This document shows positions 1 to 64,000 of a DNA stretch of 64,000 nt, piece after piece. Within the stretch, counting starts at the first letter, position 1, and each line of letters begins with the position of its first letter. A program made the position numbers and the translations under genes. The stretch is from Vibrio tubiashii ATCC 19109 (GTDB taxonomy: Bacteria; Pseudomonadota; Gammaproteobacteria; Enterobacterales; Vibrionaceae), in assembly GCF_000772105.1 (NCBI RefSeq), contig NZ_CP009354.1, positions 2,976,001-3,040,000 of the forward strand, in the 5' to 3' direction. The notes under the pieces were generated by a model. That model was not told the origin of the DNA and made no database searches. It saw only the letters and a program-made list of their open reading frames with translations.

Positions 1-351
1 GTACAAGAAACGTCTGTCTTGACCAACACTGTTACCACAAATTGGCGATTTACCTTTAGGTACCCATTTTTCTAAAAACTCAATCGTTTGACGAATAGCT
101 TCTTGCTCATCGATTTTACTTTCGCGTACACGCTTAACCAAACCACTGCCTGTATGCGTTGTTGTGCACCACTCATCCATTTTAACCAGCTCTTCTTCTG
201 GCTGATGAATGGCAAGTACAGGTCCTTCAGCTAAAATATTCAATTCACTATCAGTCACTATGGTGGCGATTTCGATAACTTTGTGGGTTTCTGGGTCCAG
301 TCCTGTCATCTCAAGATCAATCCAAATTAAATTTTGATCGCTAAAGGACAT
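1..351 (-). CDS. orn: Oligoribonuclease Orn, N-terminal part (cut by window edge)
   Basis: 3'-5' exonuclease of the DEDDh family that degrades 2-5 nt RNAs and, in related bacteria, the linear dinucleotide pGpG from c-di-GMP turnover. Only the first 117 residues are inside the window. Visible are the ExoI motif [10 protein letters not shown] with acidic residues D12 and E14, and the ExoII motif CGNSVGQD near residues 106-113; the third motif lies outside. The start is an ATG at 351 on the minus strand. It is divergent from rsgA with 127 bp between them, an arrangement common in gammaproteobacteria. The frame is open to position 1, so this is truncation by the window and not a pseudogene. Confidence 0.95.
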
Positions 352-478
352 AAATCGTTGCCTATTGGTTTTGTGCTAAAAGAGGTACTATACCCAAATT
401 CCGATACCCAAGATAGATTGAGATACTCGCTGTCAGACAGGTATCACCCGATAAATTAATCAACTGAAGTAGAGAAAC

Positions 479-1534
479 GTGGCTAAAAAGAAAAAGCTAA
501 CCAAAGGTCAGGTGAGGCGTGTACGCCATAACCAAAAACGCAAACTTAAGCAGGAAGAGGCCATCCAGTGGGATGAATCTATGCTTGGAGGGAGTAAATC
601 AGGCCTGGTTATCACTCGTTTTGGACAACACGCAGATATAGAAGATCTCGAAAGCGGAGAAGTCCAGCGCTGTAATCTTCGTCGCGGTATCGAATCTCTG
701 GTTTCTGGGGACAAAGTTATTTGGCGCCCTGGCCTAGAGTCGATGGAAGGCATCAATGGTGTGGTTGAAGCCGTCGAGCCAAGAACTTCAGTCTTAACAC
801 GCCCTGATTACTACGACGGTTTAAAACCTGTCGCTGCGAACGTAGACCAAATGGTCATCGTTTCTTCAGTTTTACCTGAATTGTCGCTCAATATCATTGA
901 TCGCTACTTGGTCGCCTCTGAAACCTTAAGCATTGCACCGCTGCTAGTATTGAACAAAATCGATCTTCTTGAACAAGAGCAACTAGCTGAATACAAATCT
1001 TGGCTAAACGAATACGAGCGCATTGGCTACAAGGTGCTGTTTGTCAGTAAGCAAACCGGTGAAGGTATTGCAGAGCTCGAAGCTGAGCTGAAAGATCGCA
1101 TCAATATTTTCGTCGGTCAGTCTGGTGTCGGTAAATCAAGTCTAGTTAATGCGCTTATGCCTCAATTTAATGTTGAGGAAGGCGAGATCTCAGAAAACTC
1201 CGGCCTAGGCCAACACACAACCACCGCATCACGCCTTTACCATATCCCAACAGGGGGCGACCTAATTGACTCACCGGGAGTTCGTGAGTTTGGTCTGTGG
1301 CACTTGGAAGCCGAAGAAGTCACTAAAGCCTTTGTTGAATTTAGACCTTATCTAGGTGGCTGTAAGTTCCGTGATTGTAAACACAATGACGACCCAGGAT
1401 GTGTACTGCGTCAGGCCGTTGAAGATGGTGAGATCAACGAAATACGCTTTGAAAACTATCACCGTATCCTCGAAAGCATGGCGGAAAACAAAGCCAATCG
1501 ACAATACTCTCGTAGCAAAAAAGCGGATTTGTAA
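479..1534 (+). CDS. rsgA: Ribosome small subunit-dependent GTPase RsgA
   Basis: Circularly permuted GTPase that acts late in 30S subunit maturation. The 351-residue length is that of the E. coli protein. A basic N-terminal tail ([12 protein letters not shown]) precedes an OB-like domain. GTPase motifs come in permuted order: NKID (159-162) first, then the P-loop GQSGVGKS (213-220), then DSPG (264-267). The C-terminal zinc knuckle is C295, C300, H302, C308. The start codon is GTG at 479; no ATG lies nearby in frame and the peptide from GTG matches the family start. It is followed by psd after about 110 bp, so the two may be co-transcribed. Confidence 0.96.
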
Positions 1535-1645
1535 CCGCAATTTTGTAAGCAAACTCTCGCAACTGCTGACTTTTGGGCGCATTTTGAGTAACATCTCGCG
1601 CCCAGAATATAGTCAATCATCAAAATAGCATTGGAATTGAACACA

Positions 1646-2524
1646 ATGGATAAGATTAAAGTTGGACTGCAATATTGGATCCCTCAGCACGGCTTAACGC
1701 GCTTAGTGGGTAAGCTAGCTTCAGCGAAAGCTGGCGGTCTAACAACAGCAATCATAAAGTGGTTTATTAAGCAATACAACGTTAACATGGATGAAGCACT
1801 TCATTCTGATCCTAAACACTTTAAGACGTTTAACGAATTTTTTGTTCGTGAGCTAAAAGATGGCGCACGCCCAATCACCGAAGAAGCCACTGTTATCACG
1901 CACCCAGCAGACGCTTGTGTAAGCCAGTTTGGTCCTATCACTGATGGCAAACTGATTCAGGCAAAAGGCCATGACTTTACGGCGCAAGAGCTACTAGGCG
2001 GAGATGCAGAATTAGCTCAAGAGTTTGCCGACGGTGAATTCGCGACACTGTACCTTTCACCACGTGATTACCACCGAGTACACATGCCATGTGACGGCAC
2101 ACTTCGTCAGATGATTTATGTACCAGGTGATCTATTCTCAGTTAACCCGCTGACTGCTGAGAACGTACCAAACCTGTTCGCACGTAACGAACGTGTGGTA
2201 TGTATTTTTGATACAGAGTTTGGACCAATGGCGCAGGTGCTTGTTGGCGCAACAATTGTTGGTAGCATTGAACAAGTTTGGGCTGGCACAGTAACCCCAC
2301 CACGCGGCAATACGGTTTACAAATGGGACTACCCAGCTGAAGGTGACAAAGCGGTAATCCTTAAGAAGGGTGAAGAAATGGGTCGCTTTAAGCTAGGCTC
2401 AACGGTTATCAACCTATTCGCCAAAGATGCGGTGAAATTTGATGACACGATGCAAAATGGTCAACCTACGGTAATGGGTACACCTTACGCTCATACCGCT
2501 CAAGCAGAACAAGCAGCGGAATAA
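1646..2524 (+). CDS. psd: Phosphatidylserine decarboxylase proenzyme
   Basis: Makes phosphatidylethanolamine from phosphatidylserine at the inner membrane. The 292-residue proenzyme carries the self-cleavage motif LGST at 250-253, where Ser252 would become the pyruvoyl group, plus HPAD (86-89) and YHRVH (142-146) that hold the catalytic Asp/His in this family. I place the start at ATG 1646 (MDKIKVG) rather than at the upstream in-frame TTG 1631, because GGAA at 1633-1636 is a suitable ribosome site for 1646 and family members begin near here. A terminator follows directly. Confidence 0.95.
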
Positions 2525-2544
2525 TCACCAACGTTCGACTCTGA

Positions 2545-2570
2545 AGCCTCGCAATCGCGGGGCTTTTTTT
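2545..2570 (+). terminator. Intrinsic terminator after psd
   Basis: Stem AGCCTCGC (2545-2552) with GCGGGGCT (2556-2563), loop AATC, one G-U pair, followed by an uninterrupted T tract. It separates psd from the transporter gene downstream. Confidence 0.9.
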
Positions 2571-2694
2571 GACCCAAAGCAAACCTCCCTCAACAATTTC
2601 AACTGTTTATCAAAATTCTAGACTTGGTCTAAGACCTTTAATTCATTGTGAACTAATCTGTGGCTTCACTAATACTTTTGAGGTAAAGGATTGT

Positions 2695-4110
2695 ATGCCA
2701 AAGGTAGAATCGGGAATTATCATTAAACTATTGATCAGTTTTGGTCTGCCAATCGGTGTGCTGTTTATGCCTATTGACTGGATCCCTATTGATGATCTGA
2801 CCCTGATTCAGCATCGACTATTGGCCATCTTTCTTCTCGCAGCCCTACTTTGGGTACTAGAGCCCGTCCCAGTGTTTGCGACTTCGATTTTGATCATCGC
2901 CTTAGAGCTGGTAATGATTTCCGACAAAGGGCTACATTTATTCCGCAACCCTCCTGCAGGACATGACTTGGGGGAGTTGATGAACTACACAGACATCTTC
3001 AGCGCCTTCTCTTCGCCAATCATTATTCTGTTTATGGGTGGTTTTGCCCTTGCGATCGCAGCCTCTAAGTATGAGCTCGATAACAACTTAGCGCGCGTAC
3101 TGCTCAAGCCTTTTGGCCACCAGCCTAAGTTCATCATGCTTGGCTTAATGTTGATTACTGCCGTGTTCTCAATGTTTATGTCCAACACCGCAACAACGGT
3201 AATGATGCTTGCATTACTTGGCCCAATTGTCGCTTCGGCACCTAAAGGCGATATTGGCATTAAAGCCTTAGTACTGTGTATCCCAATCGCCGCCAACACA
3301 GGCGGTATTGCGACTCCAATCGGTACGCCACCGAACGCCATCGCACTTCAGTACCTCACTGGCGAGAACAGTATCGATTTCTTAAGCTGGATGATGATGG
3401 GATTACCCTTTGTGATTGTGCAACTGACTATCGCTTGGTTCCTGCTGCAAAAGCTGTTCCCTTCTTCCCAACAAACTATGAAGCTTAAATTAGATGGGCA
3501 ATTCCAAAAGAACTGGCGTGCTATGGTGGTTTACGCCACGTTTGCTTCAACCATCCTATTGTGGATGACGACCAAACTGCATGGTATGAACACCTATGTT
3601 GTTTCCATTATTCCACTGGCTGTTTTCACGCTCACTGGCATTATGGGCAAAGCTGAGCTCAAGCTGATTAACTGGGATGTACTGTGGCTAGTCGCCGGTG
3701 GTATTGCGATTGGTATTGGTTTGGATAAAACCGGATTGGCAGCCGCCCTGGCTCATGCGATTGATTACGAATCGCTATCGCCAATTGCCGTAGTTCTTAC
3801 TCTGTCGATCGTCTGCTGGCTAATGGCAAACTTCATGTCCAACACCGCGACTGCTAACCTGCTAATGCCAATTGCGGCTGCAATTGGGGCTTCCATGGAG
3901 AGTTTAGCTAGCGTCGGTGGACTGCAAGGATTATTGGTCGTTGTCGCCTTCTCTGCATCGCTTGGCATGATTTTACCAGTATCAACACCGCCAAACTCTC
4001 TGGCTTACTCTACTGGTCTTATCGAGAGCAAAGATATGGCCAAAACCGGGCTAATTATCGGTGTGATTGGATTAGCAATTGTTTATGCCGGAGCACTGCT
4101 ACTTACTTAA
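2695..4110 (+). CDS. DASS/SLC13-family sodium:anion symporter
   Basis: Polytopic inner-membrane carrier of the divalent anion:Na+ symporter family, whose members import dicarboxylates such as succinate, malate or citrate, or sulfate. The 471 residues hold the two pseudo-symmetric substrate/sodium loops: SNTATTVMML with PIGTPPNAIAL in the first half, and SNTATANLLMPIA with PVSTPPNSLAYS in the second. These SNT and TPPN motifs are diagnostic of the family; the exact substrate cannot be read. Start ATG 2695 follows an AAGGA; the open frame extends upstream to a TTG inside the psd terminator, which is not a credible start. No terminator is evident downstream. Confidence 0.88.
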   Translation: MPKVESGIIIKLLISFGLPIGVLFMPIDWIPIDDLTLIQHRLLAIFLLAALLWVLEPVPVFATSILIIALELVMISDKGLHLFRNPPAGHDLGELMNYTDIFSAFSSPIIILFMGGFALAIAASKYELDNNLARVLLKPFGHQPKFIMLGLMLITAVFSMFMSNTATTVMMLALLGPIVASAPKGDIGIKALVLCIPIAANTGGIATPIGTPPNAIALQYLTGENSIDFLSWMMMGLPFVIVQLTIAWFLLQKLFPSSQQTMKLKLDGQFQKNWRAMVVYATFASTILLWMTTKLHGMNTYVVSIIPLAVFTLTGIMGKAELKLINWDVLWLVAGGIAIGIGLDKTGLAAALAHAIDYESLSPIAVVLTLSIVCWLMANFMSNTATANLLMPIAAAIGASMESLASVGGLQGLLVVVAFSASLGMILPVSTPPNSLAYSTGLIESKDMAKTGLIIGVIGLAIVYAGALLLT

Positions 4111-4404
4111 TTACCGTATGGCATTTAATATTTATTGACTGAAGGTCACAGTTCAATCAATATTCGCCCTAAATAGGTAAGTTAGTCGGTGTTCCTGTAC
4201 ATAGATCAAGCAAATTGGTCGCTTTGGATTATAAAATCAGTTCAATAATAACAAGAACATCCATTTCACTTTCAATGTGAGATTTCTATCCGGCGGTAGT
4301 GGCCACGAGGTTCGGTTGATGCTCTCCACATGGCAAACACCTTCTCCCAGTGTCTCTCCACTCCGCTTTTCTCAATCTATTGTCTCGTAAATGAAGGAAA
4401 GGCA

Positions 4405-6285
4405 ATGAGAAATACAATAAAACTAAAAATGCAGATTGCGATTGCAATCGTTATCGCAGTGGTCAGCGGGGTTCAAGCTTGGATCTCGGTAAGCCAATTA
4501 AAACAAGAAACCACCTCAGCCCTAAATAGTGAAATGGCCAATGTCAGCCACGCCACTACTCGCTACATTAGTGATTGGTTAGCCATACGCAGCGATATGA
4601 TGCTTGCTAACGAGAAAACCATCGTCCAGTCAGATAACTCTGACCGTGAAATGCTAATTACCAAGCGAGCGGGCGATTTTCTTTCCGTTTATGCTGGCTT
4701 CGATGACGGCTCCATTGCCTACGGTGATAAAACCGAAGACTGGCCTGCCGATTACGATCCAAGAACTCGACCGTGGTATCAAGATGCCATGAAAGCCTCT
4801 GGGCTAATCCTGACCGAACCTTATCAGGATTTTGATGGCAGCATTGTTGTCAGTTTTGCCAAAGCCTTTTCCGGTGAAAGAAAAGGGGTGCTTGCCGCCG
4901 ATTTAACCGTCACTAACATCATCAGTGAAGTACTCAATGTCACGTTAGATAACGATGGCTTTACCTTCTTAGTGGATGGTAACAACAACATCGTTGCCTA
5001 TCAGGATGAAAAGCTAAGCCAACAGCCTTTAACCGTTCTAAACCCTGTTCTAAGCCATAACATGGTCAATGAACTTGTCAGCAAATCAGCCCTATCAACC
5101 ATTAGTTGGCCGGATCAAGGTGACAAGCTTATCTATGTTACCAATGTCCCGACGACAGACTGGTCTTTAGGTATCGTGGTCGATAAGGATCTCGCCTTCG
5201 CTTCCGTCACTGAACAAATCCAGTTTACGGCACTCGCTTCCATCATCCTGTATTTAGTGATTGCCACATTCAGTACTTACACAATTACTAAACTGCTTAA
5301 ACCGCTACAAGACTTGTCAGCATCCCTTTCACAACTGTCTAAAGGTGAAGGTGATTTGACCCAGCGCGTCGAGATTAAGCGCCGAGACGAAATCGGTGAA
5401 GTCGCGGAGCATGTCAATCAGTTCTTGAGTCAAATGCAGGCAATGATCAGCGGCATCATCAACCACAGTGAAAAGCTCGCCAACCAAGCTGTTCAGGCAA
5501 ATGAACTATCACAACAGGCTTCTCATCAAGTTGAGGCGCAACAAAATGATGTTAACCAGATAGCGACAGCCATCCATGAGATGTCGGCTACCGCGGCAGA
5601 AGTCGCAAGCCATGCAGAGCTCACAGCTGCCGCTTCTCAAACTTCATCAACCGCTTGTCAGGACGGCCAACAAGTGATTCAGAAAAACCGCCAAGCGATC
5701 GTTGACCTAGCAGATCAGGTAATGGCTGCCGCGGGTGTGATCTCTGAGTTAGAAAGTAACACTCAAAGCATTAATCAGATCCTTTCTACTATTCAAGAGA
5801 TAGCCGAACAGACCAACCTGTTGGCGCTTAATGCAGCGATTGAAGCGGCACGCGCTGGTGAGCAAGGGCGCGGTTTTGCGGTCGTTGCGGATGAGGTTCG
5901 CGTGCTGAGCCAGCGTACCCATGGCTCAACCGAAGAGATCCGCAATATGATCGAGACGCTGCAAAACAATACTCAGTTAGCGGTTAACAGCATGCAGAGC
6001 AGCACGTCGCTTGCCGACACAAGTGTCGACTATGCTCAGCAAGCGGCCGATAGCTTGGGTCATATCACTGACGCGATTACTGAAATCAATGATATGGCAC
6101 TACAGATTGCGAGTGCAGCCGAAGAGCAACGAGCTGTGAGTGAAGATATCAGTCGCAATACGCAGGGGATTAAAGATGCTTCTGATGTCCTTGCTTCACA
6201 AGCGCTTCAAAGCAGCGAAAGTGCCGATAACATGCGTGACTCTGCAGAAACCATGCGTCGCGAGGTGGGACGCTTTAAGGTTTAA
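4405..6285 (+). CDS. Methyl-accepting chemotaxis protein with dCACHE sensor
   Basis: Transmembrane chemoreceptor of 626 residues. Order: N-terminal TM helix (about 6-26), periplasmic double-CACHE domain, second TM (about 275-298), HAMP, and a cytoplasmic signalling domain with the hairpin tip [20 protein letters not shown]. In the CACHE part the string YDPRTRPWY followed by PYQD and a later LAADLTV has the Y-x4-R-x-WY ... YxD ... D residues known as the amino-acid recognition motif of dCACHE_1 domains, so an amino-acid ligand is likely. The start is ATG 4405 with AAGGAAAGG upstream, giving the family's short cytoplasmic tail; an ATG at 4330 in frame would add 25 unusual residues and has no ribosome site. 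Confidence 0.93.
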
Positions 6286-6357
6286 CCTATGATTTAAACT
6301 TTTTTTAATGCATATTGTCAGCCATTACTCTTCCAAATTCACAAGGATTTCGTGTCA

Positions 6358-7245
6358 ATGGGATATGAATGGCTGGCATTGGCAGCGGCATTTCTTTGGG
6401 CGGTAGCCAGTCTACTTTCTGTTGTTCCCGCGCAACATTTAGGAACCTTTGCCTATAGTCGTTGGCGTATGGGCTGCACCTCTGTGATTTTAGGGGGTAT
6501 GGCACTGATTACTGGCGGTTGGGCCAGCGTAGAAACCAGCGCGATTTCCGCCATGATGCTATCTGGCGTGATCGGTATCTTCATCGGAGATACTGCCCTA
6601 TTCGCCTGCCTCAATCGCATGGGACCAAGACAAGCTGGTCTACTCTTTTCTTGCCACGCCGTCTTCTCCGCTGTACTAGGTTACTTCCTATTTAGCGAAA
6701 CCATGACATCTCTCGAATTGTTGGGATCAGCTTTGGTTTTTTCTGGCGTGTTAACCGCGATATTTTTTGGTCGTAAAGGGCAAGCCAATAATCAACTTGA
6801 GTCAATCAAAGGCAGTATTTGGGTCGGGGTCGGTTTAGGTTTACTAGCAGCACTTTGCCAAGCACTCGGTGGCATTATTGCTAAACCTGTTATGCAAACA
6901 GCAATCGATCCTGTTGCGGCATCGGCCATGCGTATGATGACAGCGTTTGCAGCTCACTGTCTGTTTTTCCTCACTGGCGCCAAACTTGCGCGAGCCACAC
7001 ATCCCATGAACCTGCGAATTTTCTCCATTACCGCAGTCAATGGTTTCCTCGCTATGGCGGTCGGAATGACGTTGATCCTATACGCCCTTCAGCAAGGAAA
7101 TGTTGGTATGGTGGCACTCTTGTCTTCCACAACACCAATTATGTTGTTACCTATACTTTGGATTTACTCAGGTAAGCGCCCTAACCGCTTTGCATGGATA
7201 GGGGCCATCGTTGCCGTTGTAGGGACAGGAATTTTGGTCGCATAG
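6358..7245 (+). CDS. DMT-superfamily permease (EamA domains)
   Basis: Ten-helix drug/metabolite transporter of about 295 residues built from two EamA repeats, each about 135 residues; substrate unknown. The start region GYEWLALAAAFLWAVASL is a typical first helix, and the C-terminal repeat ends in RFAWIGAIVAVVGTGILV. Two starts are possible: GTG 6352 (4 nt from AAGGA) and ATG 6358 (10 nt from it); I chose ATG. It stands alone between the chemoreceptor and gpmI, both on the same strand, without a recognisable terminator. Confidence 0.85.
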   Translation: MGYEWLALAAAFLWAVASLLSVVPAQHLGTFAYSRWRMGCTSVILGGMALITGGWASVETSAISAMMLSGVIGIFIGDTALFACLNRMGPRQAGLLFSCHAVFSAVLGYFLFSETMTSLELLGSALVFSGVLTAIFFGRKGQANNQLESIKGSIWVGVGLGLLAALCQALGGIIAKPVMQTAIDPVAASAMRMMTAFAAHCLFFLTGAKLARATHPMNLRIFSITAVNGFLAMAVGMTLILYALQQGNVGMVALLSSTTPIMLLPILWIYSGKRPNRFAWIGAIVAVVGTGILVA

Positions 7246-7471
7246 GCTATTAGAGTAATAGGTATTTCCCACTGTCAATTTTCGCCTTACGCGAGAAAAT
7301 AAGGACTAGTATAAGTGGTTGGGAAAATACCCACTGGAAGTAAGGTGAAAGATAACAACAATATTTCACAAACAATATTTGATCTTAACCTACAGTTTTG
7401 GTTAAAAAGTGTAGTAAAATTACGCTAATTTAGTTTCCAAAGTTACTTTGAAATTTGACGAGGTCATCACT

Positions 7472-9004
7472 ATGACAGCTAAGAAGCCTATGGCTCTAGT
7501 TATTCTTGACGGTTACGGACACCGTGAAGATACAGCAAGCAACGCGATCGCGAACGCAAAAACTCCATTCCTTGATAGCCTGTTTGCTAACAAACCAAAC
7601 ACTCTAATCTCTGCTTCTGGCATGGATGTTGGCCTACCTGATGGTCAAATGGGTAACTCTGAAGTAGGTCACACCAACATCGGTGCAGGCCGCGTTGTAT
7701 ACCAAGACCTAACTCGCATCACTAAATCTATCGCTGACGGTGAATTTGCACAGACTCCTGCTCTAGTTGAAGCAATCGACTCTGCTGTTAAAGCTGAAAA
7801 AGCAGTACACATCATGGGCCTAATGTCTCCAGGTGGCGTACACTCTCACGAAGATCACATCTACGCAGCCGTTGAAATGGCAGCAGCACGTGGCGCAGAG
7901 AAGATTTACCTACACTGCTTCCTAGATGGTCGTGACACGCCACCGCGCAGCGCAGAAAACTCACTAAAACGTTTTGACGAGCTATTCGCTAAACTAGGCA
8001 AAGGCCGCGTGGCATCGCTAGTAGGTCGCTACTACGCAATGGACCGTGATAACAACTGGGATCGCGTACAAGTTGCTTACGATCTTCTCACTCAAGCTAA
8101 AGCGGAATTTACTTTTGACTCAGCAGTGGCTGGTCTTGAAGCAGCTTACGCTCGCGAAGAGAACGATGAGTTCGTTAAAGCGACAGCGATCAAAGCTGAA
8201 GGTCAAGAAGACGCAGTTATCGCAGATGGCGATGCAGTAATCTTTATGAACTACCGTGCTGACCGTGCTCGTCAAATCACACGTACTTTCGTACCTGCAT
8301 TCGACGGCTTCGAGCGCGCTGTATTCCCTGCAATCAACTTCGTAATGCTAACGCAGTACGCAGCTGACATCCCACTAGCAATCGCATTCCCACCAGCGTC
8401 TCTAGAGAACACTTACGGTGAGTGGCTATCTAAGCAAGGTCAAACTCAGCTACGTATCTCTGAAACAGAGAAATACGCACACGTTACGTTCTTCTTCAAC
8501 GGTGGTGTTGAGAGCGAATTCGACGGCGAAGAGCGTCAACTTGTTGCTTCTCCAAAAGTAGCAACTTACGACCTACAACCAGAAATGAGCTCAGAAGAAC
8601 TCACAGAGAAGATGGTTGCGGCGATCAAATCTGGTAAGTACGACACTATCATCTGTAACTACCCTAACCCAGATATGGTTGGTCACACTGGCGTTTACGA
8701 AGCAGCAGAGCAAGCGATCGAAGCAATTGATGCATGTGTTGCTAAAGTAACGGCTGCTATCGAAGAAGTTGGTGGCCAAATGCTGATCACAGCAGACCAC
8801 GGTAACGCGGAAATGATGGTAGACCCAGAGACAGGTGGCACGCACACTGCTCACACTAACCTACCAGTTCCTCTAATCTACGTTGGTGACAAAGAGGTTG
8901 AGTTCAAAGAAGGCGGTAAACTGTCTGACCTAGCTCCAACAATGCTTTCTCTAGTCGGTCTGGAAATTCCAGCAGAGATGACAGGTGAAGTTCTAGTTAA
9001 GTAA
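7472..9004 (+). CDS. gpmI: 2,3-bisphosphoglycerate-independent phosphoglycerate mutase
   Basis: Interconverts 3- and 2-phosphoglycerate in glycolysis using two Mn ions and a phosphoserine intermediate. The 510-residue length is standard. Visible are ILDGYG with metal-ligand D13, the nucleophile S63 in GNSEVGH, the [11 protein letters not shown] segment, and the C-terminal TADHGNAE with metal ligands. ATG 7472 is preceded by GAGGT at a 7-nt distance; an upstream TTG (7448) lacks a ribosome site. Codon use is strongly biased (CTA/CGT/GGT-rich), as in rpoB and tuf here, pointing to high expression. A strong terminator follows. Confidence 0.97.
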
Positions 9005-9026
9005 TTAACTTTTACTCCCGCATTTC

Positions 9027-9054
9027 AAAGCCCGAGCCATTGCTCGGGCTTTTT
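9027..9054 (+). terminator. Intrinsic terminator after gpmI
   Basis: Perfect stem AAGCCCGAGC / GCTCGGGCTT with loop CATT and a T-rich tail, directly after the gpmI stop. Confidence 0.95.
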
Positions 9055-9156
9055 GTTTTCAGAGGCTCAGTAACAAGTTTTGACATTGCGCTTTCTTCTG
9101 ATCAAAAGGTTTGGGTATACTGGATGCTTCTCAAATAGTTAGGGCAAATTTGTAAC

Positions 9157-10293
9157 ATGGCTAGCACCCCACTAAAGACTCTGTTTACCAACAAGGTTTG
9201 GCTTACGCTCGGGTTGATGCTTTGTTCTTACTCAATCACTCCTAGCTATGCAGCAAACAACTCCGAGCTAAAAGGTGTCAGCGGTGAGATCTCTCGCCAA
9301 AAGCAGTCACTGTCTTCCCAACAAAAGAAACTCGACTCACTGCAAAAATCGCTCAAATCTCAAGAAATCACGATCACTCGTTTAGAGAAAGAGATCAAAG
9401 AATCCAAGGCCTCTTTAGCCAATACGAATAAAAATATCCGTAATCTTGAGTCTAAAGTCGATCAGCTCGAACAACAAAAGAAAGCTCAAAGCGATAAGTT
9501 GGCTGAGCTCATTCAAACTTATTACGTCACTCAACGTGCTAAAACCTCCTCGAACATTCTTAACCAAGGTGTCGAAGAAGATAGAATTAGCCAGTATTTC
9601 CAACACCTTGCTAAGGAACGAGCGACTACCATTGCCGAACTGGAGAAAACGGTTGATGAGCTAGATGATAGCCGCGAACAGCTCAAGCTAGAGAAACAGC
9701 AAATCACCAACCTGCTAAAACAGCAGACCAACAAACGCGATCAACTGGCAAGTACTCAGTCTAAACGTAAAGGGACTGTCTCGCAGATACGTAAGAGCAT
9801 TTCCAATGACAAGGTTTACCTCTCTGAGCTGCAACGCAATGAAACTCGACTGAAAGCAGAAATAGCTAAAGCCGCTAAGCGCAACGCCGTCCCTATGGAT
9901 GGTCTAGCTCGTCAAAAGGGCAAACTGCCATGGCCGGTCAAAGGTAAGATTCTGCACAACTATGGCTCTCGCCAAACCGGGCAGATCAATTGGAAAGGTA
10001 TGGTAATTAATGCCAACTACGGTCAATCAGTGAAAGCGGTTTATTCAGGAACTGTCGTCTTTGCTGACTACTTACGCGGCTACGGCTTAGTGGTTTTACT
10101 CGACCACGGTAAGGGTGACATGACTTTGTATGGCTTTAACCAGAGCCTACTTAAGAAGGAAGGTGATAAAGTCATTGCAGGTGAAAGTATTGCTTTAGCT
10201 GGCGATACCGGAGGCCAACCACGCCCATCACTCTACTTTGAAATTCGCCGTAACAGTAAAACTCAGAACCCTAAGAACTGGCTAACCCGCTAG
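9157..10293 (+). CDS. envC: EnvC-type murein hydrolase activator (degenerate LytM)
   Basis: Periplasmic activator of cell-division amidases. The 378 residues comprise a signal peptide ending at about SYA (residue 32), a long coiled coil (about 35-240) and a C-terminal LytM/M23 domain. The domain is catalytically degenerate: the HxGxD metal motif is replaced by NWKGMVI and the HLHFE motif by PSLYFE, while the fold positions GYGLVVLLDHG and GDTGG remain. This is the pattern of EnvC, which activates AmiA/AmiB rather than cutting murein. It sits behind gpmI, as in many gammaproteobacteria, but has the gpmI terminator before it, so it probably has its own promoter. Confidence 0.9.
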   Translation: MASTPLKTLFTNKVWLTLGLMLCSYSITPSYAANNSELKGVSGEISRQKQSLSSQQKKLDSLQKSLKSQEITITRLEKEIKESKASLANTNKNIRNLESKVDQLEQQKKAQSDKLAELIQTYYVTQRAKTSSNILNQGVEEDRISQYFQHLAKERATTIAELEKTVDELDDSREQLKLEKQQITNLLKQQTNKRDQLASTQSKRKGTVSQIRKSISNDKVYLSELQRNETRLKAEIAKAAKRNAVPMDGLARQKGKLPWPVKGKILHNYGSRQTGQINWKGMVINANYGQSVKAVYSGTVVFADYLRGYGLVVLLDHGKGDMTLYGFNQSLLKKEGDKVIAGESIALAGDTGGQPRPSLYFEIRRNSKTQNPKNWLTR

Positions 10294-10344
10294 TAGCAAC
10301 CAATGTGGCGTTCAATTAGCGTTGATCGCCCAATCCATACGACT

Positions 10345-11304
10345 TTACCCGCGATAGTATTGCTCAACCGCCTCAATAAATGCACTTAACTGCTCTTTAG
10401 GTAGTGCATTTATTCCTGCAGCGGCTGCTCGTCCACCACCACTTGGAAACTGAGTACAAATATCCCCTGCCCCTTGTTTATTGTTCAGCGGCGCACGTAG
10501 CGAAACGGTATATGTTCCATCACTGTTTTCAGTTAATACAGCATGCGCAGAATTTGGCGCTTTATTTGCCAGGTGGTTACCATAAACACCACTGATCCTG
10601 CGAGATGACGCCTGATTGGGTAATTCAAAGACAGATAACTTAGCGCTGCGATACTTAGCTTTTATCGCCAGTGCACCATCCATATCTGCCTGATAAGCCT
10701 CACGCAAAAATAAAAATGGAGAGTTGTGATCAGCTATAACAGCAAAAGGATCATCATAGGCCAAAAGCTCTTGGAACAGTGCTGCAGGATGGAAATGCAG
10801 ATCTTCTAACTCTGAACCGTAACCATTGTAGTTGATGAGTGTCCCTAGCTCTTTGAGTTGTTGTTTTTGATCATCACTCAAACCCGCTTTGTCAGCCAGA
10901 GCATCCGCTTTAGCAATCAGATTGTCACCGTAGGCTCCCGTGATCGCCCAAGCGTGATATCGTCCATCCAGTAACTCATCAATGATTAAAGCGGTACAGG
11001 TATTTGCATCTAGGTCGATATGGGCGTCTAAATTGGCATTACGCGGAATATCTCCAGACTTATGGTGATCGGCATAGAACACGTCTAGACCCATAGCTAA
11101 CAGTCTTTCTAGGCCGGACTTGTTCTTTTCCATCGAGATATCCAAAACCGTAACTGAATCACCAAGGCTCGCCTCTAGCTTATCTAGCAATTGAATATCG
11201 CGCTTAACACCTGTCACTAAAGCAGCGACCTTTGGTTCAGCTAAGCGGAGTTGAAGCAGAGCGATGATCCCATCGGCATCACCATTGAATACATCGAAGT
11301 GCAT
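10345..11304 (-). CDS. DHH-family phosphoesterase
   Basis: Cytosolic metal-dependent phosphoesterase of the DHH/DHHA1 superfamily (relatives include RecJ and nanoRNase/pAp phosphatases); exact substrate not deducible. Motif I residues appear as DVFNGDADG (D4, D9, D11), motif II as TVLDIS (D55) and motif III as YADHH (79-81). The C-terminal GGGRAAAAG is the DHHA1 nucleic-acid/nucleotide-binding glycine motif. Length 319 residues. The ATG at 11304 has no good Shine-Dalgarno sequence: the bases just upstream belong to the T tract of a terminator hairpin ending the tetR transcript, so expression may depend on read-through or on that structure. Confidence 0.8.
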   Translation of the reverse strand: MHFDVFNGDADGIIALLQLRLAEPKVAALVTGVKRDIQLLDKLEASLGDSVTVLDISMEKNKSGLERLLAMGLDVFYADHHKSGDIPRNANLDAHIDLDANTCTALIIDELLDGRYHAWAITGAYGDNLIAKADALADKAGLSDDQKQQLKELGTLINYNGYGSELEDLHFHPAALFQELLAYDDPFAVIADHNSPFLFLREAYQADMDGALAIKAKYRSAKLSVFELPNQASSRRISGVYGNHLANKAPNSAHAVLTENSDGTYTVSLRAPLNNKQGAGDICTQFPSGGGRAAAAGINALPKEQLSAFIEAVEQYYRG

Positions 11305-11311
11305 AAAACAA

Positions 11312-11347
11312 AACCCATTAAAATATCTCTCGATACTCTAATGGGTT
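11312..11347 (-). terminator. Terminator between tetR-type gene and DHH gene
   Basis: On the minus strand AACCCATTA pairs with TAATGGGTT (9 bp) around an 18-nt loop and runs into TTTTGTTTT. The tail ends at the ATG of the DHH gene. Confidence 0.75.
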
Positions 11348-11379
11348 CTCACTGATTGAACAATTTCAATTAGTTATGA

Positions 11380-12015
11380 CTAAGCATGAATTGCTTTAAC
11401 GCCATCTTCCAATAATTGAAGCTGCTCCAAGCCTTGCGTCGTGGCTTTCGGTTTTACTACAGAAATCATTTGCAGCATGCCCTGATGGATAACCTGCTCG
11501 GTGATCTTTGTTTTCGGTGACATAGCAGCTTGGTAGCCTAGCCAACTTGAAGCAATCATATGCAGTGTGGTCACCAGTGACTTCATCTCACTATCTTCCA
11601 CAGACACAAGCTCAAGGTCGACAAACGCTTGCATGATATTGATGAGATTGGTTTGTAGCTTTTCTTGAATCTGGATGTATTCTTCATGTAGCTGTTCGTC
11701 GCGCTGAAGGATCTCCGGCAAATTAGCGTAGAAGAAGCGATACTTCCACATCAAAGTAAAGATCGAATCCAGATAGTGCTTGAGAAGAACTAAGCTCTCT
11801 TGCTGACCTTGAATAGGCGTGAAGCGCTCAAGAAGTTCATTAGAGTATAAAGCGAAGATCTCGCGCACGATTTCTTGCTTGTTACGGAAGTGGTAATACA
11901 GGTTACCCGGACTAATATCGATATGTGCGGCAATATGATTGGTTGTGATATTACGCTCACCATGCTGGTTAAATTGTTCCAGTGCAGCTAGCACTATCTT
12001 GTCACGAGTTTTCAT
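11380..12015 (-). CDS. TetR/AcrR-family transcriptional regulator
   Basis: DNA-binding regulator of 211 residues. The N-terminal helix-turn-helix is clear (AALEQFNQHGERNITTNHIA followed by GNLYYHFRNKQEIV, about 12-53); the C-terminal ligand/dimer domain is helical and aromatic-rich, and resembles the TetR C-terminal families with long alpha-helical bundles. Ligand and target are unknown. It is transcribed away from hemE's terminator and toward the DHH gene, with a terminator between the two. I do not recognise a named orthologue. Confidence 0.85.
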   Translation of the reverse strand: MKTRDKIVLAALEQFNQHGERNITTNHIAAHIDISPGNLYYHFRNKQEIVREIFALYSNELLERFTPIQGQQESLVLLKHYLDSIFTLMWKYRFFYANLPEILQRDEQLHEEYIQIQEKLQTNLINIMQAFVDLELVSVEDSEMKSLVTTLHMIASSWLGYQAAMSPKTKITEQVIHQGMLQMISVVKPKATTQGLEQLQLLEDGVKAIHA

Positions 12016-12075
12016 GAATTATCCGCATTCCTTTCTATATGTCTAACGGCAGTATAGCGGCTAGTGTAACCTATA

Positions 12076-12106
12076 ACAAAAAAGCGCCTGGTCGTATCAG
12101 GCGCTT
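12076..12106 (-). terminator. Terminator after hemE
   Basis: AAGCGCCTG / CAGGCGCTT with a 7-nt loop; reading the minus strand it is followed by TTTTTTG. It lies 17 bp beyond the hemE stop. Confidence 0.9.
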
Positions 12107-12122
12107 TTCATAAATTACTCAA

Positions 12123-13190
12123 TTATTTGTGGTACGGCTTGGATAACTCATGTACCGCTTCTACAAATACGCCCGCATTTTCTGGCGGCACATCTAAGTG
12201 AATGCCGTGACCCAGGTTAAACACGTGACCCGTGCCTGCGTCGCCGAAACCTTCAAGGATGCTTGAGACTTCTTCACGGATACGCTCTGGAGAAGCGTAA
12301 AGCATAGATGGATCCATGTTACCTTGTAGTGCCACTTTATCGCCCACACGTTTAACCGCGTCTTGGATGTTGATTGTCCAGTCTAGACCGACTGCATCAC
12401 AACCCGTTGCTGCGATTTGCTCTAGCCACATACCACCGTTCTTAGTGAATAAAGTCACGGGTACACGGCGACCATCGTTTTCACGGATTAGGCCGTCTAC
12501 GATTTTGTGCATGTATTGCAGTGAGAATAGGTTGTAGTCACGCGGAGTTAGCACACCACCCCAAGTATCGAATACCATAACAGATTGAGCACCCGCTTTA
12601 ATCTGCGCATTTAAGTACTCGATAACACTGTCTGCTAGTTTATCTAATAGCAGGTGTAGCGTTTGTGGTTCTGCGTACATCATCTTCTTGATCTTAGTGA
12701 AAGCTTTAGAGCTACCACCTTCAACCATGTAAGTAGCCAGCGTCCATGGGCTGCCAGAGAAACCGATTAGCGGTACATCACCATTAAGATCTTTACGGAT
12801 CTGACGTACTGCGTTCATTACGTATTTAAGCTCACCTTCTGGATCTGGGATACCGATCTTTTCGACGTCCGCTTTACAGGTAATTGGCTTGTCAAATACA
12901 GGACCTTCACCTGCTGCAAAACGTAGCTCAAGGCCCATTGCGTCAGGAATAGTTAGGATATCAGAGAACAGAATCGCGGCATCAAGAGGAAAACGGCGCA
13001 AAGGTTGAAGCGTTACTTCTGATGCTAGCTCTGCATTCTTACACAAAGACATAAAGTCACCCGCTTCTGCGCGAGTTGCTTTGTACTCTGGAAGGTATCG
13101 ACCTGCCTGACGCATCATCCATACTGGAGTGTAATCTACTGGCTCTTTTAGTAGCGCACGAAGATAGCGGTCATTCTTTAATTCAGTCAT
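12123..13190 (-). CDS. hemE: Uroporphyrinogen decarboxylase
   Basis: Cytosolic haem-pathway enzyme that removes four carboxyl groups from uroporphyrinogen III to give coproporphyrinogen III. The 355-residue product starts [14 protein letters not shown] and has the signature [15 protein letters not shown] near 22-36, the invariant [17 protein letters not shown] segment, and [13 protein letters not shown]. Length and motifs are those of the E. coli enzyme (354 residues). It lies near nudC and rsd, as in E. coli, but unlike a simple operon there is a + strand structured element between it and nudC. Confidence 0.97.
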
Positions 13191-13316
13191 TCCGTTTTTC
13201 CAATTTTTAGGCTCATTTTTGTTGCGGCTATTCTAACACTGTTTGACTCGCAAAAGCTGTGTGCTTTGCAACCTAGATCAAGTTATTAACTTTTAAATCA
13301 GTGCTTAATTTGCACC

Positions 13317-13438
13317 CACTAAGTATCAGTGTTAAAAATTTGTTTGCTAGCGAAAACTACAATTATAAACCGAGCACAGAGTGCTTGGCATCTCATAACG
13401 ACATCTTACTTACCCCCTCCTTCTGGAGGGTTTTTTTT
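13317..13438 (+). ncRNA. Candidate small RNA between hemE and nudC
   Basis: Inferred from an orphan + strand terminator: CCCTCC (13415-13420), loop TTCT, GGAGGG (13425-13430), then eight T residues. Both neighbouring genes are on the minus strand, and the nearest upstream + strand gene ends 3 kb away, so a local + transcript must use this terminator. Upstream is a second hairpin, CGAGCAC / GTGCTTG with loop AGA (13371-13387), then an unpaired, CU-rich stretch of about 27 nt. A weak -10 (TTAATT, 13305-13310) and a CRP-like site centred near 13276 (TGCAA-N6-TCAAG, poor match) suggest a 5' end near 13317. No convincing reading frame is present. The 5' end is a guess. Confidence 0.5.
13415..13438 (+). 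terminator. Orphan + strand intrinsic terminator
   Basis: Perfect 6-bp GC-rich stem CCCTCC/GGAGGG with TTCT loop and T8 tail. Read on the minus strand it has no T tail, so it cannot serve nudC or hemE. Confidence 0.88.
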
Positions 13439-13447
13439 ATCTATATT

Positions 13448-14233
13448 TCAGCTAGATAGCTTAATCTCATCCAGCGTATATTCAATCAATTGTCGAGCAA
13501 TGGTTCCGGTTGGAGCAACGGGCGGCAACTCTTCGATCCCAAACCAGCGCGCGTCGCTAAGCTCACTGTAATCGGGTTTTAGCTCACCCGATTGATAGTC
13601 GGCGACAAAGCCCATCATCATGCTCGACGGAAATGCCCAAGGCTGACTGCCAAAGTAACGAATGTTGGTCACCGCTATTCCGGTTTCTTCCTTGACCTCA
13701 CGAGCAACGCACTGCTCTAAAGTCTCACCGACTTCGAGGAAACCCGCGATGACGGTGTACATCCCATTACGATGCCTTGGATGTTGCGCTAGTAAGATTT
13801 GCTGCTTGTTACGCACAGCCACAATGATACAAGGGAAGATACGCGGATAATGTAAGGTTCGGCAATCACCACACTGCATGGCTAATTGATTGTGATTGAG
13901 ATGATTTCGACCACCACACTGAGGGCAAAAGCGTAGACTTTGACTCATATGTCCGTACTGAATTGCCTTACTCATCAACAGAAATAGCGGCTCTGGAAAA
14001 TGCAAACAATCACGCAAAGAGGTCAGCTCAAGCTCCTCAGACACATCCGCTTCATTAAGCCACATCAGCGGGTAATTCTCCCATCTTCCGACTTCAATTG
14101 CCTGCTCATAGGGTAAGTTTAAACTCTCAGCACTTCCCTTAGGCAACTGGCCGTTTTGCAGCCAAATATCACTTCCTGATACAACACACCAATAAGCATT
14201 CTTCGTACGGTTTGTGTCACTTTTATTCAACAT
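13448..14233 (-). CDS. nudC: NAD+ diphosphatase NudC (mRNA decapping hydrolase)
   Basis: Nudix hydrolase that cleaves NADH/NAD+ and, in E. coli, removes NAD caps from RNA. The 261 residues hold a zinc ribbon (C103, C106, C121, C124), the Nudix box GX5EX7REUXEEXGU at about 164-186 ([11 protein letters not shown]...REVKEETGI), and the NADH-specific SQPWAFPSS motif at 196-204. The combination of zinc ribbon and SQPW motif distinguishes it from other Nudix proteins. The extreme N-terminus differs from E. coli, so the start is less sure than the rest. It is divergent from rsd. Confidence 0.94.
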
Positions 14234-14377
14234 TGACTCACCTCTTCGCTTGCAGTTCGTCTATTTTACTGGCAATCTAAATTCATACCAGAGTTTGTAG
14301 TCAGTCAATTTTGAGACTATAAATTCTAGTAAGGACAAGAGGTTGTACTCTGTACGTGCTTTGGGAGTCAAAGCGTA

Positions 14378-14410
14378 ATGATCACCGGAGAAGTGATCCG
14401 ATCATGAGGA
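14378..14410 (+). promoter_or_regulatory. Alternative hairpins in the rsd leader
   Basis: GATCAC (14380-14385) can pair with GTGATC (14393-14398), or ATGATC (14378-14383) can pair with GATCAT (14400-14405). The two structures exclude each other, and the second abuts the ribosome site GAGGA (14406-14410). This is structure seen in the sequence; a regulatory role is inference. Confidence 0.35.
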
Positions 14411-14417
14411 TATGGTC

Positions 14418-14906
14418 ATGCTGAATAAATTCAAACAAACACAAGAACAATGGGGTGGCTCAAGCGAAGTCATCGACCACTGGCTCGAAACAAGACAATC
14501 ATTGATTGTCGAATATTGTCAGCTGGGCTCCCTTCAACCTGCAAACGGCCACTCTAACGTCGTCGAACTTCCTTCCCCAAAACAGATCAGTTCATTCTGC
14601 GATCATGTAGTTGATTACATTTCTGAAGGCCATTTCAAAATCTACGATATGGTGATGAAGAAATGGCAAGCAACGGGTTTTAAGACTAACAACGAAATCG
14701 ACGCGACCTATGCCAAGATCGTCTTAACCACAGAACCTTTGCTTGAGTTCAACGATAAGTATGTCAGCGTTAGTGCAGATGATGAGCTACCCAGCTTTGA
14801 AGCAGATATGTCAAAAGTGGGCGAACTACTCGAAGTGCGCTTTGAAGTGGAAGATCAGTTGATTCAACTTATCGCAGATAGCTTGGCGATTCCGCCTGGG
14901 GCATAA
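14418..14906 (+). CDS. rsd: Regulator of sigma D (anti-sigma-70) Rsd
   Basis: Helical protein of 162 residues that binds sigma-70 region 4 and in E. coli also HPr and SpoT. The N-terminus MLNKFKQTQEQWGGSSEVIDHWL aligns with the E. coli start MLNQLDNLTERVRGSNKLVDRWL. That and the GAGGA at 14406-14410 favour ATG 14418 over ATG 14412, which would be only 1 nt from the ribosome site. It is divergent from nudC, the usual neighbour, and convergent with rpoC, the gene for its target enzyme's beta-prime subunit, with a large repeat element between. Confidence 0.92.
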   Translation: MLNKFKQTQEQWGGSSEVIDHWLETRQSLIVEYCQLGSLQPANGHSNVVELPSPKQISSFCDHVVDYISEGHFKIYDMVMKKWQATGFKTNNEIDATYAKIVLTTEPLLEFNDKYVSVSADDELPSFEADMSKVGELLEVRFEVEDQLIQLIADSLAIPPGA

Positions 14907-14907
14907 A

Positions 14908-14931
14908 AGCTAGAGAGCTAGAGAGCTAGAG
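14908..14931. repeat. Three copies of an 8-bp unit AGCTAGAG
   Basis: Three exact tandem octamers starting right after the rsd stop. The unit differs by one base from the GGAGAGCT/AGCTGGAG unit of the array at 30578-30671, so it belongs to the same repeat family. Confidence 0.85.
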
Positions 14932-14940
14932 AATCTTGAA

Positions 14941-14967
14941 GGGTTGGCGTTTTGCGTCGACCCTTTT
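14941..14967 (+). terminator. Terminator after rsd, embedded in repeat element
   Basis: GGGTTGGCG pairs with CGTCGACCC (two G-U pairs) around TTTTG, followed by TTTT. Nearly the same hairpin, with CGTCAACCC, is found after coaA at 30678-30705, so the terminator seems to be a module of the repeat family. Confidence 0.8.
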
Positions 14968-14973
14968 GCGTTT

Positions 14974-15118
14974 TGGATAACTGGATAACTGGATAACTGG
15001 ATAACTGGATAACTGGATAACTGGATAACTGGATAACTGGATAACTGGATAACTGGATAACTGGATAACTGGATAACTGGATAACTGGATAACTGGATAA
15101 CTGGATAACTGGATAACT
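14974..15118. repeat. Octanucleotide tandem array CTGGATAA, about 18 copies
   Basis: Seventeen exact copies of CTGGATAA from 14981 to 15116, preceded by a 7-base partial copy. No interruption or variant unit is present. The array ends in GGATAACTAACGT, the same edge as the array at 46489-46552 (GGATAACTAACTT), so the right border is defined. The unit length is not a multiple of three and any reading frame through it is low-complexity; it lies between the convergent genes rsd and rpoC. Confidence 0.97.
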
Positions 15119-15162
15119 AACGTTGCTCTGTAGTGGATGAGGAGTCAACTCTCTTTCCACAA

Positions 15163-15317
15163 GGGCGAAGCCCGATCCAGTTCTCTAGCAGCGAAGCGAT
15201 CCATAGGACGAAGTCCGTTCTAAAATCTCGAAGGACGAAGTCCGGTCTCGATTCTCGGAACGCAGTGTTCTCGTAGGGCGAAGCCCGATCCCGTTTTCCA
15301 TAGGACGAAGTCCGTTC
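15163..15317. repeat. Cluster of GAA-triloop mini-hairpins, copy 1
   Basis: Seven small hairpins in one orientation: GGGCGAAGCCC (15163-15173), GCGAAGC (15191-15197), GGACGAAGTCC (15206-15216 and 15233-15243), GAACGCAGTGTTC (15258-15270), GGGCGAAGCCC (15276-15286) and GGACGAAGTCC (15303-15313). Most have a GAA loop closed by C-G, and stems change in a compensatory way. The longer context CCATAGGACGAAGTCCGTTC is repeated exactly at 15201-15220 and 15298-15317. The rest of the 478-bp gap between rsd and rpoC holds only the octamer arrays and two terminators. Confidence 0.93.
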
Positions 15318-15343
15318 CCGCCTCCCGCTCTCCAAAAACAAAA

Positions 15344-15363
15344 AAGGCACCCGAAGGTGCCTT
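15344..15363 (-). terminator. Terminator after rpoC
   Basis: AAGGCACC / GGTGCCTT with CGAA loop (TTCG on the transcribed minus strand), followed on that strand by TTTTTTGTTTTT. It ends the rplJ-rplL-rpoB-rpoC transcript. Confidence 0.93.
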
Positions 15364-15384
15364 TTGTCATTTCTTAGCTAGCGA

Positions 15385-18300
15385 TTACTCGTCTGCAGAG
15401 AAACCTGCGTTTAGTAGCGCTGCAAGGTTGTCAGTCGCTTGTTCAGCTGAAGGACCTTCTTGCTCTTCTACACGCTTAGCTTGACGATCTTGGTGGTAAG
15501 CGAAACCTGTACCTGCTGGGATTAGACGACCAACAATTACGTTTTCTTTCAGACCACGTAGCTCATCACGCTTACCAGAAACCGCAGCTTCTGTTAGTAC
15601 GCGAGTTGTTTCCTGGAATGATGCCGCAGAGATGAACGATTCAGTCGCTAGAGATGCCTTAGTAATACCAAGTAGCTCACGCTCGAAACGAACTAGCTCT
15701 TTGCCTTCAGCTTCTAGCTGACGGTTAGCAATCTTAACGTTCGCGTATTCAACCTGCTCACCCACTAGGAACTCTGTAGAGTCACCAGCGTGCGTGATTG
15801 TACACTTACGTAGCATCTGACGAACGATAGTTTCGATGTGCTTATCGTTAATCTTAACGCCTTGTAGACGGTATACTTCTTGAACTTCGTTCGCGATGTA
15901 TTGAGTCACAGCGTGGATACCACGTAGACGTAGAATGTCATGTGGAGACTCTGGACCATCTGCGATCACGTCACCACGTTCAACTTTCTCGCCTTCGAAT
16001 ACGTTAAGCTGACGATGCTTAGGAATCATCTCTTCGTAAGCGTCACCGCCTTCACGAGTGATTACTAGACGACGCTTACCTTTCGTTTCTTTACCGAAGC
16101 TTACAGTACCTGTGTGCTCAGCAAGAATCGCAGGCTCTTTCGGCTTACGAGCTTCGAATAGGTCAGCTACGCGTGGTAGACCACCGGTGATATCTTTGTT
16201 ACCGCCAGATTTCTGAGGGATACGAGATAGAGTATCACCCACGCCTACTTCAGCGCCGTCTTCGATGTTTACAATCGCTTTACCAGGTAGGAAGTAGTGA
16301 GCTGGCATTTCAGTACCAGGGATCATTACGTCGTTACCTTGCGCATCAACAAGTTTGATAGCTGGACGCATATCTTTACCTGCTGCTGGGCGAGCTGCTG
16401 CTTCAGTTACTTCGCTTGAAGATAGACCTGTTAGGTCATCTGTTTGACGAGAAACTGTAACGCCATCGATCATGTCCACAAACTGGATGCGACCTGCCAC
16501 TTCAGTGATGATTGGCATAGTGTGCGCTTCCCAGTTCGCTACTGTTTCACCAGCTTCAACTGCGTCGTTGTCGCCTTTAGATAGTAGAGAACCGTAAGGT
16601 AGTTTGTGTTTCTCTTTAGTACGACCAAATTCGTCGATGATAGTCAGCTCTGAAGCACGAGAAGTGATTACAAGCTTCTTATCTTTGTTGATAACGAATT
16701 TAGCGTTGTGTAGCTTAACTGTACCAGTCGTCTTAGCTTGGATGCTGTTCTCTGCTGCTGCAGTAGATGCCGCACCACCGATGTGGAACGTACGCATCGT
16801 AAGCTGTGTACCCGGCTCACCGATAGACTGAGCAGCGATAACGCCCACTGCTTCACCTTGGTTCACTAGGTGACCACGTGCTAGGTCACGACCGTAACAC
16901 TGAGCACAACAACCGAAGTCTGCATCACAGGTAACTACAGAGCGCACTTTCATGCGGTCAACTGAGTTCTCTTCCATGATCTGACACCACTTCTCATCAA
17001 TTAGAGTGTTACGTGGGATCAGTACATCTTCAGTACCTGGCTTCAGTACGTCTTCTGCAACTACACGACCAAGAGCCAGCTCAGAAAGTGCAACTTTAAC
17101 GTCACCACCTTCGATGTGCGGCATCATGTCAACACCTTCATGGGTGCCACAGTCATGCTCGTGTACAACAACGTCTTGAGCAACGTCTACTAGACGACGA
17201 GTTAGGTAACCCGAGTTCGCTGTTTTCAGTGCTGTATCCGCAAGACCCTTACGAGCACCGTGCGTTGAGATAAAGTACTGAAGTACGTTTAGACCTTCTT
17301 TAAAGTTCGCAGTGATCGGCGTTTCGATGATCGAACCATCTGGACGCGCCATCAGACCACGCATACCTGCAAGCTGACGAATCTGAGCTGCAGAACCACG
17401 TGCGCCCGAGTCGGCCATCATGTAGATGCTGTTGAATGATTCTTGCTGCTCTTCTTCACCGTCGCGGTTAACAACAGTTTCAGAAGATAGGTTTTCCATC
17501 ATCAACTTAGCTACGCGATCGTTGGTCGATGCCCAAATATCGATCACTTTGTTGTAGCGCTCACCCGCAGTTACAAGACCAGATTGGTACTGCTCTTGGA
17601 TTTCGCGAACTTCTGCTTCCGCTTCTTCGATCTCAGTGTACTTAGCTGCTGGAACAACCATGTCGTCGATACCAACAGATACACCAGAAAGTGCCGCGTA
17701 AGCGAAACCTGTGTACATGATTTGGTCAGCGAAGATTACAGTGTCTTTTAGACCTAGCTTACGGTAAGCCTCGTTAAGTAGGTGAGAGATCTGCTTCTTA
17801 CCTAGCTTTTGGTTAACGATGCTGTATGGAAGACCTGCTGGCACGATTTGCCATAGCATTGCACGACCGATAGTTGTATCAACCATCTTAGTCTCAGTTG
17901 TGCTGTTGCCATCTTCGTCTTTAACAGTCTCAGTGATACGAACTTTAACGCGAGCGTGTAGCTCAGCAGTCTTAGTACGGTATGCCTTCTCAGCCTCAGC
18001 TGGGCTAGCAAGGTACATACCTTCGCCTTTCACGTTGATCTTGTCACGAGTCATGTAGTAAAGACCCAATACAACGTCCTGTGAAGGTACGATGATCGGA
18101 TCACCTGACGCTGGCGACAGAATGTTGTTTGTCGACATCATCAGAGTACGAGCTTCAAGCTGTGCTTCTAGAGTTAGAGGCACGTGTACCGCCATTTGGT
18201 CACCATCGAAGTCCGCGTTGTACGCCGCACACACAAGTGGGTGTAACTGAATTGCTTTACCTTCGATTAGTACTGGTTCGAACGCCTGGATACCTAGACG

Positions 18301-19590
18301 GTGAAGTGTAGGTGCACGGTTCAATAGTACTGGGTGTTCGCGGATTACTTCGTCTAGGATATCCCAAACGATCGCTTCTTCGCGCTCTACCATCTTCTTA
18401 GCAGCTTTGATTGTCGTCGCAAGACCACGAGTCTCTAGCTTGCTGTAGATGAACGGTTTGAATAGCTCAAGTGCCATCTTCTTAGGAAGACCACACTGGT
18501 GCAGACGGAGGTATGGACCTACTGTGATTACAGAACGGCCAGAGTAGTCTACACGCTTACCTAGAAGGTTCTGACGGAAACGACCTTGCTTACCCTTGAT
18601 CATATCAGCAAGAGATTTCAGAGGACGCTTGTTCGAACCCGTGATCGCGCGACCGCGACGACCGTTATCTAGAAGTGCATCAACAGACTCTTGTAGCATA
18701 CGCTTTTCGTTACGTACGATGATGTCCGGAGCAGCAAGCTCTAGTAGACGCTTCAAACGGTTGTTACGGTTGATTACGCGACGGTATAGATCGTTCAGAT
18801 CAGAAGTCGCGAAGCGACCGCCATCTAGTGGTACTAGAGGACGTAGATCTGGCGGAAGTACCGGAAGCACAGTTAGGATCATCCACTCTGGGTTGTTACC
18901 AGATTGAACGAACGCTTCAACTAGCTTCAGACGCTTAGTGATCTTCTTACGCTTAGTCTCTGAGTTAGTAGACTGAAGCTCTTCACGCATTTCTTCGATT
19001 TCAGCAGGCAGATCCATAGACGCAAGTAGGTCTTTGATCGCTTCTGCACCCATCTTAGCCGTGAACTCATCACCCCACTCTTCTAGGCGATCCAGATACT
19101 CTTCTTCAGTTAGCATCTGAGATTTTTCTAGATCAGTCATACCCGGTTCAGTTACTACGTACATTTCGAAGTAAAGAACACGTTCGATATCACGTAGAGG
19201 GATATCCATTAGTAGACCGATACGAGACGGCAGTGATTTTAGGAACCAGATGTGAGCAACTGGTGAAGCAAGCTCGATGTGGCCCATACGGTCACGACGA
19301 ACTTTAGTTTGTGTAACTTCAACGCCACACTTCTCACAGATAACACCACGGTGTTTCAGACGCTTATATTTACCACAAAGACATTCGTAGTCTTTTACTG
19401 GACCAAAAATACGCGCACAGAACAGACCATCACGCTCAGGCTTGAACGTACGATAGTTGATCGTTTCAGGTTTTTTAACTTCACCGAAAGACCATGAACG
19501 GATCATGTCCGGTGAAGATAGACCGATTTTGATTGCATCAAATTCTTCGGTCTTATGCTGCGCTTTTAGAAAGTTTAATAAGTCTTTCAC
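15385..19590 (-). CDS. rpoC: RNA polymerase subunit beta-prime
   Basis: Largest catalytic subunit of RNA polymerase, 1401 residues against 1407 in E. coli. The active-site Mg motif [12 protein letters not shown], the N-terminal zinc ribbon ([19 protein letters not shown] near 70-90), the second zinc site ([11 protein letters not shown]), and the trigger-loop region [11 protein letters not shown] are all visible and intact. It follows rpoB by 92 bp and is the last gene of the rplJL-rpoBC unit. Codon use is highly biased, as expected for an abundant protein. Confidence 0.99.
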
Positions 19591-19682
19591 AATCAGCTCC
19601 TGTAAGGAGTTAAAAGGGGCTCACCCGCAAAAGTGAGCACCTTCTACCAAATAATCGCTTTTCTCAATTAAGAAAGAAGGGA

Positions 19683-22600
19683 TTACTCTTCGTCTTCTAG
19701 CTCGATGTTGATACCTAGCGAGCGAATCTCTTTCAACAGTACGTTGAACGATTCTGGCATGCCAGGTTCCATGCTGTGGTTGCCATCTACGATGTTCTTG
19801 TACATCTTAGTACGGCCGTTAACGTCATCCGACTTAACTGTTAGCATTTCTTGAAGCGTGTAAGCAGCACCGTATGCTTCTAGTGCCCATACTTCCATCT
19901 CACCGAAACGCTGACCACCGAACTGAGCTTTACCACCAAGTGGTTGCTGAGTTACTAGGCTGTACGAACCAGTTGAACGAGCGTGCATCTTGTCATCAAC
20001 AAGGTGGTTCAGTTTCAGCATGTACATGTAACCAACAGTTACAGGACGCTCAAACGCATCACCTGTGCGACCATCAAACAGCGTTAGCTGACCAGATTCT
20101 GGTAGGTCACCTAGTTTCAATAGCTCTTTGATTGATTGCTCAGAAGCACCGTCAAATACTGGAGTCGCGATCGGTAGACCACCACGTAGGTTCTTGATCA
20201 GCGTACGAACTTCGTCATCAGATAGAGACGCAACGTCTACTTTCTGACGAGTATCACCAAGGTCGTAAACTTTCTGTAGGAAGTCACGGAACTTAGCTAG
20301 CTCTTGCTGCTCTTTCACCATCTGGTTGATCTTGTCACCGATACCTTTCGCTGCCAGACCTAAGTGTACTTCTAGGATCTGACCGATGTTCATACGCGAA
20401 GGTACACCCAGTGGGTTTAGTACGATGTCAACTGGCTGACCTTTCTCATCGTAAGGCATGTCTTCAACAGGGTTGATCTTAGAGATTACACCCTTGTTAC
20501 CGTGACGACCCGCCATCTTATCACCAGGCTGGATACGACGTTTAACCGCTAGGTAAACCTTAACGATCTTCAGTACGCCAGGTGCTAGATCATCACCTTG
20601 TGTGATCTTACGACGCTTAGTTTCAAACTTCTTATCGAAGTCAGCACGTAGCTCGTCGTACTGCTCTGCTAGCTGTTCAAGCTGAGTCTGTTGAGCATCA
20701 TCTTCAAGCGTTAGCTCTAGCCACTTCTTACGATCGATAGCGTCTAGTTTCGCTTCAGTGTAACCACCGTCTAGAAGCACAGCTTTAACACGGTTTAGAA
20801 GGCCACCCTCAAGAATCTGGAATTCTTCAGTAAGGTCTTTCTTCGCTTCTTTAAGCTGCATCTGTTCAATTTCAAGTGCACGTTTGTCTTTTTCAACACC
20901 GTCACGAGTAAATACTTGAACGTCGATGATTGTACCTGAAACAGAGTTTGGTACGCGTAGAGACGTGTCTTTAACGTCTGACGCTTTTTCACCGAAGATA
21001 GCACGTAGAAGCTTCTCTTCAGGAGTTAGCTGAGTTTCACCTTTAGGCGTTACTTTACCTACAAGGATATCACCGCCTTTCACTTCCGCACCGATGTAAA
21101 CGATACCTGACTCGTCTAGTTTAGACAGAGCAGACTCACCTACGTTTGGAATGTCAGCTGTGATTTCTTCAGCACCAAGCTTAGTATCACGCGCCACACA
21201 AGAAAGCTCTTGAATGTGGATCGTAGTGAAACGGTCTTCTTGAACTACGCGCTCAGATACTAAGATCGAGTCTTCGAAGTTGTAACCGTTCCAAGGCATG
21301 AATGCGATACGCATGTTCTGACCAAGAGCTAGCTCACCAAGGTCTGTTGAAGGACCATCAGCAAGAACGTCACCACGTGCAACTGGTTCACCCGGCATCA
21401 CACATGGACGCTGGTTGATACACGTATTTTGGTTAGAACGAGTGTATTTAGTTAGGTTGTAGATATCGATACCTGCTTCACCAGGGATCAGCTCGTCTTC
21501 GTTTACTTTAACAACGATACGAGAAGCATCTACAGACTGGATTACACCACCACGTTTCGCTACCGCTGTAACACCAGAGTCAACTGCGATGTTACGCTCG
21601 ATACCAGTACCAACTAGAGGCTTGTCAGCTTTAAGTGTTGGAACTGCCTGACGTTGCATGTTCGCACCCATCAATGCACGGTTCGCATCATCGTGTTCTA
21701 GGAACGGGATAAGCGATGCAGCGATAGATACAACCTGGTTAGTTGCAACGTCCATGTAGTCAACATGTTCGCGTGGGTGTAGGCCAGATTCACCTTTCTG
21801 ACGAGCAGTGATTAGCTCTTCAGAGAATGTGCCTTGTTCAGTAAGAACAGTGTTCGCCTGAGCGATAACGTACTGACCTTCCTGAATAGCAGATAGGTAA
21901 TCTACTTCGTCTGTTACTACGCCATCTACTACGCGACGGTATGGAGTCTCTAGGAAACCGTACTCGTTACAACGCGCAAACGCAGATAGAGAGTTGATCA
22001 GACCGATGTTTGGACCTTCAGGCGTTTCGATAGGACATAGACGACCGTAGTGAGTTACGTGTACGTCACGTACTTCGAAGCCAGCACGTTCACGAGTTAG
22101 ACCGCCAGGACCCAATGCAGAGATACGACGCTTGTGCGTTACTTCTGATAGAGGGTTGTTTTGGTCCATGAACTGTGACAGCTGTGAAGAGCCAAAGAAT
22201 TCTTTAACCGCAGCAGAGATAGGCTTAGCGTTGATTAGGTCTTGAGGCATGATTGCATCAAGATCACCAAGGCTTAGACGCTCTTTAACAGCACGTTCAA
22301 CACGTACTAGACCAACGCGGAATTGGTTTTCTGCCATTTCGCCAACAGAACGGATACGACGGTTACCTAGGTGGTCGATATCGTCCACTTCACCGATGCC
22401 GTTACGGATAGCGATAAGCTTCTTCATCACTTCAACGATATCAGTTTCGTCAAGTGTGCCTTGCTCTTGAGCATCTTCACGTTCGATAGAGCTGTTGAAC
22501 TTCATACGACCAACAGTCGATAGATCGTAACGCTCTTCTGAGAAGAATAGGCTTTCGAATAGTGCTTCAGCAGCTTCTTTCGTTGGCGGCTCACCAGGGC

Positions 22601-23711
22601 GCATCATGCGGTAGATTTCTACCAATGCAGAAATACGATCAACAGTGCTGTCGATACGTAGTGTTTCTGACATGAACGGACCGTGGTCTAGATCGTTAGT
22701 AAACAACGTCTGTAGCGCTTTGTGGCCTGCTTGAGAAAGGTTAGCTAGAGCTTCTAGGCTGATTTCTTGGTTTGCACCAACAATGATCTCGCCAGTCGCT
22801 TCGTTGATGTAATCTTTCGATGCAACTTTGCCTACGATGTACTCGACAGGTACTTCGATGTGCTCAACGCCATCTTTTTCAAGCTGACGGATGTGGCGTG
22901 CAGTTACACGACGACCAGTTTCAACGTAAGTTTTGCCGTTTGCTTCAATATCGAATGACGCAGTTTCACCACGTAGACGATCAGGAACAAGCTCCATTAA
23001 TAGAGTTTGATCTTTCACTTCGAAGTTCACCTTCTCAAAGAAGATGTCCAGGATCTCTTCTGTCGTCTTACCTAGTGCGCGAAGAATGATAGATGCTGGT
23101 AGCTTACGACGGCGGTCAATACGTACGTATAGGTTATCCTTAGGATCAAACTCGAAATCAAGCCATGAACCACGGTAAGGAATTACGCGTGCATTGTATA
23201 GAACTTTACCTGAAGAGTGGGTCTTACCCTTATCGCTGTCGAAGAATACACCTGGGCTTCTGTGCAGCTGGGATACGATAACCCTCTCGGTACCATTGAT
23301 TACGAAGGTACCATTGTCTGTCATAAGCGGAATTTCGCCCATGTAGACTTCTTGTTCTTTAATGTCTTTTACAGTACCTGCTGGCGCGTCTTTATCAAAG
23401 ATAACTAGGCGTAGTTTAACGCGTAGTGGTTTTGAATAAGTTACGCCGCGGATTTGACATTCTTTAACGTCAAAAACTGGCTCACCAAGACGGTAGCTAA
23501 CGTATTGCAGCTCGGAATTGCCGTTGTAGCTCTGAATTGGAAATACAGAACGGAAAGCAGCTTCAAGACCGTATTGACCTTCAGGATCCTGTTCGATGAA
23601 TTTTTCGAACGAATCGAGCTGGATCGATAGCAGGTATGGAATGTCCAACACTTGTGGACGAGTACCAAAGTCCTTACGGATGCGCTTTTTCTCGGTATAA
23701 GAGTAAACCAT
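19683..23711 (-). CDS. rpoB: RNA polymerase subunit beta
   Basis: Catalytic subunit of RNA polymerase, 1342 residues, the same length as E. coli RpoB. The rifampicin pocket reads [17 protein letters not shown] and [14 protein letters not shown], with the Asp, His, Arg and Ser residues that are changed in resistant mutants all in the wild-type state, so a rifampicin-sensitive enzyme is expected. [13 protein letters not shown] near the active site is intact. It lies 231 bp behind rplL, a gap that holds an attenuator. Confidence 0.99.
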
Positions 23712-23794
23712 GGGGTTCCTCAGCTCGCTGATAAGTGACCCAAACTGTCTCCAATAGTTATGAGACAGTGACTAACATCTGTTTGATTGTAGTG

Positions 23795-23826
23795 ACATTT
23801 CATTAAGAGCTAATGAAATGTTTTTT
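23795..23826 (+). terminator. Perfect hairpin with T tract on the + strand inside the rplL-rpoB gap
   Basis: ACATTTCATTA / TAATGAAATGT is a perfect 11-bp stem with AGAGC loop, followed by TTTTTT on the + strand only. All genes here run on the minus strand. It may be the terminator of an antisense RNA, or the stem may act in the minus-strand mRNA as an RNase III processing site, which E. coli has in the same gap. Confidence 0.5.
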
Positions 23827-23884
23827 GCTAGGAATCTGGGTGCTCAAACAGCGGAAAAATCACCCAACCCCTACAGCGCAAAAA

Positions 23885-23910
23885 GGCCGGTGGTTATAAA
23901 ACCACCAGCC
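23885..23910 (-). terminator. rplL-rpoB attenuator
   Basis: On the minus strand GGCTGGTGGTT pairs with AACCACCGGCC (11 bp, one U-G) around TTAT and is followed by TTTTT. It lies about 30 bp after the rplL stop. In E. coli a partial terminator at this place lowers rpoBC expression relative to L7/L12; the same role is likely here. Confidence 0.85.
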
Positions 23911-23942
23911 ATTAGCCGTTAGGCTAAGAAACTAAGCAATAA

Positions 23943-24311
23943 TTACTTAACAGTAACACTTGCACCAGCTTCTTCTAGCTGAGCTTTAAGAGCTTCAGCT
24001 TCGTCTTTCTCTACGCCTTCTTTAAGAGGTGCAGGAGCGCCGTCTACTAGAGCTTTAGCTTCTTTAAGACCTAGGCCAGTTGCGCCACGTACTGCTTTGA
24101 TTACAGCAACTTTGTTGCCGCCAGCAGATTCTAGGATTACGTCGAACTCAGTTTGCTCAGCAGCAGCTTCGCCACCAGCAGCGCCGCCAGCTACAACAGC
24201 AGCAGCAGCAGAAACGCCGAATTTCTCTTCCATCGCTTCGATTAGTTCAACAACTTGCATTACAGACATTTCTGCAACTGCGTCTAGGATTTGCTCGTTA
24301 GTAATAGACAT
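23943..24311 (-). CDS. rplL: Ribosomal protein L7/L12
   Basis: Stalk protein of the 50S subunit, present in four copies on L10 and needed for recruiting translation GTPases. The 122 residues show the N-terminal dimer helix ([20 protein letters not shown]), an Ala/Gly-rich hinge ([19 protein letters not shown], about 36-54) and the C-terminal domain with KVAVIKAVR and [11 protein letters not shown]. It follows rplJ by 57 bp and is followed by the attenuator. Confidence 0.98.
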
Positions 24312-24368
24312 AACAATTCTCTTTTAAATCAACAATAAGTTTATTAAGCAACCAGAAAAAAGCAAGGC

Positions 24369-24863
24369 TTATGCCGCAGCTTCTTCTTTTTGGTCGCGTA
24401 GTGCAGCGATAGTACGTACCAGCTTGCCTGCAGAAGCTTCTTTCATGCACATCATTAGGCGTGCGATTGCTTCGTCGTAAGTTGGTAGTGTCGCTAGTAC
24501 TTCAGCGTCAGTTAGCGCGCCTTCAAATGCAGCAGCTTTGATCTCGAAGTCAGTGTTCTCTTTAGCGAAGTCTTTGAAAAGACGCGCTGCAGCACCTGGG
24601 TGCTCGTTAGAGAATGCGATTAGCGTAGGACCAGTGAAAGTGTCAGTTAGACACTCGTAATCAGTACCAGCTACCGCACGACGCATTAGTGTGTTACGAA
24701 CAACTCGTACATAAACACCCGCTTCACGAGCTTGTTTACGTAGAGAAGTCATCGCGCCCACTTCAACGCCACGAGAATCAGCTACAACTGCAGAAAGTGC
24801 ACCGCTGGCAGCTTCGTTGACTTCAGCAACAATTGCTTTTTTGTCTTGAAGGTTTAAAGCCAT
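24369..24863 (-). CDS. rplJ: Ribosomal protein L10
   Basis: Base of the L7/L12 stalk, 164 residues. The start is set at ATG 24863 ([15 protein letters not shown]), which matches E. coli L10 ([15 protein letters not shown]) and has AGGAG upstream; the open frame extends 15 codons further without family similarity. L10 bound to L7/L12 represses its own mRNA, and the target leader is recognisable upstream (24979-25030). Confidence 0.98.
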
Positions 24864-24978
24864 CTTGGATTTACTCCTGGTTGTCGTTACACCACTCACT
24901 ATTATCACAACAGTGAGAGCTATTGAGGTGCTTCCCAGAAGAAAGGTAACTATTTACATAGAGCTTTCTGTCAGTTCG

Positions 24979-25030
24979 GGCACCATCTACGTAGGGAAAT
25001 TAAGTTTACAAAAAGCAAACACCTACGGTC
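24979..25030 (-). promoter_or_regulatory. L10 leader, autoregulatory mRNA element
   Basis: On the minus strand the leader contains GACCGTAGGTG, then CTTAATTTCCCTACGTAGA and TGGTGCC. CCGTAGG pairs with CCTACG(T) and the sequence follows the L10-L12 binding element of the E. coli rplJ leader almost base for base (ACCGUAGGUG ... UAAUCUCCCUGCGUAGACGGUG). It sits between the rplJ promoter and start codon in a 289-bp gap. Confidence 0.85.
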
Positions 25031-25119
25031 TTGGACGGAGACTGGGTCATAATTCAGACTAAATTCAAACGAATTTAATGAACCAAAGTTCAGCCCCAAC
25101 CACAAATATTAGGCGCAGA

Positions 25120-25147
25120 ATTATACACTAATTCCACGCCTAAGCAA
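25120..25147 (-). promoter_or_regulatory. rplJ promoter
   Basis: Minus strand -35 TTGCTT (25142-25147), 16-bp spacer, perfect -10 TATAAT (25120-25125), followed by a GC-containing discriminator TCTGCGCC. Placed just after the rplA stop, like the E. coli L10 promoter. Confidence 0.8.
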
Positions 25148-25152
25148 ATTTA

Positions 25153-25857
25153 TTAGTTTGCTAGAGTGTTCAGGCTAGCCTGATCAACAGCAACACCAGC
25201 ACCCATTGTAGTAGAGATGCTAACCTTCTGTAGGAATGTACCCTTAGCAGAAGACGGCTTAGCTTTCTTCAGAGCAACTAGAAGAGCTTCTAGGTTCTCT
25301 TTGATCTGCTCAGCAGAGAAGTTTGCTTTACCGATAGTAGTGTGGATGATGCCGTTCTTGTCGTTACGGTAACGAACCTGACCAGCTTTAGCGTTCTTAA
25401 CTGCTTCAGCAACGTTAGGAGTTACAGTACCAACTTTAGGGTTTGGCATAAGACCGCGAGGACCTAGGATAGTACCTAGTTGACCTACAACGCGCATTGC
25501 ATCTGGAGAAGCAACAACTACGTCAAAGTTCATTTCGCCTTTCTTAACTTGCTCAGCAAGATCTTCCATACCAACGATGTCTGCGCCAGCTTCTTTAGCT
25601 GCTTCAGCGTTTGCACCTTGAGTGAACACTGCAACGCGGATTTCGCGGCCAGTACCGTGAGGTAGTACAGTTGCACCACGTACGTTCTGGTCAGATTTAC
25701 GAGCATCGATGCCTAGGTTAACAGCAACGTCTACAGACTCAACGAATTTAGCAGTTGCTAGTTCTTGAAGAAGAGCAACAGCTTCGTTGATTTCGTATTC
25801 TTTAGTTACGTCAACTTTTTCGCGGATAACGCGCATACGCTTAGTTAGTTTTGCCAT
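25153..25857 (-). CDS. rplA: Ribosomal protein L1
   Basis: 23S rRNA L1-stalk protein and, by family knowledge, translational repressor of the rplK-rplA mRNA. The 234-residue product starts [16 protein letters not shown] and carries the conserved [16 protein letters not shown] segment. It is separated from rplK by 4 bp, so the two are translationally coupled. Confidence 0.98.
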
Positions 25858-25861
25858 GATC

Positions 25862-26290
25862 TTAACCCTCTACCACTAGGCCCATTGAACGAGCAGTACC
25901 AGCGATAGAACGCTTCATTGCTTCGATGTCAGCACCAGTCATATCTGCAGCTTTAGTTTCTGCGATTTCCTGAAGCTGAGCGTCAGTTACAGTACCCACT
26001 TTTTCAGTGTTTGGACGACCTGAACCAGACTTAACGCCAGCCGCTTTCTTAAGAAGAACTGCAGCAGGTGGAGTCTTAGTTACGAACGTGAAAGAACGGT
26101 CGTTGTATACTGTGATAACAACTGGAGTCGGTAGACCTTTCTCAACAGATTCTGTTTTTGCGTTAAACGCTTTACAGAATTCCATGATGTTCACACCGTG
26201 TTGACCTAGAGCAGGACCAACCGGTGGACTCGGGTTCGCCATACCAGCAGCAACTTGTAGCTTGATGTAAGCTTCAACTTTCTTAGCCAT
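25862..26290 (-). CDS. rplK: Ribosomal protein L11
   Basis: GTPase-centre protein, also needed for RelA activation on stalled ribosomes. Start ATG 26290 gives [16 protein letters not shown] and 142 residues, the E. coli length; an 8-codon upstream extension of the frame has no family support. [24 protein letters not shown] is the thiostrepton/23S-binding N-domain. First gene of the rplKA unit, with its promoter at 26405-26433. Confidence 0.98.
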
Positions 26291-26394
26291 GATAATTCCT
26301 AATTTTGGGTACAAACGCTAATCGACTGATCAGCTCCCCGTTGATATAAATACTTTTTATTTCCGCTCAATACTTATGTACAAGCCAAAATAAT

Positions 26395-26433
26395 AAGGCG
26401 CGAAATTATAGTCATAATTCGCGCCTTATACAA
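26395..26433 (-). promoter_or_regulatory. rplK promoter overlapping a large palindrome
   Basis: Minus strand -35 TTGTAT (26428-26433), 17-bp spacer, perfect -10 TATAAT (26405-26410). The spacer and start region lie inside an inverted repeat, AAGGCGCGAA (26395-26404) against TTCGCGCCTT (26419-26428). As DNA this is an unusual promoter; as RNA from nusG read-through it would form a hairpin that could act as a weak terminator. Confidence 0.75.
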
Positions 26434-26473
26434 CCCTAAAAAGGTGATTTTTTATACTCTAAAAAACAGAGTC

Positions 26474-27022
26474 TTAGTCAAGTTTTTCAACCTGACCAAA
26501 TTCAAGCTCAACTGGTGTTGCACGACCAAAGATCGATACAGACACCTTCACGCGGCTCTTATCGTAATCCACTTCTTCAACAGTACCGTTGAAGTCAGCA
26601 AATGGACCGTCAGTAACGCGTACCACTTCACCCGCTTCGTACATAGTACGTGGACGAGGTGCTTCGCTCGCTTTCTCAAGACGGTTCAGAATCGCATCAG
26701 CTTCTTTATCAGTGATAGGAGCTGGACGATCAGAGGTACCACCAATGAAGCCCATGACACGCGGCACACTGCGTACTAAGTGCCATGATTCATCGTTCAT
26801 GATCATCTGAACTAGGACGTAACCAGGGAAGAACTTACGCTCAGACTTACGACGCTGACCTGCACGCATTTCCACTACTTCTTCAGTAGGAACTAGAACT
26901 TCACCAAACAGCTCTTCCATGCTGTGCATTTTGATATGCTCACGAAGAGATTGGGCTACACGACCTTCAAATCCAGAGAAGGCTTGAACCACATACCAGC
27001 GTTTTTTTGGAGCTTCACTCAT
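26474..27022 (-). CDS. nusG: Transcription elongation and termination factor NusG
   Basis: Binds the RNA polymerase clamp through its N-terminal NGN domain and contacts Rho or S10 with its C-terminal KOW domain. The 182-residue sequence has [15 protein letters not shown] at the start, GYVLVQM and [10 protein letters not shown] in the NGN, and [22 protein letters not shown] for KOW. It follows secE by 13 bp, the universal secE-nusG pair. Confidence 0.98.
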
Positions 27023-27035
27023 GAATTAAAACCCT

Positions 27036-27416
27036 CTATACCCCAGTTGCTAGAGCAACAAGACGAACCATAATGCCGTCGATGCCCCAAAGCACTAGAG
27101 CCATTACAATACTTACAGCTAAAACGATCAAAGTCGTTTGCATTGTTTCTTGGCGTGTAGGCCAAACAACTTTACGTACTTCCATACGCGATTCTTTTGC
27201 AAACTCGATCGCAGCTTTACCCTTAGTTGTTGTAGCAGCAACACCAAGTGCCGCAGCGATTAGTACAACAACACCTGCAGCGCGAATCACTACAGACATT
27301 TCACCATACAGGTAATTACCCACAACAGCGGCAGCTAGCAGAGCAAAAGTGACAATCCACTTGAAGATATCTGCGCCATTTGAGCTATCAGGAGTTTCAG
27401 CATTATTTGCTTTCAT
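27036..27416 (-). CDS. secE: Protein translocase subunit SecE
   Basis: Essential clamp subunit of the SecYEG channel. The 126-residue form with three membrane helices (about 17-37, 44-64 and 98-120) is the enterobacterial/Vibrio type. The conserved amphipathic segment and cytoplasmic loop read [21 protein letters not shown] chose ATG 27416 ([12 protein letters not shown]); the open frame starts 13 codons earlier without similarity. Confidence 0.96.
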
Positions 27417-27601
27417 AAAACCAACCTGTCTAAGTCTTAATATAGACGACAACAACCCCGCTGTTGCAGGGCAAATCCATGAAACGACAATTTAAATAAA
27501 TTGACGTACTCTTTTATTGATTGAGACGCAACACCTCAACCAAAAAATCCTGCTCAATGCCATGCTGAATAAGAAAACAACAGACATTTTGTATAGTGCA
27601 G

Positions 27602-27629
27602 AAAAAGGGCATCAAATGATGCCCTTTTT
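27602..27629 (-). terminator. Terminator after tuf
   Basis: Perfect 12-bp stem AAAAAGGGCATC / GATGCCCTTTTT with AAAT loop. The T run follows on the minus strand. It separates tuf from secE-nusG, which lie beyond a 185-bp gap. Confidence 0.93.
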
Positions 27630-27690
27630 GCTACTGGTTCGTCAAATCTTATTCAAAGATTTTCCGAAGTCTTTAGCTAATTCCGAAGAA

Positions 27691-28875
27691 TTAGTCGAAG
27701 ATCTTAGCAACAACACCAGCACCAACTGTACGGCCACCTTCGCGGATTGCGAAACGTAGACCTTCGTCCATCGCGATTGGAGCGATTAGTTCAACAGTCA
27801 TCTTGATGTTATCGCCTGGCATTACCATTTCTACGCCTTCTGGTAGCTCGATGTTACCAGTTACGTCAGTTGTACGGAAGTAGAACTGTGGACGGTAGCC
27901 TTTGAAGAATGGAGTGTGACGACCACCTTCATCTTTAGACAGTACGTATACTTCAGACTCAAACTTAGTGTGTGGGTTGATTGACTTAGGAGCTGCTAGT
28001 ACTTGACCACGCTCTACTTCGTCACGCTTAGTACCACGTAGAAGTGCACCAACGTTCTCACCCGCACGACCTTCGTCTAGAAGCTTACGGAACATTTCAA
28101 CACCAGTACATGTCGTTACTGTTGTCTCTTTGATACCAACGATTTCTACTTCGTCACCTACAGTTAGGATACCGCGCTCGATACGACCAGTAACTACTGT
28201 ACCACGACCTTGGATAGAGAATACGTCTTCGATAGGCATTAGGAATGGCTGATCGATTGCACGCTCCGGCTCTGGGATGTAAGAATCTAGTGCTTCTGCA
28301 AGCTCAACGATCTTCGCTTCCCACTGCTCTTCGCCGTTTAGTGCGCCTAGTGCAGAACCTTGGATAACTGGTAGGTCATCACCTGGGAAATCGTACTCAG
28401 ATAGAAGTTCACGAACTTCCATTTCTACTAGTTCTAGTAGCTCTTCATCGTCAACCATGTCACATTTGTTCATGAATACGATGATGTATGGGATACCAAC
28501 CTGACGGCCTAGTAGGATGTGCTCACGAGTTTGTGGCATTGGGCCATCTGTCGCAGCAACAACTAGGATACCACCGTCCATCTGTGCAGCACCTGTGATC
28601 ATGTTTTTAACATAATCCGCGTGTCCTGGACAGTCTACGTGTGCGTAGTGACGAGTTGGAGTGTCGTACTCAACGTGAGAAGTTGCGATTGTGATACCGC
28701 GCTCACGCTCTTCTGGAGCGTTATCGATAGATGCGAAGTCTTTCGCTTCACCGCCGTATACTTTTGAAAGAGTAGTACAGATCGCTGCAGTTAGAGTTGT
28801 TTTACCGTGGTCAACGTGGCCGATAGTACCAACGTTTACGTGCGGTTTCGTACGTTCAAATTTTTCTTTAGACAT
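27691..28875 (-). CDS. tuf: Elongation factor Tu
   Basis: GTPase that delivers aminoacyl-tRNA to the ribosome; 394 residues. Motifs GHVDHGKT (G1), DCPGHADYV (G3) and NKCDMVD (G4) are intact. The start is ATG 28875 ([16 protein letters not shown]); upstream frame extension is ignored. This is the copy behind the four-tRNA cluster (tufB position in E. coli); a second copy is expected in the str operon outside this window. Codon bias is extreme. Confidence 0.98.
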
Positions 28876-29009
28876 GAGTTGTCCCTCTAGGTACGGATTT
28901 AGGTGGCTTGAATGACCACGCAACCAAAAAGTCTTGGTGATAAACTTCTCTCAATCACTAAACGTAGTTTAGTAAAGAGAAAGTATCAAAAGGAAACATT
29001 GCTTAGAGC

Positions 29010-29085
<76 letters not shown>

Positions 29086-29098
29086 ACTCAAATTAGAG

Positions 29099-29173
<75 letters not shown>

Positions 29174-29208
29174 AACACGTAACTCTGTGAGCTATTTCCT
29201 TAAGAATA

Positions 29209-29293
29209 TGGTGGAGGGGGACGGATTCGAACCATCGAAGGCAGTGCCAGCAGATTTACAGTCTGATCCCTTTGGCCACTCGGGAACCCCTCC
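29209..29293 (-). tRNA. tyrU: tRNA-Tyr (GUA)
   Basis: 85 nt, class II with long variable arm, encoded CCA. Acceptor GGAGGGG/CCCCTCC, anticodon GTA in CAGACTGTAAATCTG. Confidence 0.97.
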
Positions 29294-29327
29294 AAATTTT
29301 CAATCCACTTTTCTCATAAAGGAAAAA

Positions 29328-29403
<76 letters not shown>

Positions 29404-29416
29404 ATAAGTGGTGCGC

Positions 29417-29445
29417 ATTCTATTGAATGATTTTCTGCCTTGCAA
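29417..29445 (-). promoter_or_regulatory. Promoter of the tRNA-tuf operon
   Basis: Minus strand -35 TTGCAA (29440-29445), exact 17-bp spacer, -10 TAGAAT (29417-29422), then a GC-rich discriminator GCGC. Such discriminators are typical of stringently controlled stable-RNA promoters. Confidence 0.85.
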
Positions 29446-29609
29446 TAGTAAATTTAAAAAAAAACTTCTTTTTCTACTGATTGGGCTTATTTGTTGAAAT
29501 TTCGCGCAATTTATCGGCAAAAAATACGCGAATGTCGACGATGTCGTTTGCAATCTTGTTCGGTTGTTGTATTTTCGCTGCTCTATCGTGAAACCAAGTT
29601 AGGATGACT

Positions 29610-30533
29610 ATGACTCCATATCTCTCATTTAATCGTCAACAATGGGCTGAATTACGCAATTCAGTACCGATGACATTATCCGAGACCGATCTGGTTGAAC
29701 TTCAGGGTGTGAATGAAAGCCTCACGATGGAAGAAGTAGAAGAGATCTACTTACCTTTAGCCCGTCTGCTTAACTTATATGTTGCTGCACGACAGAGCCG
29801 TAATTCCGTGCTCAATAACTTCCTCGGTAATCAAGGCACTGCGCCACCTTTTATCATTGGTATTGCCGGTAGTGTCGCGGTAGGTAAAAGCACCACAGCT
29901 CGCTTGCTTAAAGCCTTACTGTCACGCTGGGATAACCACCCTAAAGTTGAGCTCGTGACTACTGACGGGTTTCTTTACCCAAAAAAGGTACTCGATGAAC
30001 GCGGTATTCTTCATCGCAAAGGCTTCCCTGAATCTTATGATATTAAGCGTTTAGTCGAGTTCGTTTCTGACGTTAAGGCCGGAAAACCACACCTCGAAGT
30101 ACCTGTTTACTCGCACATCACCTATGACATTACCGAAGAGCTGAAAACCGTCGACCGACCTGATGTGCTTATCATCGAAGGATTAAACGTCTTGCAAAGC
30201 GGGATGGATTACCCCCACGACCCACATCGCGTCTTTGTTTCAGATTTCTTGGATTTTTCGCTTTATGTCGACGCAGAAAGTGAAGTGATAGAGCAGTGGT
30301 ATGTCGAACGCTTCTTAAAGTTCCGCCAAGGCGCCTTTACCAAGCCAGGCTCTTACTTTAGTCACTACACGCAGTTGACCGAACCAAAAGCGATCGAGAA
30401 AGCACACAGTATTTGGCAGTCGATCAATGGGGTTAACCTAGACGCCAATATCCTGCCAACCAAAGGCCGCGCCCACTTAATCTTGAAGAAAGGTCAGGAT
30501 CATCAAGTGGAAGAAGTTTTTCTGAGGAAGTAG
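29610..30533 (+). CDS. coaA: Type I pantothenate kinase
   Basis: First and rate-setting enzyme of coenzyme A synthesis, ATP + pantothenate to 4'-phosphopantothenate, feedback-inhibited by CoA in E. coli. The P-loop is [12 protein letters not shown] near residues 90-101, and the family segment TTDGFLYP with [11 protein letters not shown] follows. Of two adjacent ATGs (29604 and 29610) the second is preferred because AGGA overlaps the first. Length 307 residues (E. coli 316). As in E. coli it adjoins the thrU tRNA cluster, but here it is divergent from it. Confidence 0.95.
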
Positions 30534-30559
30534 CGCTGCGCTTGGGAAATAAGATTCGG

Positions 30560-30579
30560 GAGCGGGCTTCGCCCTACGG
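30560..30579. repeat. Inverted mini-hairpin at left edge of repeat copy 2
   Basis: GAGCGGGCTTCGCCCTACGG; the core GGGCTTCGCCC (30564-30574) is the reverse complement of the GGGCGAAGCCC hairpins. The sequence runs directly into the octamer array through ACGGAGAGCTGG, the same junction as at 46481. Confidence 0.85.
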
Positions 30580-30671
30580 AGAGCTGGAGAGCTGGAGAGC
30601 TGGAGAGCTGGAGAGCTGGAGAGCTGGAGAGCTGGAGAGCTGGAGAGCTGGAGAGCTGGAGAGCTGGAGAG
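30578..30671. repeat. Octanucleotide tandem array GGAGAGCT, 11.75 copies
   Basis: Eleven exact units from 30578 to 30665 plus six bases. The unit differs from GGATAACT (the other two arrays) at positions 4 and 6 only. It begins 45 bp after the coaA stop. A relic of the other unit (AACTGGATAAGCTGG) follows at about 30749-30763. The 341-bp gap between coaA and the DUF805 gene holds only this composite repeat and the terminator. Confidence 0.96.
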
Positions 30672-30677
30672 TGTTTA

Positions 30678-30705
30678 GGGTTGGCGGATAAACGTCAACC
30701 CTTTT
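30678..30705 (+). terminator. Terminator after coaA, embedded in repeat element
   Basis: GGGTTGGCG / CGTCAACCC with GATAAA loop and TTTT. Near-identical to the hairpin after rsd (14941-14967), including the flanking AGGGTTGGCG and CCCTTTT. Confidence 0.85.
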
Positions 30706-30787
30706 CGTATGGAACGCCTTGCTACGGAAACGGGATGCGGGATACAAATAACTGGATAAGCTGGCTTGTCAGACTAGTTTTCCAGCA

Positions 30788-30874
30788 GCGAAGCGATCCA
30801 TAGGGCGCAGCCCGTTCTCGCATCTCGGCGCGAAGCGTTCCCGAGGACGAAGTCCTTTCATAACGCGAAGCGTT
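30788..30874. repeat. Cluster of GAA-type mini-hairpins, copy 2
   Basis: GCGAAGC (30788-30794), GGGCGCAGCCC (30803-30813, in CCATAGGGCGCAGCCCGTTC), CGCGAAGCG (30829-30837), GGACGAAGTCC (30845-30855) and AACGCGAAGCGTT (30862-30874). Stem sequences differ between hairpins but pairing is kept. The last hairpin touches the TAG stop of the DUF805 gene (30875-30877). Confidence 0.92.
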
Positions 30875-31303
30875 CTATCTCCCTTCCGGCCCATATTGAT
30901 TTTCGCCATCCGTGCCTTTTAAGAAACCACATTCAACTAAAATCCATAGACCACAGACTAGAGCAGCAAATGACGTCGCGGCTTGCAACATAGACGGTTG
31001 ACCGGCTAGTGAAGGATCACCGACTGGCACTGTCATTCGTCCAATAACAAGTGGGATGTTAAGCAGCAGCCACCAACTTGATTTACCACGGTCATGCCAA
31101 CGTTTAGCGGTAATCGCTAGATCAGGAACCAGAATGACAATCAGAAACACAGGTAGAATCAGATGTGCGATCGAGGGAGCGAGTACATTCATCCCCATCG
31201 CAAAGCCAACAATCATCAAATAGTAAACCACGTTCCAAATCCAATAGGTTTTACGCCCTATTCGACCTTGAAACGAAAACAGTAAATCTTTCATCGACAT
31301 CAT
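30875..31303 (-). CDS. DUF805 membrane protein
   Basis: Small inner-membrane protein of 142 residues with four predicted helices. The family hallmark is an N-terminal segment FQGRIGRKTYW followed by a helix, a central LAITAKRWHDRGKSSWWLLL and a C-terminal KGTDGENQYGP; all three are visible. Function of DUF805 proteins is unknown. Start ATG 31303 or the adjacent ATG 31300 follow AGGT. The stop codon coincides with the edge of the repeat element, so the last residues may be shaped by repeat insertion. Confidence 0.85.
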   Translation of the reverse strand: MMSMKDLLFSFQGRIGRKTYWIWNVVYYLMIVGFAMGMNVLAPSIAHLILPVFLIVILVPDLAITAKRWHDRGKSSWWLLLNIPLVIGRMTVPVGDPSLAGQPSMLQAATSFAALVCGLWILVECGFLKGTDGENQYGPEGR

Positions 31304-31349
31304 TTATACCTAAAAAATAAAAAGTTAGAGCCTGTTTGCTCCAAAAATA

Positions 31350-31697
31350 CTAGTTAATTACTTTCTGAAAACACGCTTTATCCATATCTCGAATGTTAAC
31401 CGTTAAGCTATGAACATGACTCGCCTGATCTTGCAATACGGTCATCAACTGACGAGATAACTCTCTTTTCTGCTCTTCGGTTCTGCCATCAAGCAATTCA
31501 AAGCTGATATGTATAAAGTCAACGCTATCTCCCGCTTCACCGACCAGCCAATTATGGCAACGCAAAGACCGAGATTTTACCGAATCCACATCGAACAACC
31601 CGCAAGTTAACGCGACATGATGTAAGTCTTCAAGTAAGCCTTGAACATTAACGCGTTCGTCAACAGAGTTGGAGTATTCCATTACTAGGTTCGGCAT
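31350..31697 (-). CDS. CHMI-like (5-carboxymethyl-2-hydroxymuconate isomerase family) protein
   Basis: Tautomerase-superfamily protein of 115 residues. It begins MPNLVMEYS with the catalytic Pro1 expected after Met removal, and the N-terminal half (LLEDLHHVALTCGLFD, KSRSLRCHNWLVG) fits the CHMI family of aromatic catabolism. No homoprotocatechuate pathway genes are near, so the role may differ. Start ATG 31697 follows GAGGA at 5 nt; an upstream TTG is less likely. It precedes the DUF805 gene on the same strand. Confidence 0.78.
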   Translation of the reverse strand: MPNLVMEYSNSVDERVNVQGLLEDLHHVALTCGLFDVDSVKSRSLRCHNWLVGEAGDSVDFIHISFELLDGRTEEQKRELSRQLMTVLQDQASHVHSLTVNIRDMDKACFQKVIN

Positions 31698-31967
31698 AGT
31701 ATTCCTCAAATGTAAGAGAGTTTCACAATAAACAAAAAGTGCACAACACTATTACCAATTTCTATGCTGAATTCCGAGTGGGTTTCCACCAATCTGTTCA
31801 ATGGATCACTGATAGAAAGCAGATTAAGGTGAGATATGAGCGATCACAGCTCCAACCAATGAGTGATATCCAATAAGACATGACGGTAATCATGATCTCC
31901 CCTATTTTATCTGTTATATTCTTACGAAGATTTTTTACATTAATTGATTAAATACGGAGATATTCCT

Positions 31968-32738
31968 ATGCGTCGTCCTGTAGTGATGGGTAACTGGAAG
32001 CTTAACGGCAGCAAAGCAATGGTGAAAGAGCTGCTAACTGGTCTTAACGCTGAACTTGAAGGCGTTGAAGGTGTTGACGTAGCTGTCGCTCCACCAGCAC
32101 TTTACCTAGATCTAGCTGAACAGCTAATCGCAAAAGGCGGTAACAAGATCATCCTAGGTGCTCAAAACACTGACCTAAACAACAGCGGTGCATTCACTGG
32201 TGATATGTCTCCAGAGATGCTAAAAGATTTCGGTGCTACTCACATCATCATCGGTCACTCTGAGCGTCGTGAATACCACAACGAATCTGACGAGTTCATC
32301 GCTAAGAAATTCAACTTCCTAAAAGAGAACGGCCTAAAACCTGTTTTCTGTATCGGTGAATCTGAAGCTCAAAACGAAGCAGGCGAAACTGAAGCAGTAT
32401 GTGCACGTCAAATCAATGCAGTTATCGACGCTTACGGTGTTGAAGCGCTAAACGGTGCAATCATCGCATACGAACCAATCTGGGCTATCGGTACTGGTAA
32501 AGCAGCAACAGCTGAAGATGCACAACGCATCCACGCTTCTATCCGTGCGCTAATCGCTGAGAAAGATGCAGCAGTTGCTGAGCAAGTAATCATCCAATAC
32601 GGTGGTTCTGTTAAGCCTGAAAACGCAGAAGCTTACTTCTCACAGCCAGACATCGACGGTGCTCTAGTTGGTGGTGCATCTCTAGATGCTAAGAGCTTCG
32701 CAGCAATTGCTAAAGCTGCGGCAGCAGCTAAAGCATAA
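31968..32738 (+). CDS. tpiA: Triosephosphate isomerase
   Basis: Glycolytic (beta/alpha)8 enzyme interconverting DHAP and glyceraldehyde-3-phosphate; 256 residues. Catalytic residues are seen in GNWKLNG (Lys), IIGHSERR (His) and [11 protein letters not shown] (Glu), and the phosphate loop in [12 protein letters not shown] 31968 follows GGAGA by 7 nt. Codon bias is strong. A terminator lies 32 bp after the stop. Confidence 0.98.
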
Positions 32739-32769
32739 TTTTTCTTCTTACTTTGAAAAATTCTCATTG

Positions 32770-32795
32770 AGGTCAGCGCAAGCTGGCCTTTTTTG
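32770..32795 (+). terminator. Terminator after tpiA
   Basis: AGGTCAGC / GCTGGCCT with GCAA loop (one G-U pair) and TTTTTT. Confidence 0.9.
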
Positions 32796-32853
32796 TGTCT
32801 GGCACATCAATCAAGTATCCTACGCTTTTCCACACTAACGATAGTTGTACCGA

Positions 32854-34197
32854 ATGCAGGATAAGCATGGCCTTCTAACAGGTTCGATTCCCCTAGTACT
32901 TAGACAGATGACCGTTCCCATGACCTTTGGCATGGTGGCGATCTTGATGTTTAACTTGGTGGATACGTTTTTTATCTCGCTGCTAGGTACCGAAGCGCTC
33001 GCTGCGATTAGCTATACCTTTCCCGTGACCTTTGCAGTCAACTGCATCACCATGGGTATAGGCATGGGGCTCTCGACCAATATCGGCCGCTTGCTCGGAC
33101 AAGGTCAATCGATCGTCGCTGCGCGCTTTTCTTCTCATGGCTTACTGTTAGCCGTATTGCTGGTCGCACTCGCCTCTACACTTGGCCTGTTTACCATTGA
33201 GCCACTGTTTCTATTTCTTGGTGCAGAGCAATCACTACTGCCACTTATTCATCAATACATGGATATTTGGTACCTAACGATTCCGCTATTAGTCGTCCCT
33301 ATGGCTGGCAACAGTGCCATTCGCGCGACGGGGGATACCAAAACACCTGCCAAAATCATGATGCTTGCCGGGCTTATCAATGGGGTACTCGATCCGCTAT
33401 TGATTTTTGGCTACGGGCCCTTCCCAGAATTGGGCATTCAAGGGGCGGCCATTGCCAGTGCAATGAGTTGGTTCGGCGCCTTAATTGGCTCGCTTTACGT
33501 GCTGATTAAAAGAGAGAAATTACTTGCCCTACCTTGCTTTAAAACCCTCTGGCTCGACTGGCAACAAATCCTAAAAATCGGCACACCGGCTGCTCTGTCT
33601 AATGCTCTTACGCCCTTGTCGGGGGCGATTTTGATGATGATGCTCTCGACTCATGGCACTGCAGCCGTCGCCGCTTATGGTGCGGCGCAGCGAGTCGAAT
33701 CGATTCTTATCTTGGTTTTGATGTCTTTAACTTCAGCCCTAACACCATTTATTGCCCAAAACATGGGCGCCAATAACCCTGCACGTAGCTTTGCCGGGTT
33801 GTTTTTAAGCATGCGTTTCTCGATGGTGTTTCAGGCCGGCATTTTTATCATGATGGTGCCACTGAGCATTCCACTCGCAGCTTTGTTTTCACAGGAACAA
33901 GCGGTAAAAGATCTGCTTTGGCACTATTTGTTAGTCGTGCCGTTTAGCTATGGTTTCCAAGGCGTGATGATGATGTTGGTTTCTGGATTAAACGCCCTGC
34001 ATGAACCGCTTAAGGCATTCCAATGGAGCTTTATGCGTCTGTTTCTCTTTACCCTGCCTTGCGCTTGGATGGGTGGTCAGCTGTATGATATTGAAGGGCT
34101 ATTCATTGGTATTGCGGTAGGCAACATTGTTGGTGGCACAAGTGGTTACTTATACGCACTGAAACTCCGAGCTCAGCACCTTTCCTCGGCGGCATAA
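32854..34197 (+). CDS. MATE-family multidrug/cation efflux protein
   Basis: Twelve-helix antiporter of 447 residues from the multidrug and toxin extrusion family, probably Na+- or H+-driven. The two MatE repeats are recognisable by LVDTFFISLLGTEALAAIS in the first half and AAVAAYGAAQRVESI with ALTPFIAQNMGA in the second. Start ATG 32854 (MQDKHGLL) is preferred to TTG 32845; no strong ribosome site is seen for either. Substrates cannot be inferred. Confidence 0.88.
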   Translation: MQDKHGLLTGSIPLVLRQMTVPMTFGMVAILMFNLVDTFFISLLGTEALAAISYTFPVTFAVNCITMGIGMGLSTNIGRLLGQGQSIVAARFSSHGLLLAVLLVALASTLGLFTIEPLFLFLGAEQSLLPLIHQYMDIWYLTIPLLVVPMAGNSAIRATGDTKTPAKIMMLAGLINGVLDPLLIFGYGPFPELGIQGAAIASAMSWFGALIGSLYVLIKREKLLALPCFKTLWLDWQQILKIGTPAALSNALTPLSGAILMMMLSTHGTAAVAAYGAAQRVESILILVLMSLTSALTPFIAQNMGANNPARSFAGLFLSMRFSMVFQAGIFIMMVPLSIPLAALFSQEQAVKDLLWHYLLVVPFSYGFQGVMMMLVSGLNALHEPLKAFQWSFMRLFLFTLPCAWMGGQLYDIEGLFIGIAVGNIVGGTSGYLYALKLRAQHLSSAA

Positions 34198-34204
34198 AAC
34201 AAAA

Positions 34205-34225
34205 CACCGACTCTTGGAGTCGGTG
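34205..34225 (-). terminator. Terminator after rraA
   Basis: CACCGACTC / GAGTCGGTG with a 3-nt loop; on the minus strand it is followed by TTTTGTTTT. It also ends the convergent MATE transcript less well, since the + strand lacks a T run. Confidence 0.85.
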
Positions 34226-34248
34226 CAGTCTATCTGGAAAGGTAGAGA

Positions 34249-34773
34249 TTAATCGACGATGGCTATCTCTTCTTCCTCTTCGACTTCTAAGTCTACATCT
34301 AATGGCTCTTGAGAAAGAATCACGCCGGTATTGTCAGCGTAGAGGTAATCTTCAGGAAGGAAGGTCACGCCACCAAAGTTGACTGGCACATCCACTTCTC
34401 CAATACCTTGGGAGATAGCACCGACAGGAATAGAAGCAATCGCTTGGATACCAATACTCATGTCTTCCAGCTCATCGACTTCACGAACACAGCCATAAAC
34501 CACAATACCTTCCCACTCGTTTTCTTCCGCAAGCGATGCGAGCTCTGCATCAATCAATGCGCGACGCAACGAACCACCACCATCAATAAGCAGCACACGG
34601 CCCAAACCGTCTTGCTCGAGGATCTCACGAATCAAGCCATTATCTTCAAAACACTTTACTGTCGTGATTTGCCCCGCGAACGATGCACAACCACCAAAGT
34701 TGCTGAACATAGGCTCTACAACATCTACTTGCTCTAAATAAATGTCGCACAAGGCAGAGGTATTGTATTCCAT
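34249..34773 (-). CDS. rraA: Regulator of ribonuclease E activity A
   Basis: Trimeric protein that binds RNase E and inhibits RNA decay in E. coli; 174 residues. The sequence [27 protein letters not shown] and [16 protein letters not shown] are family hallmarks. The C-terminus is an acidic tail ([13 protein letters not shown]) longer than in E. coli. Start ATG 34773 follows AAGGA. It is next to menA on the same strand, as in E. coli. Confidence 0.95.
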
Positions 34774-34849
34774 AGTATTCCTTCCCATACCGTTCGTTAT
34801 CTCCATCGAGTATATAAGGTCATTAAGTCATTGCAATGACATGTATCAT

Positions 34850-35767
34850 TTAACTGACCAGAGTTTGAGCTATAACCACTCCAGCAAACAATAAGTTAGT
34901 CACCATAGAGCACTTAACGATCACCGGCATCATTGGGGCGATTTGCGCTGGCTTTTCGGCCTGCCATACTGCTTTACCGTGTTTAAAGGTAACAAGTAGG
35001 CTAAGTAGAAATGGCAAGCTAATCCAAATTGGGCTCGGTTGATGAATTAAGTAAGCTGCAAAAGCGACGACAGCGCCGCTAAGCAGAGCAAAGTGATATT
35101 GCTTAGCGCGCTTTTGCCCGAGACGGACAGCAACCGTTCTTTTGCCACACACCTCATCATTCTCAATATCGCGCATATTGTTGATATTGAGTACAGCGAC
35201 AGCCAATAGCCCACAACCAACCGCGGGCAAGATAAGCAGAGGAGCGACAATGCCGGTATGAAGGAAATAAGTACCCGCCACGCCCAATAAACCAAAGAAG
35301 ATAAACACGGAAATATCGCCTAAGCCAACGTAACCATAAGGTTTGTTACCCACGGTATATGCGATCGCTGCGACAATGGCCAAGACTCCTAGCCCGATGA
35401 AAGCTAAAATGCTCTGTAGACTCTCTAGCGCATACATCACCAAGGTTAGACCCGCGATCACAGTCAAGACCACATTAATGATCATTGCCTGCTTCATGTC
35501 TTTCTGCGTGACAGCTCCAGACTGAATCGCACGCATAGGCCCGAGACGATTTTCGTTATCGGTACCTTTAACAGCATCGCCATAATCGTTGGCTAAGTTA
35601 GAAAGAATTTGTAGCAGCGTTGCGGTCAGAAAAGCCAGCAAAGCAACCACAGGTGAAAACTGATGCGTGGAGTACGCCAATACACTACCCGTTAAGATAG
35701 AGACCAAAGCCAAAGGCAAGGTTTTAGGGCGAGCGGCGTCAAGCCATATTGTTAGAGACTGTTTCAT
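34850..35767 (-). CDS. menA: 1,4-dihydroxy-2-naphthoate polyprenyltransferase
   Basis: Membrane UbiA-family prenyltransferase that makes demethylmenaquinone; 305 residues, about nine helices. The first Asp-rich motif NDYGDAVKGTD is at 60-70 and the second at NMRDIENDEVCGKRT. The N-terminal LDAARPKTLPLA is typical of MenA. ATG 35767 is preferred; a GTG six codons upstream has no ribosome site. The efp terminator precedes it, so it has its own promoter or relies on read-through. Confidence 0.93.
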   Translation of the reverse strand: MKQSLTIWLDAARPKTLPLALVSILTGSVLAYSTHQFSPVVALLAFLTATLLQILSNLANDYGDAVKGTDNENRLGPMRAIQSGAVTQKDMKQAMIINVVLTVIAGLTLVMYALESLQSILAFIGLGVLAIVAAIAYTVGNKPYGYVGLGDISVFIFFGLLGVAGTYFLHTGIVAPLLILPAVGCGLLAVAVLNINNMRDIENDEVCGKRTVAVRLGQKRAKQYHFALLSGAVVAFAAYLIHQPSPIWISLPFLLSLLVTFKHGKAVWQAEKPAQIAPMMPVIVKCSMVTNLLFAGVVIAQTLVS

Positions 35768-35833
35768 GGATACCAGTTTAGCCACAGTTACTTGAACTAG
35801 AATTGTGGCACATCAATCCTATCGGTGAAAAAC

Positions 35834-35861
35834 AAAAAAAGGTCACCGAAGTGACCTTTTT
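35834..35861 (-). terminator. Terminator after efp
   Basis: GGTCAC / GTGACC with CGAA loop extended by A/T pairs; a run of seven T follows on the minus strand. Confidence 0.9.
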
Positions 35862-35884
35862 CCAAAACTTGACCTAAGTTAGGC

Positions 35885-36451
35885 TTATTTAACGCGACCT
35901 ACGTACTCACCAGAGCGAGTATCAACTTTGATCACTTCGCCAATCGCGATAAATAGAGGAACGCGAACAACAGCACCTGTTGATAGTGTTGCTGGCTTAC
36001 CACCTGTACCTTGAGTATCACCTTTCAGACCTGGATCAGTATCTGTTACTTCAAGCTCAACGAAGTTTGGTGGCGTTACTACGATTGGGTTACCGTTCCA
36101 TAGTGTTAGCATACAAGTGTTGTTTTCTACCAACCACTTAGCGTTTTCGCCAACCGCTTTTACATCCGCAGCGATCTGCTCAAATGTTTCGTTGTTCATA
36201 AAGTGGTAGAATTCGCCGTCGTTATATAGATAATCTAGGTCGATATCCATTACGTCTGCAACTTCACAAGTTTCACCAGACTTAAAGGTTTTCTCTAGCA
36301 CTTTACCAGAAAGAAGCTTACGAATTTTTACACGGTTGAACGCTTGACCTTTACCTGGCTTAACGTATTCGTTTTCCAAGATAACGCAAGGCTCGTTATC
36401 AAGCATTAGTTTCAAGCCGCCTTTAAATTCATTGGTGCTAACAGTAGCCAT
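35885..36451 (-). CDS. efp: Elongation factor P
   Basis: Relieves ribosome stalling at polyproline stretches; 188 residues, three beta-barrel domains. The modification site loop [10 protein letters not shown] has Lys34 at the position that is beta-lysylated in E. coli, and the modifying aminomutase gene epmB starts only 32 bp away on the other strand. ATG 36451 follows AGAGGA. A terminator lies beyond the stop. Confidence 0.97.
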
Positions 36452-36483
36452 TTTTTCCTCTTACATTCTTAGAGCTAAATTCA

Positions 36484-37506
36484 ATGCCGCACATCATAAC
36501 CCGAAAAGTTGTTTCTGTTGAGCAAAACTGGCTCAAACAGCTAGCGAATGGGATCTCTGATCCTGCAAAACTGCTTGAGCAGCTCGAAATAGATTCTAAG
36601 CCATGGCAAGACGGATTTGCTGCTCGCAAGCTTTTTGCGCAGCGTGTTCCGCAAAGTTTTGTTGATAGAATGGAAAAAGGCAATCCTTACGACCCGCTTT
36701 TACGTCAGGTTTTACCGCTCAGCGAAGAGTTTGAAGTCCACCCTGGTTACTCCAATGATCCACTGGAAGAGCAAAACAATACCATCCCAGGTTTATTGCA
36801 CAAATACCGCAACCGCGCGTTAATGATCGTCAAAGGTGGCTGCGCGATTAACTGTCGTTACTGTTTTCGCCGTCATTTCCCCTATGACGAAAATAAGGGT
36901 TCTAAATCGGCTTGGCAGCAAAGTTTAGAGTATGTAGCCCAACACCCAGAGATCAATGAAATCATCCTTTCTGGCGGTGACCCGCTAATGGCAAAGGATG
37001 AGGAGCTGTTGTGGCTTATTGATCATATTGCCGATATCAAACACATCAAGCGCCTGCGCATTCATTCCCGCTTACCTGTAGTCATTCCGGAGCGTATCAC
37101 TCAAGCGCTGATTCAGATGCTAAACGAAACACGCCTGCAAGTGGTGTTAGTCACGCATATCAACCACGCTCAAGAGATAAATCAAGAACTGAGAGATAGA
37201 TTAAGCCACCTTAAGCAAGCAGGTGTTACTCTTTTAAACCAAGGTGTTATGCTAAAAGGAGTCAATGACAGCATTGAGTCTCAGGTAGACCTCAGCAACG
37301 CTTTATTTGATGCTGGCATTTTACCTTATTACATTCACGTGCTAGATAAAGTACAAGGCGCTGCACACTTTTATATCTCCGACCAAGAGGCCAAAGCGAT
37401 CATGGCAGGGCTAATGGAGCGAGTCTCAGGTTACCTAGTACCTAAGTTAACTCGTGAGATAGGTGGGCGCACAAGTAAAACCCCACTCGACCTACATTTA
37501 GAGTAA
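36484..37506 (+). CDS. epmB: EF-P (R)-beta-lysylation protein EpmB
   Basis: Radical-SAM lysine 2,3-aminomutase homologue that makes (R)-beta-lysine for EF-P; 340 residues. The FeS motif is C120-x3-C124-x2-C127 (CAINCRYC). ILSGGDPLM and the later YYIHVLDKVQGAAHF are lysine-aminomutase family segments, with VPKLTREIGGRTSK near the end. It is divergent from efp, its product's target. The stop overlaps the start of the prepilin gene by one base, which suggests translational coupling. Confidence 0.95.
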   Translation: MPHIITRKVVSVEQNWLKQLANGISDPAKLLEQLEIDSKPWQDGFAARKLFAQRVPQSFVDRMEKGNPYDPLLRQVLPLSEEFEVHPGYSNDPLEEQNNTIPGLLHKYRNRALMIVKGGCAINCRYCFRRHFPYDENKGSKSAWQQSLEYVAQHPEINEIILSGGDPLMAKDEELLWLIDHIADIKHIKRLRIHSRLPVVIPERITQALIQMLNETRLQVVLVTHINHAQEINQELRDRLSHLKQAGVTLLNQGVMLKGVNDSIESQVDLSNALFDAGILPYYIHVLDKVQGAAHFYISDQEAKAIMAGLMERVSGYLVPKLTREIGGRTSKTPLDLHLE

Positions 37507-38000
37507 TGATGAAAAATACACGCGGCTTTACGCTAATAGAACTAGTCATTGTAATCGTTGTACTCGGTATTCTTGCTGTTACAGCCCTGCCTCGCTTACT
37601 TGACCTACAAAGCGACGCCCGAACTTCTGCCTTGCAAGGTTTAAAAGGGGCAATGCAAGGCGCTAACGACCAGTTAATTGGCGTTTCTGCTATCGCAGGG
37701 CTCGACACCGCTGCCAGCGGCTCTGTCACTGTAGAGGGGGAAAGCGTCAGTATTGTTTATGGTTATGCTAAAGCAGACAACGCCAATGCTTGGTCTAAGA
37801 TTCTTGATGCGAATATAGATGACGCAACATGGGGAGCGGATGGAGCGGATTGGTATTTCAGTAATACCAACGCCAATGATGGAATTATCTTGTACATGCC
37901 AGGAAGCCGCCGTCAATCTTCTCTTAACTGTTACCTGCAATATACCGAAGCAACCTCAAACGCCTCACCCAGTATTAACTTGACCACCACTGGTTGTTAA
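37506..38000 (+). CDS. Type IV prepilin-like protein
   Basis: Pilin-family protein of 164 residues (163 from the second ATG at 37509). The short basic leader MKNTRG is followed by FTLIELVIVIVVLGILAVTALPR, the class III signal recognised by prepilin peptidase, with Glu at mature position 5. Two cysteines (SSLNCYL and the C-terminal TTTGC) could form the disulfide loop of major pilins. It overlaps the epmB stop and no other pilus gene adjoins. Whether it is a structural pilin, an MSHA-like minor pilin or a pseudopilin is not deducible; assembly could use the PilMNOPQ machinery encoded 16 kb away. Confidence 0.85.
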   Translation: MMKNTRGFTLIELVIVIVVLGILAVTALPRLLDLQSDARTSALQGLKGAMQGANDQLIGVSAIAGLDTAASGSVTVEGESVSIVYGYAKADNANAWSKILDANIDDATWGADGADWYFSNTNANDGIILYMPGSRRQSSLNCYLQYTEATSNASPSINLTTTGC

Positions 38001-38077
38001 TTTTGTCCTTAAGATAAAAATCTTTTGTTCGATAGGCAGGTCTAATCTATGCATACTCCGACGTTTTGGAGGTCACT

Positions 38078-38584
38078 ATGCAACCAGACATGCAATCCAC
38101 TATCGAACAATTCCTCGACCTAGGTCCATTCAGTTGGTGGGCCCTACTCTGTTGTGCCGTTAACGGCATTCTTATTGGTGTTGAACGGCAAACACGTGGT
38201 AAGCCTGTTGGAATTCGCACCTCGATTTTGGTGATTTCGGGTACCTACTTGTTTATGTCAATGGCAGTTTCGCTCTCACCCAATACGTTAGATCAAGCGC
38301 GAGTACTCGGTCAGATCATTACTGGGGTAGGATTTCTTGGTGCTGGGGTAATGATGACCCTTGATGGCAAAATCCATGGTGTCACCTCCGCTGCTGTTAT
38401 ATGGGTATTGGCTGCCATTGGCATGATGATTGGACTGGGTTACATGCAACAATCAGTGATACTCACGCTACTTGCACTCACCGTACTACTTGGCGTCGAT
38501 AAAGCGGAAAATCGAATCAAAGCTCTACGCCGTGGTGTCCACCAGAAAATCCAAAAACGTAGAGACAACAAATTGAACTCGTGA
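38078..38584 (+). CDS. MgtC/SapB-family membrane protein
   Basis: Inner-membrane protein of 168 residues with four to five helices. The family segment is GILIGVERQTRGKPVGIRTSILV (about 33-54), then GQIITGVGFLGAGVMM and GVTSAAVIWVLAAIGMMIGLG; these glycine-rich strings define MgtC/SapB proteins. It lacks the long cytoplasmic C-terminal domain of Salmonella MgtC, so the Mg2+/virulence role should not be assumed. ATG 38078 follows TTGGAGGT, a strong ribosome site. Confidence 0.88.
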   Translation: MQPDMQSTIEQFLDLGPFSWWALLCCAVNGILIGVERQTRGKPVGIRTSILVISGTYLFMSMAVSLSPNTLDQARVLGQIITGVGFLGAGVMMTLDGKIHGVTSAAVIWVLAAIGMMIGLGYMQQSVILTLLALTVLLGVDKAENRIKALRRGVHQKIQKRRDNKLNS

Positions 38585-38630
38585 TCTCTACGAGCAAACC
38601 AACACAAAGCCTTTGTTTAAAGTGCAATTT

Positions 38631-38644
38631 TTGATTCGAAACAA
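38631..38644. promoter_or_regulatory. Candidate FNR site upstream of the Dcu-type gene
   Basis: TTGAT-TCGA-AACAA matches the FNR/anaerobox consensus TTGAT-N4-ATCAA at 9 of 10 positions. FNR control of C4-dicarboxylate carriers is well known. A matching -10 about 30 bp downstream is not obvious. Confidence 0.45.
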
Positions 38645-38755
38645 GGAATAGCTCGATAGTCAATTGCTCTAACAAGAGAAGCAAATAGGGTCACGTTTCC
38701 ATCTACCACTTTTGGGTAGCATAGCTCTATGTTTATACCAATGTAGGGTTTGATT

Positions 38756-40081
38756 ATGTTTTACGTGCATATGCTCCTGCTTCTGACGGTTATATTTATC
38801 GGTATCCGCCATGGAGGCATAGCTTTCGGTTTGCTCGGGGGCTTAGGTGTTTCGGTTCTCGCGTTTGTATTTGGTGTCGCACCGGGTTCACCACCGATCA
38901 GTGTTATGCTGATTATTCTCGCTGTGGTCGCAGCCTCTGCGACTCTGGAAGCAACGGGTGGCCTCAAGCTGTTAGTGAAGTTTGCTGAGCGATTATTGCG
39001 TAAGCATCCAAGTCAAATCGTGTTTCTTGGTCCACTTTGTACCTATTCGTTGACGGTATTAGTCGGCACGGGTCACTCTGTTTACCCTCTTCTGCCTGTT
39101 ATCTATGATGTTGCCTACAAGAAAGGCATTCGTCCTGAGCGCCCGATGGCGATGGCAACCGTTGCATCACAAATGGGGATTACGGCTAGCCCGATCGCCG
39201 CTGCCGCTGCGGTAGTAATGGCAACAGCAGCCGATAACCACTTAGATATCAGTCTGGTGAACGTGTTACTGGTGACCATACCTGCGACGTTAATTGGTGT
39301 GTTGGTTGGCTGTTTGTGGAGCCTGAAACGTGGTAAAGAATTGGATCAAGACCCAGCCTTTATCGAGCGTTGCCAAGACCCCGAGTTTAAAGCTCAGCTG
39401 ATTGATGAAGTCCAGCAAGATGAAAGTGAACCTGCCAGCCAACAAGTGGCTAAACGCGGTTTAGGCATCTTCTTAGCCGGTATCGCTACGGTTATCTTTG
39501 TCGCAATGTTTGGTAAAGATCTCGGCTTGCTACCAGACGGCGTTAAAATGTCGGTCGCGATTCAGTTCTTGATGTTATCCGTCGGTGCTTTGATTCTGTT
39601 AACGACTAAGGTAGAGCCGAAAAAGATCGTCCATAGTAATGTGTTTATCGCCGGTATGACCGCGGTGATCATTATCTTCGGTATTGCGTGGATGAGTGAC
39701 ACCATTATCGGTTTCCACAAGCCCTACTTGATCAGCCTAGTAAGCGATATTGTGGCAGCGCATCCTTGGACGTTTGCTATTGCCATGTTCGTGGTGTCGG
39801 TATTCTTGAAGAGCCAAGCAGCGGTACTGACCATTATGCTGCCACTGGGTTTTGCGATGGGCATTCCAGCACCAGTGCTAATCGGTGTGCTTCCTGCTTG
39901 TTATGCGTATTTCTTCTTCCCATTCTATCCAAGTGATCTTGCGGCGATTACCTTTGACCGCTCAGGTACGACTGAGATTGGTAAGTACGTGCTCAACCAC
40001 AGCTTCTTGCTGCCAGGCTTTATTGGCGTGATTACCGCAACGACAGTGGGTTACGTGCTATCGACTATGCTAGTCAACTAG
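38756..40081 (+). CDS. Anaerobic C4-dicarboxylate carrier, DcuA/DcuB family
   Basis: Polytopic inner-membrane carrier of 441 residues, which in this family exchanges fumarate, succinate, malate and aspartate during anaerobic growth. Family segments include FGLLGGLGVSVLAFVFG, TYSLTVLVGTGHSVYPLLP, RPERPMAMATVASQMGITASP and the C-terminal LPGFIGVITATTVGY. DcuA and DcuB cannot be told apart with certainty here. ATG 38756 follows TAGGG at 7 nt. A candidate FNR site lies upstream and a bidirectional terminator downstream. Confidence 0.9.
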   Translation: MFYVHMLLLLTVIFIGIRHGGIAFGLLGGLGVSVLAFVFGVAPGSPPISVMLIILAVVAASATLEATGGLKLLVKFAERLLRKHPSQIVFLGPLCTYSLTVLVGTGHSVYPLLPVIYDVAYKKGIRPERPMAMATVASQMGITASPIAAAAAVVMATAADNHLDISLVNVLLVTIPATLIGVLVGCLWSLKRGKELDQDPAFIERCQDPEFKAQLIDEVQQDESEPASQQVAKRGLGIFLAGIATVIFVAMFGKDLGLLPDGVKMSVAIQFLMLSVGALILLTTKVEPKKIVHSNVFIAGMTAVIIIFGIAWMSDTIIGFHKPYLISLVSDIVAAHPWTFAIAMFVVSVFLKSQAAVLTIMLPLGFAMGIPAPVLIGVLPACYAYFFFPFYPSDLAAITFDRSGTTEIGKYVLNHSFLLPGFIGVITATTVGYVLSTMLVN

Positions 40082-40097
40082 CCTTATACCAATAAAC

Positions 40098-40130
40098 AAA
40101 AAGCCAGTTGGTCTCCCAACTGGCTTTTTT
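40098..40130. terminator. Bidirectional terminator between Dcu-type gene and pfkA
   Basis: Stem AAAAAGCCAGTTGG / CCAACTGGCTTTTT with TCTC loop; A run before and T run after make it work on both strands for the two convergent genes. Confidence 0.93.
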
Positions 40131-40149
40131 AGTTCAATATGAAGCTGGC

Positions 40150-41112
40150 TTAGAATAGCTCTTCAGCAACCTTGAATAGGTCTTCACGTACAGGACGTTT
40201 CATGTTCTCGATAGCGTCGATGATATCGTGGTGAACAAGTTGTTCTTTTTGAATACCCACACAACGACCACCTTGACCTTCCATCAATAGGTGTACTGCA
40301 TAGTTACCCATGCGAGATGCAAGAACGCGGTCAAATGCAGTAGGACGACCACCACGTTGGATGTGACCAAGAACGGTAGCGCGAGTTTCACGACCCGTCG
40401 CCGCTTCAATCTCTTTCGCTAGTTCGTTAGCATCCATCATTAGCTCAGTCAGAGCAATGATCGCGTGCTTCTTACCTTTAGCGATACCATCTTGGATATT
40501 TCCAATCAGCTTTTCTTTATCCAGACCCGTTTCAGGTGTGATGATGTATTCACAACCACCTGCGATTGCAGACATTAGCGTTAGATCACCACAGTGACGA
40601 CCCATGATCTCAACGATCGAGATACGCTGGTGAGAAGATGAAGTATCACGTAGACGGTCAATTGCGTCGATAACAGTGTTCAGTGCCGTTAGGTAGCCAA
40701 TCGTGTAATCCGTACCAGCAATATCGTTATCGATAGTGCCCGGTAGACCGATACATGGGTAACCCATTTCAGTTAGCTTTTTCGCGCCCATGTAAGAGCC
40801 GTCACCACCAACAACAACTAAAGCTTCGATACCATGCTTCTGCAGGTTTTCGATCGCTTTCTGACGCACTTCCACTTCTTTGAACTCAGGGAAACGCGCA
40901 GAGCCTAGGAACGTGCCGCCTTTGTTGATTACATCAGAAACGCTTGAACGATCTAGCTTTTCGATACGATCTTCGTAAAGACCTAAGTAACCATCGAATA
41001 CACCGTAAACTTCTAGTCCTTCAGATAACGCCGTGCGAACCACACCGCGAACTGCCGCGTTCATACCTGGTGCGTCACCGCCACTCGTCAAGACACCGAT
41101 CTTCTTAATCAT
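40150..41112 (-). CDS. pfkA: ATP-dependent 6-phosphofructokinase
   Basis: Committing step of glycolysis; 320 residues, the E. coli length. Visible are [15 protein letters not shown] (nucleotide/phosphate loop), [11 protein letters not shown], and the catalytic [16 protein letters not shown] with the catalytic Asp. Start ATG 41112 ([12 protein letters not shown]) follows AGGG at 5 nt; a GTG two codons upstream is less likely. The 258 bp upstream hold no gene that I can see. Confidence 0.97.
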
Positions 41113-41370
41113 GCTCACCCTCGATTTTTGGGAATCTTATTTCAATTTTTACGTTAGCCGCTTTCAATAAGCCACCAACTTAATTCCTTTAACTGCGCAA
41201 TATGTTACCTTTCCTAATTAGGATTACTACATTTATTTGCGTCAAATTATGTAACTTTTCTACTTATGTAAGAGTATTACAGCTTTGCTCATTGACATCA
41301 TTGATACATATCAGGATCACAGTTAAAACTAGCATCGCTGAAAAGATAGCCAATAAGTGGCACTTTTGCG

Positions 41371-42279
41371 TTACCAATCTTGCGACTTCTGTCCTTTTTC
41401 TACCCCTAATACCACAGAATAAGGATCCTGATGGATCAGTACATCTGAATGTGGATAAAGCTCAAGCAGTTTATCTTCGACTTCGTCAGAGATTCGATGC
41501 GCTTCAATTAATCGGATATTGTCTTCCAACTCTAAGTGCAACTGAATAAATCGAGTTGGCCCTGACATTCTGGTTCTTAGTTGATGAACCCCGAGCACCC
41601 CTTCCACTTTCACACAGCATTCTCGGATTGCTTTCAGCTCTTCGTCGGGCAGTTTGCGATCGAGTAAGGTTTGAATCGCCTCTTGCACCATTTTGAATGC
41701 GCTATAGAGGATATAAACACCAATTGCGACGGCAAAAACTGAGTCTGCTTGAGTGACCCCAAACCAGCTCAAACCTAGCGCGAGCATAATGGCGGCATTC
41801 ATATAAAGGTCAGATTGATAGTGCAGAGAATCTGCAGCTATGGCTTGGCTGCCCGTTTTCTTCACGACATGCTTTTGGAAACGAACCAAGGCAAAGGTGA
41901 CTAAGATGGCAAACAAGCTGACGTAAACGCCGTATTCCGGGGACTGCAACTCATGCGGTCTAAAGAAGCGTTCGATACCATTTAAGATCAGGAATACAGC
42001 GGAGCCAGAAATAAACATCGCCTGTGCCAACGCTGCTAGTGATTCGGCTTTACCGTGGCCGAAGGTATGCTCTCGGTCAGCAGGCTGAAGGGAGTAACGC
42101 ACCACAACGAGGTTAACCAGAGATGCCGCGATATCGAGCATCGAGTCAATCAAAGAGGCAAGTAAGCTGACTGAACCCGTTACCCACCAAGCCCCAACTT
42201 TGACCACCAATAGCAGCGTCGCAACAATAGTGGCCGTCCATGCAGCCATGGTGACTAAGCGAGCATATTCTTGTTTCAT
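41371..42279 (-). CDS. fieF: Cation-efflux pump FieF (YiiP), CDF family
   Basis: Zn2+/Fe2+-proton antiporter of 302 residues, six helices plus a cytoplasmic metal-binding domain. The transport site ligands D45 and D49 in [10 protein letters not shown] and the H-x3-D pair in SLHYQSDLY match E. coli FieF (300 residues). The loop HTFGHGKAE is also typical. ATG 42279 gives [14 protein letters not shown]; the 28-codon upstream frame extension crosses the cpxP terminator and is rejected. Confidence 0.93.
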
Positions 42280-42344
42280 AGTGCTTTGATTATTAAACAA
42301 ACATCTTCTAAGTATAACCTCACAATTGTTGAATAAAAATGGCA

Positions 42345-42371
42345 TAAAAAAGGCGGCTATCAAGCCGCCTT
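42345..42371 (-). terminator. Terminator after cpxP-like gene
   Basis: AAGGCGGCT / AGCCGCCTT with a 4-nt loop; on the minus strand TTTTTTATG follows. Confidence 0.92.
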
Positions 42372-42386
42372 AATTCAATACTATCT

Positions 42387-42887
42387 CTAGCGAGTAAAAC
42401 GCTCTTGCATTTTCTCTTGGCATTTTGCTGAACGCTCTTGTTGCAACTCAACAAATTTTGTTTTCTGCTCAGGAGTTAAGATGCTCAACATCTGATGCTG
42501 TTTCTCTAGCATTTTCACTTTACGTTCCGTTTGCTTTTCAACCATTGACTTAGCAAGCTCGTTTGCCGCCGCTTGGTCAAAGTTATCCGCTAGAACCAAT
42601 GCCTGAACTTTCTCTTTTTGTGCTTGCATCTCTGCATGGCGCGCTTCAAAGTTCTCTTTAAAGGCCGCTTTCATTTCCTGTTTGCTTGCCTCACGCATCT
42701 CTTTCATCTGGTCTTTTTGCGCATCAGTTAAGTCAAGTTGACGCATGATTCCGCGGTCAAAGCCACCACCACACTCGCCGTGACCACCTTTCTTACCATC
42801 TTTGCCACCGAAAGCAAACGCACTCGCTGTGCCAAGTGCTAGAGGAAGAACAACTGCCGCTACTACTAGTTTCTTTGTCATTTTCAT
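42387..42887 (-). CDS. cpxP: CpxP/Spy-family periplasmic protein
   Basis: Periplasmic stress protein of 166 residues. A signal peptide ending at about TASAFA, a Gly/Lys/His-rich linker and a helical core with the paired LTxxQ motifs LTDAQKDQ and LTPEQKTK identify the CpxP/Spy family. CpxP inhibits the sensor CpxA and scavenges misfolded proteins. It is divergent from cpxR, and a perfect CpxR box lies between them. Start ATG 42887 follows AAAGG at 7 nt. The name rests on family and position. Confidence 0.88.
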   Translation of the reverse strand: MKMTKKLVVAAVVLPLALGTASAFAFGGKDGKKGGHGECGGGFDRGIMRQLDLTDAQKDQMKEMREASKQEMKAAFKENFEARHAEMQAQKEKVQALVLADNFDQAAANELAKSMVEKQTERKVKMLEKQHQMLSILTPEQKTKFVELQQERSAKCQEKMQERFTR

Positions 42888-42981
42888 AATCGTACCTTTC
42901 ACTTTGTCTATTGGATTGAGCTGTTCTCACAGCGCTTGAGTGTAGAATACGACTTGCTGCGTAAAGCAACGTATTGAGAGA

Positions 42982-42996
42982 GTAAAGAATCGTAAA
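42982..42996. promoter_or_regulatory. CpxR box
   Basis: GTAAA-GAATC-GTAAA, an exact match to the CpxR direct repeat GTAAA-N5-GTAAA. It lies 95 bp from the cpxP start and 76 bp from the cpxR start and can serve both. Confidence 0.85.
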
Positions 42997-43071
42997 GAGC
43001 GATAATGACCCTAAATCAATTGGTCATTTAACAGTAATATATAGATATCCAACTTATGTAGAGACCTTGTT

Positions 43072-43767
43072 ATGCCAAATATCTTATTGATTGACGACGA
43101 TACCGAGCTAACCAGCTTACTTAAAGAAGTCCTATCCTTTGAAGGCTTTGATGTGTCTGAGGCAAATAATGGCGAAGAAGGACTGGCACAACTCAATGAC
43201 AAGATTGACCTTATCTTACTCGATGTCATGATGCCTAAGCTCAACGGAATGGAAACCCTCAAAAGACTGCGAGAAAACTGGGAAACACCAGTGTTAATGC
43301 TGACGGCTAAAGGCGAAGAGATAGACCGAGTCATTGGCTTAGAGCTGGGCGCGGATGATTATCTGCCAAAACCCTTTAGCGACAGAGAACTGCTGGCTCG
43401 CATTCGCGCAATCCTACGTCGTACGCAAAGCAATAGTGCAAGCAAAAGCTCGAAAAACTCTGACTGCATTGAATATCAAGACATCCAAGTGTATCCCGGT
43501 AAACAGGAAGCTTACTGTCAGGGAGAGCAAATGGAACTCACTACCACAGAATTCGCTCTGTTAAGCCACTTTATCCAAAATCCTGGGCAAACCCTAACCA
43601 AAGAAGCGTTGAGTTTGGATGTTCTTGGAAAACGTCTCGCCGCTTTCGATCGTGCTATCGATATGCACGTCTCCAACCTGCGGAAAAAACTGCCAGAACG
43701 AGAAGATGGCAAATCACGCATCAAAACCTTACGTGGACGCGGCTACTTACTGGTTGAGGAGGACTAA
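43072..43767 (+). CDS. cpxR: Envelope-stress response regulator CpxR
   Basis: OmpR-type response regulator of 231 residues. Receiver domain with acidic pocket D8-D9, phosphorylation site D51 in LILLDVMMP, and the conserved Thr/Lys in MLTAKG and DYLPKPFS. The C-terminal winged helix contains FDRAIDMHVSNLRKKL and the RTLRGRGYLL hairpin. It shares its TAATG stop/start with cpxA and is divergent from cpxP. Confidence 0.96.
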   Translation: MPNILLIDDDTELTSLLKEVLSFEGFDVSEANNGEEGLAQLNDKIDLILLDVMMPKLNGMETLKRLRENWETPVLMLTAKGEEIDRVIGLELGADDYLPKPFSDRELLARIRAILRRTQSNSASKSSKNSDCIEYQDIQVYPGKQEAYCQGEQMELTTTEFALLSHFIQNPGQTLTKEALSLDVLGKRLAAFDRAIDMHVSNLRKKLPEREDGKSRIKTLRGRGYLLVEED

Positions 43768-45152
43768 TGCGCCTACCTAAGATCACTAGCTTGTATGGGC
43801 GTATCTTCGCCATATTCTGGTTTACCATGTTTTTGGTGCTGATGGCGGTACTGTCACTGCCACATCTCGATCCACGCAAAGCGCGAGATATTCCAGTTGA
43901 GCACTACGATCGCATGATCGAGCTGAAGCAGAATATCGAGAAGCGCTATGCCAAAGATACCAACCTTGCCCGCATTCTGTTTAAGCTCGAAGGTGGAAAA
44001 CGCTCTTCAAGAGATCCTCGTCCGCGCTTCTTTGTTACTGACCTAGAAGGCAACTTGCTCACAACCCAAAACCACAAAGACTTTAAGTATCGCGCGCTTC
44101 AAAACTTTATCACTAGCGTCGAAGTCGATAGCGAACCCAAGCAAAAACTTTATGGTCACTACATGCTTGCCGGTCCACTGCCTGTCACGTTAGCCAAGCA
44201 AGACTTACTGCTCTACATCGGTGTGAAATGGAATCAACCACCGCCATTCTTACTGCGCATGTTTGATAGACCATTCCAGTTATTGTTTGCAGTAATGCTG
44301 GTCAGCACTCCTCTGCTACTGTGGCTTGCATGGGCACTCAGCCAACCAGCACGTAAACTGGAACGTGCAGCCAAACGTGTCGCCAAAGGGGAATTTGTGG
44401 TTGACCCTGCTCTTGAAAAAGGCACCAGTGAATTCCGCCAAGCGGGGACAAGCTTTAACCAGATGGTGGAAGCGGTTAATCAAATGATCTCAGGCCAACA
44501 GCGCTTATTATCAGATATTTCCCATGAGCTGCGCTCTCCACTGACTCGACTGCGGATGGCAAATGCCCTCGCGACTCGAAAACAAGGTGAGAGCCCTGAA
44601 CTGGTTCGTATTGATACCGAAGCTCAGCGCTTGGAGCAGATGATTGGCGAGCTACTTGAGTTGTCTCGTATGCAGGTTGATAGCCATCTAACCCGAGAAC
44701 CTCAGCCGATGGGGAGTTTATGGGAAGCCATCCTCTCGGATGCTCAGTTTGAAGCAGAACAAATGGCTAAAACCCTCTCCTTCAATGATATTCCTGAACG
44801 TAATATTTCAGGTAATCCAAAACTATTGATGAGCGCATTAGACAACATTGTTCGCAATGCTATCTATTATGGTAAAGACCGCATCGAAGTCACTTTCACT
44901 GAATCTAGCCAACAAATCATGATTGCGGTTGATGACAACGGTGAAGGCGTACCTGATCAGGAACTCGATGCGATATTCAGACCGTTTTATCGCGTCTCAA
45001 CAGCGCGCGATAGACACAGTGGCGGAACAGGTTTAGGCCTGACCATCACGGAAAGTGCAATACGCCAGCATAGCGGAACCATCGAAGCGAAGCGGAGTAA
45101 ACTCGGCGGGTTAAGAGTCGAAATCACTCTTCCACTCGGTGCGGAGCAATAA
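43767..45152 (+). CDS. cpxA: Envelope-stress sensor histidine kinase CpxA
   Basis: Inner-membrane kinase/phosphatase of 461 residues. Two TM helices (about 12-33 and 169-191) flank a periplasmic sensor of about 135 residues; then HAMP, the phosphoacceptor box LLSDISHELRSPLTRLR with H253, and an ATPase domain with N box (LDNIVRNAIYYG), DDNGEGVP and GTGLGLT. The periplasmic segment contains PRFFVTDLEG, seen in CpxA. Start overlaps the cpxR stop by one base. Confidence 0.96.
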   Translation: MRLPKITSLYGRIFAIFWFTMFLVLMAVLSLPHLDPRKARDIPVEHYDRMIELKQNIEKRYAKDTNLARILFKLEGGKRSSRDPRPRFFVTDLEGNLLTTQNHKDFKYRALQNFITSVEVDSEPKQKLYGHYMLAGPLPVTLAKQDLLLYIGVKWNQPPPFLLRMFDRPFQLLFAVMLVSTPLLLWLAWALSQPARKLERAAKRVAKGEFVVDPALEKGTSEFRQAGTSFNQMVEAVNQMISGQQRLLSDISHELRSPLTRLRMANALATRKQGESPELVRIDTEAQRLEQMIGELLELSRMQVDSHLTREPQPMGSLWEAILSDAQFEAEQMAKTLSFNDIPERNISGNPKLLMSALDNIVRNAIYYGKDRIEVTFTESSQQIMIAVDDNGEGVPDQELDAIFRPFYRVSTARDRHSGGTGLGLTITESAIRQHSGTIEAKRSKLGGLRVEITLPLGAEQ

Positions 45153-45171
45153 CCCTACAAAAGAGGCAGTT

Positions 45172-45190
45172 GATAATAGATCTCATTATC
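45172..45190. promoter_or_regulatory. Fur-like box upstream of sodA
   Basis: GATAAT-AGATCTC-ATTATC: both outer hexamers match the Fur consensus GATAATGATAATCATTATC exactly, the centre does not. Located 37 bp before the sodA start. Fur represses sodA in E. coli. Confidence 0.6.
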
Positions 45191-45226
45191 ATTTAAAGTA
45201 AATCCTTCAATTATGGAGGATTTACT

Positions 45227-45835
45227 ATGTCTCACACTTTCCCTGAACTTCCTTATGCTTACGACTCACTTGAGCCATACATCGACGCAAAGACGATGGA
45301 AGTGCACTACAGTAAGCACCATCGCACCTATTTTGATAAGTTTATCGCTGCAGTTTCTGGTACCGAGTTAGAGTCCACCACACTCAAAGATATCTTTGCC
45401 AACATTTCTCAGCAGCCACCCGCGGTGCGCAATAATGGCGGTGGTTACTACAATCACATCCTCTATTGGAATTGCATGAAACCAAATGGTGGCGGTGTTC
45501 CTCAAGGAAAACTCGGCGAGGATATTGTGTCTACCTTTGGTAGCTTTGAAGCATTCCAACAGCAATTTACAGATGCAGCGATTAATACTTTCGGCTCTGG
45601 TTTTGCTTGGCTGATCGTCAAAGACGGACAACTTGTCATTACGTCAACCAGCAATCAAGACAACCCACTAATGGACGTGGCAGGAGCTCAAGGTGAGCCT
45701 ATTTTGGCGCTCGATGTTTGGGAGCACGCCTACTACATCAGCTACCAAAACCGCCGCCCTGACTACATTGAGGCTTGGTGGAATGTCGTAAACTGGGATG
45801 CCGTGAGCGATAACTACGCAGCAGCTTTAGCCTAG
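45227..45835 (+). CDS. sodA: Superoxide dismutase, Mn type
   Basis: Cytosolic Mn/Fe-family superoxide dismutase, 202 residues. Metal ligands are H27, H77, D163 and H167 (DVWEHAYY). The active-site Gln is in TSNQDNP (Q144), the position used by Mn enzymes, and Gly stands where Fe enzymes have Gln, so Mn (or cambialistic) use is expected. N-terminal LPYAYDSLEP and C-terminal QNRRPDYIEAWWNVVNWD resemble E. coli SodA closely. GGAGG precedes ATG 45227. A Fur-like box upstream suggests iron control. Confidence 0.93.
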   Translation: MSHTFPELPYAYDSLEPYIDAKTMEVHYSKHHRTYFDKFIAAVSGTELESTTLKDIFANISQQPPAVRNNGGGYYNHILYWNCMKPNGGGVPQGKLGEDIVSTFGSFEAFQQQFTDAAINTFGSGFAWLIVKDGQLVITSTSNQDNPLMDVAGAQGEPILALDVWEHAYYISYQNRRPDYIEAWWNVVNWDAVSDNYAAALA

Positions 45836-45875
45836 TCACCGCAATACACAATATAAAACTAATAACGTCAGACTT

Positions 45876-45895
45876 GGCGGCTTTCAAGAGTCGCC
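45876..45895 (+). terminator. Weak terminator after sodA
   Basis: GGCGGCT / AGTCGCC with TTCAAG loop and one G-U pair, followed by TTATACTTT, a poor T tract. Confidence 0.45.
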
Positions 45896-45938
45896 TTATA
45901 CTTTCTAGCCTTTGAACAATCAGCGTTAAGAGTTAGTC

Positions 45939-46415
45939 ATGTTTGATATCGCCCTCTACGAACCAGAAATTGCCCCGAATACTGGTAACATTATTCGTTT
46001 ATGTGCCAACTGTGGTGCCAACCTTCACCTTATCGAGCCGCTTGGTTTTGATCTGGAAGAGAAGAAAGTTCGTCGAGCGGGATTGGATTACCACGACCTA
46101 GCGCGCGTTACTCGCCATAAAGACTACCAAGCATTTGTTGAGTATCTAGAGAAAGAACGCGGTGAGTACCGAATTTTTGCCTGTACAACCAAAACAACAG
46201 GCCATCATGTCGATGCCAACTTCCAGAAAGGTGACGTACTTCTGTTCGGTCCAGAAACCCGCGGCTTGCCTGCTGAACTCATCGAAAGCATGCCAATGGA
46301 GCAGCGTATTCGTATTCCAATGATGCCAGACGCACGTAGCTTGAACCTTTCGAATGCCGTAGCTATCATCGCTTTTGAAGCTTGGCGCCAAATGGGCTTT
46401 GAAGGGGCGCAGTAG
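45939..46415 (+). CDS. trmL: tRNA (cytidine/uridine-2'-O)-methyltransferase TrmL
   Basis: SPOUT-fold enzyme that methylates the ribose of nucleotide 34 in tRNA-Leu isoacceptors; 158 residues. [21 protein letters not shown] at the N-terminus, [11 protein letters not shown] and the C-terminal knot [19 protein letters not shown] are the three SPOUT motifs of TrmL/YibK. ATG 45939 starts the conserved sequence. The composite repeat copy 3 begins about 50 bp after the stop. Confidence 0.95.
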
Positions 46416-46464
46416 CCAAAGCGAACGCTTCGTTAGGGAAGCGGAATGCGGAAGCAGGATGTGG

Positions 46465-46484
46465 GAACGGACTTCGTCCTACGG
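46465..46484. repeat. Inverted mini-hairpin at left edge of repeat copy 3
   Basis: GAACGGACTTCGTCCTACGG, core GGACTTCGTCC (46469-46479). It is the reverse complement, with one mismatch, of the CCATAGGACGAAGTCCGTTC unit found at 15201-15220 and 15298-15317. Confidence 0.88.
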
Positions 46485-46554
46485 AGAGCTGGATAACTGG
46501 ATAACTGGATAACTGGATAACTGGATAACTGGATAACTGGATAACTGGATAACT
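46483..46554. repeat. Octanucleotide tandem array GGATAACT, 8 copies, with one GGAGAGCT unit
   Basis: Eight exact CTGGATAA units (46489-46552) start in phase after one unit of the other type, GGAGAGCT (46483-46490). This single hybrid unit links the two octamer versions. The right edge GGATAACTAACTT matches that of the first array. The 366-bp gap between trmL and trpS otherwise holds mini-hairpins and one terminator. Confidence 0.96.
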
Positions 46555-46625
46555 AACTTAGCGTTTTTCAACAACCCTAAAGTATCAACGGTTTGTTTTG
46601 ATAATGCTCAATCTCGCTTTCCCTA

Positions 46626-46773
46626 AGCAAAGCGTTCCATAGGGCGTAGCCCGTTCCGTTATCCCAAAGTAAAGCATTTCAAATCGTTCAAAAAAGCCGA
46701 TGCTATTGCATCGGCTTTTACAACTCTAGCTATCTAGTTTTCTAGTAGCGCAGCGTTCCATAGGACGAAGTCC
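46626..46773. repeat. Mini-hairpins of repeat copy 3
   Basis: Two units: AGCAAAGCGTTCCATAGGGC with GGGCGTAGCCC at 46642-46652, and GTAGCGCAGCGTTCCATAGG with GGACGAAGTCC at 46763-46773. They lie on either side of a bidirectional terminator. Loops vary (GTA, GAA) while stems still pair. Confidence 0.88.
46692..46719. terminator. Bidirectional terminator between trmL and trpS
   Basis: Perfect 12-bp stem AAAAGCCGATGC / GCATCGGCTTTT with TATT loop, A run on one side and T run on the other. Serves trpS on the minus strand and any + strand transcript from trmL. Confidence 0.92.
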
Positions 46774-46781
46774 ACTCTACC

Positions 46782-47819
46782 CTAAGGGCGTGCCACGAAA
46801 CCTACTGCTTCGTATGCTTTCTTCAGCGTTTCTGCTGCGCGTGCAGAGGCTTTCTCAGCACCTTGCTTCATCACCTGATCCATATAAGCACGGTCAGCGC
46901 GGATACGGTGGTATTCCGCTTGAATAGGCTCAAGCATTGCAACGAGCGCTTCACCGACATCTTTCTTGAATGGACCGTACATCTCTACACCTTGGTACTT
47001 AGCTTCAATCTCTTCAAAGCTCATACCTGTCGCTGCCGAGTAAAGACCCATTAGGTTTGAAATACCGGCTTTGTTGTCCCAGTCATGAGCAATACGCGGT
47101 GGCGTTTCTGCATCCGTTTGAGCTTTGTTAATCTTCTTGATGATTGACTTAGGCTCTTCAAGCAAAGTGATCACGTTCTTACGGTTATCGTCCGACTTAG
47201 ACATCTTCTTGGTTGCATCTTGCAGGCTCATCACACGTGCATTCACCGTTGGAATGTACGGCTCTGGCACTTGGAAGATTGGCTGCTCTGGCGAGTAGAT
47301 GTTGTTGAAGCGGTTAGCGATATCACGCGCTAGTTCAAGGTGCTGCTTCTGGTCACTACCGACAGGCACTTGGTGCGCGCCGTAGAGAAGAATATCTGCA
47401 GCCATCAAGACTGGGTAGTCGAACAAGCCCACGTTCACATCACCAAATTGGCTAGATGCATCTTTCGAATAACGTGCAGACTTGTCTTTAAACTGAGTCA
47501 TTCGGCCCAGTTCACCCATCTGGGTGTAACAGTTAAGAAGCCAACCAAGTTGAGCATGCTCTGGTACATGTGACTGAACAAATAGCGTGCTCTTTTGCGG
47601 ATCAACACCAACTGCAAGACAGATTGCTAGTGCATCTAGAGTCGCTTCGTGTAACGCTTTCGGATCTTGGCGAACCGTAATTGCGTGAAGGTCGACAACA
47701 CAGTATTGGCAATCGTAATCATCTTGCATCTGCTGCCATTGACGTAGAGCACCCAAGTAGTTACCGATACTTAGTTCACCTGATGGTTGAACACCACTCA
47801 ATACGATGGGTTTGCTCAT
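46782..47819 (-). CDS. trpS: Tryptophanyl-tRNA synthetase
   Basis: Class I synthetase of 345 residues. The HIGH-type motif appears as [14 protein letters not shown] near 13-26 and the second signature as [10 protein letters not shown] near 206-215. It is the last gene of the minus-strand run from damX to trpS, separated from gph by a hairpin. Length is about ten residues more than E. coli TrpS, mainly at the C-terminus. Confidence 0.97.
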
Positions 47820-47854
47820 GGGAATAATTCCTTTGACTTCTTATGCTAAATAAT

Positions 47855-47887
47855 GAAAAAAACCGCGTGGTTTCTATCCACACGGTT
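47855..47887 (-). terminator. Terminator between gph and trpS
   Basis: On the minus strand AACCGTGTGG pairs with CCACGCGGTT (one U-G) around a 7-nt loop and is followed by seven T residues; on the + strand the corresponding pair is a C-A mismatch, so it is directional. It lies 35 bp before the trpS start and may be a partial terminator inside the operon. Confidence 0.85.
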
Positions 47888-47935
47888 TACTCAGTGTACT
47901 CATTAACGAGTATTTTAAAAGATCTTTTGTCGCTA

Positions 47936-48616
47936 TTAAGCTGAAACCGTTAAGAGTTCTGCTAAATCTGCGATGGTATCTGCGACATAATTCGGTTGAG
48001 AAGCAGAAATAGGCTCACCGTGGTTGTAACCATAGGTCAAACCAAACGAGTGACAGCCTGCGTTTTTCGCCGCTTTGATATCGTTACTTGAATCACCCAC
48101 CATTAGCATTTCTTGTGGCTGACAGCCATGTTTCTCAAGCAGCCAATTTAGTGCCATTGGGTTAGGTTTTTTCTCTGGGAACGTATCGCCACCTATCACA
48201 TCAACAAAGTACTTATCAATGCCGTGCTTCGCCAGAACCTCAGGGACAAACTTCGATGGCTTGTTGGTCACTAGCGCCATGGTAAAGCCCGCTTCGTGCA
48301 GCTCTGCCAAGGTTTCCTTTACCGCTGGGTAGAGGTGGCTGAGCTTGTGTCCGCTTTGCTCGTAGTAGTCATCAAACAGAATACGCGCTTTGGCATGCAA
48401 TTCAGGGTCTAAATCTGGTGAGACCGTTAGGCTGCGACTCAGCGAACGACCAATAAGAACATCAGCGCCGTTACCTACATAGTCACGCACTTGCTCTTCT
48501 GTCACCGCTGGGTAGCCTAGCGCTTGTACCGCTTGGTCAGCAGCAACCGCCAAATCAGGCACGCTATCAAGTAGCGTACCGTCTAAATCGAATGCGATTA
48601 ACTTAATGTTGCTCAT
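47936..48616 (-). CDS. gph: Phosphoglycolate phosphatase
   Basis: HAD-family phosphatase of 226 residues that removes 2-phosphoglycolate. Motif I is AFDLDGTLLDS, motif II VTNKPSKF, motif III KKPNPMALN and motif IV VGDSSNDIKAAKNAG. Start ATG 48616 (MSNIKLIAFDLDG) lies 4 bp from the rpe stop, as in the E. coli dam-rpe-gph-trpS order. Confidence 0.93.
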   Translation of the reverse strand: MSNIKLIAFDLDGTLLDSVPDLAVAADQAVQALGYPAVTEEQVRDYVGNGADVLIGRSLSRSLTVSPDLDPELHAKARILFDDYYEQSGHKLSHLYPAVKETLAELHEAGFTMALVTNKPSKFVPEVLAKHGIDKYFVDVIGGDTFPEKKPNPMALNWLLEKHGCQPQEMLMVGDSSNDIKAAKNAGCHSFGLTYGYNHGEPISASQPNYVADTIADLAELLTVSA

Positions 48617-48620
48617 TGAA

Positions 48621-49292
48621 TTAGTTAACCTTAGCCAGTTCTGCGCGCATTTCATCGATCACTTGCTTGTAATCTGGCTGGTTGAAGATAGCCGAACCTG
48701 CGACGAACATATCCGCGCCCGCTTCTGCGATCTCTCTGATGTTTTCAACCTTCACACCACCATCAATTTCCAAGCGAATATCGCGACCAGATTCATCAAT
48801 CATTTTGCGTACTGCGCGTAGCTTATCGAGTGTTTTTGGAATGAAGGATTGACCACCAAAGCCTGGGTTCACTGACATCAGAAGAATCATGTCTACTTTA
48901 TCAATGATGTACTCAAGATGAGACAGCGGTGTCGCTGGGTTGAGTACCACACCCGCTTTACAGCCATGCTCTTTGATAAGCTGAAGTGTGCGATCAACGT
49001 GCTCAGAAGCTTCAATATGGAAAGTGATCATAGATGCACCTGCTTTAGCGAAGTCAGGAATAATGCGATCCACTGGCTTCACCATAAGGTGTACATCGAT
49101 TGGTGCAGTAATACCGTAGTCACGCAGTGCCTGACAGATAGGCGCACCAAAGGTTAGGTTAGGTACGTAGTGATTGTCCATCACATCAAAATGAACCACA
49201 TCTGCCCCTGCTGCGAGTACTTTTTCTACGTCTTCGCCTAAGCGAGCCATATCCGCAGACAGAATTGATGGAGCGATAAGGAAATCTTTCAT
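48621..49292 (-). CDS. rpe: Ribulose-phosphate 3-epimerase
   Basis: Pentose-phosphate pathway (beta/alpha)8 enzyme, 223 residues. [16 protein letters not shown] at the start, [16 protein letters not shown] with catalytic Asp and metal His, [13 protein letters not shown] phosphate loop, and [11 protein letters not shown]. Gene order dam-rpe-gph is conserved. Confidence 0.97.
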
Positions 49293-49398
49293 ACCTGACC
49301 TCTAGTATTGATTGGGCATCATTGCACACTGAAGAAACTTTGCGCGCAATTCTACCTAAGCTAGAGGTGAGATGATAGAGAAGTGTGATGAAATGTGA

Positions 49399-50226
49399 TT
49401 ATTGGCTTTCAACAGGTTTGAATAGCGCAAGAAGTTCATCAACTTTGTTACGCCCTGCACCATTGCGGCTAATCGTGCGTTTCACCTTGACGACATTGAG
49501 CTCAGCGCCATGATAAAGACGACGAGTCAAAGTGGTATCGTGGTTAGAAATCAGCACTGGAATTCCACGCTCAACCGCCGCTCTCTCAGCCACATCGGCC
49601 AAAGCAGCTTGGTCGTCGAGAGTGAAACCATTACCTGCATACGAGGTGAAATTAGCTGTCGTTGACAGCGGTGCATACGGCGGATCACAGTAGACAACAC
49701 TGCCTTTGCGCGCACGCTTAAAAGTCTCGTGGTAGCCTTCACAGACAAACGTCGCTTTCTTCGCTTTTTCGGCAAAGAACTCTAACTCAGCTTCCGGGAA
49801 ATAAGGCTTTTTGTACGAACCAAACGGGACATTAAAGCCGCCTTTTTTGTTGTAACGGCACAAACCATTAAAACCAAAGCGGTTCATATACAGGAAAGCC
49901 AAAGAACGATACATCACATCATCTGTGGCATTGAACTGGCTGCGAATATCGAGGTAAGCCTCTTTGCGATTATTCTCAGGGCAGAACCAACGCTTCGCCT
50001 CAGTAATGTACTCTTGCGGGTTTTCTTTGAGGAGGTTGTACAAGTTTATCAGATCTGGGTTGATGTCTGCGAGCAAGTACTGATCATAATCAGTGTTTAG
50101 AAATACAGACCCAGCACCTACGAACGGTTCTACCAGCTTACGAGCTTCTGGCAAGTGACGCTGAATATCTTCGACAAGTCCGTATTTTCCACCTGCCCAT
50201 TTCAGGAAGGCTCGCTGCTTCTTCAT
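49399..50226 (-). CDS. dam: DNA adenine methyltransferase (GATC)
   Basis: Orphan N6-adenine methyltransferase for GATC, needed for mismatch repair, SeqA and, in Vibrio, chromosome 2 replication control. Length 275 residues. KWAGGKYGLV, the SAM-binding PFVGAGSVFLN and the catalytic DPPY at 181-184 (same numbering as E. coli) are intact. In the aroK-aroB-damX-dam run as in E. coli. Confidence 0.97.
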   Translation of the reverse strand: MKKQRAFLKWAGGKYGLVEDIQRHLPEARKLVEPFVGAGSVFLNTDYDQYLLADINPDLINLYNLLKENPQEYITEAKRWFCPENNRKEAYLDIRSQFNATDDVMYRSLAFLYMNRFGFNGLCRYNKKGGFNVPFGSYKKPYFPEAELEFFAEKAKKATFVCEGYHETFKRARKGSVVYCDPPYAPLSTTANFTSYAGNGFTLDDQAALADVAERAAVERGIPVLISNHDTTLTRRLYHGAELNVVKVKRTISRNGAGRNKVDELLALFKPVESQ

Positions 50227-50319
50227 CTACTGCTCTATCTATCAACCACAAATTAAGGCTGCGGAATGTAACATATTTTGTAATTAATCTCAGACAATTT
50301 TCTGGATTACACCCAGTTT

Positions 50320-51840
50320 CTAATTATCTTGATTGCCGCGGTCAATCTCTCGTTGCACTTGACTAAGAGACTTGGCCCAAGGCTCTACGTTTTGCAGCTC
50401 AGTAGACAACCCTTGTACCGCATCTCGTGCCACTTGAATGGTTGGATAGTTTTGGTACGTCACTATGTACCAATCCACCCCATTGCGTTGAGTTGGATAG
50501 ATAAAGACCTGATTGGCGAGCTGGTGACGATCAATAAAATTCTGCACTTCCTCAAGTGAGTTCACTGCCGCTAACTGGAGAGTGTAACTACGTGGAGAAA
50601 AGCTTTTCAGCTCATCTTTAGTGAAAGAGAACTTGATTACGGTAGGACTTGGCGCCACTTCCTCTTCAGCAGCACTTTCTGCTACGGCTGCGGAATCTGA
50701 AGAGGCGGCTGCTTGAGGCTCGGTAACCTGCTCAGTTTTCGATTGCTCGACAACTTGTTCGATTTTACTGGTATCCGCCTTCTCAGGTTTGCCTTCCATC
50801 AGTGCATCAACCACATCAGAGGTAATCACTACGCGCTGATGATCCTCATCGGTATTGCCAACACTCGATATTTGCTCAGTCACATCTGGTGGTAGCGAGA
50901 GCGAGTCATCTTCAGCATTCGCCATGGTTGGATCAACCACAGGTTCAGGTTCAATTGTCGCTGCGGTACTTTCTTGGCTAGCGCTCTCTTCCGATAGTGT
51001 CGGTATTGCCGTCTGTTCGATAGATTCTGTGATTTGCTGAGCTTTGTCATCTGGCGATGGCTGCGACATCATCCACCAGTAACCACCGCCGATTAACACC
51101 AGTAGCGTGATAACCAACAGTGCAATATTGATTGGTGAACCCACAATTGAGCGGATAATGATCCTTTTTTCCACTTTTTGATCCCCTAAAGCCATGATTT
51201 CGCCAGGATGACGAGCAACCGTTCGATACGCGTTTCGAACGCGCTTTTCCATGTCATCTTCGACAAACCGAATCACCAATTGTTCAAAGAATCGATCCGC
51301 TTCTTCTTGGCTAAGTGGTTCAATTTCAAGATCAATCGGCTTGTGTTCTTGACCATAACTCAATCGAGTCAGTAATGCATCTAGACTGTTCGATTGAGCG
51401 AACAACAGCACATTCACAGTCCAACCTGGGTTAACCTGAGCTTCAAGTACCAACATCCACAGTTCAGAAACGAAGGACTCAGTCAGCAAATGCGCATCAT
51501 CGATCGCTATCACTACATCACAGGTCTCGCCCTGCATGATGCGTGTGAAAGACTCAACGAGAGAATCAGCCGGATTAAAAAGAGGTTCGGAAATAAGTTG
51601 AGAGAGGATAGTTGAGCGACGTTGAGATTCATCTTGGTTGGGGTAACACATCAGTAACGACTGGTTTTTATCTTGCGCCCAAGCTTCTAGATAATATTGT
51701 GCTAGCCAAGTCTTACCCGCACCTGATGCACCACCAAGTGTGACCAAATTCGAGCCAAAATTAGTCAACAGCTGCAAACGTTCTAGCAGTTCTGTTTGTG
51801 AATCTAACTCCAACACACGTGGATCATGCGCCAAGCTCAT
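50320..51840 (-). CDS. damX: Cell-division SPOR protein DamX
   Basis: Inner-membrane protein of 506 residues. The N-terminal AAA-type ATPase domain has Walker A GGASGAGKT (36-44) and Walker B VVIAIDDAH; then one TM helix (about 235-257, INIALLVITLLVLIGGGYWW), a long acidic Ser/Glu/Ala-rich periplasmic linker and a C-terminal SPOR domain (about 410-490, SYTLQLAAVNSLEEVQNF) that binds denuded septal glycans. The ATPase domain is absent from or degenerate in some DamX proteins, but here its motifs look complete. Confidence 0.92.
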   Translation of the reverse strand: MSLAHDPRVLELDSQTELLERLQLLTNFGSNLVTLGGASGAGKTWLAQYYLEAWAQDKNQSLLMCYPNQDESQRRSTILSQLISEPLFNPADSLVESFTRIMQGETCDVVIAIDDAHLLTESFVSELWMLVLEAQVNPGWTVNVLLFAQSNSLDALLTRLSYGQEHKPIDLEIEPLSQEEADRFFEQLVIRFVEDDMEKRVRNAYRTVARHPGEIMALGDQKVEKRIIIRSIVGSPINIALLVITLLVLIGGGYWWMMSQPSPDDKAQQITESIEQTAIPTLSEESASQESTAATIEPEPVVDPTMANAEDDSLSLPPDVTEQISSVGNTDEDHQRVVITSDVVDALMEGKPEKADTSKIEQVVEQSKTEQVTEPQAAASSDSAAVAESAAEEEVAPSPTVIKFSFTKDELKSFSPRSYTLQLAAVNSLEEVQNFIDRHQLANQVFIYPTQRNGVDWYIVTYQNYPTIQVARDAVQGLSTELQNVEPWAKSLSQVQREIDRGNQDN

Positions 51841-51932
51841 TACGTTATCCCAATGAAAATACGAGTAATACCAAGCTAACGCTTTAACCTCATAGGGGCA
51901 AAGGTCAGATTGGTACTACAAAACAAAAAGAT

Positions 51933-53021
51933 TTAAACAGTGCGCGCGAAGTCGATAGCTTGTTCAATGATCGATTCTGGAACACCTTTAACTACTTCAG
52001 CAGTCCCTATGCTGGTAGGGAGTACAAGGCGAAGCTCACCAGAGAGTACTTTCTTATCACGCATCATATGCTTCATGAAATCAGCAAATGACATCGTTTC
52101 TGGAGTATGTACTGGTAGCTGGGCTCTTTTCAGTATAGAGATAATTCGCTCAACTTGCTGCTCATTGATAAGGCCTTGAAGTTGAGCGGTTTTTGCAGCC
52201 ATCACCGTACCTGCTGAAACAGCTTCACCATGTAGCCAATTACCATAACCTAACTCAGCTTCGATCGCATGACCAAATGTATGACCTAGGTTCAGCAATG
52301 CGCGAATTCCAGACTCTTTTTCGTCCTGAGCAACCACTTCCGCCTTAATCTCACAGCAGCGAGCAATAGCGTAAGTCAGAGCTTGTTCATCAAGTTGATA
52401 CAGCTTATCGAGGTTTTCTTCTAACCAGACAAAGAAGTCTTGATCGTAGATGATGCCGTACTTGATGACTTCGGAAATACCAGCAGCAAACTCTCTTTGC
52501 GGTAAAGTTTTTAGACAGTCAGTATCGATAACCACCGCTTTAGGTTGGTAGAAGGCACCAATCATGTTCTTGCCGAGTTTATGGTTAACCGCCGTTTTAC
52601 CACCCACAGATGAGTCGACTTGAGACAGCAACGTCGTCGGGATCTGGATAAAGTCGACACCGCGCTGGTAACAGGCCGCAGCGAAACCCACTAAATCACC
52701 AATCACGCCACCACCGAGCGCAACTACCACCACATCACGGGCGTAATTGCCTTCAAGTAGGAAGCTCATGATGGTGTTAAAGGTGTCTAATGATTTGTAC
52801 TGTTCGCCATCAGGCAGCTCAAGAACTGTCGCTTCACAGCCTTGTTGCTCGATAAGAGAGAGGATTTTATCCGCATACAGTGGTGCTACAGTGACATTAG
52901 AAATCACCACCACTTTTTGTTTTGCCGATAAGAAAGAAAGGTGGGCCGGATCATTAAATAATCCGGCACCAATTGAGATTGGATAGCTACGCTCATCTAA
53001 GCTGACCGTAATCCGTTCCAT
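51933..53021 (-). CDS. aroB: 3-dehydroquinate synthase
   Basis: Second step of the shikimate pathway, NAD+- and Zn2+-dependent, 362 residues. [21 protein letters not shown] is the NAD-binding segment; metal ligands are expected in the Glu of [11 protein letters not shown] and the His of [11 protein letters not shown]. Starts [15 protein letters not shown]. It follows aroK by 28 bp. Confidence 0.97.
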
Positions 53022-53049
53022 GGGTATTCTCCAGTTGCTAAAAAAAGTC

Positions 53050-53568
53050 TTAACGTTCTTCTAGCATTTTTACGATCTGGTTGGCTACCACTTTTGCACT
53101 TTGATCGTCTGTACGTACTGTGTAATCCGCAATTTCTTCGTAAAGTGGGTTGCGCTCGCCAGCTAGCGATTCAAGCACGTCACGTGGATTATCAGTCTGT
53201 AATAATGGTCGCTTCTTGTCGCGGTTAGTGCGAGCAAGCTGCTTTTCAATCGTTGTTTCAAGGTAAACAACAATACCGCGTGCAGAAAGACGATTGCGGT
53301 TTTCTTTGCTCTTGATTGAACCACCACCGGTCGCAAGTACGATACCTTGCTCTTCCGTTAGGTCGTTAATCACTTTTTCCTCGCGATCGCGGAAGCCTTC
53401 TTCACCTTCTACGTCAAATACCCAAGCGATATCTGCGCCAGTACGTTCTTCAATAACGGTATCAGAATCAACAAACTCCATATGAAGCTGTTGAGCTAGG
53501 TGTCTACCAATTGTGCTTTTGCCGGCACCCATAGGGCCAACAAGGAAAATATTGCGTTTCTCAGCCAT
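53050..53568 (-). CDS. aroK: Shikimate kinase I
   Basis: Phosphorylates shikimate; 172 residues. P-loop GPMGAGKST at 11-19, shikimate-binding DSD (34-36 region, [13 protein letters not shown]), and [11 protein letters not shown]. Classic neighbour of aroB and pilQ. A gap of 176 bp to pilQ suggests a separate promoter. Confidence 0.96.
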
Positions 53569-53744
53569 GTTTAGCAGTAATTTACAACGTTAATTCAATG
53601 ACATCGCCACAAGAAAAGCCAGTGTGATACTAGCGATGGAGATGCTTGTGGCACCGATTCCTCACAGATAATTCGTGATAAGACCCGAAATTATCTAGAT
53701 AAGGTGCCATTAATGCAAATTTATTTTCGTCCCTAACCAAAATC

Positions 53745-55439
53745 TTACTCAATCACTACCCTTGGGGTGACGAAAATTAACAGTTCGCTTTTGCCCATTT
53801 GTTGGTAAGAACGACGAAATAGCGCCCCTAGCAGAGGCAAATCACCAAAGAAAGGCACCTTGTCGACCGCATCTGTCACGCTGTGTTGAAAAATGCCCCC
53901 GAGCACCACGGTTTCTCCATTCTCCACCAGCACTTGGGTACCGATTCTTTGGGTATTAATCGCCACCGCTTCTCCGGTACCGGTTTTCACCACATCACCT
54001 GGCCTATCTTGGGTCACACTCAAATCCAGAATTAGCCGATTATCAGGGGTGATCTGTGGCGTAACTTTTAAACTGAGTACTGCCTTCTTAAACGAAACGC
54101 TGGTTGCCCCACTTGAAGATGACTCTAGATAAGGAATCTCGCTGCCCTGCTCAATATAGGCTGGCTTTTTATTGGTTGTGATCAAACGCGGACTTGAGAT
54201 GACTTCTGCTTTCGACTCTCGTTGTAATGCCGATAACTCAAGGTCAAGCAACATGTCGGAGCCAAGCTTGGCGACTTGAAATGCGATGGTCGAAGCATTG
54301 GCAGAAGTTGCGCCAAGATTCACATTAAGCATGTCATCGATTGGCACAACATCGAATACGTTATCTTCAATAGTGGCGCCAGTAGAAGTACTGCCGTTGG
54401 TGTTACTAAATCCCCAACGTACCCCAAGCTCATCCAAGTTGCCTTCATTAACCGTGACAATCCTCGCCTCGATTTGCACCTGCTTAACGGGAATATCGAG
54501 TGATTCGACAATAGAACGAATAACATCGACATTTTGCTCTAAATCTCGAATCAATAGGGTGTTGGTGCGCTCGTCCACACTCAAAGAACCCCGAGGGGAC
54601 AGCATGCTAAACTCTCCGCCCCCATCGATTAAGTCAGCAATATCGGCCGCCTTGGCAAACTTAACTTGGATGATGTCCGACGACAGTTCCCCTAACTGTT
54701 CCTGTAAACGCGCTTTCTCCAGCATCTGCTGCTCACGAGCATCCAGTTCCGCTTTTGGCGCGACTAAAACAATGCTTCCTTCAACACGTTTATCTAACCC
54801 TTTGACCTGCAAGATGATGTCGAGCACCTTCTGCCATGATACCTCTTCAAGGCGTAAGGTCAGATTGCCAGTCACTGAATCGGAAACAACCAAGTTGAAA
54901 TCATTGTAATGGGCGATCAGTTGCAACACATTTCTAACCGGAATATCTTGAAAATTAAGTGATAGCTTTTTGCCTGGCTTATCGAGAAGGCTTGTTTTGT
55001 CTACCTGCTGACCATCGCTACTATTTTCCACGGTCACTTGCAGGCGCGTCCCTTCAAGTTGATCGTGGTAACGAAAGTCCCCATTAATTGCCGCTATCAA
55101 CTCGACCTTGTCTGGATGGCGAAAGACTTCAATGTCACGCACTACCGTACCAAACTCGGTCACGTCAAATACCTTAATTAAGGCTTCCGTCACTTGGGTT
55201 TGTGGCAAGGTAATACTTAACCCCTGCGCCACTTTTTGTATATCGACCACAGCACGTGAGTCGGACAAGGTTAGGACAATTTGCGCGTTACGCTGCTCAT
55301 CGATTTTAAAATCCAAGCCTTGCAGAAGATTGTCATTTTGCTCTTGGGCATAAACAACACTGGGTAGGAACACCACAAACAAGGTGAGCCATTGCAAACA
55401 GCGTCTAGTAAAAGCCACCAATCCTTTTATCCTATTCAT
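53745..55439 (-). CDS. pilQ: Type IV pilus secretin PilQ
   Basis: Outer-membrane secretin through which the pilus is extruded and, in Vibrio, DNA is taken up. The 564 residues start with a signal peptide ending at about VVYA, then an AMIN domain, an STN/N0 domain (LSLNFQDIPVRNVLQLIAHYND), an N1 domain with SVDERTNTLLIRD and the secretin core with VQIEARIVTVNE, PRLITTNKKPAYIEQG and VLGGIFQ. It has one AMIN domain, so it is shorter than Pseudomonas or Neisseria PilQ. Last gene of pilMNOPQ. Confidence 0.94.
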   Translation of the reverse strand: MNRIKGLVAFTRRCLQWLTLFVVFLPSVVYAQEQNDNLLQGLDFKIDEQRNAQIVLTLSDSRAVVDIQKVAQGLSITLPQTQVTEALIKVFDVTEFGTVVRDIEVFRHPDKVELIAAINGDFRYHDQLEGTRLQVTVENSSDGQQVDKTSLLDKPGKKLSLNFQDIPVRNVLQLIAHYNDFNLVVSDSVTGNLTLRLEEVSWQKVLDIILQVKGLDKRVEGSIVLVAPKAELDAREQQMLEKARLQEQLGELSSDIIQVKFAKAADIADLIDGGGEFSMLSPRGSLSVDERTNTLLIRDLEQNVDVIRSIVESLDIPVKQVQIEARIVTVNEGNLDELGVRWGFSNTNGSTSTGATIEDNVFDVVPIDDMLNVNLGATSANASTIAFQVAKLGSDMLLDLELSALQRESKAEVISSPRLITTNKKPAYIEQGSEIPYLESSSSGATSVSFKKAVLSLKVTPQITPDNRLILDLSVTQDRPGDVVKTGTGEAVAINTQRIGTQVLVENGETVVLGGIFQHSVTDAVDKVPFFGDLPLLGALFRRSYQQMGKSELLIFVTPRVVIE

Positions 55440-55452
55440 CTCTATCCGTTCT

Positions 55453-55956
55453 CTACTTAAGCGCTAATTTAGTATTACGTAACTGCCAGCATCCGAGACC
55501 GTCTGCGATGGCTTCTCGCACCAACACATAGCCATCAGTAACCTTGGTGACCTTACCATGATTCAGCCCCAGATAACTGCCTGAGTTAACTTGTACCAAG
55601 TGACCGGTTGGCGCCTCAATAAGCGCTGACTTTCTTCCACCTCGACTCATCACGCCTTTTAGTCGTAATTGGCTCAACGGAAAAGTCGCCAACTGACTCG
55701 CGTTGCGTTTAGGTTGCCAACAATCTATTGCTAACTTTTGCTGGTTAATGGACAGTGCAGCTTGGGGTAGCTCGAATGGCTGCCTAACTTGGTGGGCAGT
55801 ATATTTGGAGCTTTGAACACCTATAAGCGGGGCAAGTTCATACACCTCCACTTCAGCATCACGCTTAAGTTGCGCTAAGTATTCCTCAAGTGGAGCTTGA
55901 TTTGCCTTGCAGCCAGACACCAAAGCAATCAAAGGCAATAGCCGATTAATTTTCAT
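55453..55956 (-). CDS. pilP: Pilus assembly lipoprotein PilP
   Basis: Inner-membrane-anchored lipoprotein linking PilNO to PilQ; 167 residues from ATG 55956 (MKINRLLPLIALVSGC) with lipobox LVSGC giving Cys16. The C-terminal beta domain includes LKGVMSRGGRKSALIEAP and HLVQVNSGSYLGLNHGKV. GAGGT lies 5 nt before the start. The pilO stop overlaps the start by 11 bp. Confidence 0.92.
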   Translation of the reverse strand: MKINRLLPLIALVSGCKANQAPLEEYLAQLKRDAEVEVYELAPLIGVQSSKYTAHQVRQPFELPQAALSINQQKLAIDCWQPKRNASQLATFPLSQLRLKGVMSRGGRKSALIEAPTGHLVQVNSGSYLGLNHGKVTKVTDGYVLVREAIADGLGCWQLRNTKLALK

Positions 55957-56533
55957 CTTTGACCTCACTTTTAAGCTGATAGGTGTAGGCTCGAACGCGA
56001 AAATGCAGCGTGCTACTTTCTAAACTGACACGGTGCCAATAGACATCATCAAAATTTATCATTCGCGCTAGCGAGGCAATTGCGGCAGAAAAGTCGCCGA
56101 TATCGTGATAGTCACCGGTCAATTCAATGTTGAGTGGAAGCTTGTACAGAAACGTTTGATCGTGCTTTTGTCCCCAATCAATTCGGGTAAAAGTCAGGGA
56201 GTTTTGTAAGCCGACCTGATTAACTGACGCCAACATAGAAGCGAGCTCTTTTTGCGCGGGTAATTGACGCGATAGATAGTCATACCGCTGTGACAGCTCA
56301 TCAAGCTGAGCCTTCATTCTAGGTAACAACACCACTTTTTTCGTTTTCAGTGCTATTGAGGTTTTGTGCTGCTGCTCTTGCTGTTTAAGAACATCGAGTT
56401 GTTCAAGCTCAGGCTGAACCAAAAGCCAATAACCGCCTCCCTGTAACATCGCCATCAACACCGCGATCACGACTAGCTGATAAGTAAGTGGCCACTCGCC
56501 TATCTCTTCAATATCAAGGTTAAAGCGATTCAC
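55946..56533 (-). CDS. pilO: Pilus assembly protein PilO
   Basis: Bitopic inner-membrane protein of 195 residues that dimerises with PilN. Short cytoplasmic N-terminus NLDIEEIGEWPLTYQ, TM helix (about 19-37), coiled coil, and a ferredoxin-like periplasmic domain. The start is GTG 56533, preceded by a strong AGGAGG. The gene overlaps pilN by 14 bp. Confidence 0.92.
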   Translation of the reverse strand: MNRFNLDIEEIGEWPLTYQLVVIAVLMAMLQGGGYWLLVQPELEQLDVLKQQEQQHKTSIALKTKKVVLLPRMKAQLDELSQRYDYLSRQLPAQKELASMLASVNQVGLQNSLTFTRIDWGQKHDQTFLYKLPLNIELTGDYHDIGDFSAAIASLARMINFDDVYWHRVSLESSTLHFRVRAYTYQLKSEVKDEN

Positions 56534-57083
56534 TCTGACCTCCTAAAAGAGAAAAAGAGACACGATATGATTGGTACTTACTGGCAAATCGAGTCGTACC
56601 ATGAACAATGGAATGCATCTCGACGTTAGTTACTGCGGGTGATTTTTCGAGGTTGTCTAGCATGGTGGCAAGATGAGAAGTTGAATCGCTGATCCCAACA
56701 AGCTCAACCTGCAGGCCATTGATCTTTAGCTTGTCGATGTAAACACCAGCTGGAATCAGCTCAGGCAATAAATTCATAAAGTCTGTAGTTTTATTGCGCT
56801 CTTTCTGCAACCCCTCAATAACCGACAAACGGGTAAGTAGAGCTTGATGTTCGCGTTCGACGACTTTCAGTTGGTTAAGCTGTTGGTCCAATTGCTCTCC
56901 ATGACGTACAAGGTAGTCATTACGCTCAGATTGCCGATCCTGTTGCTGCTCTATATAACTGCCGATGCCCCACTGGATAATCACAGCAATGATTAGCGTA
57001 ACCATCATCAGCAGTCTAAAGCGCTTTTGGCGATAATCTCGCAGCTCTTCACGCCACGGCAATAGATTGATGCTATGCAGCAT
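56520..57083 (-). CDS. pilN: Pilus assembly protein PilN
   Basis: Bitopic membrane protein of 187 residues. The N-terminal INLLPWREE at residues 4-12 is the segment by which PilN binds the groove of PilM, then a TM helix (about 22-42), a coiled coil and the periplasmic domain. Start ATG 57083 follows GGAGAG; the frame extends upstream into pilM without family support. Overlaps pilM by 11 bp. Confidence 0.93.
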   Translation of the reverse strand: MLHSINLLPWREELRDYRQKRFRLLMMVTLIIAVIIQWGIGSYIEQQQDRQSERNDYLVRHGEQLDQQLNQLKVVEREHQALLTRLSVIEGLQKERNKTTDFMNLLPELIPAGVYIDKLKINGLQVELVGISDSTSHLATMLDNLEKSPAVTNVEMHSIVHGTTRFASKYQSYRVSFSLLGGQSESL

Positions 57084-58068
57084 GACGACTCTCCAACCAA
57101 GTGAGCGCGCGCAGAGCAATCCCAGCCGCCGATGTGAACCTATGCCCGTGGGTCAACAGATTATCGGATGGCTGTTGGCTAGTTGTTGAAAAAAGAGTAA
57201 GCGGGTTAAGAAGCTCACACTCAATGGCAAAGCGCGTGCTGATTTCATTCGCAAGAGCAGGCATGGTAGCCCCTACACCTGACAGCCAAATCCCTTTAAC
57301 ACTCTTGCCGTGCATTGAAGCAATAAGCTGTAAATTGCGTTGGATTTTATCTAGTAACTCAGCGGTGAACTCTTCACGGCTTTGCGCCAGACTTAAGCAA
57401 AGGTTTGAATCCACCTCTTTTTCATGGATTGCCAAAACGATGTCTTTGCAAAAAGGCGCTTTATCAGCAAGGTCCATACACAACGAAGCGTGGTCAAAAC
57501 CAACATCTATCATAAGCCAGTCGGCTTTAACCTGTTGTCGTGCAGCAAGCTGCCAAATATGCACTAAAGCATGGGCACGTAAATCAACCACTACGGGTTG
57601 AAAGGCAGCGCTTTTGAACACTTCTACTCTAGGGTCAACCAGCTCTTTTTTCGTCGCGTATACTTGGTAGTGAGTTTGCGATGACTGTCTATCCGCGGTC
57701 AGCGGGACATAATCTAAGTAGAGTTCATCAATTGAAAACGGAGTTTGATGGGAAAATGCGTCAGAAATAGCATACTCAATTTCATTGTCGCTAAGCCCGC
57801 TATCTATCTGTAATACCTTACTTATTACCGCATTATCTGGTATCGCCAATGCAACTTTCGTACTAAATCGCGGCAAACTCTTCCTTAGTTCTTTGAGTTT
57901 CTTTACAATTTTCTGATAATTTGACATATGGTTATCAGAGAAAATGCCCGCTTCGATTGGCAATTCTCGATAGTCGACAAGAGCAAATGTGCCCTTGTTT
58001 GGCTTGAGAACCACCGCTTTAATACTGTGGTGTCCAATTTCAATGCCTGTAACTAATGATTTACCCAT
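57073..58068 (-). CDS. pilM: Pilus assembly actin-like protein PilM
   Basis: Cytoplasmic FtsA/actin-like ATPase of 331 residues. Opening VTGIEIGHHSIKAVVL is the actin phosphate-1 motif; MIDVGFDHASLCM is the second phosphate motif and WLSGVGATMPALANEIS is the adenosine motif. First gene of the pilMNOPQ operon, divergent from mrcA with 140 bp between, the same arrangement as in other gammaproteobacteria. Confidence 0.93.
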   Translation of the reverse strand: MGKSLVTGIEIGHHSIKAVVLKPNKGTFALVDYRELPIEAGIFSDNHMSNYQKIVKKLKELRKSLPRFSTKVALAIPDNAVISKVLQIDSGLSDNEIEYAISDAFSHQTPFSIDELYLDYVPLTADRQSSQTHYQVYATKKELVDPRVEVFKSAAFQPVVVDLRAHALVHIWQLAARQQVKADWLMIDVGFDHASLCMDLADKAPFCKDIVLAIHEKEVDSNLCLSLAQSREEFTAELLDKIQRNLQLIASMHGKSVKGIWLSGVGATMPALANEISTRFAIECELLNPLTLFSTTSQQPSDNLLTHGHRFTSAAGIALRALTWLESRHAA

Positions 58069-58208
58069 GCAGCTTAGCTCCGTACTTTTTGCTTAGCTCA
58101 TTTGCTTAAATTGATGGTTAAATAAGCACATAGACAAAATGAGCTAGATTTTTAGCTTAAAGTACAAGGGTTTACATTTAGTGAACCCAATCAATCAGGG
58201 AATCTCCG

Positions 58209-60728
58209 GTGAAGTTCATAAAGCGACTACTTATATTCACATTGATTTGCATAATTCTTGGGGTCGGTACGATATTCGGCTTCTACTTGTATGTGAAGCC
58301 AGAGCTACCAGACGTAGCCACATTGAAAGACGTAAAACTGCAAACTCCAATGCAGGTGTTTAGCCAAGACGGTAAACTGATCTCCCAGTTTGGTGAGAAA
58401 CGTCGTATCCCCGTTGCTTATGACGATATTCCACAGCATCTGATCGAGGCGCTAATTGCAACAGAAGATAGCCGCTTTTACGATCACCCAGGTATCGACC
58501 CGATCGGTATCACTCGTGCGGCCGTAGTGGTTGCTCTTTCAGGCTCGGCCAAGCAAGGTGCAAGTACCATTACTCAGCAGCTAGCTCGTAACTTCTTCCT
58601 TTCCAATGAAAAGAAGATCATGCGAAAAATCAAAGAGATCTTTATTGCTATCCATATAGAACAACTTCTTAGTAAAGAAGAGATCATGGAGTTATACGTC
58701 AATAAGATCTTCTTAGGCTATCGCTCTTATGGCTTTGGTGCCGCAGCGCAAACCTATTTTGGTAAAGAGCTTCAAAACCTCACACTCAGTGAAATCGCGA
58801 CGCTTGCCGGCATGCCAAAAGCGCCTTCAACCATGAACCCTATTTACTCACTCGAACGTGCGACGAACCGTCGTAATGTCGTGCTACTGCGTATGCTTGA
58901 CGAGAAATACATAACTCAGGCGGAGTATGATGAGGCTCGTGGTGAAGAGATCGTTGCTCGCTATCATGGTGCAGAAATTGAGTTAAGTGCTCCATACGTT
59001 GCAGAGCTAGCTCGAGCTTGGATGGTTGCTCGCTATGGTCAGGAAGAAGCGTACACTTCAGGTATGAACATCTACACCACCGTAGATTCAAAGCTTCAAG
59101 CAGCCGCAAACAAATCGGCAATCAACAACTTGCTGGCTTACGATGAGCGTCACGGCTACCGCGGTGCAGAAAAGGTTCTCTGGCAGCCAGGCAAACCAGC
59201 CCTTGATGAGCAGAAAATAGATAAAACGCTCGATAACGTTCCAACTTATGGTCAGCTCGTTCCTGCTGTTGTCACTAAGGTAGATAGCAAACAAGCAACC
59301 ATTTGGGTTAAGGACCAAGGGATCAACACGTTAGAGTGGGATGGCATCAAGTGGGCACGTAAATTCCTGACTGATGATCGCCAGGGCCCACCACCAAGCA
59401 ATGCCAAAGATGTCTTAGCTGAAGGTGAGCAAATTTGGGTGCGTGAAGTTGAAAGCACAGTTGAAGGCCAAGAGCCAACCATCGCTTGGCACCTAAGCCA
59501 AGTACCGAATGCGAACACCGCATTTGTTGCCATGAACCCTGAAAATGGCGCGGTCTTGTCTTTAGTTGGTGGTTTTAACTTTGTTCATAACAAGTTTAAC
59601 CGTGCCACTCAGTCAGTACGTCAAGTTGGTTCAAGTATTAAACCCTTTATTTATGCCGCAGCAATCGATAAGGGGCTAACACTCGCGACCCTGATCAATG
59701 ACGCTCCGATTAACCAATGGGATAAGAGTCAAGGTACAGCTTGGCGACCAAAGAACTCGCCACCAACTTACATTGGCCCTACTCGCTTACGTATTGGTTT
59801 AGCACAATCGAAGAACGTGATGGCTGTGCGCGTGTTACGTGAAGTCGGCCTTGATGAAACGCGCCAATACTTAACACGCTTTGGTTTCGATATAGACCAA
59901 GTGCCGCGTTCAGAAACCATTGCTCTTGGAGCGGGTAGCTTAACACCAATGAAAATGGCTCAAGGCTACTCAGTGTTTGCGAATGGTGGTTACTATGTAG
60001 AACCCTTCTATATCAGCCGGGTAGAAGGCCCATTTGGTGACCTAGAATTCGAAGCATCACCAAAAGTCGTCTGTCATCAAGACTGTACTCAAGCTGTCAC
60101 GAGTGACAATGAATTTGCCGAGCAAGATGTGACAACTGAAGTCACTGAAGAGCCTCAATATGCTCCACAAGTGATCTCAGAGCAAACTGCATTCTTGATG
60201 CGCGAAATGATGTACAGCAATGTCTGGGGTGGCGGTAACTGGCGTGACGGTACAGGTTGGAACGGTACCGGTTGGCGCGCTCAGAAGCTACAACGTCGCG
60301 ACATTGGTGGTAAAACCGGTACTACTAACGACTCTAAAGATGCTTGGTATAACGGTTATGGCCCAGGAATGGTCGCTATCGCTTGGGTCGGTTTCGATGA
60401 TCACACGCGTAAGCTAGGCCGAACCAAAACGAACAGTAATCTCGGCAAAGATCAGATTACCGGTGCTGAAGCAGGGGCAAAAACAGCTCAACCGGCATGG
60501 GTCGACTTTATGCGTACAGCGCTAGCAGGAGTTCCTCAGCAAAGCAAAACGATTCCGCAAAATATAGTACGAGTTCGAATTGATCGAGACTCTGGTCTCT
60601 TGACCAATAAGTTCGACTCTAGCTCTATGTTTGAATACTTCTTAGAAGGTACTGAACCTACCGAGTACGTCACCAGTGAGATTACTGACAGTATCTACAC
60701 TTCTGATGGTGGCGAAGAGCTGTTCTAA
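58209..60728 (+). CDS. mrcA: Penicillin-binding protein 1A
   Basis: Bifunctional peptidoglycan synthase of 839 residues. One TM helix (about 5-28), glycosyltransferase domain GT51 with catalytic Glu in ATEDSRFYDHPGID (E86), an OB-like domain, and a transpeptidase with SxxK at S475 (GSSIKPF), SKN in AQSKNVMAV and KTGTT at 702-706. Start is GTG 58209, preceded by AGGGA. Family name PBP1A follows from the OB domain insert and gene position beside pilM. Confidence 0.95.
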   Translation: MKFIKRLLIFTLICIILGVGTIFGFYLYVKPELPDVATLKDVKLQTPMQVFSQDGKLISQFGEKRRIPVAYDDIPQHLIEALIATEDSRFYDHPGIDPIGITRAAVVVALSGSAKQGASTITQQLARNFFLSNEKKIMRKIKEIFIAIHIEQLLSKEEIMELYVNKIFLGYRSYGFGAAAQTYFGKELQNLTLSEIATLAGMPKAPSTMNPIYSLERATNRRNVVLLRMLDEKYITQAEYDEARGEEIVARYHGAEIELSAPYVAELARAWMVARYGQEEAYTSGMNIYTTVDSKLQAAANKSAINNLLAYDERHGYRGAEKVLWQPGKPALDEQKIDKTLDNVPTYGQLVPAVVTKVDSKQATIWVKDQGINTLEWDGIKWARKFLTDDRQGPPPSNAKDVLAEGEQIWVREVESTVEGQEPTIAWHLSQVPNANTAFVAMNPENGAVLSLVGGFNFVHNKFNRATQSVRQVGSSIKPFIYAAAIDKGLTLATLINDAPINQWDKSQGTAWRPKNSPPTYIGPTRLRIGLAQSKNVMAVRVLREVGLDETRQYLTRFGFDIDQVPRSETIALGAGSLTPMKMAQGYSVFANGGYYVEPFYISRVEGPFGDLEFEASPKVVCHQDCTQAVTSDNEFAEQDVTTEVTEEPQYAPQVISEQTAFLMREMMYSNVWGGGNWRDGTGWNGTGWRAQKLQRRDIGGKTGTTNDSKDAWYNGYGPGMVAIAWVGFDDHTRKLGRTKTNSNLGKDQITGAEAGAKTAQPAWVDFMRTALAGVPQQSKTIPQNIVRVRIDRDSGLLTNKFDSSSMFEYFLEGTEPTEYVTSEITDSIYTSDGGEELF

Positions 60729-60747
60729 CGTATTACAGCACGAAAAG

Positions 60748-60784
60748 AAAAGAGGTTGATGTTTTCGCATCAACCTCTTTTTTT
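60748..60784. terminator. Bidirectional terminator between mrcA and oxyR
   Basis: GAGGTTGATG / CATCAACCTC with TTTTCG loop, flanked by A and T runs. Serves both convergent genes. Confidence 0.93.
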
Positions 60785-60796
60785 GCCTGTAACTTA

Positions 60797-61687
60797 TCAG
60801 TTGTCTTCAAGCTGAGTTTTAATAGCTTGAGCTAACTGTTCAAAGCGAGACCTTAGCGGAGAGCCTGGTCGATACGCCAACACGATACTGCGTGAAGGAA
60901 CCGGATTAGTAGCTGGGACATAACATACCCCATCTTTCTCTTTTTCTTTCGGTAACGACAACTCTGGCAACAAAGTAATGCCCGCGCCTGCGGCCACCAT
61001 ATTACGCAGGGTTTCTAAGCTGGTCGCTTTAAAGCGTTCATCGTCTTGCGCGCCAGCAGCAAAACAGAAGCCTAATGCTTGATCGCGTAAACAGTGCCCA
61101 TCTCCAAGCGCCAGTACGGTTTTACCATTGAGCTCGAGCATATCAACTTGGTCTAGCTTGGCCCATTCATGGTCACAAGGCACTGCGATGCTCAGTGGCT
61201 CGTTGTAAACTTCAATCTCTTTGAACTGCGCGGTTTCCGCAACCGATGCCAACACCAAACAATCTAACTTACCATCTTCTAACTGACGAACCAGTTGATG
61301 AGTTTGTGCTTCATGCAAAAACAGCTCTAGATCAGGAAAAGCTTCTTTGAGCATAGGAATGATTTTCGGCAGTAGATAAGGACCTACGGTTGGAATAAAA
61401 CCAATATGCATAGGACCAACCATTTCACCTGCTTGACCGCTTGCCATATCCTTGAAGGTTTTCACCTCTGACAGAATACGCTTAGCTTGATCGACCAGTT
61501 GTAAGCCCGCATCAGTGAACAGTACTCGGCGACTACTACGCTCTAAAAGTGCCGTGCCTAGCTCATCTTCCAATTTACGAATTTGACCACTTAGTGTTGG
61601 CTGACTGACAAAGCAAGCTTCTGCTGCTTTCCGGAAATGTTTGTGCTCAGCAAGCGCGACCAAATACTCAAAATCACGAATATTCAT
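60797..61687 (-). CDS. oxyR: Hydrogen peroxide-sensing regulator OxyR
   Basis: LysR-type activator of 296 residues. HTH in the N-terminus (FRKAAEACFVSQPTLSGQIRKLE). The redox pair C199 and C208 (GDGHCLRDQALGFC) has the same numbering as E. coli OxyR. It is divergent from a peroxiredoxin-glutaredoxin gene, and a full OxyR tetramer site lies between them just upstream of both starts, so autoregulation and activation of the peroxidase are expected. Confidence 0.96.
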   Translation of the reverse strand: MNIRDFEYLVALAEHKHFRKAAEACFVSQPTLSGQIRKLEDELGTALLERSSRRVLFTDAGLQLVDQAKRILSEVKTFKDMASGQAGEMVGPMHIGFIPTVGPYLLPKIIPMLKEAFPDLELFLHEAQTHQLVRQLEDGKLDCLVLASVAETAQFKEIEVYNEPLSIAVPCDHEWAKLDQVDMLELNGKTVLALGDGHCLRDQALGFCFAAGAQDDERFKATSLETLRNMVAAGAGITLLPELSLPKEKEKDGVCYVPATNPVPSRSIVLAYRPGSPLRSRFEQLAQAIKTQLEDN

Positions 61688-61710
61688 TACCTCTACTCCC
61701 CATCTTTAAG

Positions 61711-61747
61711 ATAGAAATCATCTATCAAAACCATAACATTAAACGAT
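61711..61747. promoter_or_regulatory. OxyR tetramer binding site
   Basis: ATAG-N7-CTAT (61711-61725), a 7-nt gap, then ATAA-N7-CGAT (61733-61747). The two elements are 22 bp apart start to start, as in the OxyR consensus of four ATAG half sites. The left element matches fully, the right in 6 of 8 bases. Confidence 0.75.
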
Positions 61748-61859
61748 TAGAGCTATCAAAGAATTTCTTCAATAATAAACCCATCGAGACAGAGCACAGT
61801 CACTACACTGATAAGACTCCATAATAAAATTAGAATAATCCGCTATTAAGGAAACCAAT

Positions 61860-62591
61860 ATGTTTGCATCTAAAGAAGGTCAAAACGTACCGCAAGTTAC
61901 ATTCCCGATTCGTCAAGGTGACGCATGGGTTAACGTCACCAGTGATGAGCTATTTAAAGATAAAACCGTGATTGTGTTTAGCTTGCCGGGCGCTTTCACT
62001 CCGACTTGTTCATCTAGCCATCTGCCGCGTTACAACGAGTTGTTCTCAGTTTTTAAAGACCACGGCGTTGATGAAATCATCTGTATGTCTGTTAACGATA
62101 CTTTCGTAATGAATGCTTGGAAGTCAGACCAAGAAGCAGAAAACATCACTTTTATTCCGGATGGTAATGGCGAGTTCACTGACGGCATGGGTATGTTGGT
62201 TGACAAGAATGACCTAGGCTTTGGCAAACGCTCATGGCGTTACAGCATGCTAGTGAAAAATGGTGTGGTAGATAAGATGTTCATTGAACCAAACGAGCCG
62301 GGCGACCCGTTCAAAGTGTCTGATGCGGATACAATGCTTAAACACGTAGCACCAGAATTCAAAACTCAAGAATCGATTACCGTATTTAGTAAGCCGGGCT
62401 GTCCGTTCTGTGTCAAAGCTAAACAAGCACTGATTGACAACGACCTTCAATATGAAGAGATCATTCTAGGTAAAGATGCGACAACAGTAAGTCTGCGCGC
62501 TATTTCTGGCCGCACAACAGTGCCGCAAGTATTTATCGGTGGTAAGCATATTGGTGGCAGTGAAGAGCTAGATGCTTACTTAGCTCAATAG
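61860..62591 (+). CDS. Hybrid peroxiredoxin-glutaredoxin (Prx5-Grx)
   Basis: Glutathione-dependent peroxidase of 243 residues. A Prx5-type peroxiredoxin domain (1-160) has peroxidatic C50 in [14 protein letters not shown], and a C-terminal glutaredoxin domain (about 172-243) has the redox site C181-P-F-C184 and TVPQVFIGG. The same fusion in Haemophilus works with glutathione alone. It is divergent from oxyR with an OxyR site between. ATG 61860 follows AAGGA. Confidence 0.95.
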
Positions 62592-62614
62592 TAGCTGAGC
62601 AATAAATATTCAAG

Positions 62615-62644
62615 AAAAAAACGAGCTAAATAGCTCGTTTTTTT
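62615..62644. terminator. Bidirectional terminator between Prx-Grx and ridA-like gene
   Basis: ACGAGCT / AGCTCGT with AAAT loop, extended by seven A and seven T on the two sides. Confidence 0.92.
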
Positions 62645-62658
62645 CGTCGTTCTTGCGG

Positions 62659-63006
62659 TTACTTTTCTGCAGCAATCACAGAGATTTCAACCAATAAAGC
62701 TTCACGTGCCATATCTGCGGTTACACATGCGCGAGCAGGTGCATGACCTTCCGGAACCCAAGCATCCCAAACAGCATTCATTTCTTGGAAATCTTTCATA
62801 TCCTTGATGTAGATAGTCGCTGAAAGCATATGCTCTTTATCACTGCCCGCTTCTAGCAGTAACTCTTCAACCTTATCTAGCATGGTTTGAGTCTGTTCAG
62901 TAATGCCTTTAGTTGCGTCTGCACAAACTTGGCCACAAAGGTAGATAGTTCCATTGTGCTTTACAATACGGCTCATTCGTTGTTTGGTTTGTTGACGTTC
63001 GATCAT
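62659..63006 (-). CDS. RidA/YjgF-family protein (YoaB-like)
   Basis: Small trimeric protein of 115 residues. RidA enzymes hydrolyse reactive enamine/imine intermediates. The family Arg that contacts the substrate is in [23 protein letters not shown] and [11 protein letters not shown] are characteristic. It resembles the YoaB branch more than RidA itself. ATG 63006 is favoured over GTG 63015; neither has a strong ribosome site. Confidence 0.88.
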
Positions 63007-63071
63007 GTTTATCACTTTGAGGTTAATTGAGATATGCTAAGACCTCGTATGTTACCGAATTAACCGCAATC

Positions 63072-63332
63072 ATGACATGTAAATACTGCAAAAATAGTGA
63101 CTGGTTCTGGAAGAAAATAGGCCGATGCCAACGCTGCATGGATCAGCTCACTGTCTTATCCGTGTTATGTTGGGTCGTATGGTGGTTCGCATTTCGTGAC
63201 AACCCTCAGAGCATCGAGTCTATCGCGCTCATTATGGCAGGCTTTGCCTTCAACGGTTTGCTGTTCCTTCATCTCTGGATGCGATTTGTCATCTTGCCTT
63301 GGCGAAAGCGCAAAAAAAGAAACAATAGTTAA
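63072..63332 (+). CDS. Small membrane protein with two CxxC pairs (DUF3624-like)
   Basis: 86 residues. N-terminal CKYC and CQRC pairs, 13-14 residues apart, look like a four-cysteine zinc or redox knuckle; then two hydrophobic helices (about 28-45 and 51-75) and a basic tail RKRKKRN. I take it for the Vibrio family known as DUF3624, but that is from memory. Start ATG 63072 (MTCKYCKNSDW) rather than the upstream extension. It is divergent from the ridA-like gene with 65 bp between the starts. Function unknown. Confidence 0.65.
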   Translation: MTCKYCKNSDWFWKKIGRCQRCMDQLTVLSVLCWVVWWFAFRDNPQSIESIALIMAGFAFNGLLFLHLWMRFVILPWRKRKKRNNS

Positions 63333-63489
63333 AACGGACTTGCTCAAAATAATCGGTGTCAGAGCAAGGAGGATAAAAAAACGAATCCTATGAGCATAGC
63401 TTGCCTATTTGATAGCTGGGCTGGCATTCCAGTGAGTTTTTTTGACAACGAAGCTATGGCATCGATTATGGAGAGCAAAAAAGAAAAAA
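63333..63489. other. Left part of a 303-bp gap with no recognised gene
   Basis: Between the two-CxxC gene and the right-edge gene. It contains an AGGAGG at 63367-63372 with no start codon at suitable distance; ATG 63390 opens a 44-codon frame that runs through the terminator at 63490-63516. Nothing else supports a gene. 63525-63635 is A/T-rich with a repeated GATCTTTT and also holds nothing recognisable. Confidence 0.6.
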
Positions 63490-63516
63490 GCCCCAAAACC
63501 AATTATGGTTTGGGGC
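63481..63516 (-). terminator. Terminator of the right-edge gene
   Basis: On the minus strand GCCCCAAACC pairs with GGTTTTGGGGC (one bulged base) around ATAATT and is followed by TTTTTTCTT. It lies 120 bp beyond the stop. Confidence 0.85.
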
Positions 63517-63635
63517 CTTCTTAGATTCTTCTAAGAAAAAGCAGTGGTACTTTAATAGACCTGGCTTTTTCTTAATAGTTCCCAAAAACTTCGATCTTTT
63601 TTGATCTTTTATTTGGTTCTTTCTGAATCAGTTAG

Positions 63636-64000
<365 letters not shown>

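Follow-up and report, generated by a model that had tools for sequence, protein, structure and literature searches.

A family of octamer arrays on chromosome 1 of Vibrio tubiashii whose orientation follows the replichore

The convergent genes rsd (plus strand) and rpoC (minus strand) of Vibrio tubiashii ATCC 19109 are separated by an intergenic space of 478 bp, from the rsd stop codon (14906) to that of rpoC (15385), which holds tandem octamers and small hairpins and so raises the question of what kind of repeat this is and how such uniform arrays are made and kept. The locus lies in the 64,000-nucleotide stretch of DNA that we analysed (the window), corresponding to positions 2976001–3040000 of chromosome 1 (C1; 3,294,490 bp). 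Read 5' to 3', the gap contains array A, a terminator-like stem, array B, a module termed S and then seven mini-hairpins, followed by the probable terminator of rpoC, with the following window positions:

14908..14932, plus strand: array A, AGCTAGAG x 3.1, unit RGAGAGCT, immediately after the rsd stop codon (TRF)
14940..14974, plus strand: likely rsd terminator, stem GGGTTGGCG..CGTCGACCC with a T tract (sequence; comparable terminators in relatives)
14974..15118, plus strand: array B, 18.1 copies of GGATAACT (TGGATAAC), 100% identical (TRF)
15119..15149, plus strand: S module, GTTGCTCT..AGTCAAC, 3' of array B (family comparison; stem without covariation support)
15162..15314, plus strand: cluster of seven mini-hairpins, loop GAA or GCA, among them GGGCGAAGCCC and GGACGAAGTCC (counted by eye; loops enriched in the family)
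15335..15372, minus strand: likely rpoC terminator, GGCACC..GGTGCC (inverted repeat; conserved in relatives)

Sequence and TRF together confirm the contents given in a first-pass annotation of this DNA (three units, a terminator, about 18 perfect units and seven mini-hairpins), and five of the seven mini-hairpins match the hairpin pattern of the genome count given below. That annotation had also taken the terminator for a module of the repeat. The stem itself is present, since a G+C stem with a T tract, as in an intrinsic terminator, stands at the gene end after array A, but to judge from its sequence it looks like the head-on gene's (rsd) own terminator: L213, L219 and L225, three relatives that have no octamer arrays, carry a similar terminator (GGGTTG-type) at the same site, and other relatives have a different terminator there. 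In this copy the S module showed, at its far foot, no inverted octamer that reached our limit of 7 of 8 letters. Rfam returned, for window positions 14000–16000, two weak matches, both below the gathering threshold. A phage origin was considered and rejected, the sole match being of 49 bases at the rpoC terminator end, in three records.

The same modules recur, as the annotation had stated, at two further places within the 64 kb, and all three copies lie between convergent genes (rsd/rpoC, a panK gene/an unnamed ORF, and a trmL gene/trpS):

30564..30574, minus strand: copy 2, reversed mini-hairpin 5' of the array (sequence)
30578..30671, plus strand: copy 2, array GGAGAGCT x 11.8 (TRF)
30677..30706, plus strand: copy 2, likely terminator GGGTTGGCG..CGTCAACCC (inverted repeat)
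30786..30875, plus strand: copy 2, mini-hairpin cluster (sequence)
46469..46479, minus strand: copy 3, reversed mini-hairpin 5' of the array (sequence)
46489..46554, plus strand: copy 3, array GGATAACT x 8.2 (TRF)
46622..46653, plus strand: copy 3, mini-hairpins (sequence)
46746..46773, plus strand: copy 3, second group of mini-hairpins (sequence)

Two short tandem repeats elsewhere in the window (15 bp, at 60247–60275, and 21 bp, at 32687–32726) are unrelated to the octamer family.

Copy 1 is one member of a repeat family dispersed over C1. Across the genome, a two-unit octamer pattern gave 308 + 328 = 636 matches against 0 + 2 for the reversed control, and a mini-hairpin pattern 59 + 61 = 120 against 0 + 1. 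TRF was applied to 1.03 of the 3.29 Mb of C1 and to parts of chromosome 2 (C2), in stretches chosen around pattern hits, and arrays were defined by a period of 8, at least three copies and at least 90% match, so that only period-8 rows enter the main count. By this definition there are 77 arrays, seven on C2 and 70 on C1 at 63 loci, all of them variants of one unit (GGATAACT 20, GGAGAGCT 20, GGAGAACT 12, AGAGAGCT 9, others 16), and the suggestion in the annotation that the modules form a repeat family is therefore upheld. One of the 77 runs into the end of a long ORF (25 of 132 bp), and the remaining 76 overlap no ORF that has 150 codons outside the array. We found no description of this octamer-array and hairpin family in the literature searched; five of the unit sequences turned up in two papers, which by their titles have nothing to do with it. 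A second dispersed repeat of about 110–130 bp (GTCATCCTCAAGAGCGAGG...GGGAATGACG), possibly a MITE, occurs at C1 2495300, 308400 and 843200 and at L074 and L242; by eye, it often lies between terminator and hairpins and is present in several Vibrio species.

The list of arrays derived from pattern matches proved incomplete, since five of seven hairpin clusters first taken as array-free do hold arrays, and we therefore added a systematic sample of 20 stretches of 20 kb (400 kb) of C1 outside the terminus gap that is described below. This sample contained 14 octamer arrays and one 7-mer array (2517119). Octamer arrays occupied 8/52 convergent, 1/125 tandem and 0/58 divergent gaps, i.e. 8/52 convergent gaps against 1/183 of all others, two of the 14 arrays lying outside any counted gap, probably because a mechanical ORF covers them; when 7-mers were counted too, eight convergent, two tandem and no divergent gaps were occupied (convergent versus the rest, p = 1.1e-4). 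A mini-hairpin was present in 6 of the 10 array-bearing gaps (one with a 7-mer array) and in none of the 225 array-free gaps (p = 1e-9), so that the association of GGAKARCT arrays with hairpins, which the annotation had proposed as a check, holds. Arrays and hairpins occurring independently, or a family of just the three window copies, were the outcomes that it had named beforehand as speaking against it, and the genome and sample counts exclude both.

The arrays are intergenic, lie mostly between convergent gene ends and often stand beside hairpins or terminators. Among 50 arrays that have an upstream head-on gene, 24 begin at most 15 bp from its stop codon, and a terminator-like module, recognized by a simple pattern, follows 31 of the 77. 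Both observations, together with the unstructured opposite strand of the GGATAACT array, fit arrays that act in RNA, either within a 3' UTR or by providing, on the opposite strand, C-rich sites at which Rho loads and prevents read-through. We nevertheless regard such a role as very unlikely, because a transcriptional function does not predict an orientation by replichore.

C1 begins at a presumed dnaA, with mnmG, rsmG and parAB genes near the opposite end (gene names assigned from the translations), and its GC skew is positive at 1.50–1.52 Mb and negative at 1.70–1.72 Mb; from the position of dnaA and the change of sign we infer that oriC lies near position 0 and the terminus between 1.52 and 1.70 Mb. 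Relative to these points, 69 of the 70 C1 arrays have GGAKARCT-like units that read towards the predicted oriC (p = 1.2e-19), with 37/38 on the minus strand to the right of the origin and 32/32 on the plus strand in the left arm. All 14 octamer arrays of the systematic sample read in the same direction, and its 7-mer array at 2517119 faces the opposite way. At the lone C1 exception, 867885, the element is inverted relative to V. europaeus. The 60 rule-following arrays of our first list comprise 41 in convergent gaps, nine between two head-on genes, eight between two co-directional genes and two in divergent gaps. All 41 convergent ones are on the side of the head-on gene, which counts against a role in RNA, as does the near-equality of the tandem gaps (nine versus eight), which contradicts transcription as the cause of the orientation. 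An artefact of base skew is ruled out because the purine-rich unit sits on the G-poor strand, against the GC skew. Array orientation thus follows the replichore and not transcription. The GGTTG-type terminators that lack arrays were also considered, but many of their second readings are the reverse of one bidirectional stem, and their orientation therefore says little.

The rule extends to other vibrios. In V. europaeus 41/42 loci obey it, lying on the C-rich strand by local skew, and so do all 50 of the 50 arrays from Vibrio relatives whose place on C1 could be assigned (three unmapped ones and those mapping to C2 being left out), although most of these 50 are at sites shared by descent and are hence not independent. 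On C2, judged by local skew, four of seven arrays follow the rule. Isolated octamer arrays are present in unrelated genomes too, and GGATAGCT-type octamer arrays are found near C-GNA-G hairpins in three Bacteroidetes assemblies (L036, L055, L097 and other loci), where such hairpins number 16 in 22.4 kb near arrays versus 30 in 294 kb elsewhere. This is a parallel architecture in another phylum; 11/16, 7/11 and 5/15 arrays of the three assemblies point in the rule direction, i.e. they follow no clear rule, and in a fourth Bacteroidetes assembly (two loci) C-GNA-G hairpins are absent both near arrays and elsewhere.

The elements themselves provide an internal control, as the octamer is also present singly, facing the opposite way, within elements that bear an array. 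Within 600 bp of arrays, rule-facing octamers form 23 singles, 4 doubles and 67 arrays, and opposite-facing ones 53 singles, 2 doubles and 1 array (p = 5e-19); for many of the single octamers, orientation is confounded with position inside the element. Single octamers distant from arrays are unbiased (282/585). Most telling are the S modules: here 19 of 29, and in relatives 22 of 26, have an inverted octamer (at least 7 of 8 letters) at their far foot, copy 1 being among the 10 here that lack it. In all 41 such modules the far foot has one copy and the origin-facing near foot 5–19. The S modules were located through their arrays; an array at the wrong foot would show as a wrong-facing one, which was seen once in 70. 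The single far-foot copy and the 69/70 orientation contradict ordinary variable-number tandem repeats unlinked to replication; slippage typically yields perfect arrays that vary in length, and octamer arrays do arise singly in unrelated genomes, yet we consider this explanation of the family scarcely credible.

Our preferred reading, to which we incline a little more than to its negation, is that lagging-strand synthesis slips at hairpins in its template and thereby both generates the octamer arrays and maintains their uniformity. The origin-facing orientation would place the purine-rich unit in the nascent lagging strand. The polymerase would then have copied the octamer immediately before it meets the stem-loop in the single-stranded template. 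Stalled there, with the 3' end still inside the octamer, it may slide back by one unit and so add one, a process to which the mini-hairpins may contribute further stalling. The octamer at the far foot would be copied after the obstacle and hence would not expand. Repeated gain and loss of units could preserve the uniformity of an array and also allow a variant unit to spread through the whole of it. In its wider form the proposal describes a natural, replication-polar minisatellite generator, in which hairpin modules are near-symmetric with the same octamer at both feet, the array grows only at the foot determined by fork direction, and dozens of chromosomal sites thereby register which way lagging-strand synthesis runs; on this we are evenly divided. 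In E. coli the instability of repeats is orientation-dependent, length change depending on which strand is lagging, and this is known to us from plasmid constructs and not as a natural chromosome-wide pattern.

Comparison with related species shows that the units turn over. Flanking DNA is 90–99% identical to V. europaeus loci. Array B has 18 copies here and 15 at the corresponding site of V. europaeus, array A three against about one, and the array at 210503 ten against about 1.6. At 2210548, 529046, 846030 and 115748 the unit differs between the species and the flanks are kept. Six arrays of relatives, at five sites, are found where this genome has none of at least three copies, and all six are oriented according to the rule. 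In the rsd–rpoC gap of two genomes (G206 and G201) a 7-mer array, AGCGAGA x 15, stands between stop codon and terminator, and at L214 a terminator similar to that of rsd follows a 7-mer array. The AGCGAGA 7-mer, found in five of 16 genomes, occurs after a stop codon and in rule orientation at five loci in five genomes, with a terminator next in four of the five and the contig ending at the array in the fifth. G125 (54 + 86 pattern matches), G320 and G201 have the AGCGAGA family alongside the octamer. Copying between loci also happens, to judge from a near copy in V. europaeus (2495134) of the element at 2511677, terminator included, and this suggests that the common unit probably spread among loci by occasional recombination.

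Slippage alone explains neither the presence of one unit family at 63 loci nor the emptiness of the terminus region. No array and, among the 100 of 120 hairpin places listed (up to 2.99 Mb), no hairpin match lies in 844 kb around the terminus (C1 1.27–2.11 Mb), and in 160 kb sampled inside this gap 0/93 intergenic gaps hold an array. If the 63 loci were placed uniformly, the chance of such a gap would be bounded by 6.8e-7, the loci coming from DNA chosen around hits. In G148, a genome resembling V. europaeus, a similar gap extends over C1 0.61–1.50 Mb. These features would suit a polarity under selection, the arrays being a one-directional chromosome signal (for fork pausing, topology, segregation or domain marking) that is kept out of the terminus domain, and the strict polarity and the array sites common to several species point the same way. 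We think this unlikely, however, as shared sites do not keep one and the same unit and may even carry a 7-mer, which would be strange if a protein recognized the sequence, and close relatives are without the element at rsd–rpoC. The orientation is also the reverse of that of Chi and KOPS. These are leading-strand motifs of 8 bp and fixed sequence that point the way the fork travels and are not arranged in tandem arrays; our octamers are likewise 8 bp long and strand-biased by replichore but tandem, and they read towards the predicted oriC, the wrong orientation for a Chi- or KOPS-like function, which we reject.

A mobile origin was also weighed. The family has many intergenic hairpin copies in inverted pairs (120 matches against one in the control; arms inverted), and in this it is like the dispersed intergenic palindromes known as REP, BIME or REPIN (PMC3733652, PMC6006769 and PMC3116915), which often lie between convergent genes (PMC1525189). 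If the element were a miniature transposon of REP/BIME type that a Y1 transposase mobilizes in single-stranded form, a preference of the enzyme for the lagging-strand template could set the orientation; IS608 and ISDra2 are stated to target that template (PMC6006769). The empty sites in relatives, the inverted pairs of mini-hairpins, the preference for convergent gaps and the V. europaeus copy at 2495134 all accord with such movement. The annotation had suggested a search for a RAYT/TnpA_REP-type transposase, but in none of ten genomes was an intact Y1 transposase found, and the two Y1_Tnp matches are fragments, a partial IS200-like frame of 113 aa and a 44-aa frame with a stop. The former belongs to this genome (C1 151432–154647, L031) and lies, by eye, beside sugar-epimerase-like and sugar-transferase-like frames; we saw no array in that 3.2-kb locus. 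Moreover, the GTAG/GTGG tag expected at the 5' foot of REP hairpins is mostly missing: GTA precedes the G in 18 of 107 GGRCGNAGYCC hairpins with known 5' letters (CGTA 16, TGTA 2), CATA (36) and CGAA (15) being other contexts, and as the 5' context of 15 of the 122 hairpins is not included, a GTAG tag is possible in just 18 to 33 of 122. Arrays that precede retained host terminators, and 7-mer arrays, need no insertion, and both orientations of the octamer are present in one element, of which one kind expands. We therefore reject membership of the RAYT-associated REP/BIME class, from which the family also differs in its 4-bp stems, GNA loops and dominant 8-bp arrays, and hold movement by a Y1 transposase to be distinctly improbable. 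Overall, the first-pass reading stands as to the family, the array–hairpin association and, at the level of related species, the variable array length, and is unsupported as to the transposase, and it had missed the orientation rule.

Short tandem arrays are known from other bacteria. The STRR heptamers of cyanobacteria are intergenic short-unit arrays of period 7 with several unit families per genome, and to our knowledge they show neither replichore polarity nor hairpin partners; here period 8 dominates, with 70 TRF rows against three of period 7 in the window and first stretches. The TAACTGA heptamers of Beggiatoaceae, Cyanobacteria and Bacteroidetes are likewise intergenic, and TAACTGA is the octamer TAACTGGA minus one G, but the available part of their description mentions neither a hairpin partner nor a link between orientation and replication, and it places the majority, in the main genome, just upstream of start codons (PMC4679880). 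The octamers are not so placed, their nine gaps in the systematic sample being eight convergent and one tandem, with 0/58 divergent. The family resembles REP/BIME in dispersal and hairpins, and the heptamer repeats in its arrays. For its polarity the nearest published precedent that we have seen is the tandem REP arrays of P. fluorescens SBW25, of which one report gives five in forward orientation near 2 Mb and six in reverse near 4 Mb (PMC3116915).

How well the hairpins and arrays fold bears on the slippage reading. Triloops on 4-bp stems are denser in array zones than elsewhere (GAA 8.7x, GCA 4.4x, GTA 3.0x), and 48 of the 57 GNA loops in array zones are closed by a C-G pair. C-GNA-G forms an unusually stable DNA hairpin, and the motif GCGAAGC is known from the literature. 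Four-base loops are also 2.7x denser in array zones, an excess that we take to reflect array units pairing with one another. As an explanation of the orientation, self-folding of the arrays was discarded: the GGATAACT array does not fold alone, its opposite strand being unstructured too, and for the GGAGAGCT array the two strands each give a weak fold (z −2.6 and −4.2). DNA folding of eight S modules is only moderately better than that of shuffled DNA (mean z −2.1), but their stem showed no covariation and was rejected as a conserved structure. Under standard DNA energies, neither strand of the mini-hairpin cluster of copy 1 gives a better fold than shuffled sequence (z 0.7 and 1.5). Strong stems are slightly commoner 3' of arrays (40/77) than 5' (31/77; p = 0.015). 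Against slippage at template hairpins we count the modesty of this 3' excess, the folding of the cluster, the S stem without covariation, the contrary 7-mer array at 2517119, the empty terminus region and C2, where four of seven arrays follow the rule.

As far as we know, strand-dependent repeat expansion has mostly been studied in engineered constructs; here it would be seen at about 60 natural chromosomal sites, many of which carry a built-in control in the form of the same octamer at the opposite foot. These sites would make it testable how hairpins and lagging-strand synthesis together create and homogenize tandem repeats. The absence of the family from the terminus region raises a separate question, and the arrays could serve as length-variable markers for these vibrios.
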